Shown here one piece after another: positions 1 to 64,000 of a stretch of DNA of 64,000 nucleotides. How positions within the stretch are numbered: the stretch's first letter is position 1; every line of letters begins with the position of its first letter. The position numbers and the translations under genes are program-made. Under the pieces are notes generated by a model. That model searched no databases, had not been told where the DNA came from, and saw only the letters and a program-made list of their open reading frames with translations. The DNA is from Paracoccaceae bacterium (GTDB lineage Bacteria > Pseudomonadota > Alphaproteobacteria > Rhodobacterales > Rhodobacteraceae), in the NCBI GenBank assembly GCA_026709265.1, contig JAPOTI010000027.1:1-64000 (forward strand), written 5' to 3'.

Positions 1-172
1 CCCGCGCCTGCGGGCGGCCCGGCATCAGGACGGAATCATGGGGGTGAGCAGTTACGATTTTTTGTATGAGGACAGGCATGCACATGCGAAGCCATTTTAC
101 AAATCAATGAGCATCGCCCATAGGTGATGGACGTGCGTCATCTCCCCCGCAATCAATTTTGGGAAATCTGAC

Positions 173-1804
173 ATGGGCTGGCTTGTCGATGAGACTGGAC
201 TTGAGCGTTGCCGCGCCAATTTCACGCCGCTAACTCCACTTTCCCATCTCCGCCGTGCGGCGCGGGTCTTTCCGGATCGTGATGCCCTGGTCTACGGAAA
301 TATACGTCGTTCCTATCGAGAATATCACCAAAGAGTGACCCAACTTGCAGCGGGACTCTCGCAGCGCGGTGTCACAAGATCGGATGTGGTTTCGACACTC
401 CTTCCCAATGTTCCATCCGCCGCGGAGACCCATTTTGGCGTACCGGCCAGCGGTGCCATTCTGAATGCCATCAACATCCGCCTCGACAGGTCCACCGTTG
501 CCTACATTCTTGATCATGCCAGGCCGAAGATCTTCATTGTCGATTCTCAGTTTATCCAATTGGCAGAAGACGCCCTTGAATCCATGCGGTGCCCGCAACC
601 GGAAATCATTGAGGTCGATGATCCGGTCGCTGGCGTGGCCTTGTCCGGTCGGCATAACGACTACGAAAGCCTGATCAGGGGTGCCAAACTTCCGTTCGCG
701 TGGCAACTGCCCGAAGATGAATGGGAGAGTTTGGCGCTCAACTACACTTCGGGAACCACAGGACGACCAAAAGGCGTGGTTTACCATCATCGCGGCGCTT
801 ACCTGATGACCGTAGGGACAGTGATCAGTTGGCGCCTGACACTGTTTCCACGATATTTGACAATTGTTCCCCTCTTTCACTGCAACGGCTGGAACCATGT
901 CTGGATGGTGCCGGTACTCGGTGGAACGGTTGTCTGCTGTCGCCATGTTTCTGCCAAGGAGATTTATGCAGCGATTGCCAATGAGGGCGTGACTCATTTT
1001 GCTGGTGCACCAATCGTACTGAACATGATCGTCAATGCAAAACCCGAAGAACGCCGCCACTTCGCCCATCGCGTCGAGATTTTTACGGCGGGCGCACCGC
1101 CCGCACCGACGACTTTGGCAAAGATCGAAAAACTCAGCTTCAATGTTACCCACGTCTACGGATTAACCGAAACTTTCGGTCACGCCACAGAATGTGTGTG
1201 GCAGACAGGATCATGGGATGAATTGGACACCACCGAGGTGGCTTCAGCCAAGGCACGACAAGGCGTGCCCTTTCCGACACTGGAGGAAGCGACCGTGATT
1301 GACACAAACGCAATACGTGAGGTGACGCCGGATGGTCAAACCCTCGGTGAGGTCGTGATACGTGGCAATCTGGTCATGAAGGGATATTTTCGGAACCCAG
1401 AGGCAACGTGCGAAGCCTTTCGGGGCGGCTATTTTCACACAGGGGATATCGCAGCATTGCATGAAGACAGTTACATTCAAATCGCGGACCGCTCAAAAGA
1501 CATCATTATTTCAGGTGGCGAGAATATCTCGTCAGTTGAGGTGGAGGGAGTCCTGATGCACCATCCCGCGGTTTCACTCTGTGCAATGGTGGCAAGACCT
1601 GACAACACGTGGGGTGAGACACCATTTGCCTTTGTTGAACTCAAGGAGGGAGTCGCATGCGGCGAGGCCGAACTGATTGAACATTGCCGAAAGACACTTG
1701 CGGGTTTCAAGATTCCCAAAGGCGTGGCATTCACTGAATTACCGAAGACATCAACTGGCAAGATTCAGAAATTTGCCCTGCGAGATATCGTCAAGGATCT
1801 TTGA
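173..1804 (+). CDS. AMP-dependent acyl-CoA synthetase (AMP-binding family)
   Basis: A 543-residue member of the ANL adenylating superfamily that should activate a carboxylic acid to its acyl-AMP and then to the acyl-CoA. The phosphate-binding motif YTSGTTGRPK is at residues 191-200, the VYGLTET motif lies in mid-protein, YFHTGD and the DRSKDIIISGGENIS hinge follow, and the C-terminal PKTSTGKIQK carries the catalytic lysine at about residue 530. The length is normal for a medium/long-chain or aromatic acyl-CoA ligase. The N-terminal NFTPLTPLSHL stretch is typical of the acyl-CoA synthetase subgroup with plant AAE-like relatives; the substrate cannot be read from the sequence. It is followed 69 bases later by a co-directional gene that looks functionally unrelated. 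The ATG at 173 is the first in-frame start before the conserved N-terminus. Confidence 0.92.
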   Translation: MGWLVDETGLERCRANFTPLTPLSHLRRAARVFPDRDALVYGNIRRSYREYHQRVTQLAAGLSQRGVTRSDVVSTLLPNVPSAAETHFGVPASGAILNAINIRLDRSTVAYILDHARPKIFIVDSQFIQLAEDALESMRCPQPEIIEVDDPVAGVALSGRHNDYESLIRGAKLPFAWQLPEDEWESLALNYTSGTTGRPKGVVYHHRGAYLMTVGTVISWRLTLFPRYLTIVPLFHCNGWNHVWMVPVLGGTVVCCRHVSAKEIYAAIANEGVTHFAGAPIVLNMIVNAKPEERRHFAHRVEIFTAGAPPAPTTLAKIEKLSFNVTHVYGLTETFGHATECVWQTGSWDELDTTEVASAKARQGVPFPTLEEATVIDTNAIREVTPDGQTLGEVVIRGNLVMKGYFRNPEATCEAFRGGYFHTGDIAALHEDSYIQIADRSKDIIISGGENISSVEVEGVLMHHPAVSLCAMVARPDNTWGETPFAFVELKEGVACGEAELIEHCRKTLAGFKIPKGVAFTELPKTSTGKIQKFALRDIVKDL

Positions 1805-1873
1805 GACATCGCAACCCGCAGTCAGCTGGCCAAGTTGCCTGGCAACGATGCCAAGAACATATGACAGGCACAT

Positions 1874-2833
1874 ATGAAGAGAGTTAAAGACTACACGACA
1901 CTCGAAGCCCACGGTTACTGGCGCGCTTCGAAAGATGATCCCGGGCGGCGTGTTATTGTCGTGGTTACGACACGACATCTGACCATCAACAGCCCCAGTG
2001 ACCGCCCCTTAGCCAACTGGTCGCTTGAAGCCGTTCGTCATGTCGTTCCCGGTTCTGCTCCGGCAATCTTCACACCGGACGATGATGCCGATGAAACGGT
2101 TGAAATCCATGACAGGCATGTCAATGAATTGCTCTCGGCGCAAATCGAATCACTGACAACGCCGCGAGCATCGCCGACGCCGTCAGCACCTTGGTCACCG
2201 GTCTTGACAATCGGCCTTATTCTGGCTTTCGTCGCAGTCGCGGCTTACGTCTACTCTGACGAGATCGCCACACAGATGGCCAAATTGATCCCGGTATCTG
2301 AAAGGGTTGAAATCGGCGAAAAAAGCTTTCTTTATCTTACCGAGACTGCTGGCGAGCACTGCACGGATCGTCGTGGCGAAAGAATACTCTCGACACTCAG
2401 CACTGGCTTTTTTTCCGGCGATGTCATGTTCAGAATCATCCGCAATGATCGCGCTTTTGCCCTCACGCTTCCCGGTCGAATCGTCGTATTTTCGGATTCA
2501 TTGCTCAATCGCTACCAGCGAAACGAAGCTGCAGCCAATCTCCTGCAGGCGACCCGGTCACATCTTGATGCTACCGACCCAACTGCGGATTACATGCGGC
2601 ATGCCGGGTTATACAAGGCATCGCTTCTTGCGTTGGGCGGACAGACCGACAACATAACGATACGCGGATTCATCGATACGCGACTTGCCGTTGCCTTTGC
2701 TGCGAGAGAGACAACATTCTTTATCGGTACAAAAATCGCCGATGATCAGGATGTTCATGCAACAAGCCGATTCCTCGCTGCTCAGGAATGGCAGGCACTT
2801 CAGGATATCTGTACCAATCCCTCATCCCGCTGA
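1874..2833 (+). CDS. membrane-anchored M48-like protein lacking the HExxH active site
   Basis: A 319-residue protein with three parts: a soluble N-terminal region (1-90) resembling the domain found before membrane-anchored M48 metalloproteases, one transmembrane segment at about 108-127, and a C-terminal domain beginning with the ISER-like PVSERVEIGEK stretch. Residues 186-211 (RAFALTLPGRIVVFSDSLL) match the strand-loop region that in M48 enzymes reads NAFALPGGyIvvt.GLL. In active enzymes an HExxH helix follows; here the equivalent stretch is AANLLQATRSH (about 220-230) with no HExxH and no downstream glutamate motif. I infer a catalytically dead relative of Oma1/LoiP-type proteases, perhaps an inhibitor or scaffold. 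No stop or frameshift is visible, so it does not look like a decayed pseudogene. The family assignment rests on motif reading only. Confidence 0.75.
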   Translation: MKRVKDYTTLEAHGYWRASKDDPGRRVIVVVTTRHLTINSPSDRPLANWSLEAVRHVVPGSAPAIFTPDDDADETVEIHDRHVNELLSAQIESLTTPRASPTPSAPWSPVLTIGLILAFVAVAAYVYSDEIATQMAKLIPVSERVEIGEKSFLYLTETAGEHCTDRRGERILSTLSTGFFSGDVMFRIIRNDRAFALTLPGRIVVFSDSLLNRYQRNEAAANLLQATRSHLDATDPTADYMRHAGLYKASLLALGGQTDNITIRGFIDTRLAVAFAARETTFFIGTKIADDQDVHATSRFLAAQEWQALQDICTNPSSR

Positions 2834-2875
2834 CTGCGGTGCCGCAAATGCAAGCAGCGACCGAGGCGATGCACC

Positions 2876-3610
2876 TCAGGCAAGACTTGACGCAACAGGA
2901 GGTATTGGCGCTGCATCTGGCATCATGTCAGCTTCGCCCACCTTCCCGCCACTGAGGCGCAGAATACGGTCCATGCGGCCTGCCAGGTCGAGATTGTGAG
3001 TCGCGATCAAGGCTGAAAGCCCGGTGGAACGCACCAATTCCATAAGCGTATCAAACACTTGTGCTGCTGTGTTCGGATCCAGATTTCCGGTGGGTTCATC
3101 GGCCAACAGAAACTGTGGTTGATTGGCCAGGGCACGGCAGAGCGCAACCCGCTGTTGCTCTCCTCCTGACAATTCAGCAGGGCGATGCTTGGCGCGATCA
3201 GCCAGCCCCACGCGCGCGAGTAAATCATGCGCCCTGCGCTCTGCCGTTGAAGATGATTGGCCATTCGCGAGTTGCGGCAGCATCACATTCTCAAGGGCGG
3301 TGAATTCGGGCAGCAAATGATGGAACTGATAGACGAATCCAATTTCGGTGCGCCGCATGCGGGTGCGCCTCCGATCTGAAAGACCCCCGACCTTCGTGCC
3401 ACCGATTTCAATTTCCCCGGAATCGGGAGACTCAAGCAGACCGGCAATATGCAGCAAGGTTGATTTTCCAGCCCCCGATGGCGCAATGAGCCCGACGATT
3501 TCGCCCGTTGCAACACGCAATGTGACGCCGCTCAAGACGGAAACCTGACTCTCTGGATGCCGACCAAACGATTTATGGATCGCGTCAAGAACCATGACCG
3601 AATCACTCAT
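2876..3610 (-). CDS. lolD: lipoprotein-releasing ABC transporter, ATP-binding subunit LolD
   Basis: ATPase of the Lol system that extracts lipoproteins from the inner membrane and hands them to the periplasmic carrier. Walker A is APSGAGKST, the ABC signature [16 protein letters not shown] is followed by the Walker B stretch [12 protein letters not shown], and the switch histidine lies in IATHN. The length of 244 residues is normal. Two starts are possible: ATG at 3622 and ATG at 3610. The latter gives the usual MSDSV-type N-terminus and overlaps the lolC/E stop by 8 bases (translational coupling), so I prefer it. It is the distal gene of the proS-lolC/E-lolD run. Confidence 0.95.
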
Positions 3611-4931
3611 AGCGTAATGCATCCAGTGGATTCATGCGTGATGCGCGCCGCGCCGGGAAGATTGTGACGACAAAAGACAGGCTGAGAGACAGAACAACCG
3701 CCGAAAGCACATCCCTCATCTCAACTTTCGCGGGAAGGCTTGAAAGAAAACGCACATTCGGATCCCAGACGCCGCCACCGGCCATCATATTCACCAGTTC
3801 AAAAATCGGATCAATATTATAGGCAAACACGCAGCCCAACACGACGCCGATGATGGTCCCGATGATACCGATTGATGCGCCACAAATGAAAAATATACGC
3901 ATCACCGTGCCCTGGCTCAGACCGATGGTCCGCAAAATGCCAATATCTCTCCCCTTGTTCCTCACCAACATCACTAAACCGGAGACAATGTTGGAGGTCG
4001 CGATCAGCACAAGAATCGAGAGAATGATGAACATGACATTATCTTCCATCTGCAGGGCACGCAGAAAGGCTCCCGATGAGTCCTTCCACGACCAGGCATA
4101 AAATTGATCACCGGCAACTGCGAGAAGATCGGCTTCGATCTCTTCAATCACCTCGGGATCTTCCACAAAAATCTCAATCTCGTCGGCAGTGCCTTCGCGA
4201 TTCAAATAGATCTGGGCCTCATCAAACGGCAGGTAAATTCGGACCCTGTCGATATCAGATCGGCCCACACCAAAAATATATGACACCGGGTAGCTGCTGA
4301 TTCGCGGGACCGTACCGAATGCAGTTTTGACCCCTTGTGGCGAGATCAGCCTGATACTGTCACCGACCGTGATACCAAGTTCCCGCGCCACTCCCGTGCC
4401 CACGGCGATACCCGCGCCAAAATCTTCAACCTGACCAATAGAACTCTCGGGATCGGCAATCAGCGGCAACTGGATAAAATCCGCCGGTCGAATACCAAAC
4501 ATCTGCACACCGGCATTGCGAATCTCCGATGTCGCAAGAAGCTGTGCCCGTAAAACAGGTGATGCACGCACCACACCATCAACCTGTCCCAGAGATTCTA
4601 CTAACGAATCATAATCCTGAATTGCCGTGGACCTGCCACCCGCTGCGGCCGCATAGATTCCAGAATAGATTGAAACATGTGCATTGGCACCGAGTACGGT
4701 CGCCATGAACTCGCTGCGAAAACCCGTGCGTACGGACAATGTGGCGACCAAGGCAAAGACAGCGATCGCGATACCGATGACTGAAATCACTGTCATCACA
4801 CTGACTCCGCCCTCACTGCGTCTCGACTTGAGATAGCGATAGGCGATCAGCCACTCATAGGAAGAAAACGGGCGGGCCCCGCCACGCGAGGAAAGTTCCT
4901 GATGAAATTCAGCCATATCGGAATCGCTCAA
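3603..4931 (-). CDS. lolC: lipoprotein-releasing ABC transporter permease LolC/LolE family
   Basis: Inner-membrane permease of the Lol lipoprotein release complex, 442 residues. The layout is typical: a cytoplasmic N-terminus with the conserved [14 protein letters not shown] motif, a transmembrane helix at about 45-68, a large periplasmic MacB-like domain (about 70-290), and three C-terminal helices ending in [18 protein letters not shown]. Many alphaproteobacteria have one LolC/E-type protein working as a homodimer with LolD, and only one copy is visible here. It begins 33 bases after proS and overlaps lolD, so the three genes are probably one transcript. LolC and LolE cannot be told apart from sequence alone. 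Confidence 0.94.
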
Positions 4932-4964
4932 TTCGGCATTTTCCGGTCGAAAAGAGAATCAGGC

Positions 4965-6305
4965 TCACTTCACGCCATATATATCGGTCAGCCTGCCGAT
5001 GGCTTCCTCAGGTGCACAATTGAACGTGCGACCATCGCGCCGGCAGGTCAACTCCAATTCCCCTGCAGCCAAGCTGCGTGGTCCGACGGTTAAGCGCCAC
5101 GGCAGTCCAATCAGATCCATGGTCGTGAATTTTGAACCGGCACGGTCATCAGTATCATCATAAAGCGGTTCAAGCCCCTGTGCCTCGAGACGTACGCAGA
5201 GATCCTCACAGACAGCAGATACCTCCTCGTTATCGGGTTTCAAATTGATGACCCCCACGGCAAAAGGGGCCACCGGCTCAGGCCATACTATCCCCTTGTC
5301 ATCGTGATTGGCCTCGATGATCGCCCCAACCAGCCGCGAAACACCGATCCCGTGAGACCCCATATGCACGGGCACGCGCTGCCCACTGGCATCATTGACG
5401 CAGGCATCCATAGGCTCTGAATACTTGGTCCCGAAATAGAAGATCTGCCCCACTTCAATACCGCGTGATCGGCGTTGCCGTACGGCGGGAACATGCCGGG
5501 CAAAATGATCCGGGTCATGTGTCTCATCGGTGCGTGCGTATTGCTGCGTCCACCGATCAAACACCGAAGCACAGGCTTCGCGGCTGTCATAATCAATGTC
5601 AGAATCACCCAACCCCAGTTCAAGAATATTGCTATCAAAAAATAATTCTGATTCGCCTGTGTCCGCCAGCACCAGGAATTCATGGCTGAGTTTACCGCCA
5701 ATCGGACCTGTATCAGCACGCATTGGAATGGCTTTGAGCCCCATCCGCTGATAGGTCCGCAAATAGCTGACCAGATGGCGATTGTAGGCGTGGACCGCCG
5801 ATGCCTCATCGACATCAAAATTGTAACCATCCTTCATCAGAAATTCCCGGCCACGCATAATACCGAAGCGTGGACGGATTTCATCACGAAACTTCCATTG
5901 GATATGATAGAGTGTGAGGGGGAGATTTCTGTATGACTTGACATGGCCACGAAAGATATCCGTGACAAGCTCTTCATTGGTCGGCCCGTAAAGCAGGTGT
6001 CGCCCCTGTCGGTCCGTGATACGAAGCATTTCCTGCCCATAATCGTCATAGCGCCCGGATTCTTGCCACAAGGCAGCAGGTTGCAGGGTCGGCATCAGAA
6101 TCGGGATATGCCCGGCGGCCGCCTGCTCCTCATGAATGATCGTCTCGAGCTTCCCAAGAACCCGCCGGCCGAGGGGCATCCAGGAATAGATCCCGGCTGA
6201 TGCCTGTTGAATCATCCCGGAACGCAGCATGAGCCGATGACTCGCAATCTGCGCCTCGGCTGGTGTTTCCCGAAGCACCGGCAAAAAATATCGTGACATG
6301 CGCAT
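4965..6305 (-). CDS. proS: prolyl-tRNA synthetase, short alphaproteobacterial type
   Basis: Class II synthetase that charges tRNA-Pro. It has 446 residues and lacks the large editing insertion found in the roughly 570-residue enzyme of gammaproteobacteria, as is normal in alphaproteobacteria. Class II motif 1 is near [17 protein letters not shown], motif 2 is [21 protein letters not shown], and motif 3 is [13 protein letters not shown]; the anticodon-binding domain occupies the C-terminal ~100 residues. An upstream in-frame start at 6359 would overlap ppx. The ATG at 6305 has a GGAG ribosome-binding site 7 bases upstream and gives the family N-terminus, so I use it. It is the first gene of proS-lolC/E-lolD and lies 26 bases after ppx. 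Confidence 0.96.
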
Positions 6306-6331
6306 AATGAAGCTCCGCCTGACCCTGCCGC

Positions 6332-7831
6332 CTATACGATCTCGACTTCGGGCTCGCAATCCATTGCTGTTGCCAACGAATGGAACCGCATCTCGACCAC
6401 TTCACCAAAAATATCCTGAAACGATTCCGGTAGGATGAGAGTCAGAACATGTTTTTTCGAGCGAAACTTGAGACGACCAATCCGGTCAACGGAAGTTCCA
6501 CTGAACATTGCACCGAACCGCATCGCCTTGCCCAGGATCTCGGCTTGTTCTGCATCTCTTGTGCCTAACAATTCGGCATAGACTGCGGGAGGTTTGCCGC
6601 GTGAATTGCGATAACGATGAAAGAGTGCAAGCGCGATAAAGATGCGGGCCGCATGCGTGATTCCACCAAGATTCGCACGGGTTGCATTATCAAAACTGAT
6701 TTCAGCACGATAATCGGGATGGGCCCGCCATGTCACATCGTGGAGCATGCAGGCGGCATAAGCCAGACGATGAAACGCCTCATCGCGGAACTTGAAAAGC
6801 GGACGAACGAATTCATACAATTTGCTGCCAAAACCGGGAAGCCGGGCCGAGGATTTTTCGGAATGAAAACAGGCTTCGAGCAGCGGGTCGAGGCGGCGTA
6901 GCGACACGGGCATCCGATCATAGAGAATCCCTTCACGCAATCCATAACCGGACAGTTGAATCAGGTCAGGCTGATAATGCTTCACGAGCTCTGTCAGCAC
7001 CAATCCGGCAGCATTGACCCCGTGTCGCCTTTCCTCCGAAACCAGTCCCTTCTTTCGTAGCCTGTCTGCCCCGACATGACGGGCCCATGCCACCGTCGAC
7101 AATGCCGAGTCACAGGTCATCTGATAATTTTCAATCACCTTTAATGGGTAGCGGTTGCGTTCCATATCGAGGCGCGCAAGGACCCGCCAGGACCCTCCGA
7201 CAAGGAATAAACACGCATAGTCGCCATCCAATAACTTTCGTGTTCTGGCAATAGAATTGTGAACCAACCCTCTTTGTTTCTTTGTTGAACCGCTCATCCC
7301 CAGCGACAGGTGACCGAGTTTCTCGGTCAATGCCCGCCCGACAGTGCGATTCGAAACCTCCACCAGTTCCGTTGATGAGCCACCAAAGTCACAAACGATG
7401 CCATCAGCATCCGGACATCCAAAAAAGACCCCTTGGGCTGACAGACGCGCCTCTTCTTCCCCACTGGCGATATGTATGTCGATACCGGTGAGAGATTTCA
7501 TCTCGGCACAAAAGTCTTGCCCATCGGATGCCTCGCGTACTGCCGCCGTGGCAACCGCAGTCAATGACGAGAGTTGCATCCCGTCGGCAAGCTGTGAGAA
7601 TCGCCGGATGGCCCGCAACGCGCGCTCACGCCCCTGCGGATGCAACTGCCCTGTACGGCGCAATGACTCGCCGAGACCACAGGAGACTTTCTCGTTGAAA
7701 AAATAGGCGGGCGCTCTTGCAGCACCATCAAACACCACCAGGCGCACAGAGTTTGAACCGACATCAATGATGCCCGTACGGCACAACCGTTCTTCCGTAT
7801 CAGGATTCAATCGTGAAATCCCCAGGCCCAT
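6332..7831 (-). CDS. ppx: exopolyphosphatase / Ppx-GppA family phosphatase
   Basis: A 499-residue actin-fold phosphatase that releases phosphate from polyphosphate (or pppGpp). The first phosphate motif is [16 protein letters not shown] near residue 21 and the second is [14 protein letters not shown] near 145. After the two actin-like lobes comes an HD-type C-terminal region ([20 protein letters not shown] neighbourhood). It lies 89 bases downstream of ppk in the same direction, the usual pairing of synthesis and breakdown of polyphosphate. Ppx and GppA activities cannot be separated by sequence, but the ppk neighbour favours Ppx. Confidence 0.94.
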
Positions 7832-7920
7832 TCACCGACTCTGCACAAAGCCGATTTCGCCCGTTCCAACCTGCAATTGTGCTCCTGTCCATGAATTGAA
7901 AACGCGTGGAAGATCTGCTG

Positions 7921-10125
7921 TCAGTCATGAGAATGCGCGAGTTTTGTCACATCAGTTGCTCCTGCTGAGCCGCGCCCCGATAGAGACGGATTTTCCAGAA
8001 AAAAGCGATGACAGTTAAATCGTCTCTCACTTTTCGGGCCAGAGTGACGTTTGTATGTTCCATCATGATATAGGAGCCAGCTCTGCGCCTGATCGGCGAG
8101 ATTCGCCGCCATGATCTGACTCATCACCTGCTCACGAACCGTTGGATTGTCGATCTCGACCAGCGTCTCGACCCGACGATCGAGATTGCGCTCCATCCAG
8201 TCGGCCGATGAAATGAATACCCGCGCATGTTTTGATGGAAGCATTTTGCCGTTGCCGAAACAAACAATGCGTGAATGTTCGAGAAACCGCCCGATGACTG
8301 ACTTGACGCGAATATTTTCCGAGAGATGCCGAATACCGGGGCGCAACCCACAGATCCCGCGCACAATGAGTGTGGTTTTCACCCCCGCTCCACTCGCTTC
8401 ATACAAGGCCTGGATGACTTCGGGATCAATCAGCGAGTTCATTTTTGCCCATATCTCACCCGTCTGCTGATCCCGTGCCAACTTGGTCTCCCGGCGAATC
8501 GCATTGAGCAGCGTCTTGCGCAAATTGATGGGTGCCACGGCAAGCTGCTCGAGACTGGCAGGCTGCGCATATCCCGATACATAATTTATGAGTTTGGTGG
8601 CATCCCGCCCTGCCGAAGCGCTGCAGGTAAACAAACTGAGATCGGTGTAAATGCGTGCTGTGATGGGGTGGTAATTTCCTGTACCATAATGCGTGTACGT
8701 GACTAGCCGATCATCCTCGCGCCGCACGACTGTTGACACTTTGGCATGGGTCTTGAGATCAAGGAATCCGTAAACCACCTGTGCCCCAGCACGTTCCAGC
8801 CGTCGCGACTGGCGGATATTGGCGGCTTCATCAAACCGTGCTTTGAGCTCCACCAAAGCCGTAACCGACTTTCCGTTTTCGGCGGCGGCGCACAGAGCTT
8901 CCACGATCGGGCTGTCATAGGAGGTTCTGTAGAGGGTCTGTTTGATGGCAACAACCTGCGGATCGTTGGCGGCCTGACGGAGAAATCGAATGACCATATC
9001 GAAGGTCTCATAAGGATGGTGCAGCAACATGTCTTTACGGCGGATCGCACTGAACATGTCGCCATCATGATCACGCACGCGTTCAGGGACACGCGGAGAG
9101 AATTTCGGCCATAACAGGTCAGGCCTGTTTCTGAGGACAAGTTCGTTCAAATCACCCAACCCCACCATCCCTTGAAGCGGGAACACATCATTGTCGTCGA
9201 TTTTCAGCTCTTTCTTGATCAGATCGGGAAGGTTGCCATATTCATTGCCGGTCATCGACAGGTGGATAACGTCCCCACGACGACGACGTTTCAGCGCGAT
9301 TTCAAATTCGCGGACCAAATCTTCGGCTTCCTCTTCCAGTTCAAGATCGCTATCACGCAAGATCCGGAAAGCGCATTCTTCGACAACCCGGTAGCCGGGA
9401 AACACGAAGCCAATCTTCTCTACCAGCAGCTCTTCAAGTGGCGTGAATCGAATTTGCTTGCCTTTATTATGCAGACGAATGAACCGGTTGATCTGATCAG
9501 GAATCGGCATCAACGCCTGCAGGGTCCGCCCGCTTTGCACATTCTCGAGAGATAAGGCCAATGCCCGTCCTTCATTGGGAATGAAGGGAAAGGGATGGGC
9601 CGGGTCAATGGCCAGCGGCGTGAGCACCGGAAATACACTTTCAATGAAGACATCATCGAGAAACTGTTGGTCACGCTTGGTCAGGTTGGATCGATTCAGA
9701 AGGCTGATACCTTCCCGATCCAGTTGCGATTTGAGATCATTCCATACCGTTTGCTGTGCCGTCAGCAGTTTTCTGACATCTGTACCGATGGCGGCGAGCT
9801 GTTCTGATGGCAACAGACCATCAGCGGCGGCCGGTTGATCCCCAGCAGCCGCTAGCTCAAGCAATCCGGCAACGCGCACGGTGCAGAATTCGTCAAGATT
9901 GGTGGCGGAAATGGCGACGAACCGCACCCGTTCCAAGAGCGGAACATTTGGATTCTGTGCTTCCTCTAACACCCGCCAATTGAAAGCAAGCCACGACAAC
10001 TCGCGATTAAAGAACCTTTTGGGACCAATTCGCTCCGAACGCGCAACGTCCACTGGTGGGGGAAACGCACACCTCAGAAAATCGGCATCGACAAAATCCT
10101 CTTTACGCAGATGAGACGTGGTCAT
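7921..10125 (-). CDS. ppk1: polyphosphate kinase 1
   Basis: Membrane-associated kinase that polymerises the gamma phosphate of ATP into polyphosphate. The N-terminal domain begins with FFNRELSWLAFNWRVLEEA, followed by the head domain and two phospholipase-D-like C-terminal domains. The autophosphorylated histidine lies in the THYGTGNYHP stretch and the second motif in FLEHSRIVCFGNG. The length of 734 residues is normal. Starts are ambiguous: TTG at 10158, ATG at 10152 and ATG at 10125. I choose 10125 because it keeps the overlap with hdaA short (23 bases). The order permease-hdaA-ppk-ppx is common in alphaproteobacteria. Confidence 0.95.
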   Translation of the reverse strand: MTTSHLRKEDFVDADFLRCAFPPPVDVARSERIGPKRFFNRELSWLAFNWRVLEEAQNPNVPLLERVRFVAISATNLDEFCTVRVAGLLELAAAGDQPAAADGLLPSEQLAAIGTDVRKLLTAQQTVWNDLKSQLDREGISLLNRSNLTKRDQQFLDDVFIESVFPVLTPLAIDPAHPFPFIPNEGRALALSLENVQSGRTLQALMPIPDQINRFIRLHNKGKQIRFTPLEELLVEKIGFVFPGYRVVEECAFRILRDSDLELEEEAEDLVREFEIALKRRRRGDVIHLSMTGNEYGNLPDLIKKELKIDDNDVFPLQGMVGLGDLNELVLRNRPDLLWPKFSPRVPERVRDHDGDMFSAIRRKDMLLHHPYETFDMVIRFLRQAANDPQVVAIKQTLYRTSYDSPIVEALCAAAENGKSVTALVELKARFDEAANIRQSRRLERAGAQVVYGFLDLKTHAKVSTVVRREDDRLVTYTHYGTGNYHPITARIYTDLSLFTCSASAGRDATKLINYVSGYAQPASLEQLAVAPINLRKTLLNAIRRETKLARDQQTGEIWAKMNSLIDPEVIQALYEASGAGVKTTLIVRGICGLRPGIRHLSENIRVKSVIGRFLEHSRIVCFGNGKMLPSKHARVFISSADWMERNLDRRVETLVEIDNPTVREQVMSQIMAANLADQAQSWLLYHDGTYKRHSGPKSERRFNCHRFFLENPSLSGRGSAGATDVTKLAHSHD

Positions 10126-10933
10126 GGCCTGTCTTTTCTTCTGTTGTGACATCTTCAACCGTTGATTCTCGACCTGCTGTTTCCTGCCTCGACGACATCT
10201 GTCCAGTCAACGCTTGCCGCAGCGATTCTTGCCTTACTGATTCTTGTTGAATCTTGTAGGCTCTGAGCGCGGCGGCGGCCGTCGCAAGAGAAATTCTCTT
10301 TCTTTCCAATAAACCGCGCTGGTCCATTTCTGCAACCAGCGCATGTGCTGCTTCGAATGTTCGCTCCATTCGTGCAACCACATATTTGACCACCCGAGAA
10401 GGTACAGAAATCTGTCGATCCGAAAATAGCTTGACGATCAAGGCGGCCAGCAGCTGTTCATCCGGCGGGTGAACAGTCACCTGCTGACTGCCGCGCAGCC
10501 GACTGCCGAGGTCAGCCAGCAGGAGCGGCCAAAACACCGGGCTGCGCCTTGCGGTCAATAGCAAGCGTCCTCCGGTATTTGCAACTTCATTGCATAAATG
10601 AAACAGGCCCGTTTCCAACTCTTGGCTGCCGGCACATTGGTCGGCGCGAAGCACCGAAACCGCACGCCCGCGCATTGCGGCAATCATCTCATGATCGACA
10701 ATATCGGCATGTCCAATGATGCGCGCCTTGACGCGTTTCGACCAGATACGCACGAGATGCGACTTGCCGCATTGCGGTGGTCCGATCACAATCAAGCGGT
10801 TGTCCGGCCATTGCCTGTCTTCGCGTACCATTTGATAAGCCGCACGGTTACAATCGGACTGGATGAAATCACTGTCATCGCGTGACACGACAGGTGAAAA
10901 CTCCATGGGCAGTGGTTGAGCATCATTCATCAT
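10103..10933 (-). CDS. hdaA: DnaA-related regulatory protein HdaA (Hda homologue)
   Basis: A 276-residue AAA+ protein related to the ATPase domain of DnaA. Walker A is GPPQCGKSHL near residue 52; a degenerate Walker B region (RAVSVLRADQ) and the arginine-rich SRLRG stretch follow. It lacks the DnaA DNA-binding domain. In Caulobacter, HdaA with the beta clamp promotes hydrolysis of DnaA-bound ATP and so limits re-initiation; the N-terminal QPLPMEF segment fits the expected clamp-binding motif. The ATG overlaps the upstream permease gene by 11 bases and the 3' end overlaps ppk, so translation is probably coupled. The C-terminal ~50 residues are Gln/Ser/Glu-rich and look disordered, an extension beyond the family core. 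Confidence 0.9.
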   Translation of the reverse strand: MMNDAQPLPMEFSPVVSRDDSDFIQSDCNRAAYQMVREDRQWPDNRLIVIGPPQCGKSHLVRIWSKRVKARIIGHADIVDHEMIAAMRGRAVSVLRADQCAGSQELETGLFHLCNEVANTGGRLLLTARRSPVFWPLLLADLGSRLRGSQQVTVHPPDEQLLAALIVKLFSDRQISVPSRVVKYVVARMERTFEAAHALVAEMDQRGLLERKRISLATAAAALRAYKIQQESVRQESLRQALTGQMSSRQETAGRESTVEDVTTEEKTGHDHVSSA

Positions 10934-12014
10934 TGTCTCGGGAATTCTGCCCCCGATAGAGGGAGCTGGTCAGGTAGCGCTTCAACAGATGGCGTGCAAT
11001 GACTCCCACGACCGCCGCCATCGGCACCGCAAGCAACATACCGATAAAGCCAAAAAGACTGCCAAATGCTGAAAGAGCGAACAGCAGCCATACCGGATGC
11101 AGACCGACGGACCTGCCTACCAGGCGCGGCGTCAGGATGTTGCCTTCCAGCACCTGACCGCAGAGGAAAATGGCAACGACGGCAGCAATCCAGATGGGAT
11201 CAGACCAAAACTGGAAGGCAGCAACACCAGCGGCAAGCGCACCTCCGGCAATCGCCCCAAAAAGCGGTATGAATGACAGCAATCCGGCCAGGATGCCGAT
11301 GGTAAATCCAAAATTCAGACCAACCAGCTCCAGCAGCGCCGCATAGAAGACTCCGACCAACACGCAAACCGTGAGTTGCCCACGCACGAATCCCGCAAGC
11401 GCCCTGTCAATTTCATGTCCGAGTTGGCGAAGAGTCGAAACATGATCGCGCGGCAGCCAACTATCGATGACCGCGACGGCCCGGTCCCAATCCGCCAGCA
11501 TGTAGACCATGACAACGGGAACGATAATGATGAACAGCAACAGGTTGACGGCACCAAGACCCAGGGAAACTGCGCGCTCGCCCAGAGTCGTCGCCACCTG
11601 TCCAACGATTCCTCCAAAATCCTGCAATGCGGTGGTGACCTGAAACTCGCCCGCGAGCCAATTGGGAGCAAATCGTGCGAGCAGGCGATTCAGCCAGTCT
11701 TGCGCCGTCGTCGCCATCTCCGGCAGCAAGGCGATGATTTGAGACAATTGTCCAAACATGAAGGGAACGATGGCAACAATCACGACAATGACTGATGACA
11801 GACCCAGAAAAGAGATAATTGCTGTTGCCCAGACGCGCGAACATCCCCATCTTTCCAGCCGGTCCGCCAGCGGATCGAGCAGATAGGCGAGTGCGAGACC
11901 AACCACAAACGGTAGCAGCACATCGGCGAGCCGCCAGATGGCAAGCAGCAGGACTGCCAATCCGAACGTCCAGTAGAGCAGCTGTCGGCGCGGTGACAGA
12001 GCCATCAATCTCAC
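10923..12014 (-). CDS. AI-2E/PerM-family membrane permease
   Basis: A 363-residue inner-membrane protein of the AI-2E transporter (UPF0118/PerM) family. Hydrophobic helices are visible at about 12-55 (two), 60-90, 140-180 and a cluster at about 210-345. The conserved GQVLEGNILTPRLVGRSVGLHPVW stretch (about 284-307) is diagnostic. Substrates of family members vary (autoinducer-2, Na+/H+ exchange) and none can be assigned. It begins the perM-hdaA-ppk-ppx run. The 611 bases upstream hold no convincing gene, so a promoter probably lies there. Confidence 0.9.
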   Translation of the reverse strand: MRLMALSPRRQLLYWTFGLAVLLLAIWRLADVLLPFVVGLALAYLLDPLADRLERWGCSRVWATAIISFLGLSSVIVVIVAIVPFMFGQLSQIIALLPEMATTAQDWLNRLLARFAPNWLAGEFQVTTALQDFGGIVGQVATTLGERAVSLGLGAVNLLLFIIIVPVVMVYMLADWDRAVAVIDSWLPRDHVSTLRQLGHEIDRALAGFVRGQLTVCVLVGVFYAALLELVGLNFGFTIGILAGLLSFIPLFGAIAGGALAAGVAAFQFWSDPIWIAAVVAIFLCGQVLEGNILTPRLVGRSVGLHPVWLLFALSAFGSLFGFIGMLLAVPMAAVVGVIARHLLKRYLTSSLYRGQNSRDNDE

Positions 12015-12625
12015 TTTCTCCTCTGATCAGCGCCTTCATACCACAACGACAAAAGTTTGCACCATGTTCGCCATCAACAGCGGTCGACAGATTGTGTAGA
12101 AACATCCTGCCAGAAACAACTGGCGCCATCGAGATACTTCAGATCACAAATGCAATCATCCGCACGGGGCTTTCCGCCGAAGCTGTCGATTCGTCCGCAT
12201 CTATCGAAAACTTCATTCACCGCCGGAAAACATTGGTCAACTTTCATGCGCCACGTACCATGTATAACAGAGGCCGATACCTCACCACCGTTCCCCGAAT
12301 CGGCAGAGCAAGTGCAGGCGAATTCCGTAGGGACATCTGAGTGCCCTCCCGGTCTTCGACAGCGCACCCCCGGCAGAGGCACTGCTGGCACAATGAGACA
12401 GGCTGCGGGTGGTTCAAGATCAGGGGGCGTTCAATCCTTGTCGTCCAGCTGGTGGGCCAGCGTGTCAGGAAACCTGATGATCGTCATGGACCGGAATATC
12501 AGGCCGGCAGTTATCAGAATTTATTGCTTCGTCCGCTTGACAGTCTCTGTCTCGTGTTTGGCCGCATCTTCGCGTATCAGTGCCAAACCGGTATCAATTC
12601 GCTGTGGCATAGGGGAGGGTATGGA
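12015..12625. other. gap without a convincing gene
   Basis: About 610 bases between the start of the perM-like gene and the small secreted protein. Open frames exist on both strands, but none has a recognisable domain or ribosome-binding site. The longest minus-strand frame (12074-12391) is cysteine-rich with no homologue I recognise. The stretch must hold the promoter of the perM-hdaA-ppk-ppx run (leftward). It marks the edge of an accessory segment. Confidence 0.5.
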
Positions 12626-12961
12626 ATGTCCAAAATAATAGATTGGCGACTTATGGCGATAGTTGCTGTGATACTGGCCTACACGCAACCCGTTCTTTCC
12701 CAACATTTTGAATTGGATTGTGAAGTCGATCACTATGGAAAATATTCCAGTGGTGAATCACGGAAGATTGCCGAGACCTGGTTTCCTCCAAAATCAACTC
12801 ACATTATCAGCAATCGAAAAAGCTATCATGTTGAATTCGGAATTGTTGGAACAGCGAGCCAGCCCAAAAGTCGGCTCAATTTTATATATCCTCTATACAC
12901 CGACGATGGCGGGCTGCTCAGGCCAGTCAAATACACATATTTAATCAATGCAACGTGTTGA
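12626..12961 (+). CDS. small secreted protein of unknown function
   Basis: An 111-residue protein that I do not recognise. An upstream in-frame extension exists, but a strong Shine-Dalgarno sequence (GGGAGG at 12613-12618) sits 7-8 bases before the ATG at 12626, which sets the start. Residues 1-26 look like a Sec signal peptide (basic start, hydrophobic core MAIVAVILAYTQPVL, cleavage near LSQ-HF). The mature part of about 85 residues is rich in Tyr, Ser and Lys, contains two cysteines (about 31 and the last residue) that could form a disulfide, and ends in INATC. It converges with the restriction-modification gene, with only 7 bases between the stops. Confidence 0.6.
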   Translation: MSKIIDWRLMAIVAVILAYTQPVLSQHFELDCEVDHYGKYSSGESRKIAETWFPPKSTHIISNRKSYHVEFGIVGTASQPKSRLNFIYPLYTDDGGLLRPVKYTYLINATC

Positions 12962-12968
12962 TTTGTTT

Positions 12969-14600
12969 TCATAAGTTGTGATTCCGGGTTGAATTGACTG
13001 GGCACGTTGGAGTCGCACGCCGAGTCGTTTGAACATTTGGGCCTGCCATGCTGTGGGTCGTGTCACCATGGGGAAGGGTTGGGTGTATTAGGGTCTGGAA
13101 GTTCGTCTTAATAATACCAGATTCTGAGTCACCATATTGATCCCGGCCCAACCCCCGCACATGCGGCTCATCATGCAGTTGCTGGCGTAAATCATCCAGC
13201 CAGACCCGATCCCAACCCAGAGCTTCTGCGACCGCATAATCCCACAATTGGCGCACTTCGCATTCCCCGTCTCGGTATTGAGGCACTACCATGTCAAAGG
13301 TATGTTCCCAACAGGTGGCAAGCTTAGTGATCGTGGACTCATCATCTAAGTCAGGCACACGTATATCTTCGTAGGCGCCAGGATTGTATTTTGGAAAGCT
13401 AAGCTTTTTTCCAGAATTCCCTAGCAACTGAATGCGTCCAGCAGTTGAGTTAAGAAACACAGCTAGTGCCTTAGCCTGTTTAGCACCTAATCCTGGAACT
13501 GGGTGCCATCCACCACTTCCAAGATAACTCGCTTCGTTAGCTACTGCGCTTAAGCGAGCAGTACTCGTATCTTGCCCTGCAGTAACCAACAGGTATCCGG
13601 CATGACGCAGCAACTTTTGTGTCGCCGTATTCTCAACTTCACCATATGCCCCGGCATCTCGTGCATCTTTTGTCGAAATCAAATATCTGTCCGGCCGTGC
13701 GCAGATAGTTTTCTGCGCGTCCTCGCTCTTGGAATACAATACAGGGAAACTGTCAGGTGTGTCAGCAGTCGATTTCCTCAATGGGCGCATTTGTGCTCCC
13801 CCACCAAGCACGGCCGAAGGAATGATCGCCTGCGACTTGATTGAACGCAAACGTTCATTATGGGCAATTTCGTAAGCTGCTTCTGCCAAAACCGGTGACC
13901 GAAACACCGCCGCCGACCAATCCCCTTGCGCAATCCGCTCCTCTGGCCACTCAGACACTTCACCCCAACCGTCCGAAAGTAAACCGGAATTGGTCGTATT
14001 CTGAAGAACCTGATGGAGCGTAGCAGCCTCACCCTCATCCAAAGGCATACGATCCAAATTGATAATTCGCGTTGGCGGTTTGTTTCCCTTGCAGCGGCGC
14101 AGAATAATCATGCTTTCGTTGATTGCGGTATGCTGACTGAGGTTAACCTGTCCCGGTTGATGGGAAGTCAGCAATGTATGGACGTGAAAGCGCTTGGCAA
14201 GAATTTTGCGTTTTTCCTTCTGTGATGCACCCGTTAACGAAATCGTAGGGCCAATCATCGCGCAAACGCCATCCTCTAGATCTACGCACTTATCCGCAAG
14301 TCCTTCAAATAGACCACCAATGGAATTCTTTCCTACAAAATCCTTTAAGTCAGGGTCCGCTGCCACCAGCCTTTGTTCCAGTTCATCGACTTGCTTGCGT
14401 AGTGCCCTTTGGTCGTCCTTATGGAACTTCTCGCCCATCTTCGAGCGATTGGTAAAGGGCGGATTCATCACAACAATCCGTACATTGCAGGCCGCGCTGA
14501 CCGCATCCTCTAATAAGGGATCATCGTCAGTCAGCTGCAATTGGGTGTTCTTCAACTGCTCATCCCCAAAGTCGAACCGTCCCGAAGGTCCTGATGGCAC
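12969..14600 (-). pseudogene. 3' part of split type ISP-like restriction-modification enzyme (methyltransferase motif IV and specificity domain)
   Basis: A 543-codon frame read from a GTG at 14600, but most likely the downstream half of the gene that starts at 18108. It carries N6-adenine methyltransferase motif IV (IVVMNPPFTNRSKMG, near residue 45), which must work with motif I located in the upstream frame. The rest resembles the target-recognition and C-terminal region of single-chain type I-like enzymes. Its open frame continues backwards through the G tract, with codons for VKAGSLELLSQPSIV immediately after it. With one G fewer in the tract the two frames join into about 1712 codons. As it stands it has no obvious independent ribosome-binding site, so it is probably silent in this phase. 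Confidence 0.8.
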
Positions 14601-17600
14601 GATCGATGGCTGGCTGAGCAGCTCCAGAGAACCCGCCTTGACGCCCCCCCCCCTTCACAGGGCCGTAGGGCATTCTGTGCAGTTGCATTTTTTTGTATGT
14701 CACGCTCTGATTGCCTGCTGTCAACTGTGCAGCAGCAAGCTGCAGTGACACAGGATTCATATCCAGCCCGACCACCACCGATTCCACCGCATGGCGCTGA
14801 AATCTGGCCAATTCCAAATCTGATGCGCCATGGTCTTGCGCTCGACGTTTCATTTCTGTCAACAGGGCAGCAAGTAGTGTACCCGAACCACAGGCGAGAT
14901 CGACACTGCGATGGGCATCCCAGGTCTTGATGTCTGTCCAATCCGCTTTCGATTCCGTCGCATCCAAAGTCAGTCGCGCCAGCAGGGTTGCCGCAGGTGG
15001 GCGGGTAAAGAAGGCACCGTCCGAGGCCTGATTACCCATCACCTTATTGAACAATGCACCCGCATGATCCGTTCCAAGATCTGCGTAATGTTCTGCAATG
15101 CGCTCAGCTTCTCCGGCCAGATGACGCAGAGCACGGTTGAGACCCGCCCGGCGGCCCGCATCGCGGACCACCTCAATAACTTCGATCGCCGGTTCAATAA
15201 CAGGCAAAAAGTCATGACGGGTTATACGGTTCCATTGACTATGGAATTTATCGACCGCCTCCGGGGCATTTTTGATCGAGTCCATCCCATCAATACCCGG
15301 CAACCAGCCACCTGCGGCAATGCGCTGATGAAGCATCGCTGCATTCATCAATATCAACGCGGCAATCGTGCAGCCGTCTGCTTGAATCTTGCTCGCAGCA
15401 CCGGATTTATGATCAAGCTTATCGACACCAAAATGCCTGTCCAGCAAAGCGTTCAGCTCGTCGCCAACAAGGCAGCGCTTGGCTTCTCTGATACTGTCTT
15501 CAAGGATATTGGCATCCCGCTCTGCGCGGTTGCGGGCCAGCCCGGATTTGCGCAGCAGATTGGCGGAAATCTCGATATTGTCCACATCATCCAGCAAGGA
15601 ACGCTGCCATGCCAGCTTCTCCTCTTCGCGTTTCTTCTTGCGGTTGTTCGGATCAACTTTAAGACCCTCCTTGCCATTGAGCATGTTGCGGGCTTTTTTC
15701 TTGGATTTGTCGGGATTGACCGGACCAGGGGTACCATCGCTCGCGGCCTTGTCCCGAACGATCACACTTTTGCGTAATTCCAAGCTGCCGTCGGCGCGCT
15801 GCTTGCCGCTGACAATGGTTTCGGCAGTGGACCCAGAAGTCGGCAATGACATCGCGCCATCATCGGTCGCACTGGGCAAAATGTCTCGGACAGGGACAAA
15901 CACGTCTGATGTTTTTATCCTCCCTTCAAGCACTTTGGCCGCATCACGCTCGGCCGTTCCCGGTTTGCCGACATGTCCATGATACTGTGTGCGCTTGTCT
16001 TCACCGCCAAAAGCGATCAAAGTTGCTACATCGACTAATGGCGCAGGCGGTAAATACATTTCCATTAAATCAGACAGATTGTCTTCAATACGCGCATCAT
16101 GAGCACGCAGTGCCAACAGAATCTGCCCGAGTTCTTGCCAACCATCCTCTGGTCCTGAGTTTTGTAACCAAGTCTCCGCATCCACGTTGGGCGGGATGAG
16201 AATCGGACAGATGATATAACCGAGTTCCTTATCCTCAGCGCGACGCATCACACGACCTACCGCCTGGATCACATCGACCGGTGATTTGCGGGCCTCCAAA
16301 AAACCCACCGCAGAGAGATTGGGCGCATCAACACCCTCTCCGAAAATACCCACATTGATAATGCCGTGGGGTTTATTGTCCGTCGCGGCCATTAATCGGC
16401 CCTTGGCATTCTCACGCTCCGCGACCTTGTTAGAAGCATCAAGATGTTCGAGTTGGTAAGCAGCAAACTCGGGTTTGTCATCCTGCTCCTCCAGACGCTG
16501 CCGCACCCAATTATGGACCAACTGAGAATTCAATGCCTCCACCATCTCTTTAGACTTCGCGATCATATTCATGAAATTGATCGATGAACGCACCTGAACT
16601 CCGTTCTTACGCAACGCACCTCCCATCACCAGAGATAATACAAGCCCGCGCATAAATTGCGCTGTGGAGAGTTTCTTGCTGTTCGCCGCCAATGCATTTG
16701 CCGTTTTGTACGCGGTCTCGTCTTGTACACCGATAGCAATGATCTTGTAGTCCGTGAGCCAACCGTTCTCGACTGCTTCGGCATAAGATTTGCGTGCCAA
16801 CTCCACGCCAAACACCGACTCATCGGCCATATCCCGGACGATCCAGTCTTCGTTCTGGCGCAACCCTCTCTTGATGTTGTCGCCATAAACACGCGGCGTC
16901 GCAGTTTGGTAAACACGAAATTTGGCTGGAAAACGCTGATCATAATGACAGACGGTAAAGTCCTTGATTTTGTCTTCCAGATTGACCTGACGGCGCAACC
17001 CTGCGGTACGGTGCGCTTCGTCAGCAATAAGAACACTGATCCTGCGTGTTCCGCCCAAAGCATCTGCAATACGGTGAGACGACTGATAGGTACCAAAAAT
17101 CACTCCAATATTGGCATCCTGCGCCATAACACCGTCAATCCATTGGCCAATGACCTCATCGTCAGTAGTGACAGTGCCCTTGACCTCGGTAGCTGACATT
17201 TGACTGAGGTCAGCAGTTGGGTCTGCCTTTAAGTCCCTCTCTCGTTCGACACCTTGATCCGAACAGACAGCGAGAACTTTCATGGGCCGTGTTCGATGCG
17301 CGAGGAACTCGCTACGCAACTGAGCAACCAGTGCGATAGATGGGCAGAGAACAACCGAAACCTGTCCGCTGGGTGTGAGTTCTTCGATGATCCGCAGAGC
17401 AATGCGTGATTTACCCGTTCCACAAGGTAGAATGATCCGCCCACGGGCGCGGCCCTCATGACTTTTGGCCGCGTGTTCCTGCAAGAGGGCAACGCTATTC
17501 ATGACGACCTCATCCTGCATGGCATTTCTGGACTGACCACCTCTGTCGCTACCCAGAAAACTACCTGACGTCATCTGTTCCAATTGCTTGCGAAGGTCGG

Positions 17601-18108
17601 TCTGGATGTAAATCGGTTTGACTGGCTTATCCGGATTCATGGCCTTCTCAGCATTGCTGCCAAGACTGGTCTCTCCATTGGTGACAAGCCAACGTTCTTT
17701 CCAAAGGTCGCGATCAGAAGCGCTGACAAACTTATCGATCTCATGTTTGCTGACATCGGCACCACGCCCATACTCATCCAGTTGGCGTGACTTGCACTGG
17801 ATGGCGACCAGTTCACCATCACTGGCACGACGAGCCACCACATCAATACCAAAGTCAGGGGACTTGCCATAAATTGCCTCACGGTCAGGCCACTCCATCC
17901 ATGGCCACGCGTCACTAAAATCCCACTCAATGATCAGAGTTGTGCACTTCACAGTCAAGCGCTCCAGCCACTTGCCGTCTGTTTGTTGAGGGTTGTTCGT
18001 TTCAATTTCCTGCAGAGCTACCCGAAGGCACTCTCCAATTTGTTGCTCGCTCATCATGTCTTCCCAGTCAGATATACGCTTTGGCGTTTTCCTTGATTCC
18101 TGTTGCAT
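14560..18108 (-). CDS. 5' part of type ISP-like restriction-modification enzyme: nuclease, DEAH helicase, start of methyltransferase
   Basis: An 1182-residue frame. An N-terminal PD-(D/E)xK nuclease-like domain shows D89 in GIDVVA and QCK at 104-106. A superfamily 2 helicase/translocase follows: Walker A PCGTGKS at 228-234, DEAH at 363-366, TATP at 402-405 and motif VI QAVGRVMRR at 615-623. A coupler region leads into an N6-adenine methyltransferase with FFTRPPA (motif X-like) and motif I DLACGSGT at 1070-1077. Residues after about 1155 are out of frame because of a G10 tract, and the frame ends 27 codons later. This order matches the predicted-helicase COG4889 and LlaGI-type single-polypeptide enzymes. 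The start is 15 bases after the atp12 stop. In this phase nuclease and helicase would be made without a complete methyltransferase or specificity domain. Confidence 0.88.
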   Translation of the reverse strand: MQQESRKTPKRISDWEDMMSEQQIGECLRVALQEIETNNPQQTDGKWLERLTVKCTTLIIEWDFSDAWPWMEWPDREAIYGKSPDFGIDVVARRASDGELVAIQCKSRQLDEYGRGADVSKHEIDKFVSASDRDLWKERWLVTNGETSLGSNAEKAMNPDKPVKPIYIQTDLRKQLEQMTSGSFLGSDRGGQSRNAMQDEVVMNSVALLQEHAAKSHEGRARGRIILPCGTGKSRIALRIIEELTPSGQVSVVLCPSIALVAQLRSEFLAHRTRPMKVLAVCSDQGVERERDLKADPTADLSQMSATEVKGTVTTDDEVIGQWIDGVMAQDANIGVIFGTYQSSHRIADALGGTRRISVLIADEAHRTAGLRRQVNLEDKIKDFTVCHYDQRFPAKFRVYQTATPRVYGDNIKRGLRQNEDWIVRDMADESVFGVELARKSYAEAVENGWLTDYKIIAIGVQDETAYKTANALAANSKKLSTAQFMRGLVLSLVMGGALRKNGVQVRSSINFMNMIAKSKEMVEALNSQLVHNWVRQRLEEQDDKPEFAAYQLEHLDASNKVAERENAKGRLMAATDNKPHGIINVGIFGEGVDAPNLSAVGFLEARKSPVDVIQAVGRVMRRAEDKELGYIICPILIPPNVDAETWLQNSGPEDGWQELGQILLALRAHDARIEDNLSDLMEMYLPPAPLVDVATLIAFGGEDKRTQYHGHVGKPGTAERDAAKVLEGRIKTSDVFVPVRDILPSATDDGAMSLPTSGSTAETIVSGKQRADGSLELRKSVIVRDKAASDGTPGPVNPDKSKKKARNMLNGKEGLKVDPNNRKKKREEEKLAWQRSLLDDVDNIEISANLLRKSGLARNRAERDANILEDSIREAKRCLVGDELNALLDRHFGVDKLDHKSGAASKIQADGCTIAALILMNAAMLHQRIAAGGWLPGIDGMDSIKNAPEAVDKFHSQWNRITRHDFLPVIEPAIEVIEVVRDAGRRAGLNRALRHLAGEAERIAEHYADLGTDHAGALFNKVMGNQASDGAFFTRPPAATLLARLTLDATESKADWTDIKTWDAHRSVDLACGSGTLLAALLTEMKRRAQDHGASDLELARFQRHAVESVVVGLDMNPVSLQLAAAQLTAGNQSVTYKKMQLHRMPYGPVKGGGRQGGFSGAAQPAIDRAIRTFGTVRLWG
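14644..14653. repeat. C10 (coding-strand G10) homopolymer, candidate phase-variation tract
   Basis: Ten consecutive C on the plus strand, read as GGGGGGGGGG in the restriction-modification gene. The coding sequence reads AAG GGG GGG GGG CGT in the upstream frame. Removing one G gives AAG GGG GGG GGC GTC and joins the upstream frame to the downstream methyltransferase frame. Homopolymeric G tracts in restriction-modification genes are a known substrate for slipped-strand phase variation; a homopolymer length error in the assembly would look the same. Confidence 0.85.
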
Positions 18109-18123
18109 GGTGAATTGACCCTA

Positions 18124-18846
18124 TCATCGTTGACACCTGACGCGCGATAGCGATTCAAATTCAGCACAGATTTTGAACTCCTCCCAAACGCATTTTGCGG
18201 CTGCGTCTGCCTCGCTGTCTCGACCCCATTGCTGCGCCTGCCACTCCTCATCAAGGTGCGACAGATCCCAGGCCCGCTCCGGGGTCAGGTGATCCGTGAC
18301 CACCGCCAGGCCAAGGAGACATGATCCCGTCAACTGGATCAATTCCTGCAGAGCTGACAGGGTGAAGTCAGAAAATTCTGCGGTCAGGTTGATGAGGTTG
18401 GCCAGACTGTCCGGTGATTGCGCAATCGGCATGACGCCCGTACCAATCGTCATCGGCGCGTTCAATTGGGTGGCCGCCCAATCCAGAATGGGATTCCAAC
18501 TCCGATCCTGGATATCGACAAGTTCTGGCGGCGAGGTGGCACGATGACAAAGCAGTTCATGTGCGGCATAGCGGCTCAGACAGGCAAGGAGTTCAGCACG
18601 TGACGTCGCTATTTCATCGATGGCCCGGAATGCACGGCGGGTGAAGTGCATCTCTTCAAATTGGATGATGTGCGTGCAACTCTCCCATTCCCTGAATAGT
18701 TCCCTGGCGAGTTCACGGGTGGGGACCGTCAACGGGTTGTTGGCGGGGGTTCGGACTGCGGCATCATCACGACACAATGTCAAACCGTGCGTATTCTTGC
18801 TGAGTGACAGATGGCTCCAGTCCTTGCGCGGTCGCCATTCAGGCAT
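18124..18846 (-). CDS. ATP12 family chaperone for F1-ATPase assembly
   Basis: A 240-residue protein of the ATP12 family, which in mitochondria binds the F1 alpha subunit during assembly; alphaproteobacterial homologues are widespread. Typical features are the early DGAP-like region, NPLTVPTRELA, the ELLCHRA motif near residue 100, the WNPILDWAATQLNAP segment, TGSCLLGLA, and the C-terminal LDEEWQAQQWGRDSEAD. A longer frame opens at 18990, but the ATG at 18846 gives the expected N-terminus (MPEWRPRKDW) and overlaps the rluC stop by 8 bases. The order crcB-rluC-atp12 is common in this class. The restriction-modification gene has been placed directly after it. Confidence 0.88.
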   Translation of the reverse strand: MPEWRPRKDWSHLSLSKNTHGLTLCRDDAAVRTPANNPLTVPTRELARELFREWESCTHIIQFEEMHFTRRAFRAIDEIATSRAELLACLSRYAAHELLCHRATSPPELVDIQDRSWNPILDWAATQLNAPMTIGTGVMPIAQSPDSLANLINLTAEFSDFTLSALQELIQLTGSCLLGLAVVTDHLTPERAWDLSHLDEEWQAQQWGRDSEADAAAKCVWEEFKICAEFESLSRVRCQR

Positions 18847-19798
18847 GACATTCCGCCAAAGTGCCAAAGTCCAGCTGCTTGTCATCCCAACCCAGCAGTT
18901 GAAAACGTCGGCGCATATGGGGTGGTAGAGGTGCGTGGAATCGTCGTGTCTCACCATTGCCGGGATGAGAGAACTCCAGTAACCCGGCATGCAACATCAT
19001 ACGTCTCCCCGAATGCAGCGACCCGTCATGAATGCGCTTGCCATACTGACGATCTCCAACGATGGGATGTCCCATGTCTGCGAGATGGATGCGCAACTGA
19101 TGATTGCGACCGGTCAAAGGTTTGAGAGCCACCAAAGCGAGCTTCTGCCCCAACCCGTCTATGACCTCATAGTTGGTGAACGCCGTCTTGGTCTTGTCGG
19201 TTTCCTGAACCCACATCTCGGATTCGATGCACCCACTTGTGACTTTCGGACAGCCGTGAACAATCGCAAGATAGAGCTTGGTGACGCGCCGCAATCTGAA
19301 ATCTTCCGACAGGGCGCACGCCGCGCGGCGATTCCGTGCCATAACCAGAAGCCCGGAGGTCTCCTTGTCGAGACGATGGATGAGTTTCGGCGTCGAATCT
19401 TTCGTTGCGAAACAGGCGGACGCATAACCTGCCAGATGTCGCCGCTGGCCAGTTCCGCCCTGAACTGCAATGCCAGGCGGTTTATCAAATACGATGATAT
19501 CTGAATCCTGATACAAGATCGTGGATTGAAACCAAGGGGGAATCTTTATGCTCTGTGGGAACCCTTGCGATGGATGATTCCGGGGAGCAAAATCCAGCGA
19601 GACGGGTAACCGCACCGTTTGCCCCTCTTGTAGCCGATCAGAAGGTTTTGCCCGTGCGTCGCCAATCCTGATCATTCCCTTTCGACAGAGTCCCTCGATC
19701 TTGGACTGAGGAAGTCGGCCAAAGCTGCGGCGCAACCAACGGTCGAGTCGCTGCCCCGAATCGTCTGGACCGACCGTGCGGGTTTCGATCTTGTTCAT
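18839..19798 (-). CDS. rluC: ribosomal large subunit pseudouridine synthase RluC/RluD family
   Basis: A 319-residue pseudouridine synthase. An N-terminal S4-like RNA-binding domain (RLDRWLRRSFGRLPQSKIEGLCRKG) precedes the catalytic domain with the HRLDKETSGLLV motif holding the catalytic aspartate, and the C-terminal region has GRNHQLRIHLADMGHPIVGD. RluC modifies 23S rRNA positions in the 955/2504/2580 group. The frame opens at 19915, but the ATG at 19798 overlaps the crcB stop as ATGA, the usual coupled start. RluD specificity is not excluded. Confidence 0.92.
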   Translation of the reverse strand: MNKIETRTVGPDDSGQRLDRWLRRSFGRLPQSKIEGLCRKGMIRIGDARAKPSDRLQEGQTVRLPVSLDFAPRNHPSQGFPQSIKIPPWFQSTILYQDSDIIVFDKPPGIAVQGGTGQRRHLAGYASACFATKDSTPKLIHRLDKETSGLLVMARNRRAACALSEDFRLRRVTKLYLAIVHGCPKVTSGCIESEMWVQETDKTKTAFTNYEVIDGLGQKLALVALKPLTGRNHQLRIHLADMGHPIVGDRQYGKRIHDGSLHSGRRMMLHAGLLEFSHPGNGETRRFHAPLPPHMRRRFQLLGWDDKQLDFGTLAECHA

Positions 19799-20193
19799 CC
19801 CCATGCCCATCGTCCCAGAACAATCCCCGTCGCCAATGCCGCCAGAGACAGAACCAGCGTCGCAGTGACATAGATAAAAGCCTCTCCTGTTTTGCCCCCT
19901 TCCATCAACATCCATGTCTCCAAGGCAAAGGCGGACATGGTCGTATACCCACCGAGAAAGCCCATTGTGACGAAAGGTGCTGCGCGCGAATAGTCACCAC
20001 CTGCGAACCAGGCGAAGGCAAATCCCATCGCCAGACACCCGACTGAATTGACCATGAGTGTACCGAAAGGGAATGTTGCTCCCACGATCCGGGTGACCAA
20101 CATGGAAGTCAGGTAGCGCCCGAGCGCCCCCAACGCCCCTCCTGCAGCAATCTGTAGCAGCATCTGCGGGATATTTGATTCATCGTCAATCAT
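19795..20193 (-). CDS. crcB: fluoride exporter CrcB/Fluc
   Basis: A 132-residue membrane protein with four predicted helices that works as an antiparallel dimer exporting fluoride. Diagnostic stretches are GGALGALGRYL near residue 18, TLMVNSVGCLAMGF near 46 (pore asparagine) and GFLGGYTTMSAFALE near 78 (Phe box and central threonines). The start could also be the methionine at 20163. No fluoride riboswitch motif was evident in the 96 bases upstream. It is coupled by ATGA to rluC. Confidence 0.93.
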   Translation of the reverse strand: MIDDESNIPQMLLQIAAGGALGALGRYLTSMLVTRIVGATFPFGTLMVNSVGCLAMGFAFAWFAGGDYSRAAPFVTMGFLGGYTTMSAFALETWMLMEGGKTGEAFIYVTATLVLSLAALATGIVLGRWAWG

Positions 20194-20289
20194 TGAAACG
20201 CCACGTGATCGTCTCTTCAGTCGAGGGAGCGACGGCGTCGTGAACGCGCCATTTCCACACTGATCCGGTGTTTTGAGGACAATCCGGCT

Positions 20290-21609
20290 TCACGACGTTC
20301 GCCTTTTTGAGCGGAGTTTGGCGAAATATTGCAGGCGTTTCTTCAGATCACGCTCAAATCCGCGCTCGACCGGCATAAGGTAGGACTTTCGTTCCATTCC
20401 ATCTGGGAAACAATTTTGTCCGGAAAATGCATCTGGTGAATCATGATCATATTGATAGTCGGCACCGTAGCCAAACTCCTTCATCAATTTGGTGGGCGCA
20501 TTGAGAATATGTTTCGGGGGTGGCAAAGAACCGGTTGAACGGGCATCGCGCTGCGCCGCGCTGAACGCCTTGTAGGCCGTATTTGATTTTGGCGACAGGG
20601 CCAGATACGCGACCGCCTCGGCGATACCCAATTCGCCCTCCGGGCTCCCGAGCCTTTCATAATTCTCCCAGGCCGCCAGACAAAAGGACAAGGTCTGGGG
20701 ATCAGCAAGTCCAATATCCTCGGTTGCCATCCGCGTCACGCGCCTGAGGATATAGCGCGGGTCTTCGCCACCATGCAGCATCCGGGCGAGCCAGTAGAGT
20801 GCGGCATCCGGATCAGAACTGCGGACTGACTTATGCAAGGCAGAAATCAAATTATAATGCCAGTCGCCTGACCGATCATAACTCGTTGAACGCCGTGCGA
20901 CAGTCGCTGCAACCTGCGCGGCATTGAACTCTTTGTCGGGCGCCTCCAGCCAAATCTGTTCCGCCAGGTTGATCAATGCCCGCCCATCTCCATCAGCCAA
21001 CTGAATCAATTGCACCCTCCCGGCTGCGGTCACGGGCAGTTGGCAGTTGAGGCGCTTCTCGGCGCGACACAGGAGCGCATCAAGGTCTGATTCGGTCAAA
21101 TGATGCAGTGGAAGGACTTGCATACGCGACAGCAAGGCCGGATTGAGCTCAAACGATGGATTCTCGGCAGTGGCAGCAATCAGCGTGAAGGAACCATCCT
21201 CGAGACCTGGCAGGAACCCATCCTGCTGACTGCGGTTGAAACGATGAATTTCATCGACAAATATGAGCGTGCGGATCCCATCCTGGCGCCGCAGTCGTGC
21301 CTCACTGAAAATCCTGCGCAAATCTGCCGTGCCCGACTCGACCGCACTCATCTGCACCAGTTCCTGATCGGAATTCGCTGCCAGCAATCGCGCCAGAGTC
21401 GTTTTTCCACATCCCGGTGGTCCCCAGAATATCAGGGATGTGACCGTCTTTGTCGTCATCAACCGACGGAGTGGGCCTCCATCCGTCAGGAGATGTTGCT
21501 GCCCAAAGACGTCCTCGAACTTTGTCGGGCGCAGAATATCAGCGAGAGGGCGCGAATCCTCGGAGCGGCCAAATTTAAAACCGAGTGCCGTCGGGGAACC
21601 CTGCGGCAT
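20290..21609 (-). CDS. rarA: replication-associated recombination protein RarA (MgsA), AAA ATPase
   Basis: A 439-residue clamp-loader-like AAA+ ATPase that acts at stalled forks. Walker A is GPPGCGKTTLA, Walker B IFVDEIHRFNRSQQD, sensor 1 is in AATAENPSF, and the C-terminal MgsA domain includes GGEDPRYILRRVTRMA, YLALSPKSN and the conserved YDHDSPDAFSGQNCFPD. The frame can be read from a TTG at 21615, but the ATG at 21609 is more likely. It lies just downstream of rplQ (55 bases), a frequent neighbourhood in alphaproteobacteria. Confidence 0.95.
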   Translation of the reverse strand: MPQGSPTALGFKFGRSEDSRPLADILRPTKFEDVFGQQHLLTDGGPLRRLMTTKTVTSLIFWGPPGCGKTTLARLLAANSDQELVQMSAVESGTADLRRIFSEARLRRQDGIRTLIFVDEIHRFNRSQQDGFLPGLEDGSFTLIAATAENPSFELNPALLSRMQVLPLHHLTESDLDALLCRAEKRLNCQLPVTAAGRVQLIQLADGDGRALINLAEQIWLEAPDKEFNAAQVAATVARRSTSYDRSGDWHYNLISALHKSVRSSDPDAALYWLARMLHGGEDPRYILRRVTRMATEDIGLADPQTLSFCLAAWENYERLGSPEGELGIAEAVAYLALSPKSNTAYKAFSAAQRDARSTGSLPPPKHILNAPTKLMKEFGYGADYQYDHDSPDAFSGQNCFPDGMERKSYLMPVERGFERDLKKRLQYFAKLRSKRRTS

Positions 21610-21664
21610 GGCCAACGTCAGTCAGTTATCGATTGATTTCGATCCTGGGCAAAATTGGGCGCAC

Positions 21665-22087
21665 CTACGAGTTATCCTCGCCTGCCTCTTCGGTCGTCCG
21701 CATCCGGTCAGCAGCGCCCTTGGCTTCCGGGTCGCGGTCAATGAATTCAATGATCGCCATCGGTGCTGAATCGCCATAGCGAAAGCCGGCCTTGAGAACG
21801 CGCGTGTAACCACCATGTCGATTCTGGTAACGCGGTCCCAAAACGTCAAACAATTTCGTCACATGCTGATCCTGGATCAGCCGCGATGCGGCCTGGCGAC
21901 GCGCATGGAGATCACCGCGTTTTCCCAAGGTAATCAGCTTCTCAACGATCGGCCTGAGTTCTTTCGCCTTGGGCAGGGTCGTCCGAATCTGCTCATGTTC
22001 AATCAACGAGCCCGCCATATTGGCAAACATCGCCTTGCGGTGCTCACTCGTACGGTTGAGATGGCGGTAGCCGCTCTTATGACGCAT
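21665..22087 (-). CDS. rplQ: 50S ribosomal protein L17
   Basis: A 140-residue L17 with the conserved N-terminus [20 protein letters not shown] and the [19 protein letters not shown] segment. It binds 23S rRNA near the exit tunnel. It is the last gene of the alpha-type run rpsM-rpsK-rpoA-rplQ and follows rpoA after 76 bases. The C-terminal ~20 residues are acidic and variable, as is common. I see no clear intrinsic terminator in the 55 bases before rarA. Confidence 0.98.
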
Positions 22088-22163
22088 GGTTCCAACTCGC
22101 TCCCTGATTGTTCCGCAGCATCATTTCACTGCGGTTACGTAACCTGCTGTGCAGCGTCAATGC

Positions 22164-23177
22164 TCAATAGCTGCTATCATGCTGTTTTGACAACTCTTCA
22201 AGATTATCCGGCGGCCAACCTGGATTCTCCATCCCCAAAGACAGGCCAAGATCTGCCAGCATTTTCTTGATCTCGTTCAGCGACTTACGCCCGAAATTGG
22301 GCGTCTTGAGCATGTCCGCCTCAGACTTAAGAACCAAATCGCCAATATAAACAATATTGTCATTCTTTAAGCAATTGGCAGCGCGAACCGAGAGTTCAAG
22401 CTCTTCGACCTTGCGGAAGAATTCCGGACTATGGAGATCAGTTGTCGATGCTTCCTCAGATTCGATCGACTGCGGCTCGTGGAAGTTGATAAATGGTTCC
22501 AGCTGATCCTGAATGATACGGGCTGCAAATGCGAGTGCATCTTCGGGATTGATCGAACCGTCAGTACTGACCTCAAGCACGAGTCGGTCATAGTCAAGTA
22601 TTTCACCTTCGCGCGCAGGTTCAACCTTGTAAGCAACCCGTCGTACAGGTGAGTAAATCGCGTCGATCAGAATCGTCTCCGCATCGCCATCATTCGCCTG
22701 TTGGTCGGCCGTCACATAGCCCTTGCCGACATTAACAGTCAGTTCAGCGTCAAAAGATGCGCCCTCGTCCAAATGGCAAATGATATGGTCGGGATTCAGG
22801 ATCGTAATCCCATTGATACATTCGATATCACCTGCACGCACCGCACCCGCTTCTCTGGCTCTCAGATTCAGTCGCCGCGGTCCTGATACCTCCATGTGCA
22901 ACCTGACATCCTTCAGATTGAGGACAATGTCGGTGACATCCTCACGGATTCCCTTGATCGACATAAACTCGTGAACAACGCGATCGATACGTACACCGGT
23001 CACAGCAGCGCCTTGCAGGGACGACATCAAGACCCGCCGCAGAGCATTGCCGAGCGTCAGACCAAAACCCCGCTCCAGCGGCGAGACGACAATCTGAGCC
23101 TCGCAACTTCCGTCCGAACCCGGATTGATGTCGAGACGTTTCGGCTTGATCAGCGCATCCCAATTATTTTGAATCAT
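22164..23177 (-). CDS. rpoA: DNA-directed RNA polymerase subunit alpha
   Basis: The 337-residue alpha subunit. The N-terminal dimerisation domain (about 1-235) has the motif [16 protein letters not shown]; the C-terminal domain (about 255-330) carries the DNA- and activator-contacting helix with [15 protein letters not shown] and the [23 protein letters not shown] helix. The length is normal and no insertion is seen, in contrast to the beta' subunit of the same enzyme in this window. Confidence 0.98.
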
Positions 23178-23257
23178 TGCATATCTCCAAATTCGGTCGG
23201 CGCCTCGCTTTCGCGGCGCAAATGTCGAGAATCCAAGCGATCGCGCGGAGCGATCAA

Positions 23258-23647
23258 CTAAACGCGGCGACGTTTTGGTGGGCGGCAGCCATTATGGGCG
23301 ATCGGGGTCACGTCACGGATCGCTGTGATCGTAAAGCCCGCAGCTGCCAGTGCCCGCAGGGCACTTTCACGCCCCGAGCCGGGGCCCTGAACTACAACCT
23401 CAAGAGTTTTCACTCCATGTTCGGCGGCTTTTCTTGCAACATCTTCTGCCGCCTGTTGCGCTGCATAAGGGGTTGATTTTCGTGACCCCTTGAATCCCAT
23501 CGTGCCGGCCGATGACCAAGCGATCGCATTACCCTGCATATCGGAAATTAAGATTTTGGTATTGTTGAATGATGAACTGACATGAGCGACCCCCGTGGGG
23601 ATGTTCTTGCGCCCTTTTCGCCGACCGCGGCCTCGTTCTACTGCCAA
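23258..23647 (-). CDS. rpsK: 30S ribosomal protein S11
   Basis: The 129-residue S11 of the platform of the small subunit, with [11 protein letters not shown]-like N-terminus (here [18 protein letters not shown]) and the C-terminal [18 protein letters not shown]. The start codon is TTG at 23647, preceded by a GGAG-type ribosome-binding site; no better ATG or GTG lies in frame before the conserved region. It follows rpsM after 14 bases. Confidence 0.98.
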
Positions 23648-23661
23648 TTTTTGACTCTCCG

Positions 23662-24030
23662 CTACTTCTTCTTACCGGCAATCGGTCTGGCCGGACCTTT
23701 ACGTGTCCGCGCATTGGTATGCGTCCGCTGCCCCCGAGCCGGTAACCCACGGCGATGACGGAGACCACGATAACAACCGAGATCCATCATCCGCTTGATA
23801 TTGATCTGAACTTCCCGCCTCAAAGCACCTTCAACCATGTAATTCCGGTCAATATGCTCACGCAACAACAGCACTTCACTGTCACTGAGATCATTAAGTC
23901 GCCGCGACTGATTGATTTTCAAGGTCTCACAGATATTGCGAGCCGTCGCATGTCCGATACCATAGATGCTGGTGAGCGCGATAGGAACACGCTTTTGAGT
24001 CGGAAGATTAACACCTTGAATACGCGCCAA
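23662..24030 (-). CDS. rpsM: 30S ribosomal protein S13
   Basis: The 122-residue S13 of the head of the small subunit, which contacts the P-site tRNA and bridges to L5. [26 protein letters not shown] and the C-terminal [23 protein letters not shown] are canonical. It starts with TTG at 24030 after an AGGAAAAGGA-like ribosome-binding region. It is normally directly downstream of adk; here 7 kb of other genes intervene, so the rpsM-rpsK-rpoA-rplQ group needs its own promoter in the gap at 24031-24644. Confidence 0.98.
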
Positions 24031-24644
24031 TAGTGTCGTCCTTTTCCTACAGTTCCTGCAATTTCCAACTCACACCAACAAGCGACCATCTGACCTCGTG
24101 CAAAGGATCGCAAGGACCACGCCACCAACCTGCAGCAGCAATGTGATTGAAATTTGAAAAAACGGGTCTGTCTTTCGCCATGCCGCCCTTACCGATTTTG
24201 TTTTCCACAGTCAAGGGGTTCACAGAAAAAATTTACCGAATGCGCCTGACTTCATGAAATCCACAACCGTGAGATCGCGAGTCTCGCCGGGCCGATCACA
24301 GACCCGACCACATTGCCAACCGCACCCGTGAGAACGACTTTATCGGTCAGGCTGCGCGTCGATCAGACAAGCAAGAGCGGGCTTGCCCGTATTGCTGGAC
24401 CTGACGAACACTGTAACAAGGACACAGGTCAATTTTGGCGGTGATGATCGGCCCGAAGCCTCTTGCCGCCAGCATAAGATTTCCTGATGACATCTTATTC
24501 ATCGCGCATGGTTTCCGATGACATCGGCTACAGGGCTACTTACGACAGAAATGATGGTCTGAGTACACGTGACGTGCCTGTCGCCGCAACAGCCGTATAC
24601 ATCAAGCCCGTCTATGCGGGCTCAATCCCTGTGAAAACGCAAAC
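24031..24644. other. gap with probable promoter of the rpsM-rpoA group
   Basis: 614 bases with no recognisable gene on either strand. It should contain the promoter for rpsM-rpsK-rpoA-rplQ, read leftward. A minus-strand TTGACT at 24209-24214 is a possible -35 box, but the hexamer 17 bases downstream (TAAGGG) is a poor -10, so the assignment is weak. Near the right edge is a short hairpin after dctM. Confidence 0.45.
24606..24623 (-). terminator. short hairpin after dctM, possible terminator
   Basis: A perfect 6-bp inverted repeat, AGCCCG and CGGGCT around a 6-base loop, 21 bases after the dctM stop. No U run follows on the minus strand, so it may only stabilise the 3' end or act together with Rho. 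Confidence 0.3.
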
Positions 24645-26093
24645 CTAATCCCCATACGCGACCGATGGAAGCCACGTCGTCAGCGCCGGGAACTGGAACA
24701 CGATCATCAGCCCGACAAGTTGCAATATAACAAAGGGAATGATGCCCCGATAGATATGTCCAAGTGTCACACCCGGCGGGCACACGCCCTTCAAATAGAA
24801 CAGAGCGAAGCCAACTGGCGGGGTCAGAAAGGACGTCTGCAACGTGACGGCGGCCAGAATAGCAAACCAGACGATGGACGGGTCACGAACCTGATCAAAA
24901 CCCGGAACGTCAAGATCAAGACCCAGGATGACCGGCAGCATCAATGGCATGACGATAATGGTAATCTCAATCCAGTCAAGGAGGAAGCCGAGCAAAAAGA
25001 TAATTGACAGGATAAAGAGAACCGTCAGGTAGGGATCATCAAAGGCAGAAAGAACCAGACCCTCAATGATCTCATCGCCGCCATAGCGACGCAGGACAAA
25101 AGCAAAGAAATTTGCGGCAAGAAAAATACCGATAATGTAACCGGTGGTGTTGACCGTCGAATAACTGACTTCGCGCATCACTTTGAAATTCAGTTTCCCA
25201 TTCGCCAAAGCCAGAATGGTGGCACCAAGAGCACCAAGGCCGGACGCTTCTGTCGGTGTTGCGAATCCAGCAAAGATAGAGCCCAAAACCAACAGAATCA
25301 GAAATAATGGCGGCACCACGGCAATGAGCACCTCTTTGACCGCCTGCCAGCTGATGTCCTCCCTGTTTTCGGGGGCTGGCATCGATGACGGACTGATCAG
25401 GCCATAGACGACGATAAATACGATGTAGAGCGCACCGAGAATCAAACCCGGAAAGAATGCTCCCATAAATAAATCGCCAAGCGAAATCGCCAACTGATCT
25501 GACATGATGACCAGCATGATCGATGGCGGGATCAGTATTCCGAGGGTTCCGGCAGAAGCGACCGTTCCAGTAGCAATTGGCTTGCTATAATTCTGCGCCA
25601 TCATCGCTGGCAATGCCATGACGCCCAGAAGTGTCACCGAGGCACCAATCACACCGGTTGAAGCAGCGAGAACAATGCCGATCAACATCACTGTCAAGGA
25701 AAGCCCACCGCGCAAACGCCCAAACAGTTTCTGCATCGAGTGCATCATGCGCTGTGCAACGCCCGACTGATCAAGCATCAGCCCCATAAAAATAAACATT
25801 GGCAAAGCAACAAGAACCGGATTCTTGACTATGCCACCAAAAAGTCTGCCCGCAACCGCCCCAAAACGCTGATAATCGATCCCGGTACGATCGAATTCAA
25901 TGACATCGCGAAACGCGGCGCGGAACGGATCCAACAGTATTTCTGCGATCAGGGCAAAAACCAGACTCACCCCAACGAGCGCAAATGCCACGGGCACGCC
26001 GCGAAACAGCATGAAAATAAATGTGAGGAACATGGCCAGAATAGCCAGTTCGTTCAATGTCAGGAATTGACCGATGAATCCCAGGATGGCCAT
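24645..26093 (-). CDS. TRAP transporter large permease, DctM family
   Basis: The 482-residue large membrane subunit of a tripartite ATP-independent periplasmic transporter, which imports an organic acid using a sodium gradient. About 12-13 hydrophobic helices are visible, with family motifs LFRGVPVAFALVGVS near the start, STGVIGASVTLLG, GILIPPSIMLVIMSDQLAIS, and LLGFLLDWIEITIIVMPL. The length is above the common ~430 and fits the DctM subgroup of mannitol/chloroaromatic-type TRAP systems. It is the last gene of dctP-dctQ-dctM. Confidence 0.94.
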   Translation of the reverse strand: MAILGFIGQFLTLNELAILAMFLTFIFMLFRGVPVAFALVGVSLVFALIAEILLDPFRAAFRDVIEFDRTGIDYQRFGAVAGRLFGGIVKNPVLVALPMFIFMGLMLDQSGVAQRMMHSMQKLFGRLRGGLSLTVMLIGIVLAASTGVIGASVTLLGVMALPAMMAQNYSKPIATGTVASAGTLGILIPPSIMLVIMSDQLAISLGDLFMGAFFPGLILGALYIVFIVVYGLISPSSMPAPENREDISWQAVKEVLIAVVPPLFLILLVLGSIFAGFATPTEASGLGALGATILALANGKLNFKVMREVSYSTVNTTGYIIGIFLAANFFAFVLRRYGGDEIIEGLVLSAFDDPYLTVLFILSIIFLLGFLLDWIEITIIVMPLMLPVILGLDLDVPGFDQVRDPSIVWFAILAAVTLQTSFLTPPVGFALFYLKGVCPPGVTLGHIYRGIIPFVILQLVGLMIVFQFPALTTWLPSVAYGD

Positions 26094-26175
26094 GGTCTAA
26101 CAAGACCGCCCGGTCAATCGAATGGCAGTTGGAGAGTCATTCATCGCTATACGATTCATCAGTTCGCAGACCAAG

Positions 26176-26979
26176 CTAGCCCGGCACCTGCCGCCTACCG
26201 GCGAAAATGCGGGCACCGACAATCAGGACAATGGTCAGAATAATACCAGCCAATACGGTCCATTTCATGGTTTCCGGCCCAATCTGAAAAGTTCCGAATA
26301 CCGGAAGCCGACTGATCTCACGGTTCGACAGTTCTGCCGGACTGGTCAGGCGCATGAACCACCAGATGCCGTAGTAAGCGGCCAGATTCATGATGAAGAG
26401 CGTTGATGGAAGCGCGACCAGGAGCTGCTTCCATAGTGCCGGATTGGTGAGTTTGCCGAGAAACCGAACATAGGCCGCCCAGGTCGCAACGCCGATGAAG
26501 AGAAACGCGATATTCATGAACCACTTCAGCAACCACAGATTATGCAGTCCATTGGGGCTGTCTGAGCCTTCGTCATTTGAGAAAGACTGTATCGCATAAG
26601 GCAGCGTGGTGTCCCAGCTCAAAATCACGAAGGGCAGAAACAGCCAAACAAGGGCGACAATTTCAATCCGGTACTTGGTTTCAGGCACAAACCGGTCGTA
26701 AAAGATGTCAACACGAACGTGACTGCCGACCGTGACCGCATAGCCAATCGCAATCAGGGACGCGGAGCCATAGAGCCACCATTGCAGGTCATCAAGCCAA
26801 GCCTGGTTGAAGCCGGCACTTCGCAGGACAACCTGCGTGCAAATGGCGATCATGAGCAGGGGAAAGAGCCAAGCGAAGCCGTTCGATAGAAATATGATCA
26901 GCCGATCGCCCCGGTTATGCTCAAGGCGTCCCGCCGTGCTGGGGTCAGGCGCAGAAACAATGTCATCCGTTGTGGTCAC
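26176..26979 (-). CDS. TRAP transporter small permease, DctQ family
   Basis: A 267-residue small membrane subunit with four main helices (about 28-50, 68-90, 110-130, 155-180) plus additional hydrophobic segments at about 200-220 and 240-260, longer than the usual ~170 residues, again as in the mannitol/chloroaromatic TRAP subgroup. The start is GTG at 26979 with a GGGGA ribosome-binding site. It lies between the solute-binding protein gene (100 bases upstream) and the large permease gene (82 bases downstream). Confidence 0.9.
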   Translation of the reverse strand: MTTTDDIVSAPDPSTAGRLEHNRGDRLIIFLSNGFAWLFPLLMIAICTQVVLRSAGFNQAWLDDLQWWLYGSASLIAIGYAVTVGSHVRVDIFYDRFVPETKYRIEIVALVWLFLPFVILSWDTTLPYAIQSFSNDEGSDSPNGLHNLWLLKWFMNIAFLFIGVATWAAYVRFLGKLTNPALWKQLLVALPSTLFIMNLAAYYGIWWFMRLTSPAELSNREISRLPVFGTFQIGPETMKWTVLAGIILTIVLIVGARIFAGRRQVPG

Positions 26980-27079
26980 GCGATCCCCAATTCATGCTTG
27001 GCCATGACATCCATCTGGCGCATGTCCCGAAAATACGGGGCAGGATACCACCGCCCCGTATCAAGTTTCCAACCTCGCC

Positions 27080-28126
27080 TTAATTCCTTGGGCGTGGCAA
27101 GTAGATATTGTTGAACCAGATCTTGTAGCCTTGACGGAATTCCTGGAGATCATCCCATGCCTTGGCAAAGAACTCGTCCTCGGCCGCGAGTTCAGCCGCA
27201 ACCTCATTCCACGCAGTTTCAAAAGCGTCGAGCATTTCGGTATCCCACTGCTTGATCGTCACGCCATGTTCTTCGACATTGGTCACCATGGCCGGGAAGT
27301 TCCGTGCTTCGCCTTCGGCAAAGTTGTCCGTGATATTCGCCATACAGGCATACCTGATTTGATTTTGAGATCTCTCATCCAGAGCGTCCCAACGATCCTT
27401 GTTGATCAACAATTCGAAAAGCGTGGCAGGTTGATGCCAGCCGGGGAAATAGTTGTATTTCGCGATATTGTAGAAACCCAGATTGGCATCAACAAGCGGC
27501 ATGGAAAACTCGGTTGCATCGATTGCGCCCCGCTCGAGAGCCGGGAATATGTCACCGCCTGCGAGGAGTGACGTCGAGACACCAATTTTCTGCATCACTT
27601 TGGCACCAAGGCCAAAGAACCGCATATTCAAACCATTCAAATCGTCAAGGGAGGTGATTTCGTTCTTGAACCAGCCCGACGTCTCTGGCGCATACATCCC
27701 GCAAAGTTCCACATGGACATTAAAGTTGTTGGTCTCATACATTTCACGCATCAAAGCCAGACCGTCGTCATACAGCATCCATGCCAAAGCCTCACCAGGC
27801 TCCGGACCGAACGGAACAGCAGCAAAGAGACCAGCGGCATTCATCTTTCCCTGCCAGTAACCGGATGTCGTGTAAGCTGCATCAACCGATCCATTTGATA
27901 CGGCATCGAGTGCCTCAAGAGCAGGCACCAGTTCACCCGGATCGAAATGTTCGAATTCGACTGATTCAGAGATCGAGTTGATCTTGTCAACGAAACTGAC
28001 CCCCGCGGTACCCAGGATCGGCAAATTCTTTCCGAATGCAGATGTCATTTCAAAAACTTCCTGCGACTGGACCGTCGTAGCAGAAAGGGCGACAAGACCT
28101 GCCGCTGCCAACACTCTATGTTTCAT
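27080..28126 (-). CDS. TRAP transporter periplasmic solute-binding protein, DctP/TakP-like
   Basis: A 348-residue periplasmic binding protein. Residues 1-22 form a Sec signal peptide (AAAGLVALSATTVQS). The LNGLNMRFFGLGAKVMQKIGVS and GDIFPALERGAIDATEFSMP stretches carry the TRAP signature region with the arginine that normally binds the substrate carboxylate, and YFPGWHQPATLFELLINK resembles TakP-type alpha-keto-acid binders. I infer a carboxylate substrate and cannot name it. The ATG at 28126 has GGAG 8 bases upstream. It is the first gene of the transporter operon. Confidence 0.92.
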   Translation of the reverse strand: MKHRVLAAAGLVALSATTVQSQEVFEMTSAFGKNLPILGTAGVSFVDKINSISESVEFEHFDPGELVPALEALDAVSNGSVDAAYTTSGYWQGKMNAAGLFAAVPFGPEPGEALAWMLYDDGLALMREMYETNNFNVHVELCGMYAPETSGWFKNEITSLDDLNGLNMRFFGLGAKVMQKIGVSTSLLAGGDIFPALERGAIDATEFSMPLVDANLGFYNIAKYNYFPGWHQPATLFELLINKDRWDALDERSQNQIRYACMANITDNFAEGEARNFPAMVTNVEEHGVTIKQWDTEMLDAFETAWNEVAAELAAEDEFFAKAWDDLQEFRQGYKIWFNNIYLPRPRN

Positions 28127-28391
28127 TTATACTACTCCATTAGAATTCAAAGGTCGCACCGACTAACAGATAATTTTCGCGATGACCAGAAAGATCCCAC
28201 ATAGCGGACAATTGATCGCAATGTCGAACCGATCAGACGATGTAATGGATATCTGGCTGGTCCTGCTCGCCACCAGAAGTGGCACGAAACTTCTCATGGC
28301 GGTTGATTCCCGAACCCGGTGATGTCGCTGAATTCGGGATATCCCATATCTCCAGCTTGACGCTCTTTAGGGATGACCTTGTCGCTTGGTG

Positions 28392-28787
28392 TTACTTGAC
28401 GGGTTTCCACAACTGGGAACTGCAGAAGAGTAACAGGCAACCTGAGACTTCCAGGCCTTCCTTCTTTCGCGTCATCGTTGCGCTGAACGTCTGATCGCGA
28501 TCCACCGCGTAGATCTTGCCACCCCCATACCGGCCATTGCCGAGTGGCTTCATATTCCAGATAATCCTGACATTCAGCGCTGGATCATCCTTGATCTCCT
28601 GTCTGGAATCGGCAAACGCACGGCGCACCACGCCACAGACCTTCTCTTCGCACGGATAGATTTCGACATGCGCATATCCCCCATTATTGCCCGCGAGGGT
28701 CTGATAAATCCCGAAAACCGATTCCGCCCCGACAGCGGCGGGAAACATCGTCAGCGCGATGACTGCAAATGTCCGAAGAACGCGCAT
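28392..28787 (-). CDS. DUF2147-family secreted protein
   Basis: A 131-residue protein. The frame extends far upstream, but the ATG at 28787 follows a GAGGGGA ribosome-binding site and begins a clear Sec signal peptide (MRVLRTFAVIALTMFPAAVGAES). The mature part shows the DUF2147 pattern: GIYQTLAGNNGGYAHVEIYPC near residue 25, a mid-protein WNMKPLGNGRYGGGKIYAVDRDQTF, and a C-terminal LEVSGCLLLFCSSQLWKPV. Function unknown; the family is periplasmic in many Proteobacteria. Confidence 0.85.
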   Translation of the reverse strand: MRVLRTFAVIALTMFPAAVGAESVFGIYQTLAGNNGGYAHVEIYPCEEKVCGVVRRAFADSRQEIKDDPALNVRIIWNMKPLGNGRYGGGKIYAVDRDQTFSATMTRKKEGLEVSGCLLLFCSSQLWKPVK

Positions 28788-29161
28788 GGGGTCCCCTCTC
28801 CTCTCATACCGAGGCTTGCATTCATAGTGCCCACAATCGGGTCCGTATGGCTGCAGATTATATCCCTGGATTCGGAATTTCAAATGGCGGCACCGTCGAC
28901 TTGCTGGCCGCCAATCTCCGACCATAATCAGGCCCTTTCTGCCACAGATCTTCAGCCTCCAGCAGTTTGACAGCAAATGGCGACGCTGATACTTGACCAT
29001 CGCAAGACATGTGAATCTCGCCCTCTTGGTATCTCGATCTGTGCCGTGGGACGATGATACGAATGCTTTGCGCATGACCCGGCAGACAGCACATCGTGCC
29101 CACTGACCGGGGAAGTCAGGCTCGGTTGATCGCCAGTGCACGACTCGACCGCCAACGAAAG
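28788..29161. other. divergent intergenic region
   Basis: About 370 bases between the DUF2147 gene (leftward) and guaC (rightward), likely holding both promoters. A minus-strand frame of 50 codons from an ATG at 29010 (to 28858) has a GAGGGCGAG sequence upstream but no recognisable homologue; I do not call it a gene. Confidence 0.4.
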
Positions 29162-30265
29162 ATGCGCCTCATGATCAGCGACGATCTCAAACTTGATTAT
29201 GGTGATGTTTTGATCGTGCCCGGGCGCAGTCCGGTGGCCAGCCGCAAACAGGTTGAACTGGCGGTTGACACTGACTTTCGTGGTCACATCATGCGCTATC
29301 AGGGCGTCCCGATCATGGCTGCCAATATGGACGGCGTCGGCACGATGGAAATGGCTGACGCATTGCGCGAATACGGTGTCTTCAGTTGCCTGACCAAGTT
29401 CTACCAAGCACGGGAATTGATTGATTTCTTCACGTCTGACCCGTCCCGCTCAGCCTTCAGTGCCATGACCATCGGAATCGGCGACGATGACTGGAACAAA
29501 TTTGCGGCGGTCAACGCACGGGCAGGTGATTTACTCGCTTATGCGTGCCTCGATGTTGCCAATGGCTATACAGACCGTTTTGTTGGCTGTGTTGAAAAGT
29601 TTCGTGATCTTTACCCCGACAAGATCCTGATCGCAGGCAATGTCGTCACACCTGAACAAACTGTGCGCCTGATTGATGCAGGAGCAGACATCGTCAAAGT
29701 CGGAATCGGCGGGGGAAGCGTCTGTGAAACCCGAATTAAGACCGGAATCGGCTTTCCGCAATTCTCGGCAGTCCTGGAATGCGCGCGTGCTGCGCATGAG
29801 GATGGCGGACGGATCGTCGCGGATGGTGGCTGCACGACACCGGGAGATGTCGCCAAGGCGCTCGCCGCCGGGGCTGATTTTGTCATGCTCGGTGGCATGT
29901 TCGCTGGCCATAAGGAAGGCGGCGGTCGCATTGTTGACCGTTTCTTCAGCGGTGAAGAAGTCACTGAGGGTGGCGAGTTGGTTATCGAAAAACATCAATA
30001 TGTCGAATTCTACGGGATGAGTTCCAAAACCGCCAATGACAAGCATTTTGGTGGCTTGAAAGACTATCGATCGAGCGAGGGACGCACCGTCTTGCTCAGG
30101 CTCAAACCCTCTTTATCCGATTCCATACATGATTTACTGGGCGGACTTCGCAGTGCCTGTAGCTACGTCGGGGCTGAAAGCCTGAACGAAATCAGTCAAA
30201 AAGCCCGCTTTGTCCGATGCAGCAACACGCATAATCGCATCTTTGAAGAGATGGCACTGGAATAG
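29162..30265 (+). CDS. guaC: GMP reductase
   Basis: A 367-residue TIM-barrel enzyme of the IMPDH/GMPR family that deaminates GMP to IMP with NADPH. The N-terminus DDLKLDYGDVLIVPGRS matches GuaC rather than IMPDH, no CBS domains are present, and the catalytic loop GGGSVCETRIKTG has its cysteine at residue 188 as in E. coli GuaC (Cys186). ADGGCTTPGDVAKALAAGADFVMLGGMFAGH and the flap EFYGMSS with GGLRSACSYVGA complete the fold. The classical GPGSVCTTR is changed to GGGSVCETR. The start could be 29162 or the ATG at 29171; an upstream extension to 29096 has no conserved content. The strand is opposite to the ribosomal genes on both sides. Confidence 0.92.
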   Translation: MRLMISDDLKLDYGDVLIVPGRSPVASRKQVELAVDTDFRGHIMRYQGVPIMAANMDGVGTMEMADALREYGVFSCLTKFYQARELIDFFTSDPSRSAFSAMTIGIGDDDWNKFAAVNARAGDLLAYACLDVANGYTDRFVGCVEKFRDLYPDKILIAGNVVTPEQTVRLIDAGADIVKVGIGGGSVCETRIKTGIGFPQFSAVLECARAAHEDGGRIVADGGCTTPGDVAKALAAGADFVMLGGMFAGHKEGGGRIVDRFFSGEEVTEGGELVIEKHQYVEFYGMSSKTANDKHFGGLKDYRSSEGRTVLLRLKPSLSDSIHDLLGGLRSACSYVGAESLNEISQKARFVRCSNTHNRIFEEMALE

Positions 30266-30269
30266 AATC

Positions 30270-30346
<77 letters not shown>

Positions 30347-30450
30347 ATCTCGCGCATGGCAATAGCCATTTCACGGACATCCTGTCAAGGCAGGACCTGC
30401 GAGCCGCGTGCAACCCGATCTCATCTTGACCAGACAACTGAGGTGACATC

Positions 30451-30861
30451 TTGAGTGACGACTGGCAAAATCAGCCTGCGCCCTCGGTCGATCATCTTTC
30501 GGAGGTCGCTGAGCGTGCCATGGCATCGCTGCCCGACCTCTTCCGTCAGATTGGCATGCAACTGGCAATCACCGTGGAGGACGTCCCCACCGCGGATATC
30601 TGCGCGGAATTTGACCGCGAGGACGTCCATGAACTGACTGGAATATATGTCGGTGAGCCCCTGACCCAACAGTCGATACTGGATCAATCAACGGGACCGA
30701 GCCACATTATCCTTTACCGGCAGGCCATTCTCAATGAGTGGGTCACGCGGGGCAATGTGACGCTGTTTGAGCTGGTTCTCCATATCGTTGTGCATGAACT
30801 CGGACACCATATGGGCCTGACCGATGATGACATCGCTCAAATTGACCGGTGGTGGGAGTGA
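30451..30861 (+). CDS. minimal zincin metallopeptidase family protein (PF06262-like)
   Basis: A 136-residue protein of the possible zinc metallopeptidase family also called minimal MMP-like. The HExxH site is HELGHH at residues 115-120, followed by MGLTDDDIAQID, the family C-terminal signature. The N-terminal half has the PDLFRQIGMQLAITVEDVP segment. There is no signal peptide, so it is cytoplasmic. The start is TTG at 30451 preceded by GAGGTG at 6-7 bases; it yields MSDDW. Substrate unknown. Confidence 0.88.
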   Translation: MSDDWQNQPAPSVDHLSEVAERAMASLPDLFRQIGMQLAITVEDVPTADICAEFDREDVHELTGIYVGEPLTQQSILDQSTGPSHIILYRQAILNEWVTRGNVTLFELVLHIVVHELGHHMGLTDDDIAQIDRWWE

Positions 30862-31051
30862 GCAGGTTCGTCGCCTTTCAACCCCGCTGTGCCCCACGTA
30901 TGCCCGCAACAACCGATCGGGCTGTGAGACCGCATGGCAACTGATTGGAGGGCCACCGCCGACAGGCGAACTGACCGAAATCGTGATGACACGCTTCCCG
31001 GTCCACAGCTGCCGGCATTGTCTCTCGTCGTCGCGTCGCCGTGACCAATTG

Positions 31052-31717
31052 TCATGAGGCCTGTGCGCCAGTTCTCAGCGAGTCAAGACAGGATGCGATC
31101 GCTGCTGCAACCTCCTCGGGTGTTCCATGACTCTCCAATTGCTGCAATAAACCGGCATGATAATAGTAACCTGTCAATGGGGAGGTTTTGCGGTAATATT
31201 CCATCAAACGGACCCGCAGCGCCACTTCGGTATCATCATCACGCTGACGAAGCTGCGAATGACAATCGTCGCATTGTCCCACGATCCGGGGCGGGTTGTT
31301 GCTGAGATGAAAAACCTTGCCGCAATTGGTGCAGGACAGGCGCCCGGAAATACGCGACACAAGAATTTCCGGCTCCACCACCATCTCGATGACCGCATCA
31401 AGGCATGTCCCGGATTCCCGCAACAGTTGCTCGAGTGAATCAGCCTGTGCAAAGGTTCGCGGGTATCCATCAAATACAAAGCCGCCCCGTCGATCCCCGT
31501 CGAGACGTTCGGCAATCAATGCGGTCACGATTTCATCGGAAACAAAAGCCCCGGATTCCATAATGGAAGCAACCTTGTGCCCCAATTCACTTCCTGACAC
31601 GGCTGCCTGGCGAAGCATGTCACCCGTCGAAAGCTGAATCATATCCCTCTCGCTGACGAGCCGTACCGCTTGGGTCCCCTTCCCTGCGCCCGGCGGCCCG
31701 ATCAGAACAATGTTCAC
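31052..31717 (-). CDS. adk: adenylate kinase, zinc-type LID
   Basis: A 221-residue enzyme that interconverts 2 ADP with ATP and AMP. The P-loop is GPPGAGKGTQ at residues 7-16, the AMP-binding region FDGYPRTFAQAD is conserved, and the LID domain contains the four-cysteine pattern CTNC...CDDC, indicating structural zinc. The length is normal for a long-LID enzyme. The ATG overlaps the secY stop by 4 bases. Adk closes the spc-like run; rpsM normally follows directly. Confidence 0.97.
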   Translation of the reverse strand: MNIVLIGPPGAGKGTQAVRLVSERDMIQLSTGDMLRQAAVSGSELGHKVASIMESGAFVSDEIVTALIAERLDGDRRGGFVFDGYPRTFAQADSLEQLLRESGTCLDAVIEMVVEPEILVSRISGRLSCTNCGKVFHLSNNPPRIVGQCDDCHSQLRQRDDDTEVALRVRLMEYYRKTSPLTGYYYHAGLLQQLESHGTPEEVAAAIASCLDSLRTGAQAS

Positions 31718-33069
31718 CTGTTACGCTCTGGCTTGTTCCGCCGTCGACGACCGCGCAACTGCGACCGCTCAATCAAACCCTCATATTGATGCGCCAACAA
31801 ATGCGACTGCACCTGGTTAATCGTATCCATCGTGACGGACACAACGATCAGGACCGACGTACCGCCAAAATAGAAAGGAATCGCCAGCTCGGCGCGCAGG
31901 ATTTCGGGCAGCAGGCACACAAGCGTGAGATAACCTGAACCCAAAACCAGAATCCGGTTGACGACATAATCAAGATATTCCGCAGTCTTCGGGCCAGGGC
32001 GGATTCCGGGTATGAAGCCATTCTGATTTTTCAGGTTATCCGCGACGTCCTCGGTCTTGAAGGCAACATTCGCCGTGTAAAAATAGGCGAAAAAAATGAT
32101 CATCGCCGCAAAGAACAGCAGGTAGAGCGGTTGCCCGGGACCGAAATAGGCCAATAGTGAAGACATCAGCGGACTGGCCGAATTACCGGAGAAAGTCGAG
32201 ACTGTTGTCGGCAACAGCAGCAGAGATGACGCGAAAATCGGCGGGATCACACCTGACGGGTTGATCTTGAGAGGTAAATGTGACGAGCCCCCCTCGTAGA
32301 TCTTCATTCCCGCCTGTCGCCGTGGATACTGGATGTGGATTTTTCGCAGCGACCTCTCCATATAGACGACGAATCCGATCACGACCACGACCATGATGAT
32401 CACGCCAACAATCACCACTGGTGACAAGGCACCCGAGCGGCCCTGGCTAAAGAACTGGGCCAGGGCAGACGGGATTTCGGCGATAATCCCGGCAAAAATA
32501 ATCAACGAAATTCCGTTGCCAATTCCCCGTGCCGTAATTTGTTCACCGAGCCACATGAGAAACATGGTGCCCCCCACCAGGGTGACCACGCATGAAATCC
32601 GGAAAAACCAGCCCGGATCAACCGCCAGACCCCCTGTCTCAAGGCTCACCGCCAAACCATAAGCCTGGAAGGTGGCAAGTAGCACGGTCCCATAACGGGT
32701 ATATTGGTTGATCTTCTTGCGCCCCTGCGCACCTTCTTTCTTGAGCTGTTCGAGCTGTGGCACCATGGCGACCATCAGCTGCACAATAATGGAGGCAGAG
32801 ATATAGGGCATGATCCCCAATGCGAAGACACCCATGCGACCGATAGCCCCGCCAGTAAACATGTTCAACATGCCACCAAGTCCGGCCGAAGCGGCATCAA
32901 CAAATTCACGGAGGGCAAGCGTGTCGATGCCCGGGACGGGAATGAAAGTCCCGACACGGTAGACAATCAGCAGACCGAGGGCGAAAAAAATTCGTTTGCG
33001 TAAATCCGAAGCTTTGGCAAAATCGGACCAACTCAGATTTGACGCCATCTGCTCAGCAGCAGAAACCAT
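31714..33069 (-). CDS. secY: protein translocase subunit SecY
   Basis: The 451-residue channel subunit of the Sec translocon with ten transmembrane segments. Landmarks are the N-terminal WSDFAKASDLRKRIFFALGLLIVYR, the plug region near TLALREFVDAASAGLGGMLNMF, the cytoplasmic loop KEGAQGRKKINQYTRYGT, and PRRQAGMKIYEGGSSHLPLKIN. It lies between rplO and adk as in most bacteria. Confidence 0.98.
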   Translation of the reverse strand: MVSAAEQMASNLSWSDFAKASDLRKRIFFALGLLIVYRVGTFIPVPGIDTLALREFVDAASAGLGGMLNMFTGGAIGRMGVFALGIMPYISASIIVQLMVAMVPQLEQLKKEGAQGRKKINQYTRYGTVLLATFQAYGLAVSLETGGLAVDPGWFFRISCVVTLVGGTMFLMWLGEQITARGIGNGISLIIFAGIIAEIPSALAQFFSQGRSGALSPVVIVGVIIMVVVVIGFVVYMERSLRKIHIQYPRRQAGMKIYEGGSSHLPLKINPSGVIPPIFASSLLLLPTTVSTFSGNSASPLMSSLLAYFGPGQPLYLLFFAAMIIFFAYFYTANVAFKTEDVADNLKNQNGFIPGIRPGPKTAEYLDYVVNRILVLGSGYLTLVCLLPEILRAELAIPFYFGGTSVLIVVSVTMDTINQVQSHLLAHQYEGLIERSQLRGRRRRNKPERNR

Positions 33070-33103
33070 CGCTTGTCTCCTTGCCCGTTACCGCAGCCGT
33101 GAC

Positions 33104-33661
33104 CTAGCCTGCACGCGAGTCCTCATCTGCGTCACCGGAATGACCATCTGCCTGCTCATCCGCAGACAATTCTTCGGCGGTTGAAACACCTTGATCGCGT
33201 GTGGCCATCATGATGGTCAGCCTGCCACCTGCCGCCTCAACCTGCGCAATCGCCGCTTTCGATGCTCCGGTCACAGCAAGATCCACCTTGGTCGTGATCG
33301 CACCATTCGCCAGCACCCGTACGCCATCACGCAAACGTCTCACCAATCCACTTGACAGCAGAACAGCCTCATCGACCATCTGCGATGCATCGATCCGCCC
33401 CGAATCAATAAAGGTCTGCAACTGGCCAAGACCGACAATTGCATGTCGCTTGCCATTCGGATTTCGAAAACCGCGTTTCGGCATCCGCTGATAAAGCGGC
33501 ATCTGCCCACCCTCGAAACCGGCGAGGGAGACGCCTGAGCGGGACTTCTGGCCTTTCATGCCACGACCCGCAGTCTTGCCGCGGCCTGAGCCGGGACCAC
33601 GGCCGACCCGTTTACGCAGTCGTGTCGCCCCGGGATTATCCCGCAATTCATGCAGTTTCAT
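33104..33661 (-). CDS. rplO: 50S ribosomal protein L15
   Basis: A 185-residue L15, longer than the usual ~150-160. [41 protein letters not shown] is canonical. The ATG at 33661 begins this sequence; a frame extension upstream overlaps rpmD and is not used. The last ~25 residues ([25 protein letters not shown]) form an acidic, apparently disordered tail absent from typical L15. Confidence 0.97.
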
Positions 33662-33899
33662 TGCCGTTCTTTCCCGCTTGTTTCGTCTCGTTCGCTGCAC
33701 GACTCTCCGGCGCAGGGCGTTCTTCAACAATCTCGACCATATGAGAAATCTTGGCCACCATTCCACGAATCGAAGGCGTGTCCTCGAGTTCGCGGGTACG
33801 GTTTATACGCCCAAGACCCAGCCCACGCAAAGTCTGCTGTTGTTTTTTTGGCCTGCGGATCGGCGAGCCGGTCTGCCTGACAATAATCGTTCCAGCCAT
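33648..33899 (-). CDS. rpmD: 50S ribosomal protein L30
   Basis: L30 of 83 residues; the core ([31 protein letters not shown]...[11 protein letters not shown]) covers the first ~60 and is canonical. The remaining ~22 residues ([17 protein letters not shown] and on) are a polar extension that overlaps the start of rplO by 14 bases, so the tail may in part be a by-product of translational coupling. The ATG at 33899 gives the family start. Confidence 0.95.
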
Positions 33900-33909
33900 T
33901 TCAATCTTC

Positions 33910-34458
33910 CTAGCTGCGCGCTGCCTCAGCCGTCGGTTTCCGCAAAATTTCCGACACTTTTTTGCCACGCCGTGACGCCACCAGGCGCGGACTTGCGACT
34001 TTGTCCAACGCGTTCATCGTCGCACGGATCATATTGTAGGCATTTTGTGATCCCAGTGACTTGGCAACCACATCCTGGACACCAAGCATCTCAAAAACCG
34101 CCCGCATTGGACCACCGGCAATAATTCCCGTGCCCGGCACAGCCGTGCGAAGAATGACCTTGCCGGCACCATGACGCCCCTCGACATCATGATGCAGCGT
34201 GCGACTCTCTCGCAATGGCACACGAAACAGATTACGCCGTGCCTTTTCGGTGGCCTTGCGAATTGCCTCCGGAACCTCCTTGGCTTTCCCTTTGCCAAAG
34301 CCGACGCGCCCTTTCTGATCACCAACCACGACCAGCGCCGAAAAACCGAAACGTTTTCCGCCCTTCACCGTCTTTGACACCCGATTGATGGCAACGAGCT
34401 TGTCGGCAAACTCAGGAGATTCGTTGCGCGATCCTCGGCCTCTTTCTGGTTTAGCCAT
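33910..34458 (-). CDS. rpsE: 30S ribosomal protein S5
   Basis: The 182-residue S5, important for decoding accuracy. The double-stranded RNA-binding domain with [26 protein letters not shown] and the C-terminal S5 fold with [28 protein letters not shown] are canonical. It lies 12 bases after rplR and 10 bases before rpmD in the spc order. Confidence 0.98.
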
Positions 34459-34470
34459 TCGCTAGACTCC

Positions 34471-34833
34471 CTAAAAGTTCAATCCACCAGCCCGCGCCGC
34501 CTCGGCGAGTGCCTTAACGCGTCCGTGATATAAATTTCCGCCCCTGTCGAGATAGCAATCCTTGACCCCGGCCTCGACAGCCCGTTTGGCAATCAGTTCG
34601 CCCACCTTGGTTGCCGCATGACAGTCACCGCCATGATTGAGGCCGAGTTCACCTTGCAGGGACGAAGCGGCCGCCAGGGTCCGTCCGGATTTGTCATCAA
34701 TGATCTGTGCACCGATATGACGATTGGAACGATGGACCGACAAGCGGACGCGGTTGACGGCCGATTCGCGCAACCGACGGCGAACCCGCGATCGGCGGCG
34801 CCTGAACAAACGTTCTTTCTTTTGCGTGTTCAT
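34471..34833 (-). CDS. rplR: 50S ribosomal protein L18
   Basis: The 120-residue L18, which binds 5S rRNA. A basic, arginine-rich N-terminus ([15 protein letters not shown]) is followed by [18 protein letters not shown] and a C-terminal [27 protein letters not shown]. Length and order (rplF-rplR-rpsE) are normal. Confidence 0.98.
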
Positions 34834-34858
34834 AAGATGAATTGCCTGTTTGACTTGC

Positions 34859-35392
34859 TCATTTCTTCTTGCCGACCTTCAGATACACTGCTTCGTCAGC
34901 ATATCGTATACCCTTGCCCTTGTAAGGTTCAGGCGGTCGTGCATTGCGAATTTCAGCGGCAAACTGGCCGACCTTCTGCTTGTCGATTCCTTCAATCACG
35001 ATTTGTGTGTTCGATGGAACCGAGACGGTCAACCCTTCGCGCGGGGAAAATGTAACATCATGGCAGAGCCCCACTGCAAGCGACAACTCGCTGCCCTTCA
35101 TCTGGGCCCGGTATCCGACACCATTGATCTGTAATTCCTTGCGAAACCCCTTGCTCACACCGTCCACGCAATTGGCAAGGATCGAGCGCGATGTCCCCCA
35201 TAACTGACGGGCGCGTTTGGATTGACCACGCGGTTCGACTGTCATTGACTTGTCGTCAACGCTGACTGTCACTTCTGACGACAGTAAAAAGCCCAACGTT
35301 CCCTTCGGGCCCTTGATGTCAATTTGCTGCCCCTTGAGTGACGCGGAAACGCCCTGGGGAAGCTCTATCGGATTTCTGCCAACGCGCGACAT
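34859..35392 (-). CDS. rplF: 50S ribosomal protein L6
   Basis: The 177-residue L6 near the GTPase-associated centre. It begins [19 protein letters not shown] and ends in the conserved [25 protein letters not shown]. The frame opens 18 codons earlier, but the ATG at 35392 is the family start. Spacing to rpsH is 10 bases. Confidence 0.98.
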
Positions 35393-35402
35393 CGTTTCCC
35401 TC

Positions 35403-35801
35403 CTAAAAGACCGTACAGAGAATTTCACCGCCGACATTCGCCTCACGGGCTTCGGCGTCAGACATCACTCCGCGTGCGGTCGAAACAATGGCTACGCCCA
35501 GTCCCTGGCGGACAATCGGCACTTTTCGTACCCCCGCATAGACCCGGCGTCCGGGCCGTGAAATCCGCTTCAACTCACGAATGACCGGTCGACCGTCATG
35601 ATACTTCAACGATATCCTGATTTCCTTATGACCGCGGTCATTCTTAACAATTTCATAACCGCGAATATATCCCTCTTTTTTCAACACATCGAGGACCCAG
35701 CGCCGCAATTTTGATGCCGGTGCATTGGTGGTTGGCCGACGACGCGTCTGCGCATTGCGGATACGCGTCAGCAGGTCGCCAACAGGATCGCTAACAGCCA
35801 T
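35403..35801 (-). CDS. rpsH: 30S ribosomal protein S8
   Basis: The 132-residue S8, a primary 16S rRNA binder and, in E. coli, the translational repressor of the spc operon. [14 protein letters not shown] near the N-terminus and the C-terminal [29 protein letters not shown] are canonical. The ATG at 35801 is preferred to an upstream start that overlaps rpsN. Confidence 0.98.
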
Positions 35802-35812
35802 AACTTCCCTCC

Positions 35813-36118
35813 CTACCAACTCGACTTGATCATTCCCGGAATCTGGCCGGCACCACCAAGTTCACGCAATGCAATACGCGAAATCTTCAATTTGCGATAA
35901 TAACCTTTCGGACGACCCGAAATCTGACATCGGTTATGCAACCGGGTTGGGGACGAATTACGCGGCATTTTGGCCAACCTCATGGTAATCTTGAATCGCT
36001 CTTCAATATTCAGGTCCCGATCCGCCAACAGACCTTTCATTGCTTGACGCGTTTTCTCATGCCGCGCCACCATACGCTGGCGTTTGCGCTCACGCTCCAC
36101 CATTGCCTTTTTTGCCAT
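35813..36118 (-). CDS. rpsN: 30S ribosomal protein S14, zinc-free long form
   Basis: The 101-residue S14 without CxxC zinc motifs. [17 protein letters not shown] and [43 protein letters not shown] are canonical. The ATG at 36118 overlaps the rplE stop by one base (TGATG), a typical re-initiation arrangement. Confidence 0.98.
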
Positions 36119-36690
36119 CAATTCGCTCCCAAAGACGATTCACCGGTGAACGGCATATTGAAACCCCGCAAAAGGCTTCTTGCTTCGGCATCCGTCGACG
36201 CTGTCGTACAAATCACCACGTCCAACCCCCTGATTTCATCAACCTTGTCATAATCGATTTCGGGGAACACGATATGTTCGCGCATCCCCATGGAAAAATT
36301 TCCTCTGCCGTCAAAGGATCGCGGCGACACGCCACGAAAATCGCGGATGCGTGGCATGGCAATCAACACCAACCGATCAAGAAACTCATACATTCGGCTG
36401 CCACGCAAGGTCGCCTTGGCACCAATTGTCATGCCTTCGCGCAGGCGGAATGAGGCAATGGACTTGCGTGCACGGGTCGGAGTGGCCTTTTGCCCGGCAA
36501 TCAGGGTCAGATCCTCGAGGGCTGATTTTGCCTTGCGCGAATCCTTCACGGCTTCGCCAACCCCCATATTGAGGACAATCTTCTCGAGCCGCGGCACCAT
36601 CATTGCATTCCTGTAACCAAACTCACTCCGCAGCGCTGGATGAATTTGATCATTATAGAGTTGTCTGAGTCTTGGGACGATATCAGCCAT
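36118..36690 (-). CDS. rplE: 50S ribosomal protein L5
   Basis: The 190-residue L5, which binds 5S rRNA and contacts S13. The stretch [21 protein letters not shown] and the loop [26 protein letters not shown] are conserved. It overlaps the rplX 3' end by 8 bases and the rpsN start by one base. Confidence 0.98.
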
Positions 36691-36997
36691 CTATCACTTC
36701 CCCGGTTGATTTTGAAAATCTGACCTTCTTCCCCTCCTGTATACGAAAGCCAACACGGGTCCGCTGGCTTGTCGTCGGATCAACCAGCATCAGATTGGAC
36801 AAGTCGACCGAATTCTCCTCAGCCCGGCGCTCGCCCTTCTGGCCACTCCGCGGTTTGACATGTCTCAAAGTCACCGCAACGTCGGTCACAATGGCCCGAC
36901 CGCGCCGGGTGTCGACAGAGCGGATCACACCCTGTGCTCCCTTGTCGCGACCCGAAATGACGACCACCCTGTCGCCGCTTTTCAATTTTGCAGCCAT
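36683..36997 (-). CDS. rplX: 50S ribosomal protein L24
   Basis: The 104-residue L24, an assembly initiator protein with an N-terminal KOW motif ([22 protein letters not shown]). The ATG at 36997 overlaps the rplN stop by one base (TGATG); the extra GTG one codon earlier is a less likely start. Confidence 0.97.
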
Positions 36998-37365
36998 CAC
37001 AGCACCTCTGGCGCGAGCGAAATGATCTTCATAAAATTGCGGCTGCGCAACTCACGCACGACAGGTCCAAAAATCCGTGTTCCCACCGGTTCATCATTAT
37101 TGTTGAGAATCACAGCCGCATTACTGTCAAAACGGATCGCCGTCCCGTCGTCTCGACGCACTTCCTTGGCAGTCCGCACGACCACCGCGCGGCGGACATC
37201 ACCCTTTCTGACCCGCCCCCGCGGAATTGCCTCCTTGACCGACACGATGATCACATCGCCAACCGAGGCAAAATTACGGCGTGAACCACCAAGCACCTTA
37301 ATACACTGGATCTTGCGTGCGCCGGAATTATCGGCCACGTCCAGATTCGTCTGCATCTGGATCAT
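36997..37365 (-). CDS. rplN: 50S ribosomal protein L14
   Basis: The 122-residue L14, part of intersubunit bridges B5 and B8. [27 protein letters not shown] and the C-terminal [26 protein letters not shown] are canonical. It starts the spc-type group after rpsQ, with a 65-base gap that may hold part of the S8-type control site. Confidence 0.98.
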
Positions 37366-37430
37366 GTCGTTTCTCCTGACCTTTGGAGATGATTTTCACC
37401 TATCCCCATGGTTTCGTTCGATGTGGAATG

Positions 37431-37670
37431 TCAGACCGAACTTTCAGTCACCACTTCCCAGCGTTTCGTCTTCGAAATCGGTGCGCATTCGCGAATGCGC
37501 ACGATATCTCCTGTCTTGGCACGATTATCTGCATCATGTGCCGTATATTTCTTGGACCGTCGTACCGTCTTCTTCATCATCGGATGCGTGAATCGGCGCT
37601 CGACCAGAACCGTCACGGTGCGGTTACAGCGATCACTGACCACCTGACCTGTCAAAACGCGTTTTGGCAT
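37431..37670 (-). CDS. rpsQ: 30S ribosomal protein S17
   Basis: The 79-residue S17, an OB-fold 16S rRNA binder. [26 protein letters not shown] is followed by [33 protein letters not shown]. It lies two bases after rpmC. Confidence 0.98.
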
Positions 37671-37672
37671 AA

Positions 37673-37891
37673 CTAACTTCCGCCTGAACCGGAGTCCGGG
37701 CGCGCCCGTCTCATTTCGCCAAGGACTGTCTTGACCCGTGCCGTCTCCCGACGAACTTCACGGATGCGTGCCGTATTGTTGAATTCCTGCGCCGTGCGCC
37801 GGAACCGCAAATTAAAGGATTCACGTTTCAGCCTGATGAGTTCAATGGTCAACTCATCAGCCGATTTCTCACGCATTTCTGCTGCGTCCAT
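37673..37891 (-). CDS. rpmC: 50S ribosomal protein L29
   Basis: The 72-residue L29 at the exit tunnel rim, a docking point for trigger factor and SRP. The two-helix pattern [27 protein letters not shown] plus [20 protein letters not shown] is typical; order rplP-rpmC-rpsQ is normal. Confidence 0.97.
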
Positions 37892-37912
37892 CTCAACTCA
37901 ACTCCAGTTCAA

Positions 37913-38332
37913 TCACTGCGCCCAGTCGGCGCGTTCAACAATACGCGTCTTGACTGGCAACTTCATTGCCGCGAGGCGAAGCGCCTCCCTTGCCACAACC
38001 GGCGTCACACCGTCAATCTCAAACATGACGCGTCCGGGCTTGACCTTCGCCGCCCAATATTCGACGGATCCTTTTCCCTTGCCCATGCGGACCTCGGTCG
38101 GCTTTTTTGACACCGGAACATCAGGAAAAATACGAATCCAGACACGCCCCTGTCGTTTCATATGTCGTGTCATTGCGCGCCGCGCGGCCTCAATCTGGCG
38201 TGCAGTGACCCGTTCAGGTTGTATCGCCTTGAGACCAAATGATCCAAAGTTGAGACTATGGCCACCTTTCGCGAAACCGTGAATCCGCCCTTTATGGGCC
38301 TTGCGATATTTCGGACGTTTTGGCTGCAACAT
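37913..38332 (-). CDS. rplP: 50S ribosomal protein L16
   Basis: The 139-residue L16 near the A site. [17 protein letters not shown], the [53 protein letters not shown] block and the C-terminus are canonical. It lies 17 bases after rpsC. Confidence 0.98.
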
Positions 38333-38349
38333 CTCTTCACTCCGTCAAC

Positions 38350-39051
38350 TTACTGCGGTCGCCGCCGTGGCATGCTGCCATCGCGCATCTCTTGTTCCCG
38401 CCGATCCCGCGCTGCCGGATCATGTTCCAGAATGTCACCCTTGTAGATCCAGACCTTGACCCCGATGACACCATATGGAGTGGAAGCGGCATAAGTCGCA
38501 TAATCGATATCAGCACGCAATGTATGCAGTGGCACCCGTCCTTCCCGATACCATTCGGTACGCGCAATTTCGACACCACCAAGCCGTCCAGCCACATTTA
38601 CCCGGATACCGAGCGCGCCCATACGCATCGCATTCTGCACCGCGCGTTTCATCGCGCGGCGAAATGACACCCGCCGCTCCAACTGTTGCGCCACCGATTC
38701 AGCAACCAGCTGCGCATCAACCTCGGGTTTACGCACCTCGACAATATTCAGATGCGCGTCGCTCCGAGTCATCTCGGACAGCCGCTTGCGCAGTGTCTCG
38801 ATATCCGCCCCCTTGCGGCCGATGATCATACCCGGTCGTGCGGTATGAATGGTGACACGGCATTTGCGGTGTGGCCGCTCGATGACGACGCGGCTGATTC
38901 CCGCCTGACCACAGGTGTCCTGAATATATTCCCGGATTTTTACATCTTCCTGCAGAAGATCACCAAAATCCTGACTCTCCGCATACCAACGACTGTCCCA
39001 GGTCCGGTTGACCTGCAGGCGCATGGCAACAGGGCTCACTTTCTGGCCCAT
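38350..39051 (-). CDS. rpsC: 30S ribosomal protein S3
   Basis: The 233-residue S3 at the mRNA entry tunnel. [24 protein letters not shown], the KH domain with [20 protein letters not shown], and the C-terminal domain with [16 protein letters not shown] are canonical. The start overlaps the rplV stop by one base. Confidence 0.98.
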
Positions 39052-39425
39052 CAGATGTTCTCCTCGCGCAGTTTGACCGTCAAACGCGAAAACGGTTTTT
39101 TGATCGGGCCAAGACGCCCACGCGCACGGGCGCGGACACGTTTCATCATCAAGCTCTTTCCGACATAGGCTTCGGCAACCACCAGACGGTCAACATCAAG
39201 CCCATGGTTGTTTTCCGCGTTGGCAACCGCCGACATCAGACATTTCAAGACATCCCGGGCAATTCGACGGCGGGAAAAGGTCAGCTCAGCCATCGCCGCC
39301 TCGACATGTTTTCCGCGAATACTTGCCGCCACCAGGTTAAGTTTCTGCGGTGCAACGCGCATCATTCTCACGACTGCCATGGTTTCATGACTCGCCAATC
39401 TTCGTTGTGGCTTCAATTTTCCCAT
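39051..39425 (-). CDS. rplV: 50S ribosomal protein L22
   Basis: The 124-residue L22 lining the peptide exit tunnel. [18 protein letters not shown]-type motif near residue 25 and the C-terminal [24 protein letters not shown] are canonical; the tunnel loop is intact. It sits 3 bases after rpsS. Confidence 0.98.
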
Positions 39426-39428
39426 GAG

Positions 39429-39707
39429 TCAGCTCCGCTTTGCCTTGCGATCACCAGCATGACCATGAAAAGTTCGGGTCGGAGAATATTCTCCGAACTT
39501 CTGCCCGATCATATTTTCGGTCACGAAGACGGGAATGAACTTCCGCCCATTATGCACACCAAAAGTCAGTCCGACGAATTGCGGAAGAATAGTCGAGCGA
39601 CGTGACCAGATACGAATCACATCCTTTCGCCCGGACTCTCGTGCCCGTTCAGCTTTCCGCAAGACATCTGCGTCGACGAAAGGTCCTTTCCAAACCGAAC
39701 GCGCCAT
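39429..39707 (-). CDS. rpsS: 30S ribosomal protein S19
   Basis: The 92-residue S19 of the small-subunit head. [55 protein letters not shown] and the C-terminal [20 protein letters not shown] are canonical. It follows rplB after 2 bases. Confidence 0.98.
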
Positions 39708-39709
39708 GA

Positions 39710-40549
39710 TCAGCGTCCTTTCTTCCGCGCATGTCGGCGCCGGATTATATATTTGTCTGTAGACTTGTTGCGACGGGTGCGCATACCGCGGGTTGGGTGC
39801 CCCCAGGGAGTCACCGGATGACGACCACCACTTGATTTTCCTTCACCACCACCATGCGGATGATCAACCGGATTCATCGCGACACCGCGTACTGACGGGC
39901 GTTTGCCCATATGGCGTTTGCGACCCGCCTTTCCGAGATTGATGTTGGCATTGTCAGAGTTGGAAACCGAACCGATCGTCGCACGGCACTCTTGCGGGAC
40001 CATTCTCAATTCGCCGGAGGACAGACGGATTTGTGCATATCCACCACCTCTGCCGATAAATTGTGCGTAGGTTCCGGCCGCCCGTGCCATCTGACCGCCC
40101 TTTCCGGGTTTCAATTCAATATTGTGGACAATCGAGCCAATCGGCATGCCGGAAAAAGGCATTGCATTGCCAGGCTTAACATCGGCCCGATCGCTCGAAA
40201 TCACCCTGTCGCCAGCCGCCAATCGTGCGGGTGCCAGAATATAGCTCTGTTCACCATCCTCATACTGAATCAAGGCAATGAAGGCTGAACGGTTGGGGTC
40301 ATATTCGATTCGTTCGACGACAGCCGCCACGTCAAGCTTGCGCCGACGAAAATCAATCTGCCGATACAATCGCTTGGCACGCCCGCCCCGGCGCCGCATC
40401 GTAATGCGGCCTGTATTATTGCGCCCACCTTTTGACGTCAGACCTTCGGTGAGGGACTTGACAGGGCGGCCTCTCCACAAACCTGAACGGTCCACCAGAA
40501 CCAAGCCGCGTTGGCCGGGTGTCACTGGCTTATATGACTTCAGTGCCAT
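39710..40549 (-). CDS. rplB: 50S ribosomal protein L2
   Basis: The 279-residue L2, needed for subunit association and peptidyl transfer. [22 protein letters not shown], the [20 protein letters not shown] motif, and the signature [20 protein letters not shown] with its essential histidine are present. It lies 72 bases after rplW. Confidence 0.98.
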
Positions 40550-40621
40550 CTTCCTGCCTTCCCTTCAGCACCACGGCAACAATTGGTTGCCATGGACTGC
40601 CAACGTCTTCCCAACATCGCA

Positions 40622-40918
40622 TTACAATTCTGCCGTCACGTCGATCGTATAGCCTTCAACGAGCCGAACATATGCCTTCTTCACGTCTTTTTGGCGGCCA
40701 GGGCGCCCACGAAAGCGCTTGGTTTTGCCCTTTTTCACCAAAATATTGACTGATTTGACCTTCACCTCGAACAAGGCTTCGATCGCCTGTTTGACGAGGG
40801 GTTTGGTCGCCCGCATTGCCACCTCGAATACCACTGTATTCCCCTCCGATGCCATCGTCGATTTTTCGGTAATGACGGGTCGTCGGATCAGATCAAAATG
40901 TTGCGGAGATGCGCTCAT
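40622..40918 (-). CDS. rplW: 50S ribosomal protein L23
   Basis: The 98-residue L23 at the tunnel exit. [19 protein letters not shown] and the [25 protein letters not shown] segment are canonical. The ATG overlaps the rplD stop as ATGA. Confidence 0.98.
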
Positions 40919-41535
40919 GACAATCTCCGTTCCAGGTCCTCGAGACCCGCCGTGGTAATGACCAGAGTATCACGTTTCAGAATATCATACACGTTGGCCC
41001 CCATCGACGGGAGAATATCAACCCCATCGATATTGGAAGCGGCCCGGGTAAATTCCGGATTCACCGTCGCCCCGTCAATGATCAACACCCGCCCCCAATC
41101 GAAGTTCTGCAACAGATGATTCAAATCCGCTGTCCGCGCTGTTTCAAGCGATGCCGCCCCGAGAACCACCAATTCTCCTGCACGCGCTTTCGCCGACAAT
41201 GCATGGCAGAGACCCAGCGAGCGGAATTTCTTGGTCAATTTGTGCGCATGACTACGAGGGACAGGTCCCTTGTAGACTCCGCCTTTGCGGAAAATTGGTG
41301 CATTGCGATCACCATGACGCGCGCCGCCTGTTCCCTTCTGTCGATAGATCTTGCGGCCGGAATAGCTGGTCTCAGAACGCGTTTTCACTTTGTGCGTGCC
41401 CTGCCGCGCGCGTGCGCGCTGCCAGCGAACCACGCGATGGAGGATATCGGCCCGCACCTCGAGACCAAAAATGGACTCCGGCAATGTCACGCTACCGGCT
41501 TCTTCGCCGTTCAGCGTGATCACCGAAACATTCAT
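40915..41535 (-). CDS. rplD: 50S ribosomal protein L4
   Basis: The 206-residue L4; its extended loop ([43 protein letters not shown]) lines the exit tunnel and is complete. In E. coli L4 also represses the S10 operon; no such leader is recognisable here. The ATG overlaps the rplC stop by 4 bases. Confidence 0.98.
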
Positions 41536-42320
41536 TTTTCAACCCCATGCGCATCATCGTCCGTCTCAACATTCACTGCTGCCGTTGCGTCAGGTTGCGG
41601 AGACACCGTCTTCGTCACCGGTTTTTCTGCTGACTTGGTCCCGGCAAACTCACGTATTGCCCCGGGACATGGGACATTCTCGGGACGTGTTTTCTTGACC
41701 GCATCACGCACTGTTACCCAACATCCCTTGGAACCTGGAACAGCACCTTTGACCATGATCAGTCCACGCTCTGCGTCGGTACTGACAACTTCAAGATTTT
41801 GTGTTGTGACGCGTTCTGCACCAAGATGACCCGCCATCTTTTTTCCCTTGAAAACCCTTCCCGGATCCTGGCACTGACCTGTCGAACCGTGCGAACGATG
41901 GCTGACAGAGACACCATGCGATGCGCGCAAACCACTAAAATTATGTCGCTTCATGGCACCGGCAAATCCTTTACCGATCGACACCCCGGAGATATCGACA
42001 CGCTGGCCAGTGACAAAATGATCGGCGGTGATCTCTGAACCCACCTCAATCAGATTTTCAGGGCTGACACGGAACTCGGCGATCTTGCGCTTGGTCGGAA
42101 CATTGGCAACGGCAAAATGCCCACGCATCTGGCGTGATATCCGGCTCGCCTTCCGGCTGCCGGCACCCAACTGCACTGCGGTATAGCCGTCCCTGTCAAC
42201 CGTACGTTGGGCAACCACCTGCAGTTGATCGAGATGGAGCACGGTCACCGGAACCTGTTTGCCATCTTCCAGAAATAATCTTGTCATGCCGAGCTTTTTT
42301 GCAATGACCCCAGAACGCAT
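41532..42320 (-). CDS. rplC: 50S ribosomal protein L3
   Basis: L3 of 262 residues. [28 protein letters not shown] and the central [40 protein letters not shown] block are canonical. It is longer than usual because of a ~45-residue C-terminal tail ([20 protein letters not shown] and on) that looks disordered. A GTG at 42326 is also possible; AGGAGG lies 4 bases before the GTG and 10 before the ATG. I use the ATG because it gives the family start. Confidence 0.97.
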
Positions 42321-42334
42321 TGCCACGGTTCCTC

Positions 42335-42646
42335 CTACAGTTTGATTTCCACTGCCACGCCGGCCGCGAGATCAAGTTTCATCAGGGCATCGACAGTCTG
42401 TGGCGTGGGATCGACAATATCAAGCAGACGCTTGTGGGTGCGAATTTCCATCTGTTCCCGTGACTTCTTGTCGATATGCGGCCCCCGCAAAACAGTAAAT
42501 TTTTCAATCTTGTTGGGCAACGGGATGGGGCCCCTGACATCCGCTCCTGTACGTTTCGCTGTCTGGAAAATCTCAGCCGTACTGGCATCCAGAATACGAT
42601 AATCGAAGGCTTTCAGCGTAATGCGGATTTTTTGGCTCTGGATCAT
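42335..42646 (-). CDS. rpsJ: 30S ribosomal protein S10
   Basis: The 103-residue S10 (NusE), also an antitermination partner of NusB and Nus[21 protein letters not shown] and the C-terminal loop [34 protein letters not shown] are canonical. Its GGAG ribosome-binding site lies directly after a strong hairpin downstream of tuf, so its expression may depend on read-through or on processing at that hairpin. Confidence 0.98.
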
Positions 42647-42659
42647 ATCGTTGCTCCAA

Positions 42660-42692
42660 AAGCGAAAGCGCGGCGATGCCGCGCTTTCGCTT
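42660..42692 (-). terminator. 15-bp perfect hairpin between tuf and rpsJ (attenuator, terminator or processing site)
   Basis: On the minus strand AAGCGAAAGCGCGGC pairs perfectly with GCCGCGCTTTCGCTT around an ATC loop. It begins 4 bases after the tuf stop and is followed by TTTGGAGC, where the GGAG is the rpsJ ribosome-binding site. The U run is short, so partial termination or RNase processing is as likely as full termination. Confidence 0.7.
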
Positions 42693-42696
42693 CATC

Positions 42697-43872
42697 TTAC
42701 TTGATTATTTTCGAGACAATGCCGGCACCCACAGTGCGACCACCCTCGCGGATCGCAAAGCGGAGTTTTTCTTCCATGGCGATCGGCGCAATGAGGTTCA
42801 CAGTAAAGGTGATATTGTCTCCCGGCATGACCATTTCGGTTCCCTCTGCGAGTTCCACGGTCCCGGTTATATCTGTCGTTCGAAAATAAAATTGCGGACG
42901 ATAGTTGGTGAAAAACGGCGTATGGCGACCGCCCTCATTCTTGGTCAGAATGTAGGCCTCAGCCTCAAAAACAGTATGCGGAGTCACCGAACCGGGTTTA
43001 CACAGAACCTGGCCACGCTCCACTGCATCACGCTCCACGCCGCGCAGCAATGCGCCAATATTATCTCCTGCTTCGCCGCGATCCAGCAGCTTGCGAAACA
43101 TCTCGACCCCTGTGCAGGTTGTCTTGGAGGTCTCACGAATGCCGACGATCTCCAGCTCGTCACCGACAGTGACCACACCGCGTTCGACACGGCCGGTCAC
43201 CACGGTGCCACGTCCCGAAATCGAAAAGACATCTTCAATCGGCATCAGGAACGGTTGATCGATGGGGCGGTCAGGCGTCGGAATGTAGGAATCAACTGCA
43301 TCCATCAGCGCCTTGATACTCTCGCCGCCGATCTTGTCGTCACCCCCCTCCATCGCCGCGAGCGCCGATCCCTGGATGATGGGAATATCATCGCCGGGAA
43401 ATTCATACTCAGTCAACAGCTCACGGACTTCCATCTCAACCAGTTCAAGGAGATCGTCATCATCGACCTGGTCAACCTTGTTCATGTAGACGACCAGAGC
43501 CGGCACACCGACCTGGCGGGCAAGAAGAATATGTTCACGCGTTTGTGGCATCGGTCCGTCAGCCGCACTCACCACCAGAATTCCGCCATCCATCTGGGCA
43601 GCGCCGGTGATCATGTTTTTCACATAGTCAGCATGACCCGGGCAATCCACATGCGCATAGTGACGGTTCTCGGTTTCATACTCCACATGGGCCGTCGCAA
43701 TGGTAATGCCGCGTTCTTTTTCCTCAGGGGCATGATCAATCGAGTCATATGACTGAAAATCACCGAAATACTTGGTAATCGCCGAAGTCAGCGTTGTTTT
43801 GCCGTGGTCCACATGACCAATGGTACCGACATTGGCATGTGGTTTGGTACGTTCGAATTTTTCTTTTGCCAT
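42697..43872 (-). CDS. tuf: translation elongation factor Tu
   Basis: The 391-residue EF-Tu that brings aminoacyl-tRNA to the ribosome. The G1 motif is [22 protein letters not shown] is G3 with the catalytic histidine, NKVD is G4 and GSAL is G5; beta-barrel domains 2 and 3 follow and end [16 protein letters not shown] second tuf copy, frequent in Proteobacteria, is not in this window. It is preceded by fusA and followed by the hairpin and rpsJ. Confidence 0.98.
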
Positions 43873-43918
43873 CCTAATCGTTCCTTAACTAACAAAGTCT
43901 CTTCCGACCGGCTTCCGG

Positions 43919-46036
43919 TCAGGCATATTTTGACTGAATCTCTTCTGAAATATTCCCTGGGACCGTCTCATAATGGTCAAACTGCATGGTGAAATTAGCC
44001 CGGCCCGAGGTGATCGAACGAAGATTGTTGATGTAGCCGAACATGTTGGCCAGCGGGACCTGCGCATCGATAACCGATGCATTGCCCCGCAGCGACTGGT
44101 CACGCACCTGGCCACGTCTCCGGGTCAGGTCACCGTTGACCGGCCCGGTATATTCCTCAGGCGTCACCACTTCGACCTTCATGATCGGCTCGAGGAGACG
44201 TGCTCCTGCTTTGCGCAAACCCTCCCGCATCGCGGCGCGTCCCGCCAGCTCAAATGCCATGACCGACGAATCCACCTCGTGATAGGCACCATCCAGCAGG
44301 GTGACCTTCAGATCAATAACCGGAAATCCGGCCAATGGTCCAGAATCGCAAACTGTCTTTACGCCCTTCTCGACGCCGGGAATATATTCCTTGGGAATGT
44401 TGCCACCGACAACCTTGGATTCAAAGCTGAAACCCTCACCGGGTTCAGCCGGTTCAATTTCCATCTTCACACGCGCGAATTGACCGGCACCACCGGTTTG
44501 CTTCTTATGCGTGTAGTCGATTGCCGCCTTGTTTGAAACAGTTTCGCGATAGGCCACCTGCGGTGCGCCGATATTCGCCTCAACGCTGAATTCACGCTTC
44601 ATCCGGTCAATCAGAATGTCGAGATGCAATTCGCCCATTCCCTTCATGATCGTCTGACCGGACTCGATATTTGATTCCACCCGGAATGACGGATCCTCTG
44701 CGGCAAGGCGCTGCAGGGCCTGCGCCATTTTTTCCTGGTCGGCCCGAGTCCTGGGTTCAACCGCGATCTCGATCACCGGATCGGGAAAGTTCATGGTCTC
44801 GAGAACGACCGGGTCGGTGCGCGAACAGAGCGTGTCGCCGGTTGTGGTTTCTTTCAAGCCGGCAATCGCGATGATGTCACCGGCAAAGGCCTCATTGATC
44901 TCTTCCCGATTGTTGGAATGCATGAGCAACATCCGCCCGACCCGATCCTTCTTGTTTTTCGTCGAGTTGAGCATTTCCGACCCGCGGCTCAATGTTCCTG
45001 AATAGACGCGCGCGAAGGTCAAGGTGCCGACATGTTTGTCATCCATGATCTTGAATGCCAGCGCCGAAAATGGCTGACCGTCGTCGGCCTTCCGGCTGAT
45101 ATTGCGGGTCTCGGTCTGATCGCCTGGCAGGAAGCCGATATATTCCGGCACATCAAGGGGACCGGGAAGAAAATCGATGACGGCATTCAGCATGGGTTGG
45201 ACGCCCTTGTTCTTGAAAGCTGAACCTGCCAGGACCGGAACGAACGTCATGTTCAATGTCCCCACCCGGATCAGGTGCCGCAACGTTTCCACATCCGGTT
45301 CCTCGCCTTCGAGATAACGTTCCATTGTGTCGTCATCGAGTTCAACCGCGCATTCGACCATTTTCGAACGCCATTCTTCAGCCTGGGCCCGCAGGTCGGG
45401 TCGAATGGCTTGCCGTGTCCAGGTCGCGCCCAGATCTTCACCTTTCCATGTCCATTCTTCCATGGTGATGAGATCGATGATTCCCTCAAAGTGGTTTTCT
45501 GTCCCAATGGGAATCTGGACCGGAACCGGCAAGGATCCCGTTCGCTCAAGAATCATTGAGACACATTCAAAAAAGTCGGCCCCGACCTTGTCCATCTTGT
45601 TGACCAGGACGATTCGTGGCACCTTGTAACGGTCGGCCTGTCGCCATACGGTCTCGGTCTGCGGTTCAACCCCGGCATTGGCATCAAGAACACAGATCGC
45701 CCCATCCAGCACGGCGAGTGAACGTTCCACCTCGATCGTGAAGTCGACATGGCCGGGGGTATCAATGATGTTGAACCGGTGTTTTTCCGACTGTGATGAC
45801 TGACCATCCTCGGTGCGCTCCCAGAAGGTCGTCGTGGCGGCGGATGTAATGGTGATCCCGCGTTCCTGCTCCTGTTCCATCCAGTCCATCGTCGCGGCAC
45901 CATCATGGACTTCTCCCATCCGGTGCGACTTGCCCGAATAGTAGAGAATACGCTCGGTCGTCGTCGTCTTGCCGGCATCAATATGCGCCATGATTCCAAA
46001 ATTTCGGTAATGGCTGAGTGGATATTCTCGGGGCAT
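43919..46036 (-). CDS. fusA: translation elongation factor G
   Basis: The 705-residue translocase. [31 protein letters not shown] gives the start at 46036; the frame extends upstream over rpsG but has no conserved content there. G3 is [16 protein letters not shown] and G4 [11 protein letters not shown] short extra stretch before G3 ([16 protein letters not shown]) is slightly longer than in E. coli. Domains II-V follow, ending with the domain [27 protein letters not shown] signature. It lies 7 bases after rpsG. Confidence 0.98.
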
Positions 46037-46043
46037 TTGCGTT

Positions 46044-46514
46044 CTACCAGCGGTAATGACTGAAAGCCTTGTTGGATTCAGCCATCTTGTGAATGTCTTC
46101 GCGGCGCTTGACTGCACTGCCACGCTCGTTGGCAGCGTCCATGAGTTCATAAGCCAACCGCTCTTCCATGGTGTTTTCACCACGGCTGCGGGCAGCAGCA
46201 ATCAACCAGCGTATCGCCAGCGCGTCGCGCCTCTCGGGGCGGACTTCAACCGGAATCTGGTAGGTCGACCCACCGACCCGCCGTGATCTCACCTCCACTG
46301 TCGGTTTGACATTCGCCAACGCTTCATGAAACACCTCGAGTGGCGCGCGACGCATTTTCTCCTCGACCCGGTCAAAAGCGTTGTAAACAATCGCCTCTGC
46401 CACCGATTTTTTGCCGTCCTTCATGAGATTGTTCATGAATTTGGTGACAGTCTGATCACCGAATTTTGCGTCAGGCAAGATATCTCGCCGATCTGGACGT
46501 CTCCGTCTTGGCAT
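46044..46514 (-). CDS. rpsG: 30S ribosomal protein S7
   Basis: The 156-residue S7, head assembly initiator. [44 protein letters not shown] and the C-terminal [21 protein letters not shown] are canonical. It follows rpsL after 11 bases. Confidence 0.98.
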
Positions 46515-46525
46515 GGGCTGATTCC

Positions 46526-46897
46526 TTACTTCGGACGCTTGGCGCCGTACTTGGAACGGCGTTGGCGGCGGTCTGAAACCCCCTCGGCGTCACGTACGCC
46601 GCGGAGGATATGGTAACGGACACCCGGGAGATCCTTGACACGGCCACCGCGTATCAGAACGACTGAATGTTCCTGAAGATTATGCGACTCGCCCGGAATG
46701 TAGGAAATGACCTCATAGCCACTTGTCAGACGCACCTTGGCGACCTTGCGCATTGCCGAGTTCGGTTTCTTGGGGGTCGTTGTATAGACACGCGTGCACA
46801 CGCCACGGCGCTGCGGGCATCCCAACAGGTGCATCGATTTCTGGCGTCTTACCTTGGCTTTCCGCGGCTTGCGGATCAGCTGCTGTATCGTTGGCAT
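46526..46897 (-). CDS. rpsL: 30S ribosomal protein S12
   Basis: The 123-residue S12 of the decoding centre. [21 protein letters not shown] sets the start at 46897. The streptomycin-sensitive residues look wild type: lysine in [10 protein letters not shown] and lysine/proline in [13 protein letters not shown]. It is the first gene of the str group; the 852 bases before it separate it from rpoC. Confidence 0.98.
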
Positions 46898-47749
46898 ACC
46901 GACGTCCTGTTCACCTTTTTCAACTCTCTTGTTCCGGCGCACGTCGCCAGATTTTTGTGAATCAGAATGCGCCCGCCTTCGTTTGGTCGGCGGCCCCGTC
47001 ATCAGAGGATCTTGAACTTTTTCAAGATCGTGAATTCCTCAACACAGCTTAACCTTCCGGCGAAGTCACCTTCCCCGGCAAGTGCTCGGCCCTTTGCCGT
47101 GATTCGCGCGCGCTGTCAACAAGAAAATTGAAGCCTCTTCACGATAACCGCATGGTTCAACAGAACGGGTTGAGTGGGAGTTGAGACTCACCGCGGGAAA
47201 CGCACCTGCGGTCTGCCACGTGTGAAACGATGTCTCTTTTTCCTCTCACCGTCAGGGGTTCAGATGAATGGCTGCACTTTTTTGCCCGGTGACGCAATCG
47301 GCAGGAAGACACGAATCATGTTCAGAACGCGGCGCAAGCGTGCGCGACCTTGCGCCGTGCGCACAAAGAAGACCATGAGAACCATCCAGGACACCGCACT
47401 CGCGGGGTTCGGTATCCGGATCGTGCGATATCGCTTCTGTCAGTTTCCCCGATCTGGCGAAGTCCCGAATGCCAATGGGCATGCGTTGTCGCCTCTTGGT
47501 GCATGCCTTCACGGAAAAGAGGCATTTCCCGTGGCAACGCATATCGTGAGTTCCGGAACAATCTGTTGCGCTGGCTGCTGTTCATACACTGCCCGGCGTC
47601 AAGATGCGGTACTGCTCCTGAAGCCGGACAGGCGACAAACGCTGCACGATTGCGCTGCAGTCGTGCAACGGTGTTGCCCCTGGAAATGACAACCCCGACA
47701 CGAGTTGCCTTGCGACAGTCAACTGAACCGAATCAGTTTGAAACTGATG
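46898..47749. other. gap between rpoC and rpsL with inverted repeats
   Basis: 852 bases with no recognisable gene; frames on the plus strand (for example 47174-47689) have no domain or ribosome-binding site and are probably chance. Inverted repeats are present: ATCAGTTT-G-AAACTGAT at 47732-47748, beginning 2 bases after the rpoC stop, and TGCACGA/TCGTGCA at 47643-47667 with an 11-base loop. Neither is followed by a clear U run. The str-group promoter probably lies here. Confidence 0.5.
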
Positions 47750-50700
47750 TCAGTCCTCGTCATCATCGTCCCATGCATCTCCATCGAATTCACTGCCATC
47801 GTCTTCATCCGGAATCTCGTCCTCGCCCGCGACCATGGAGTCTTCGAGTGGCAGGTCTTCCATGAATTCCTGATCATCAAACGCCTCGATTTCGTCGTCA
47901 TCCTGCCATTCCAACTGCGCAAAATCTCCGCCCTCTTGCGAGCCGCCATGCGCAGCTGCGAATTCCTCCGCGGCAATTCTCTGCATCTCCATACGCTGTT
48001 CGATCAACATACGATCTCTGTCGCCGGCGATGCGCCGCATGTCATTGGAAGCTGCACCGGTTCCAGCCGGGATGAGTCGACCGACGATGACATTTTCCTT
48101 AAGTCCTCTCAGCAGATCCGTCTTGCCCTGGACAGCAGCCTCAGTGAGCACACGGGTTGTTTCCTGAAATGATGCCGCCGAGATGAAGGAACGGGTTTGC
48201 AGGGCTGCCTTTGTCACCCCGAGAATCATCGTCTTTCCCTGCGCCAGCCTGAGTTTATTCTCCAGTGCCGTTGTATTGATCGCGATAAACTCGTCGCGAT
48301 CAAGCTGTTCACCGGCAATCAGGGTGGTGTCACCCGGATCTGTCACCTCAACCTTGCGCAGCATCTGACGCAGGATGACTTCGATATGTTTATCGTTAAT
48401 CTTCACACCCTGCTGACGATACACATGTTGCACCTCTTCAACGAGATGGTCAGCCAGAGCCTCGGTTCCGAGGACATCGAGTATCGATTGCAGGGGCGGC
48501 TCCCCCTCAGTGAGACTGTCACCCTTGCGGACCCGGTCACCGTCCTGGACAAGGAGATGTTTGCTCTTGGAAATAAGATATTCCGCCTCCTTACCGGCAT
48601 CATCCGCAGGGGAAATTGTCACCCGACGTTTCCGTTTGTAGTCAGGATGGAAATGAACGGTACCATCGATAGCGGCAATCTCACATGGATCCTTGGGTGG
48701 ACGCGCATCAAACAGCTCTGCCACCTTCGGAAGACCACCCGTAATGTCGCTGGTCTTGGTGCTTTCGCGCGGCACCCGGGCGACAACATCACCGCGTCGG
48801 ACGATTTCACGATCACCCGTCGACAAGACGGCGCCCACCGGAAGTGGATAACCAATCGCGCGGGTCAAGGATGTCGCAAGCCAACCAGATCCATCAGACT
48901 GGCTTCCAATCTCCCCCTGCACCCGATTGACGCATCCGGTCTGGGCCAGCATTTCAGCAAGACACGGGTTCCACTCAAACAGCGAATCCGCCTTCTTGAC
49001 CTTGTCCCCATCGCCAATCAGAATACGCCCGCCACAGGGAAGCATCATGGTTTTCATATGGCCCTTGGATTGCAGTTCCAGCGATGACGAATCTGCAGCG
49101 GAGACGATCTGACCAACACCATCAACTTTGAGCAAACTGCTGTCGCCGAGCGCCACGACGCCACCAGAGGGAGCTTGGACGTCGCGAATCGAAGGCGACC
49201 AGGCAAATAAAGCCGCGCCTTTTTTTACCTTGTTGCCGTCGGCCACCAACAGTTCGGCACCCAGTGGCAAGGGATGTTCGGTCATATGGGTATACTCAAG
49301 GGCCGGCCCACCGGCCGCCTTGTCATCGCAAATGGTACCGTCATGACCGGAGAACAACAAAGCCGATGCCGGACAGGAATGAAAAAGCTCTTCCCCTTCA
49401 ACAACCTGTTGACCTTCCGTGACCAGAAGGCGCGCGCCCAGTGGAATCTTCCGTGTAACCGGTTTGGCACCGCTGGCCGGATCAAGAACAAGAGAGCCAT
49501 TTCTGACGACAAGATATGTTCCGGACACGCCATCCTCGTCGACAGAGATTTGCGTCCTGATGTCTGAAAGATGAACTGTCCCGGTATGTTTTGCCTTGTA
49601 ATGCGTCCGATATTTTTCGGGACCCGGTACAGCTATCAACTCATCAGTGCGCACGGCCTCACCGGTCTGTGCCAACAGCCGCGCTCCCGCCGGAAGCACC
49701 AAAGGATATTGACGCGTTTCGGAAACCTTGACAGCCAATCCGGGTTTACAAATCAACCGCGCTTTCGGTAACGCAGATGTCTTTTCGAAAAGATAACTAT
49801 TGGAATCATCAATTTGCGGAAGGCTGACGGTCCCACCATGTTCCGCTTCGATAATATATTCTTGACGGACCCAGCTATATTCAATGCGGACTTTCAGCTG
49901 TTTCGCGAAATCTCCGAGTTGCTGCAAGGCCAACTGGCCGACATCGATATGCGACTCCACCATCTCCTCTTCACCAGGAACAGCGCCGTAGCAATGGGCG
50001 GAAATCCCATCTTTGGCCTCACATGTCATCGGTGAATAGATCTGAACCGGCCCACATTTGGCTTTCTCAATCGCCATGGCCGCCGCCCGATCAATGATAT
50101 CACCGGTCGTGGCGATCACTTTGCCTTTCTTATCCTTGATCTCCTGAGCGGCGACACGCCCCCACAGAATGTCACTCTCGGACAATATTCCCTCGTAAAG
50201 CGAAGCGATCAGAGCACTGGATACGGGAGTTTGCACAGCACAACTTCCAGCCTGGATCACACCCCCTTCGGTCAGATCCGAAAATGCGACCTCGGTTGCT
50301 GCCGTTCCATTTCCCTTGTCGGCGATCCTGTCGGCCACCAAACGCACCAGGACTTCAACATGTTTCGGATCGATAACCCGGTTCGTATCCGGATAAACTG
50401 TCGGACCCTCTTCCCGCAGATAGGCCACGAATGCCTGCAACATGTTGGTGAGCACCAATCGGCGTCGGTCCACCTCGGAAAGATCACGTGAAGGCAGACG
50501 TGACAGACTGACATCGGTACCACTGACAACAATTCCGGGTTGGGAATTGGCCGGGCCCTCGACAACGATCTTCTGCGTCATTCCGGTGGTTGCATCGGTT
50601 TCTTCGCGGAAGGACTGCCCAAGCTTCAGATCGTGAAATTGCGCCTGACCATCAGTTTCAGCGATGATCTGCAACGAGTGGGGATCCCAATTGAAAAGAA

Positions 50701-53700
50701 TCTCCCCGTTGCTGACTTCATCGCCATCATTCACCTGAAGCTTGGCACCGCGTTCCAGCTTGTAGCGGATCGCGCGCCCTGTCGAGTCCTTCAACAGCAG
50801 GACACCGTTGGTGCCAACGACAACTTCCTCACCAGACTCGGAAGTGATTGACTTGACTTCATTCAGTTCGACAACTCCGGCATATCCGGCAGAAGATGAC
50901 TGCTGCTCGCGTTGTGCAATTCCGCCAACATGGAACATGCGCATGGTCAATTGCGTACCCGGCTCGCCAATCGACTGGGCGGCAATAATCCCCACTGCTT
51001 CTCCGATATTGACGGCCTCACCACGCGCCAAATCACGGCCATAGCATTTGACACAAACACCATCTTCAGCTTCGCAGGTCAATGGGGAGCGGACCCTGAC
51101 CGACTGAATCCCGGCATGCGTCACCTCTTCGGCAATGCCTTCATCGATCATTTGATTGCGACCAACGATCACCTCATCCGTGTTTGGGTTGCGGATATCC
51201 TCGGCCGAGACTCGACCCAGAATACGCTCGCTCAGCGAGGCGACCACCACACCATCGCGCAGCGACGGGCGAACCGTGATTGCTCGCTCTGTACCACAAT
51301 CCTCGAGACGCACAATGCAGTCCTGGGCAACATCCACCAACTTACGGGTCAAATATCCCGAATTGGCAGTCTTGAGGGCGGTGTCCGCCAAACCCTTGCG
51401 CGCACCATGTGTTGAGTTGAAATATTCCAGAACCGTCAGACCTTCCTTGAAATTGGAAATGATCGGGGTCTCGATGATATCCCCGGACGGTCGGGTCATC
51501 AGTCCGCGCATGCCAGCAAGCTGCTTGATCTGCTCCTCAGACCCGCGGGCACCAGCATGCGCCATCATGTAAATCGAATTGGGTTCGGCCTCCTGAACAT
51601 CATCGTACAAGTGCGTTGACTTGATCCCTTCCATCATCGCACCGCGAACTGAATCTGAACATTCCGTCCAGGCCTCGACCACGCGATTGTAACGTTCCTC
51701 ATCGGTGATGTTGCCATCCCAATACTGATAATCGAAATCCTCGACTTTCTGCCGGGTCTTGCTCACCAATTCATGCTTGGCCTCAGGAATCAGCATGTCA
51801 TCCTTGCCGAAAGAAATTCCCGACTTGCAGGCTTCGCGGAATCCCAGAGCCATGATCTGATCACAAAAAATGATCGATTCCTTCTGGCCACAGTAACGAT
51901 AGACCGTGTCGATGACATCCTGCACTTCCTTCTTGCGGAGCAGCCGGTTCACCAGACTGAATGGCGTATTGACGTTCAGTGGCAAAAGTGAACCGATCAT
52001 CACCCGTCCCGGTGTCGTGTCAAAAATCTGATATTCCTCAAGATACTCATCGTCGACTTCATCAATTCGCTTCGTCTGTTTGATACGGGCGCGAATTCTG
52101 GCATGGACATGCAAATGCCCGGAGAGCAACGCATGCTCAACTTCATCAAGCGATGAATAGACCCGTCCCTGACTGACTTCTGATCCTGATTCTGTCGTCG
52201 CGGTGCGCGTTTCCCCAATCATTCCCGCCCGCTCCATACTGAGATAGTAAAGTCCCAGGACCATGTCTTGTGAGGGCACAATGATCGGTGCGCCATTCGC
52301 TGGCGACAGGACATTGTTGGTCGACATCATCAGAACGCGGGCTTCGAGCTGTGCCTCGAGCGAAAGCGGTACGTGCACCGCCATCTGATCGCCGTCAAAA
52401 TCGGCGTTGAATGCCGAACAGACCAAAGGATGGAGTTGAATGGCCTTGCCTTCCACCAGAACCGGTTCAAATGCCTGAATACCCAGGCGATGCAGGGTGG
52501 GTGCACGATTCAACAAAACCGGATGCTCACGGATGACCCCCTCGAGAATATCCCAGACATCATCCTGTTCCTGTTCAACAAGCTTCTTGGCCTGCTTGAC
52601 AGTCGAAGATTTCCCGAGCGTCTCGAGCTTCGAGTAGATGAATGGCTTGAACAGTTCCAACGCCATCTTCTTGGGAAGACCGCACTGATGCAATTTGAGA
52701 TCAGGTCCCGTCACGATGACCGAACGGCCCGAAAAATCAACGCGTTTTCCGAGCAGATTCTGCCGAAAACGTCCCTGTTTTCCTTTCAGCATATCGCTCA
52801 GGGATTTCAGCGGGCGTTTGTTGTTGCCAGTGATCACCCGGCCGCGGCGGCCATTGTCAAACAATGCATCCACGGATTCCTGCAACATCCGCTTCTCGTT
52901 ACGAATGATGATGTCCGGTGAACGCAACTCAATCAGTCGCTTGAGCCGGTTGTTACGGTTGATGACCCGGCGGTAGAGATCATTGAGGTCGGATGTCGCA
53001 AAACGTCCGCCATCAAGCGGTACGAGAGGCCTCAACTCCGGTGGGATAACCGGAATAGCCGTCATGATCATCCATTCAGGACGGTTCCCCGATTGCAGAA
53101 AACTGTCATAAATCTTGATGAATTTGGAGAGTTTTTCCCTCTTGCTGATCGCCGTGGCACTCTTCAAATCCTCCCGCAGTTGCAGCACCTCGGTGGCCAG
53201 GTCGATTCGCTCGAGCATTTCCCGCACGGCTTCAGCACCGATAACAGCCTTGAAACTTCCCTCACCATAAACTTCGGCTGCCTGGTTCAGCTCATCTTCA
53301 TTCAGTAACTGCCCATACTCAAAGTCGGTCAGGCCGGGTTCGCTGACAAAGTAATTATCAAAGTACAAAACCCGCTCAATATTCTTCAAGCTATTGACAT
53401 ATTGTACTTCTTTTTCACCGCCATCATTCATATCCCGGATCTTGCGCGGTGGTTCACCACCATGCGTGACCCAGAGATGCGCCGCCATGACCGTTGTGAT
53501 TCGCGACGGCAGAGATTTCAGGAACCAGATATGAGCTACCGGTGCGGCCAGCATGATATGTGCCATCCGCTCACGACGAACCTGCTGCAGCGTCACCTCG
53601 ACACCGCATTTCTCGCAAGTCACGCCGCGATACTTCATCTTCTTGTATTTGCCGCACAAACATTCGTAATCCTTCACCGGCCCGAATATGCGGGCGCAGA

Positions 53701-53884
53701 ACAGCCCGTCGCGCTCAGGCTTGAAGGTCCGATAGTTGATCGTTTCCGGCTTTTTGATCTCACCGTATGACCAGGCAAGTATCTGCTCGGGCGATGCCAG
53801 AGAAATCCTGACCTCGTCGAACGTATCCGGCACATTTTGTTTTTTGAGTTCTCTCGGTAGTATTTCCAGATTCATGATTGCCAC
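47750..53884 (-). CDS. rpoC: DNA-directed RNA polymerase subunit beta', with a giant trigger-loop insertion
   Basis: A 2044-residue beta' subunit, against about 1400 in other alphaproteobacteria. Core parts are intact: zinc-1 cysteines 75, 77, 90, 93; active site NADFDGDQ at 493-500; bridge helix near 828-852; zinc-2 cysteines 863, 937, 944, 947; trigger-loop start with H985; trigger-loop return [18 protein letters not shown] at 1711-1728; [15 protein letters not shown] at 1828-1842; RLIPAGTG near 1936. Between residues ~990 and ~1705 lies a ~715-residue insertion where E. coli SI3 has ~190. It contains a degenerate copy of 863-985 at 1215-1336 and at least five barrel-like repeats. The C-terminal 50 residues are very acidic. 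No frameshift or stop is seen. The start is GTG at 53884 or, more likely, the ATG at 53875; residue numbers here count from 53884. Confidence 0.95.
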
Positions 53885-53920
53885 ATCCCTCTGCTCAATT
53901 TCTCAGCCATTGCGCCTAAA

Positions 53921-56900
53921 TCAACCATCATCGTGAGAAACCAACTCAATATTGAGGCCCAGACCTCGCACTTCCTGGACCAGCACGTTAAAACTCTCGG
54001 GGATCCCCGAAATGAAATTGTCTTCGCCTTTGACAATCGATTCATAGACTTTCTTGCGTCCCTTCACGTCGTCGGCTTTGACCGTCAGCATCTCCTGCAA
54101 GGTATAGGCCGCCCCGTAGGCTTCGAGCGCCCACACCTCCATTTCACCAAACCGTTGGCCACCAAACTGTGCCTTGCCACCGAGTGGCTGTTGTGTCACC
54201 AGGCTGTAGGGTCCGGTGGAACGGGCATGGATCTTGTCATCCACCAGATGGTGCAGTTTCAGAAGATATTTCATTCCCACCGTGACGGGCCGTGAAAACT
54301 GTTCCCCGGTACGCCCGTCATACAGGGTCACCTGCCCGGTCTCGGACAACCCGGCCTGCTTCAATGCCGCCGTCACATCAGCCTCCCGCGCACCGTCAAA
54401 AACCGGTGTCGAAACCGGCACACCGGACGAAACATTGCGCGCCGACGCGACCAGTTCCTCATCCTGCATGTCAGCAAATTCTGCGTTCCAGGACTGATCA
54501 CCATAGGCATTGCGCATGGCATCACGCACCGGCGTGACCTGACCGGTCTGGACGTAATCATCCAGCGCCTTGGTCACTGCCTTGCCAAACCCACGCGCGG
54601 CCCATCCCATATGGGTCTCCAGAATTTGCCCGACATTCATCCGTGACGGCACACCCAATGGGTTCAACACAATATCAACCGGCGTACCGTCAGCGAGGAA
54701 CGGCATATCCTCCATTGGGACGACTTTGGATACAACGCCCTTGTTGCCATGCCGGCCGGCCATTTTATCACCGGGCTGCAGTTTGCGCTTGACCGCAATG
54801 AACACCTTGACCTTGCTCATGACACCAGCCGGCAGGTCATCGCCGCGGCGAATCTTTTCGACCTTGTCCTGAAATCTCTCTTCCAGAACCTTCTTTTGGG
54901 CATCAAAGCGCGACTTGAGTGCCTCCTGGGTCGCTGCATCCTTTTCATCACTCAGCGACAGTTGCCACCATTGCCCTTTGGTGAGGGTGGCAAGCAACTC
55001 CTCGGTAATCTCGGTATCCGGCGTCACACCCTTGGGTCCCCTGACAGCCGACTTGCCAAGCAGCAGCGATTTCAGGCGTGCGTAGATGTTGCGCTCAAGG
55101 ATCGAACGTTCATCGTCACGGTCGCGCTTGAGGCCCATAATCTCATCGCGCTCAATCTGAATTGCCCGGTCATCCTTGTCGATGCCATGGCGATGAAAAA
55201 CGCGCACCTCAACGACCGTACCCGAATCACCCGCCTTCAGCCGCAGCGATGTATCACGAACGTCCGCGGCATTTTCTCCAAATATTGCCCGCAGCAGTTT
55301 CTCTTCCGGGGTCATGGGGGAATCGCCTTTGGGCGTAATCTTGCCGACCAGGATGTCTCCCGGTCCGACCTTGGCACCAATATGTACGATACCGGCATCA
55401 TCAAGATGATTGAGGGCCTCATTGCTCACATTGGGAATGTCCCGGGTGATCGCCTCCGGCCCCAGCTTGGTGTCACGCGCGTCGGTTTCGAACTCGTCGA
55501 TGTGGACCGAGGTGAACACATCATCGCGCGCAATCCGCTCGGAAATCAACACGGAATCCTCATAATTGTAGCCATTCCATGGCATGAATGCGACGAGGAC
55601 GTTTCGTCCAAGGGCCAGTTCTCCAAGATCGGTCGAAGGGCCGTCGGCAACCACGTCCCCCCTTTCGACGCGATCGCCGACATTCACCAGAGGCCGCTGA
55701 TTGATGCAGGTATTCTGGTTGGATCTCTGGAACTTGCGGAGGCGGTAAATATCAACCCCGGGATCACTGGGATCCATCTCCTCGGTCGACCGCACCACGA
55801 TACGGGTCGCATCGACCTGATCGATGACACCCGCGCGATGGGCAGTGATTGCCGCACCGGAGTCGCGTGCCACGACCGACTCGATTCCGGTTCCGACAAA
55901 CGGCGCTTCCGAACGCAACAGAGGCACCGCCTGGCGCTGCATGTTGGAGCCCATGAGAGCCCGGTTGGCATCGTCATTTTCAAGGAATGGAATCAGCGAT
56001 GCGGCCACCGACACCAATTGTTTGGGAGTCACATCGATACGGTCAACTTCTTCGCGTTGACTGGCCTTGATCTCACCCTCATGGCGCGTGTTGACGACAT
56101 CATTGACCAAACGCCCATTTTCATCGACGACCGCGTTGGCCTGTGCGATCCGGTGATTTTCCTCTTCGGTCGCAGTGATATATTCGACCGTGTCCAGAAT
56201 CTGACCGTCTTCGACGAGCCGATAAGGCGTTTCAATAAATCCGTATTTGTTGACCCGCGCGAAGGTCGCGAGTGAATTGATCAAACCGATATTGGGGCCT
56301 TCGGGAGTCTCAACCGGGCAAATTCGCCCGTAATGGGTCGGATGAACGTCGCGGACTTCAAATCCGGCCCTCTCGCGTGTCAAACCGCCCGGCCCCAGAG
56401 CTGAGAGCCGCCGTTTGTGGGTGACCTCAGACAGAGGGTTGGTCTGATCCATGAATTGCGAAAGCTGTGATGAACCAAAAAACTCCCTGACCGCAGCGGC
56501 AGCTGGCTTGGAATTGATCAGATCCTGCGGCATCACGTTGTCAATCTCAACCGTCGCCATCCGCTCACGGATCAATCGTGTCATGCGCATCAATCCAATC
56601 CGATACTGATTCTCCATGGACTCGCCGACAGAGCGAACCCGGCGATTCCCCAGATGATCGATGTCATCGATTTCACCCTTACCATCCTTCAATCCCACCA
56701 TGGTCTTGACACAGGAAAGGATATCATCGGTGCGCAGAGTCCGCTCGGTATCGGCCGCGTCCAGATCGAGTCGCATATTCATCTTGACCCGCCCGACTGC
56801 CGAGAGATCATAGCGGTCAGGATCGCGAAAGAGCTGATCAAAAAGCATCTTGGCGGCGTCCTCTGTCGGTGGCTCGCCGGGGCGCAGAACCCGGTAGATT

Positions 56901-58144
56901 TCGAAGAGTGCCTCCAACCGTGTCTGGTTCTTGTCGAGCGCCAGCGTATTCCGGATATAGGGGCCGTTATTGGTGCCATCGATATAGAGAGCCGGAATCT
57001 CTGTGATGCCCTTCTGCTGCAAATCGAACAGATTGCCTTTGAAAAGAATGCCGGAATCATCAAAAGTTCCGGTCAATTCGTCGCCCGCTTCCAGCAGCAC
57101 CAGCCCGGTCTTCTCATCGATCAGATCTTCCGCAACATACTGGCCATTCAGGAATTCCGGCGGCAACAGCAAATCCCGGTTGCTCGCCGTCTCGATGAGA
57201 TCTATCGCTTCGCGCGGCGTCAGGATCTTTCCCTGTTCGGCATAGACTTCGCCAGTTTTGGCATCAATGATATTGAATGGGACCTCCTGCCTGATCGGAA
57301 ATTGATCGAGCGGTAGCCGGGCTTGCCATCCATTTTCGGCCAGGCGATAACTCACAACCGGATAAAAATGCGCAAGAATGGATTCGTGATCCAATCCAAG
57401 TGCCAGAAACAGCGTTGAAACCGGCATCTTTCTCTTGCGATCAATACGTACATGGACAAGATCTTTCGCATCGAATTCAAAGTCGATCCATGATCCCCGG
57501 TAGGGAATGATTCGGCACTGGTACAGGACTTTGCCGGAGGAGTGTTTCCGACCCTTGTCACTGTCAAAGAAGACACCGGGTGAGCGATGCATCTGGGACA
57601 CCACGACTCGCTCAGTCCCCTTGATGATAAAGGTTCCATTGTCGGTCATCAGTGGGATTTCACCCATGAATACGTCCTGCTCCTTGATATCCTTGACATC
57701 GCGCGCGTCGGTATCTTCATCGATATCAAAGACAACCAGGCGGAGTTTCACCTTTAATGGAGCAGCATAGGTGATGGCGCGTTTCTGGCACTCGTCGATA
57801 TCAAATTTTGGCTCTTCCAGCACATAGCTAACAAATTCGATCTCTGCGGTCTGATTGAAGTCCTGAACCGGAAACACGGACTGAAACACACCGCGCAAAC
57901 CTTCGTGATCGATGCCGCCTTCACCGCCACCCGAATTCAAGAAGAGATCGTAGGACTTCTTCTGAACCTCAATCAGATTCGGCATCTCAATCGCTTCCTC
58001 TATTCGACCATAATTGCGGCGCACGCGTTTTCGTTGTGCTGCCAATGTCGAAATGGCCATGGAGCCATTGCGCCGTGATTTCCCGTTGACCGGGACTGCC
58101 TTCGGTTGGTCCAAAACGCCATTCTTTTTCGGTTTACGAGACAT
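53921..58144 (-). CDS. rpoB: DNA-directed RNA polymerase subunit beta
   Basis: A beta subunit of about 1407 residues, near the normal alphaproteobacterial length. The rifampicin-binding region ([32 protein letters not shown]) is wild type in appearance, and the C-terminal [50 protein letters not shown] is canonical. Starts at 58201, 58144 and 58060 are possible; the ATG at 58144 is a compromise, giving a ~30-residue basic N-terminal extension before the conserved [27 protein letters not shown]. No compensating insertion to match the giant beta' is evident. Confidence 0.97.
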
Positions 58145-58273
58145 GCGTGAAATCCCTGTCCAATACCGCCGCGAGGCGACCATCGCGGATGCGATGTTCA
58201 CGGCAATGGGTGTTAACGTTGCTCAATTCCTGCAGGTTACGCCCACAACCTGCGCCCGAACATCCGTCCACGC

Positions 58274-58309
58274 CTTCAGCAGGGCTTTATCGCGGCAGCC
58301 CTGCTGAAG
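58274..58309 (-). terminator. 13-bp hairpin in the rplL-rpoB intercistronic region
   Basis: CTTCAGCAGGGCT pairs perfectly with AGCCCTGCTGAAG around a 10-base loop. No U run follows. In E. coli the rplL-rpoB spacer carries an attenuator and RNase III site that lower rpoBC relative to rplJL; this hairpin is in the equivalent position. Confidence 0.6.
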
Positions 58310-58320
58310 ATGTGGAATCG

Positions 58321-58342
58321 GTCGGAGCCACTTCGCTCCGAC
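58321..58342 (-). terminator. 8-bp hairpin shortly after rplL
   Basis: GTCGGAGC pairs perfectly with GCTCCGAC around a 6-base loop, 24 bases after the rplL stop. With the larger hairpin at 58274-58309 it forms a double-hairpin spacer before rpoB; partial termination or processing is the likely role. Confidence 0.55.
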
Positions 58343-58366
58343 CACAATCTTCAAAAATTTTCCGGC

Positions 58367-58750
58367 CTAGCGGACTTCAACTTCGGCGCCGACTGCCTCA
58401 AGCTTGGCCTTGGCATCTTCGGCTTCCTCTTTGGAGACTCCTTCTTTGACGGCCTTGCCTCCCGCCTCAACAAGTTCCTTCGCCTCCTTGAGACCGAGGC
58501 CGGTCATCGCCCTGACCTCCTTGATAACCGGGACTTTCTGTCCACCTGCAGCTACGAGAATCACGTCGAATTCCGTCTGTTCTTCCGCAGCTGCAGCCGC
58601 GTCACCGCCGCCATCAGCGCCAGCCATAACGACCGCACCGCCAACGGCAGGTTCAATTCCATATTCGTCCTTGAGAATATCCTTGAGTTGCTGTGCTTCC
58701 AACAATGTCAGCCCAACGATGTCCTCGGCCAGTTTTTTGATGTCTGCCAT
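58367..58750 (-). CDS. rplL: 50S ribosomal protein L7/L12
   Basis: The 127-residue stalk protein that recruits translation GTPases. N-terminal dimerisation domain ([23 protein letters not shown]), an Ala/Gly-rich hinge at about 40-55, and the C-terminal domain with [36 protein letters not shown] are canonical. It lies 77 bases after rplJ. Confidence 0.98.
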
Positions 58751-58827
58751 ATTTCTTGATTCCTAATTTCCTTGCTGTGGCCCGACGTATCTTCATATCG
58801 CGGGGCCGGAACTCACTTTGCCATCTG

Positions 58828-59343
58828 CTAAGCAGCTGCTCGTTCTTCGATCTCGCTGACAATTGCGGCAATATTGGAGGCGGGCGCACCCATCGCAGAG
58901 GCTATCCCCGATGCCGGTGCACTGAGACATCCAGCGATCATGGAGAGCAGTTCTTCCCGTGAAGGCATCGACGAAACTGACTTGACGCCAGCCCGGTCGA
59001 GCAGGCTATCGCCCAAAGCTCCGCCCACAATCTCCAATTTGCTGTTGGACTTGGCAAAGGTCTCTGTGACCTTTGCCGCTGTTACCGGATCCTCTGAATA
59101 GGCAAGGACCGTCATGCCGCCCAAGATGTCTGCAACGCCGGGGCATCGCGACGTCTTCAACGCGATCTTGGCGAGCCTGTTCTTAGCAACACGTACCGAA
59201 CCCCCGGCTTCCCGCATACGGGTCCGGAAATCTTCCATCTCGGCGACCGTGAGACCGGCATAGCGCGATACCACGACAACGCCTGAGCTCTCAAAGATGC
59301 GGCCGATTTCATCGACCATCTGTTCTTTCCCGGCTCTATCCAC
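58828..59343 (-). CDS. rplJ: 50S ribosomal protein L10
   Basis: The 171-residue L10, base of the L12 stalk. [13 protein letters not shown] is followed by [40 protein letters not shown]. The start is GTG at 59343 with GGAG 6 bases upstream. The preceding 236 bases contain an L10-leader-like RNA, so L10-L12 autoregulation is likely. Confidence 0.97.
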
Positions 59344-59579
59344 GTGTGTGCTCCAAATTTAGGGAGGGATGAACCTCCCGGCTCAATTGTGCCGATCCTG
59401 ATGACCAGCTTGTATCCTCGACTTCAGGTCCAACTGCGCACCCGGCAAAACCGCGTGGAACAAGTCTTCCCGTCTCAGGCAGGACTTACGCCGAAAGCGC
59501 CCACCGTCTCGGACAGTCCGGCATCCTGCTCTTCGCACGACACCGAAACCCCTGCCGCATCTCTGCGGCTGAAAATCCT
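59344..59579 (-). promoter_or_regulatory. probable L10 leader RNA upstream of rplJ
   Basis: This spacer lies where the L10-L12 complex binds its own mRNA in many bacteria. On the minus strand it contains the AAGTCCTGCCTGAGACGG stretch that resembles the conserved internal region of L10 leaders, flanked by complementary arms, and a GGGAGG/CCTCCC hairpin (59362-59379) just before the rplJ ribosome-binding site. The assignment rests on position and a remembered sequence pattern and needs a covariance model. Confidence 0.6.
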
Positions 59580-60278
59580 CTAGTTTCCTGTGGCCGAACC
59601 AATCTCGACCTCAATTCCTGGTCCCATTGACGAACAAATCGCAATTTTTTCAATGAATCGGCCTTTGGCACCGGTTGGTTTCGCCTGTTTTATTGCATCG
59701 AGAAATGCGTGTATGTTTTCCGCAATTTTATCCCGTTCAAACGACATTTTACCAATTCCGGCATGCACAATTCCCTCGCGTTCTGCACGAAACTGTACCT
59801 CGCCGGCCTTGATGTTCGCCACGACGCGCGCCACATCCTCGGTGACCGTCCCGACACGCGGATTGGGCATCAGGTTGCGTGGCCCGAGAATCTTGCCAAG
59901 CCGCCCGACGATGGGCATCAAGTCAGGAGTGGCAATGCATCGATCGAAATTGATCTCACCTTTCTGCACCGTTTCCATGAGATCCTCGGCGCCGACGATG
60001 TCGGCCCCGGCCTGCGTCGCTTCTTCGGCCTTGGTGCCGCGCGCAAAGACGGCAACGCGAACCGTCTTGCCGGTCCCGTTAGGGAGCGCGACCGTACCAC
60101 GCACCATCTGGTCAGCGTGCCGTGGATCAATACCGAGATTGACTGCAACTTCGATCGTTTCATCGAATTTCAGCGGAGGCTGCGATTTGACCAGTTCCAC
60201 GGCCTCTTCAACCGACATTGGCGGTTGACCAGCAACGGTTTCACGGGCCGCCCGAATTCGTTTTCCCTTCTTCGCCAT
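59580..60278 (-). CDS. rplA: 50S ribosomal protein L1
   Basis: The 232-residue L1 of the L1 stalk. [35 protein letters not shown] and [23 protein letters not shown] are canonical. The frame can be read from TTG at 60281 but ATG at 60278 is preferred. It lies 4 bases after rplK. Confidence 0.98.
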
Positions 60279-60282
60279 CAAC

Positions 60283-60711
60283 CTAGCCTTTTACTTCGAT
60301 TCCCATGGAGCGCGCCGAGCCAAGAACGATCTGCATCGCCGCTTCCACATCGTCGGTATTCAGATCGGCAAGTTTGGCCGTTGCAATCTCACGAATCTGC
60401 GCCGCCGTGACTGAAGCCACAATGTCCCGTCCCGGTGTCCCTGAACCTGAATCGGTGCGTGCAGCCTTCTTGAGATACCAGGAAGCCGGTGGCGTTTTGA
60501 CGGTGATCGAGAACGACTTGTCCTGATAGTAGAGCACCTCTGTCGGGCATGGGCTCCCCGCTTCGAGCTCCTGGGTTTGCGCATTGAACGCCTTGCAGAA
60601 CTCCATGATATTCAGCCCGCGTTGCCCTAAAGCGGGGCCGACAGGAGGTGCGGGATTCGCCTGACCCGCGGGAATCATCAGTTTCAGTTTGCCAGCAAGT
60701 TTAGTCGCCAT
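60283..60711 (-). CDS. rplK: 50S ribosomal protein L11
   Basis: The 142-residue L11 of the GTPase-associated centre. [34 protein letters not shown] and the C-terminal [27 protein letters not shown] are canonical. It follows nusG after 42 bases. Confidence 0.98.
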
Positions 60712-60753
60712 CAGTCTATCTCATGCCCTGCCCAGTGCCTGCCATTGATTTGG

Positions 60754-61287
60754 TCAGACCAGTTTGGAAACTTGCGCGTATTCGAGATCCACAGGAGTCG
60801 CACGCCCGAAAATTGAAATCGACACTTTGAGCCGTGCTGCCGTCTCGTCGACCTCTTCGACCATACCGGTAAAACCCTCGAAAGGACCATTAATCACGGA
60901 GACTTCCTCGCCAACGTCAAATGTAATCAGTGCCCGCGGCTGCGCCGCACCCTGTTCCGCCCGCCTGAGAATGGCATCCACTTCCTCATCACGCAACGGC
61001 GACGGTCGCCCGACCGGCCCCAGAAACCCCATGACACGGCTCACAGATTTGACGAGATGGTAGCTGGCATCTGTCATTTCCATTCTGACCAGCAGGTAAC
61101 CGGGCATAAACCGATTCTCGCGACTCACCTTCTTGCCGCGACGCATCTCAATGACCTCTTCGGTTGGCACGATGACCTGCTCAATCTTGTCACCAAGTCC
61201 GGCGCGCGCAGCTTCAGCTTCAATCTGTTCGGCTGCACGTTTTTCAAAGTTCGTGAGAACGCTTACCGAATACCAGCGCAAAGCCAT
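60754..61287 (-). CDS. nusG: transcription termination/antitermination protein NusG
   Basis: The 177-residue NusG. The N-terminal NGN domain (WYSVSVLTNFEKRAAEQI, FMPGYLLVRMEMTDASYHLVKSVSRVMGFLG) binds the beta' clamp and beta gate loop; the C-terminal KOW domain (FDVGEEVSVINGPFEGFTGMVEEVD) contacts Rho or S10. It has no large insertion. Its usual partner secE is not found in the 567 bases upstream. Confidence 0.98.
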   Translation of the reverse strand: MALRWYSVSVLTNFEKRAAEQIEAEAARAGLGDKIEQVIVPTEEVIEMRRGKKVSRENRFMPGYLLVRMEMTDASYHLVKSVSRVMGFLGPVGRPSPLRDEEVDAILRRAEQGAAQPRALITFDVGEEVSVINGPFEGFTGMVEEVDETAARLKVSISIFGRATPVDLEYAQVSKLV

Positions 61288-61854
61288 TCCGCTAACCCCT
61301 GCCTCAAACTGGGAGAATCACTATCTTCAGATTTTCAGGTTGTCGCCGCAACAAAAAACACGCGCCACCGCCCGCAAAAAGGGCACCTAGCGCGAATCAT
61401 GTTGCGAAAAGTTAGCCCATTGAAAAACCAATCGCAACCGTATTTTTTTTTGCACCTGCGAATTGAGTCGTGTCATCGTCATGGGTTCGCCGCGATTGGC
61501 CGTGACCTGCAATCGTCGTTTGGCATCACCCAGATTCGGGCATACCCCGTTGGTGATGTCGCCCGATGTATCGATCAGGGGATTGCACGCGGCAATATTG
61601 GTTGCCGTTCCTTTGACATCCTGTCCCGTCGTCATTGAATTGATGCCATGTCAATGCGGGGAAAATTGGCGTGCCAAATGAACTGATGCGGTTCATTGTC
61701 TCGAATAGGCTCATCTAAGCCATAGATTCTCTGGGTCAAGTTTGATTGAGAATCAGACCTTAGTAGTAATTTCGTGGGATTTTTAATAGCAATTTTACGC
61801 ACCTTTTATTAGGAATATCATCAATCCTCTATTTGTGAATTGTATGGTAGCGGC
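61288..61854. other. gap upstream of nusG; secE and tRNA-Trp absent
   Basis: 567 bases between the nusG start and the divergent AAA ATPase gene. Most bacteria have secE, often with tRNA-Trp, just upstream of nusG; I found neither a SecE-like helix nor a cloverleaf on either strand. A minus-strand frame (61387-61635) has no recognisable homologue. From about 61740 onward the base composition becomes AT-rich. The promoter of the nusG-rplK group must be here. Confidence 0.5.
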
Positions 61855-63138
61855 ATGATCGACACAGATACTTTCCTGACACGACATTTGATCCCGGAAC
61901 TGCATGATGCTCTTTTGAGTGCACGAATTGTAAATCTTATTGGTCCGAGGCAGGTGGGGAAGACAACCTTGGTACGTGACCTGTTTGATCGCGGTAAGTT
62001 CATCACACTGGATGACAGCGCTACGCTTGAGGCCATAAATGCAGATCCAATTGGGCAGTTACAAACTCTTATAGCTGATCTTGATGGGGCTCCACTCATA
62101 ATTGATGGAGCGCAACGCTCACCCAGACTTTCGCTCGCAGTGAAGCGTATTGTTGATACAGATCGCCGAAAAGGCCAATTCGTTTTTACAGGGTCATCAA
62201 ATGTTTTCACCACTGCAAACGTAGCAGACTCACTTGCCGGGCGCATGAGGACTCTTAAACTTTGGCCGCTCACAGCAGCAGAATGCGTGCGCCAGCCAGT
62301 TTCACACTTGATTGACTGGGTGCTTCAGGATGCACCGAATCTGAAGCAGATTACGGCAAGTCCAACACAGCGAGCCGAATATGTTGACCTGATTTTACGT
62401 GGTGGATTCCCAGAGATACGAAACCTTGAACTTCGATCTCGCCAGCGTCAATATCGAGACTACTTGGATGCTATAATTGATCGCGATGTAGCCGATATTA
62501 TCCGTATCCGGAAAACGGATGCCTTGCGCCGATTAATTGATCAGATGGCTGTTCGAACAGGCCAAGAGTTGAACATTGCTGGACTTTGTAAATTGATTCA
62601 AGTTCGGCGGGAAACCGTCGAACAATATCTCGACGTCCTGCTAAGACTGTCTATGCTAAATCAACTTGGTGCTTGGTCCTCTGGTGAGGGAAAGCGTGAA
62701 ATCAAAAATGCCAAATTTCATTTTGTTGATAGTGGCATCTTGTGTGCTCTTCGTCGTTTCGGAGAAAATGCATTTGATATCGGAGCACAACCAGAAGCGT
62801 TGGGTAGTCTTCTAGAGAGTTACCTATTTAACGAATTGCTGCGTTCGATGCCGCTTCAATCAAAGGATGTGCGGCTCTATCACTGGCGCAGTGCGGATAA
62901 ACGCGAAATTGATATTTTGATTGATGCTGGAGATCGGCTGGCCGGAATCGAAATAAAAGCAGCAGCGTCAGTATCCTCAGATGACTTTCGACACTTGAAA
63001 TGGTTTTCGACCGATGGTCCAGGGCGCAACCGGAGCTTTTCTGGGATCGTTTTTTACCTTGGTGAAAATACATTGAGTTTCGGTGATAACTGTTTTGCGC
63101 TTCCAGTCAGCGCGCTGTGGGGCGAGATTGATCGCTGA
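61855..63138 (+). CDS. AAA ATPase with DUF4143 C-terminal domain
   Basis: A 427-residue ATPase of the AAA_14/DUF4143 family (COG1373). Walker A is GPRQVGKTTL at 30-39. The Walker B region reads LIIDGAQRSP at 81-90, where family members usually have IDEIQ, so the catalytic-base glutamate is replaced by glycine. TGSSNVF (sensor), AGRMRTLKLWPLTAAE and a winged-helix region (LNIAGLCKLIQVRRETVEQYLDVLLRLSML) follow. The C-terminal domain contains REIDILIDAGDRLAGIEIKAA, a PD-(D/E)xK-like pattern typical of DUF4143. Function is unknown. The AT-rich composition and the position beside nusG suggest acquisition. The ATG at 61855 is preferred to a TTG at 61840. Confidence 0.85.
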   Translation: MIDTDTFLTRHLIPELHDALLSARIVNLIGPRQVGKTTLVRDLFDRGKFITLDDSATLEAINADPIGQLQTLIADLDGAPLIIDGAQRSPRLSLAVKRIVDTDRRKGQFVFTGSSNVFTTANVADSLAGRMRTLKLWPLTAAECVRQPVSHLIDWVLQDAPNLKQITASPTQRAEYVDLILRGGFPEIRNLELRSRQRQYRDYLDAIIDRDVADIIRIRKTDALRRLIDQMAVRTGQELNIAGLCKLIQVRRETVEQYLDVLLRLSMLNQLGAWSSGEGKREIKNAKFHFVDSGILCALRRFGENAFDIGAQPEALGSLLESYLFNELLRSMPLQSKDVRLYHWRSADKREIDILIDAGDRLAGIEIKAAASVSSDDFRHLKWFSTDGPGRNRSFSGIVFYLGENTLSFGDNCFALPVSALWGEIDR

Positions 63139-63725
63139 GTCGGTTCGGTCTTTCTCTATCGAGACTTGCGGGCATGGTGTTTGGGCTATGAGTTTTCCAA
63201 ATTCGCTTAAAAAGGCGGACCGAGTGACGGCTTCACACCCTTTTGACAAGAGGCAGTGAATCTGGACACCAGTTTCATTGGATCAGCAACAAGAGGACTC
63301 CCCACCTTTTCGCAAGGGCTGATTTTGCTTTTCGGGGTGGGTATTTCGTGAGGTCATCGGTGTTGTGTTTGGGTCTTCACGTGGCGTGATTGTGTCCGGT
63401 CCGTGAGGGGTCGAACAGGGTTTGGGTTCGCTTGGACGCAGTTCCGGCGCGACGTCGGCGCCTGCACCTCAAACCATCCCCACGTGGCCACGCGCCAGAC
63501 ACGTGAAATACCATTGTCGGATTTCCGTGTTGAGCGCGAATCGCCGACCAACGATCACAATAATATGGCCATAGGAGCCCTGGCGCTGCAAACCCAGGCA
63601 AGAATTGCGCCATTAACACTTTAAAATGACCGTTACATCAGTCACATGAATTAATATGACCGTACTGACGGCTATTTTATTGAATCCTGACCACAATTGA
63701 ATATGATGGGAGGGACCGCAGATGA
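63139..63725. other. gap with spaced direct repeats upstream of a HipB-like gene
   Basis: 587 bases without a convincing gene; frames at 63354-63624 on both strands lack domains. The right end holds a direct repeat and an AT-rich stretch that probably form the promoter/operator of the downstream regulator. Confidence 0.45.
63622..63663 (+). repeat. pair of 12-base direct repeats, candidate operator
   Basis: TAAAATGACCGT at 63622-63633 and TAATATGACCGT at 63652-63663 differ at one base and are spaced exactly 30 bases, about three helical turns. They lie 63-104 bases before the start of a HipB-like regulator, where such antitoxins commonly bind their own operators. Confidence 0.45.
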
Positions 63726-64000
63726 ATGGATCTGGTTATGCCATCCAAAAGCCGAAGTTATTCGAAACTGACAAAGGAAGCGCTGAAACTGTTGGGACAG
63801 AGCATTAAGCTCGCCCGAAAGGGACGGCGCATGTCCGAGAAGGATCTTGCAGAGCGGGTCGGAATTGCAAGAAGTACTCTGCAGAAGGTCGAGAATGGCG
63901 ACCCGGTCGTTGATATCGGCATCGTCTTCGAAGCGGCGGTATTGACCGGTGTGCCGCTTTTCGAGCCGGAAGCGACATCGCTGGCGTCACACTTGCGCGG
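63726..64000 (+). CDS. HipB-like XRE-family transcriptional regulator (partial, runs off the window)
   Basis: At least 91 residues visible; the frame is open at the window end. Residues ~22-60 form a helix-turn-helix (LGQSIKLARKGRRMSEKDLAERVGIARSTLQKVENGD) followed by DIGIVFEAAVLTGVPLFEPE, a pattern usual in antitoxin/repressor partners of HipA kinases. I infer that a hipA-like toxin gene follows outside the window. The start is ATG at 63726 (GGGAGGG at 63708-63714); an ATG four codons later (63738) is also possible. Confidence 0.75.
   Translation, partial: MDLVMPSKSRSYSKLTKEALKLLGQSIKLARKGRRMSEKDLAERVGIARSTLQKVENGDPVVDIGIVFEAAVLTGVPLFEPEATSLASHLR

Follow-up and report, generated by a model that had tools for sequence, protein, structure and literature searches.

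Switching has been measured for several modification genes that carry homopolymeric tracts, namely Cj0031 of Campylobacter jejuni (PMC4889913), pglX of Streptomyces (PMC4365076), and JHP1272 of Helicobacter pylori (PMC3936762). Cj0031 is a type IIG enzyme with a G9 tract inside its single chain and conserved domains on both sides of it, and C. jejuni genomes contain 12-29 G/C tracts each (PMC4889913). The pglX gene belongs to the phage growth limitation system and is ON with G8 and OFF with G7 (PMC4365076). In H. pylori, a homopolymeric switch is found in the single-chain type IIG enzyme JHP1272/HP1353-HP1354, while the frame breaks of the type ISP genes HP0667-0669 are stated not to lie in repeats (PMC3936762). 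For LlaBIII, a type ISP enzyme, the ATPase has been reported to be activated only through target recognition by the methyltransferase and target-recognition domain (TRD) (PMC7049714).

We analysed a 64,000-nucleotide stretch of a Paracoccaceae genome (contig JAPOTI010000027.1, positions 1 to 64,000; hereafter the window), in which a gene for a type ISP-like restriction-modification enzyme is divided by a run of ten G. We consider it likely that this run is a slipped-strand phase-variation switch, with the assembled copy in the putative OFF state. The locus resembles Cj0031 in that a single-chain restriction-modification enzyme has an intragenic tract that other homologues lack, and in that both activities are predicted to switch jointly. 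Cj0031 differs in being a type IIG enzyme without an ATP-driven motor, and its switching and methylation have been measured, whereas here both are predicted from sequence. The pglX gene, which encodes a DNA methyltransferase used in defence against phages, likewise has a G-tract, but its system is multi-gene and the PglX chain has neither nuclease nor motor. H. pylori offers parallels in both the single-chain switch of JHP1272/HP1353-HP1354 and the frame breaks of HP0667-0669, although a tract-controlled type ISP gene is not described in that study (PMC3936762). The type ISP enzymes LlaBIII and LlaGI (PDB 4xqk, 5ffj) share the Mrr nuclease, the SF2 ATPase, and an N6-type methyltransferase placed after the motor; in contrast, the methyltransferase and recognition part of the present enzyme has no sequence match to theirs, and no tract has been described in them.

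A tract in a single-chain restriction-modification gene is thus already known. The initial annotation had called this an unusual place for a switch, a view that does not stand beside the same design in Cj0031 (PMC4889913) and the similar ones in JHP1272/HP1353-4 and pglX. Our literature search, which had incomplete coverage, did not return a paper that describes tract control of a type ISP enzyme or of a natural-product pathway, or a poly-G phasome in such bacteria; both the presence of a tract in an enzyme of this type ISP-like class and the set of genes described below appear to be new.

Domain organization and reading frames of the enzyme

The restriction gene starts with an ATG at 18108 on the minus strand. 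It lies 15 bp past the stop codon of an upstream gene (18124-18990) that we take to be ATP12-like, and because only these 15 bp separate stop and start, it may be transcribed from the operon of that gene. The plus strand reads ten C at the tract, which is therefore G10 on the coding strand (Table 1). Our reanalysis agrees with the initial annotation that two open frames meet at the tract and that the codons right past it are intact, with the 3' frame starting VKAGSLELL. The frame relation of the two parts also fits the earlier statement that removal of one G would give about 1712 codons.

Table 1. Features of the restriction gene (window positions) and tract-bearing genes elsewhere in the genome
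Feature	Location	Strand	Tract	Details
G10 homopolymer, proposed slippage switch	14644..14653	minus	G10	Out of frame as assembled (putative OFF)
Gene 5' part, to tract	14653..18108	minus		1152 codons: nuclease, SF2 ATPase, coupler-like region, methyltransferase past motif I
Gene 3' part, other frame	12969..14642	minus		557 codons, stop-free: motif IV (MNPPF) and presumed target-recognition region
Open frame as assembled	14560..18108	minus		Truncated 1182-aa putative OFF product, stop ~30 codons beyond tract
Variable loop bearing the tract	14616..14673	minus		Spans MPYGP to AGSLELL
Mrr_cat_2 restriction endonuclease domain	17602..17922	minus		Residues 63-169, E 2.2e-17
SF2 helicase-like ATPase	16240..17523	minus		ResIII residues 196-406, Helicase_C 550-623
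Walker A GTGKSR	17404-17421	minus		In SF2 ATPase
DEAH	17011-17022	minus		In SF2 ATPase
QAVGRVMR	16243-16266	minus		In SF2 ATPase
Methyltransferase motif I DLACGSGTLL	14872..14901	minus		On 5' side of tract
Methyltransferase motif IV MNPPF	14454..14468	minus		Beyond tract
TOMM cyclodehydratase (L021)	G000:C3:4512-4524		G13	Out of frame
FkbM methyltransferase (L027)			G11	Out of frame
FkbM-like gene (L039)			G9	Out of frame
Peptidoglycan-binding/ankyrin protein (L028)			G9	Signal peptide; out of frame
Calx-beta protein (L037)			G11	Signal peptide; out of frame
GT8 glycosyltransferase (L029)			G12	In frame
FkbM gene (L035)			C11 (coding strand)	In frame

To place the enzyme in a class, we considered the features of type ISP enzymes. 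A Mrr-family nuclease is present at the N-terminus (Mrr_cat_2 and the match to LlaBIII), and an SF2 helicase-like ATPase follows within the same chain, recognized by ResIII (E 3e-15), Helicase_C (1.8e-5), and DEAD in a domain search of the first 680 residues, as well as by its Walker A and DEAH motifs. The same 680 residues match the PADLOC model REase_MTase_IIG at 1.3e-99, and among solved structures the N-terminal ~650 residues (37-687) match only LlaBIII (E 1.8e-54) and LlaGI, which upholds the earlier assignment to a type ISP-like class. An N6-adenine methyltransferase of gamma order is also present (motif I, then NPPF, then the recognition region), with the tract dividing its motifs; the read-through segment across the tract matches N6_Mtase at 1.3e-5, and it is only in the homologues that the methyltransferase forms one unbroken chain with nuclease and motor. 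The 3' part by itself matched no model, and the predicted structure of a relative's methyltransferase-TRD had a pLDDT of 41.8, too low for use. Because a methyltransferase-TRD profile searched against the PDB gave chance hits only and made no sequence connection to LlaGI or LlaBIII, we regard "type ISP-like" as the correct wording for this enzyme. A second nuclease-motor enzyme, distant from the first (~30%), is encoded elsewhere in the genome (L052, G000:C135:1-6000) in a 1310-codon open frame that has no G-run of 7 or longer.

Long G/C runs across the genome

In the window, G/C runs number 215 at length 4, 46 at length 5, and 4 at length 6, and then there is the single run of 10. Across the genome, nine runs are exactly 7 long, none is exactly 8, and 31 are of at least 9, with lengths from 9 to 20 (three of 9, four of 10, twelve of 11, two of 12, six of 13, one of 14, two of 15, and one of 20); the mode of these long runs is 11. 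Extrapolation of the window spectrum predicts ~0.01 runs of at least 10 per window and ~3 of at least 9 per genome, against the 31 found. The tract thus has two features that mark phase-variable genes: its length far exceeds that predicted by the genome's run-length spectrum, and it lies within a gene whose coding sequence is intact on both sides. The gap at 8 and the hump at ~10-13 are the pattern expected of slippage above a threshold length, and this genome-wide spectrum is the strongest evidence for the switch reading. Phase variation had already been proposed as likely from the gene itself; we consider it the likeliest explanation, and the genome-wide set of tracts adds to its backing. 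The three congeners compared are poorer in such tracts, with 2, 7, and 10 of at least 9. We also considered a dinucleotide shuffle of the window as a null, under which the tract is unremarkable (2.7 G8 words expected and 3 found, all in the G10 tract), and rejected it since it overpredicts long G-runs relative to the genome's real spectrum. The tracts are not explained by a loss of mismatch repair, since the genome has complete mutS and mutL genes.

At least eight of the 31 tracts, including that of the restriction gene, were recognized as intragenic, and in six of these eight the assembled length breaks the reading frame; scoring the frames near the tracts by codon usage gave, at 54% GC, too little signal for a classification. 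The genes at the intragenic and upstream tracts are of kinds for which phase variation is a classical finding. One of the split genes encodes a TOMM (thiazole/oxazole peptide) cyclodehydratase, with an N-terminal winged-helix domain before the tract and leader-binding and YcaO domains after it. In two congeners (G001 and G002) this gene encodes the whole protein in one frame without a tract, and in a third (G003) it is a 771-aa open frame (congener loci L102-L104). The contig has another G13 tract at a distance of ~9 kb, 220 bp from the frame of a C39-peptidase ABC transporter (L022). The FkbM gene with the in-frame C11 tract has a later frame break away from any tract.

A repeated element upstream of four paralogues that we read as porin-like, which had no Pfam match (L034, L038, L041, L050), bears tracts of 12, 13, 13, and 15, placed ~80 bp before the open frame, and two copies of this element, although alike at 99.3% over 288 bp, differ in their tracts (G13 and G12). 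Promoter phase variation, of which Neisseria porA is an example, is possible at these genes; a consensus scan found no sigma-70 promoter at the tract. Further repeats with tracts were seen in the congener G003, where a three-copy element (L065, L066, L067) has two G-tracts 169-170 bp apart, of lengths G10/G11, G11/G13, and G9/G9, and at L042 (G000:C97:36280-36489), an inverted repeat with arms 94% alike that bears G15 and G9. A C14 tract also lies 28 bp past the end of an Eco57I-type DNA methyltransferase gene (L046, G000:C104:32856), but its role as a switch is doubtful because it is 3' of the gene.

These observations bear on the possibility that the tenth G is a base-calling or assembly error, in which case the true tract would be G9 and the gene intact and constitutively expressed. 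The genome is a draft of 144 contigs, probably from short reads, homopolymers of 10 are error-prone, and relatives of the enzyme are read in one frame, so a one-base miscall is conceivable. Nonetheless, rare errors would hardly put six of eight intragenic tracts out of frame, a proportion near that of random tract lengths, nor do they account for a separate hump of long tracts at 10-13 with none at 8. We therefore regard an error as unlikely.

Conservation around the tract

Close homologues of the enzyme, with 50-53% identity in the 5' part, were found by genome scans in metagenome-assembled genomes (MAGs) of Entotheonella (L017), Dehalococcoidia (L018), and Acidimicrobiaceae (L019) and in the bacterial MAG IRC4_bin_37 (L020); a fifth, from a genome of the same family (L009 of G032), is split over two contigs. 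In all five, the flanks of the tract site share a single frame, and none of the five has a G-run there, so that even the G9 implied by an assembly error would be unusual, and slippery. Between MPYG and AGSLELL, the homologues have unrelated residues in varying number. From this variation in length and sequence, it would be expected that the loop should tolerate the gain or loss of a few glycines. Relatives of the methyltransferase-TRD part are rare, occurring in 9 of 385 genomes of the class, and none of those relatives has a tract at the site. Because no relative of the enzyme bears the tract, the predicted switch is not conserved, as is also the case among homologues of Cj0031. Searches of viral contigs yielded neither a relative nor a copy of the sequence flanking the tract, and in an empty-site comparison the genes flanking the restriction gene were not adjacent in congeners.

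The tract might also mark a recently dead gene, broken by slippage, fixed in the OFF state, and now drifting. The frame is indeed broken in the assembled copy, authentic frameshifts outside repeats are known from type ISP genes of H. pylori (PMC3936762), and the relative from IRC4_bin_37 has a separate frame break without a repeat, closer to its 3' end. If the 3' part had long been dead, it would be expected to have lost more of the invariant residues, which we defined as those identical in L017, L018, and L019. However, retention is 487 of 606 such residues (80%) on the 5' side of the tract and 148 of 193 (77%) on the 3' side (Fisher p 0.31), a result that accords with the initial annotation's remark that the flanks show no other decay, and a further 557 codons beyond the tract are stop-free. 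Slippage in such a tract is moreover reversible, and the same pattern recurs in other contingency-type genes of the genome. Death of the gene consequently seems quite improbable to us.

Homopolymers can also cause slippage in transcripts, and the full-length and truncated enzymes would be set apart by entire functional parts. Nevertheless, we regard it as very improbable that ribosomal or RNA-polymerase slippage yields a steady mix of the two, with the tract serving expression and not genetic switching, since relatives lack the conserved slippery site usual for programmed shifts and tract length differs between near-identical repeat copies within the genome.

A proposed switch and its biological context

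Phase variation at the tract could work as follows. The gene would encode one large protein that combines a nuclease, an ATP-driven motor, an N6-adenine methyltransferase, and a target-recognition region, and the tract would sit in a length-tolerant methyltransferase loop between motifs I and IV. Slipped-strand mispairing during replication would lengthen or shorten the tract, by a single G or a few. With G9 (or G6 or G12), a full-length enzyme that both methylates and restricts would be made, while with G10 or G11 the chain would end ahead of motif IV and the recognition region. Such a truncated chain would be unable to recognize its site, and since ATPase and nuclease become active in this class of enzymes only on site recognition, both activities would be off together and the cell unharmed. 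Under this model we infer slippage in living cells, an active ON form, an inert OFF product, and a benefit to cells under pressure from phages or a host.

The initial annotation had raised the concern that slippage could leave nuclease and helicase without modification. As the truncated product lacks the recognition parts, and as LlaBIII needs target recognition for activation of its ATPase (PMC7049714), this state is unlikely to matter: the product should be inert, and a cell in the OFF state probably suffers no harm. Turning ON would carry a hazard of its own in the form of an unmodified chromosome, which a type ISP enzyme may tolerate because its cleavage requires two converging enzymes.

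The tract would also be one of a genome-wide poly-G set that switches defence, surface, and natural-product genes. Taken together, the 31 tracts look like a phasome, with random on/off switches as in Campylobacter and Helicobacter, and we favour, with moderate confidence, a poly-G phasome of the Campylobacter style in which the type ISP-like, TOMM, FkbM/GT8, secreted, and porin-like genes switch independently. The gene content of the window points to a probable alphaproteobacterium, and the names of the MAGs that bear homologues suggest that the bacterium is perhaps sponge-associated. Phase-variable restriction is known mainly in host-adapted pathogens, and a motor-driven single-chain enzyme with a tract would allow a clean test among phage defence, gene uptake, and epigenetic regulation. 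The coordinated set of tracts is of more interest than the single gene, as it suggests that this bet-hedging device, which here includes a natural-product pathway, extends beyond the usual pathogens to another lineage, despite the presence of mutS and mutL.
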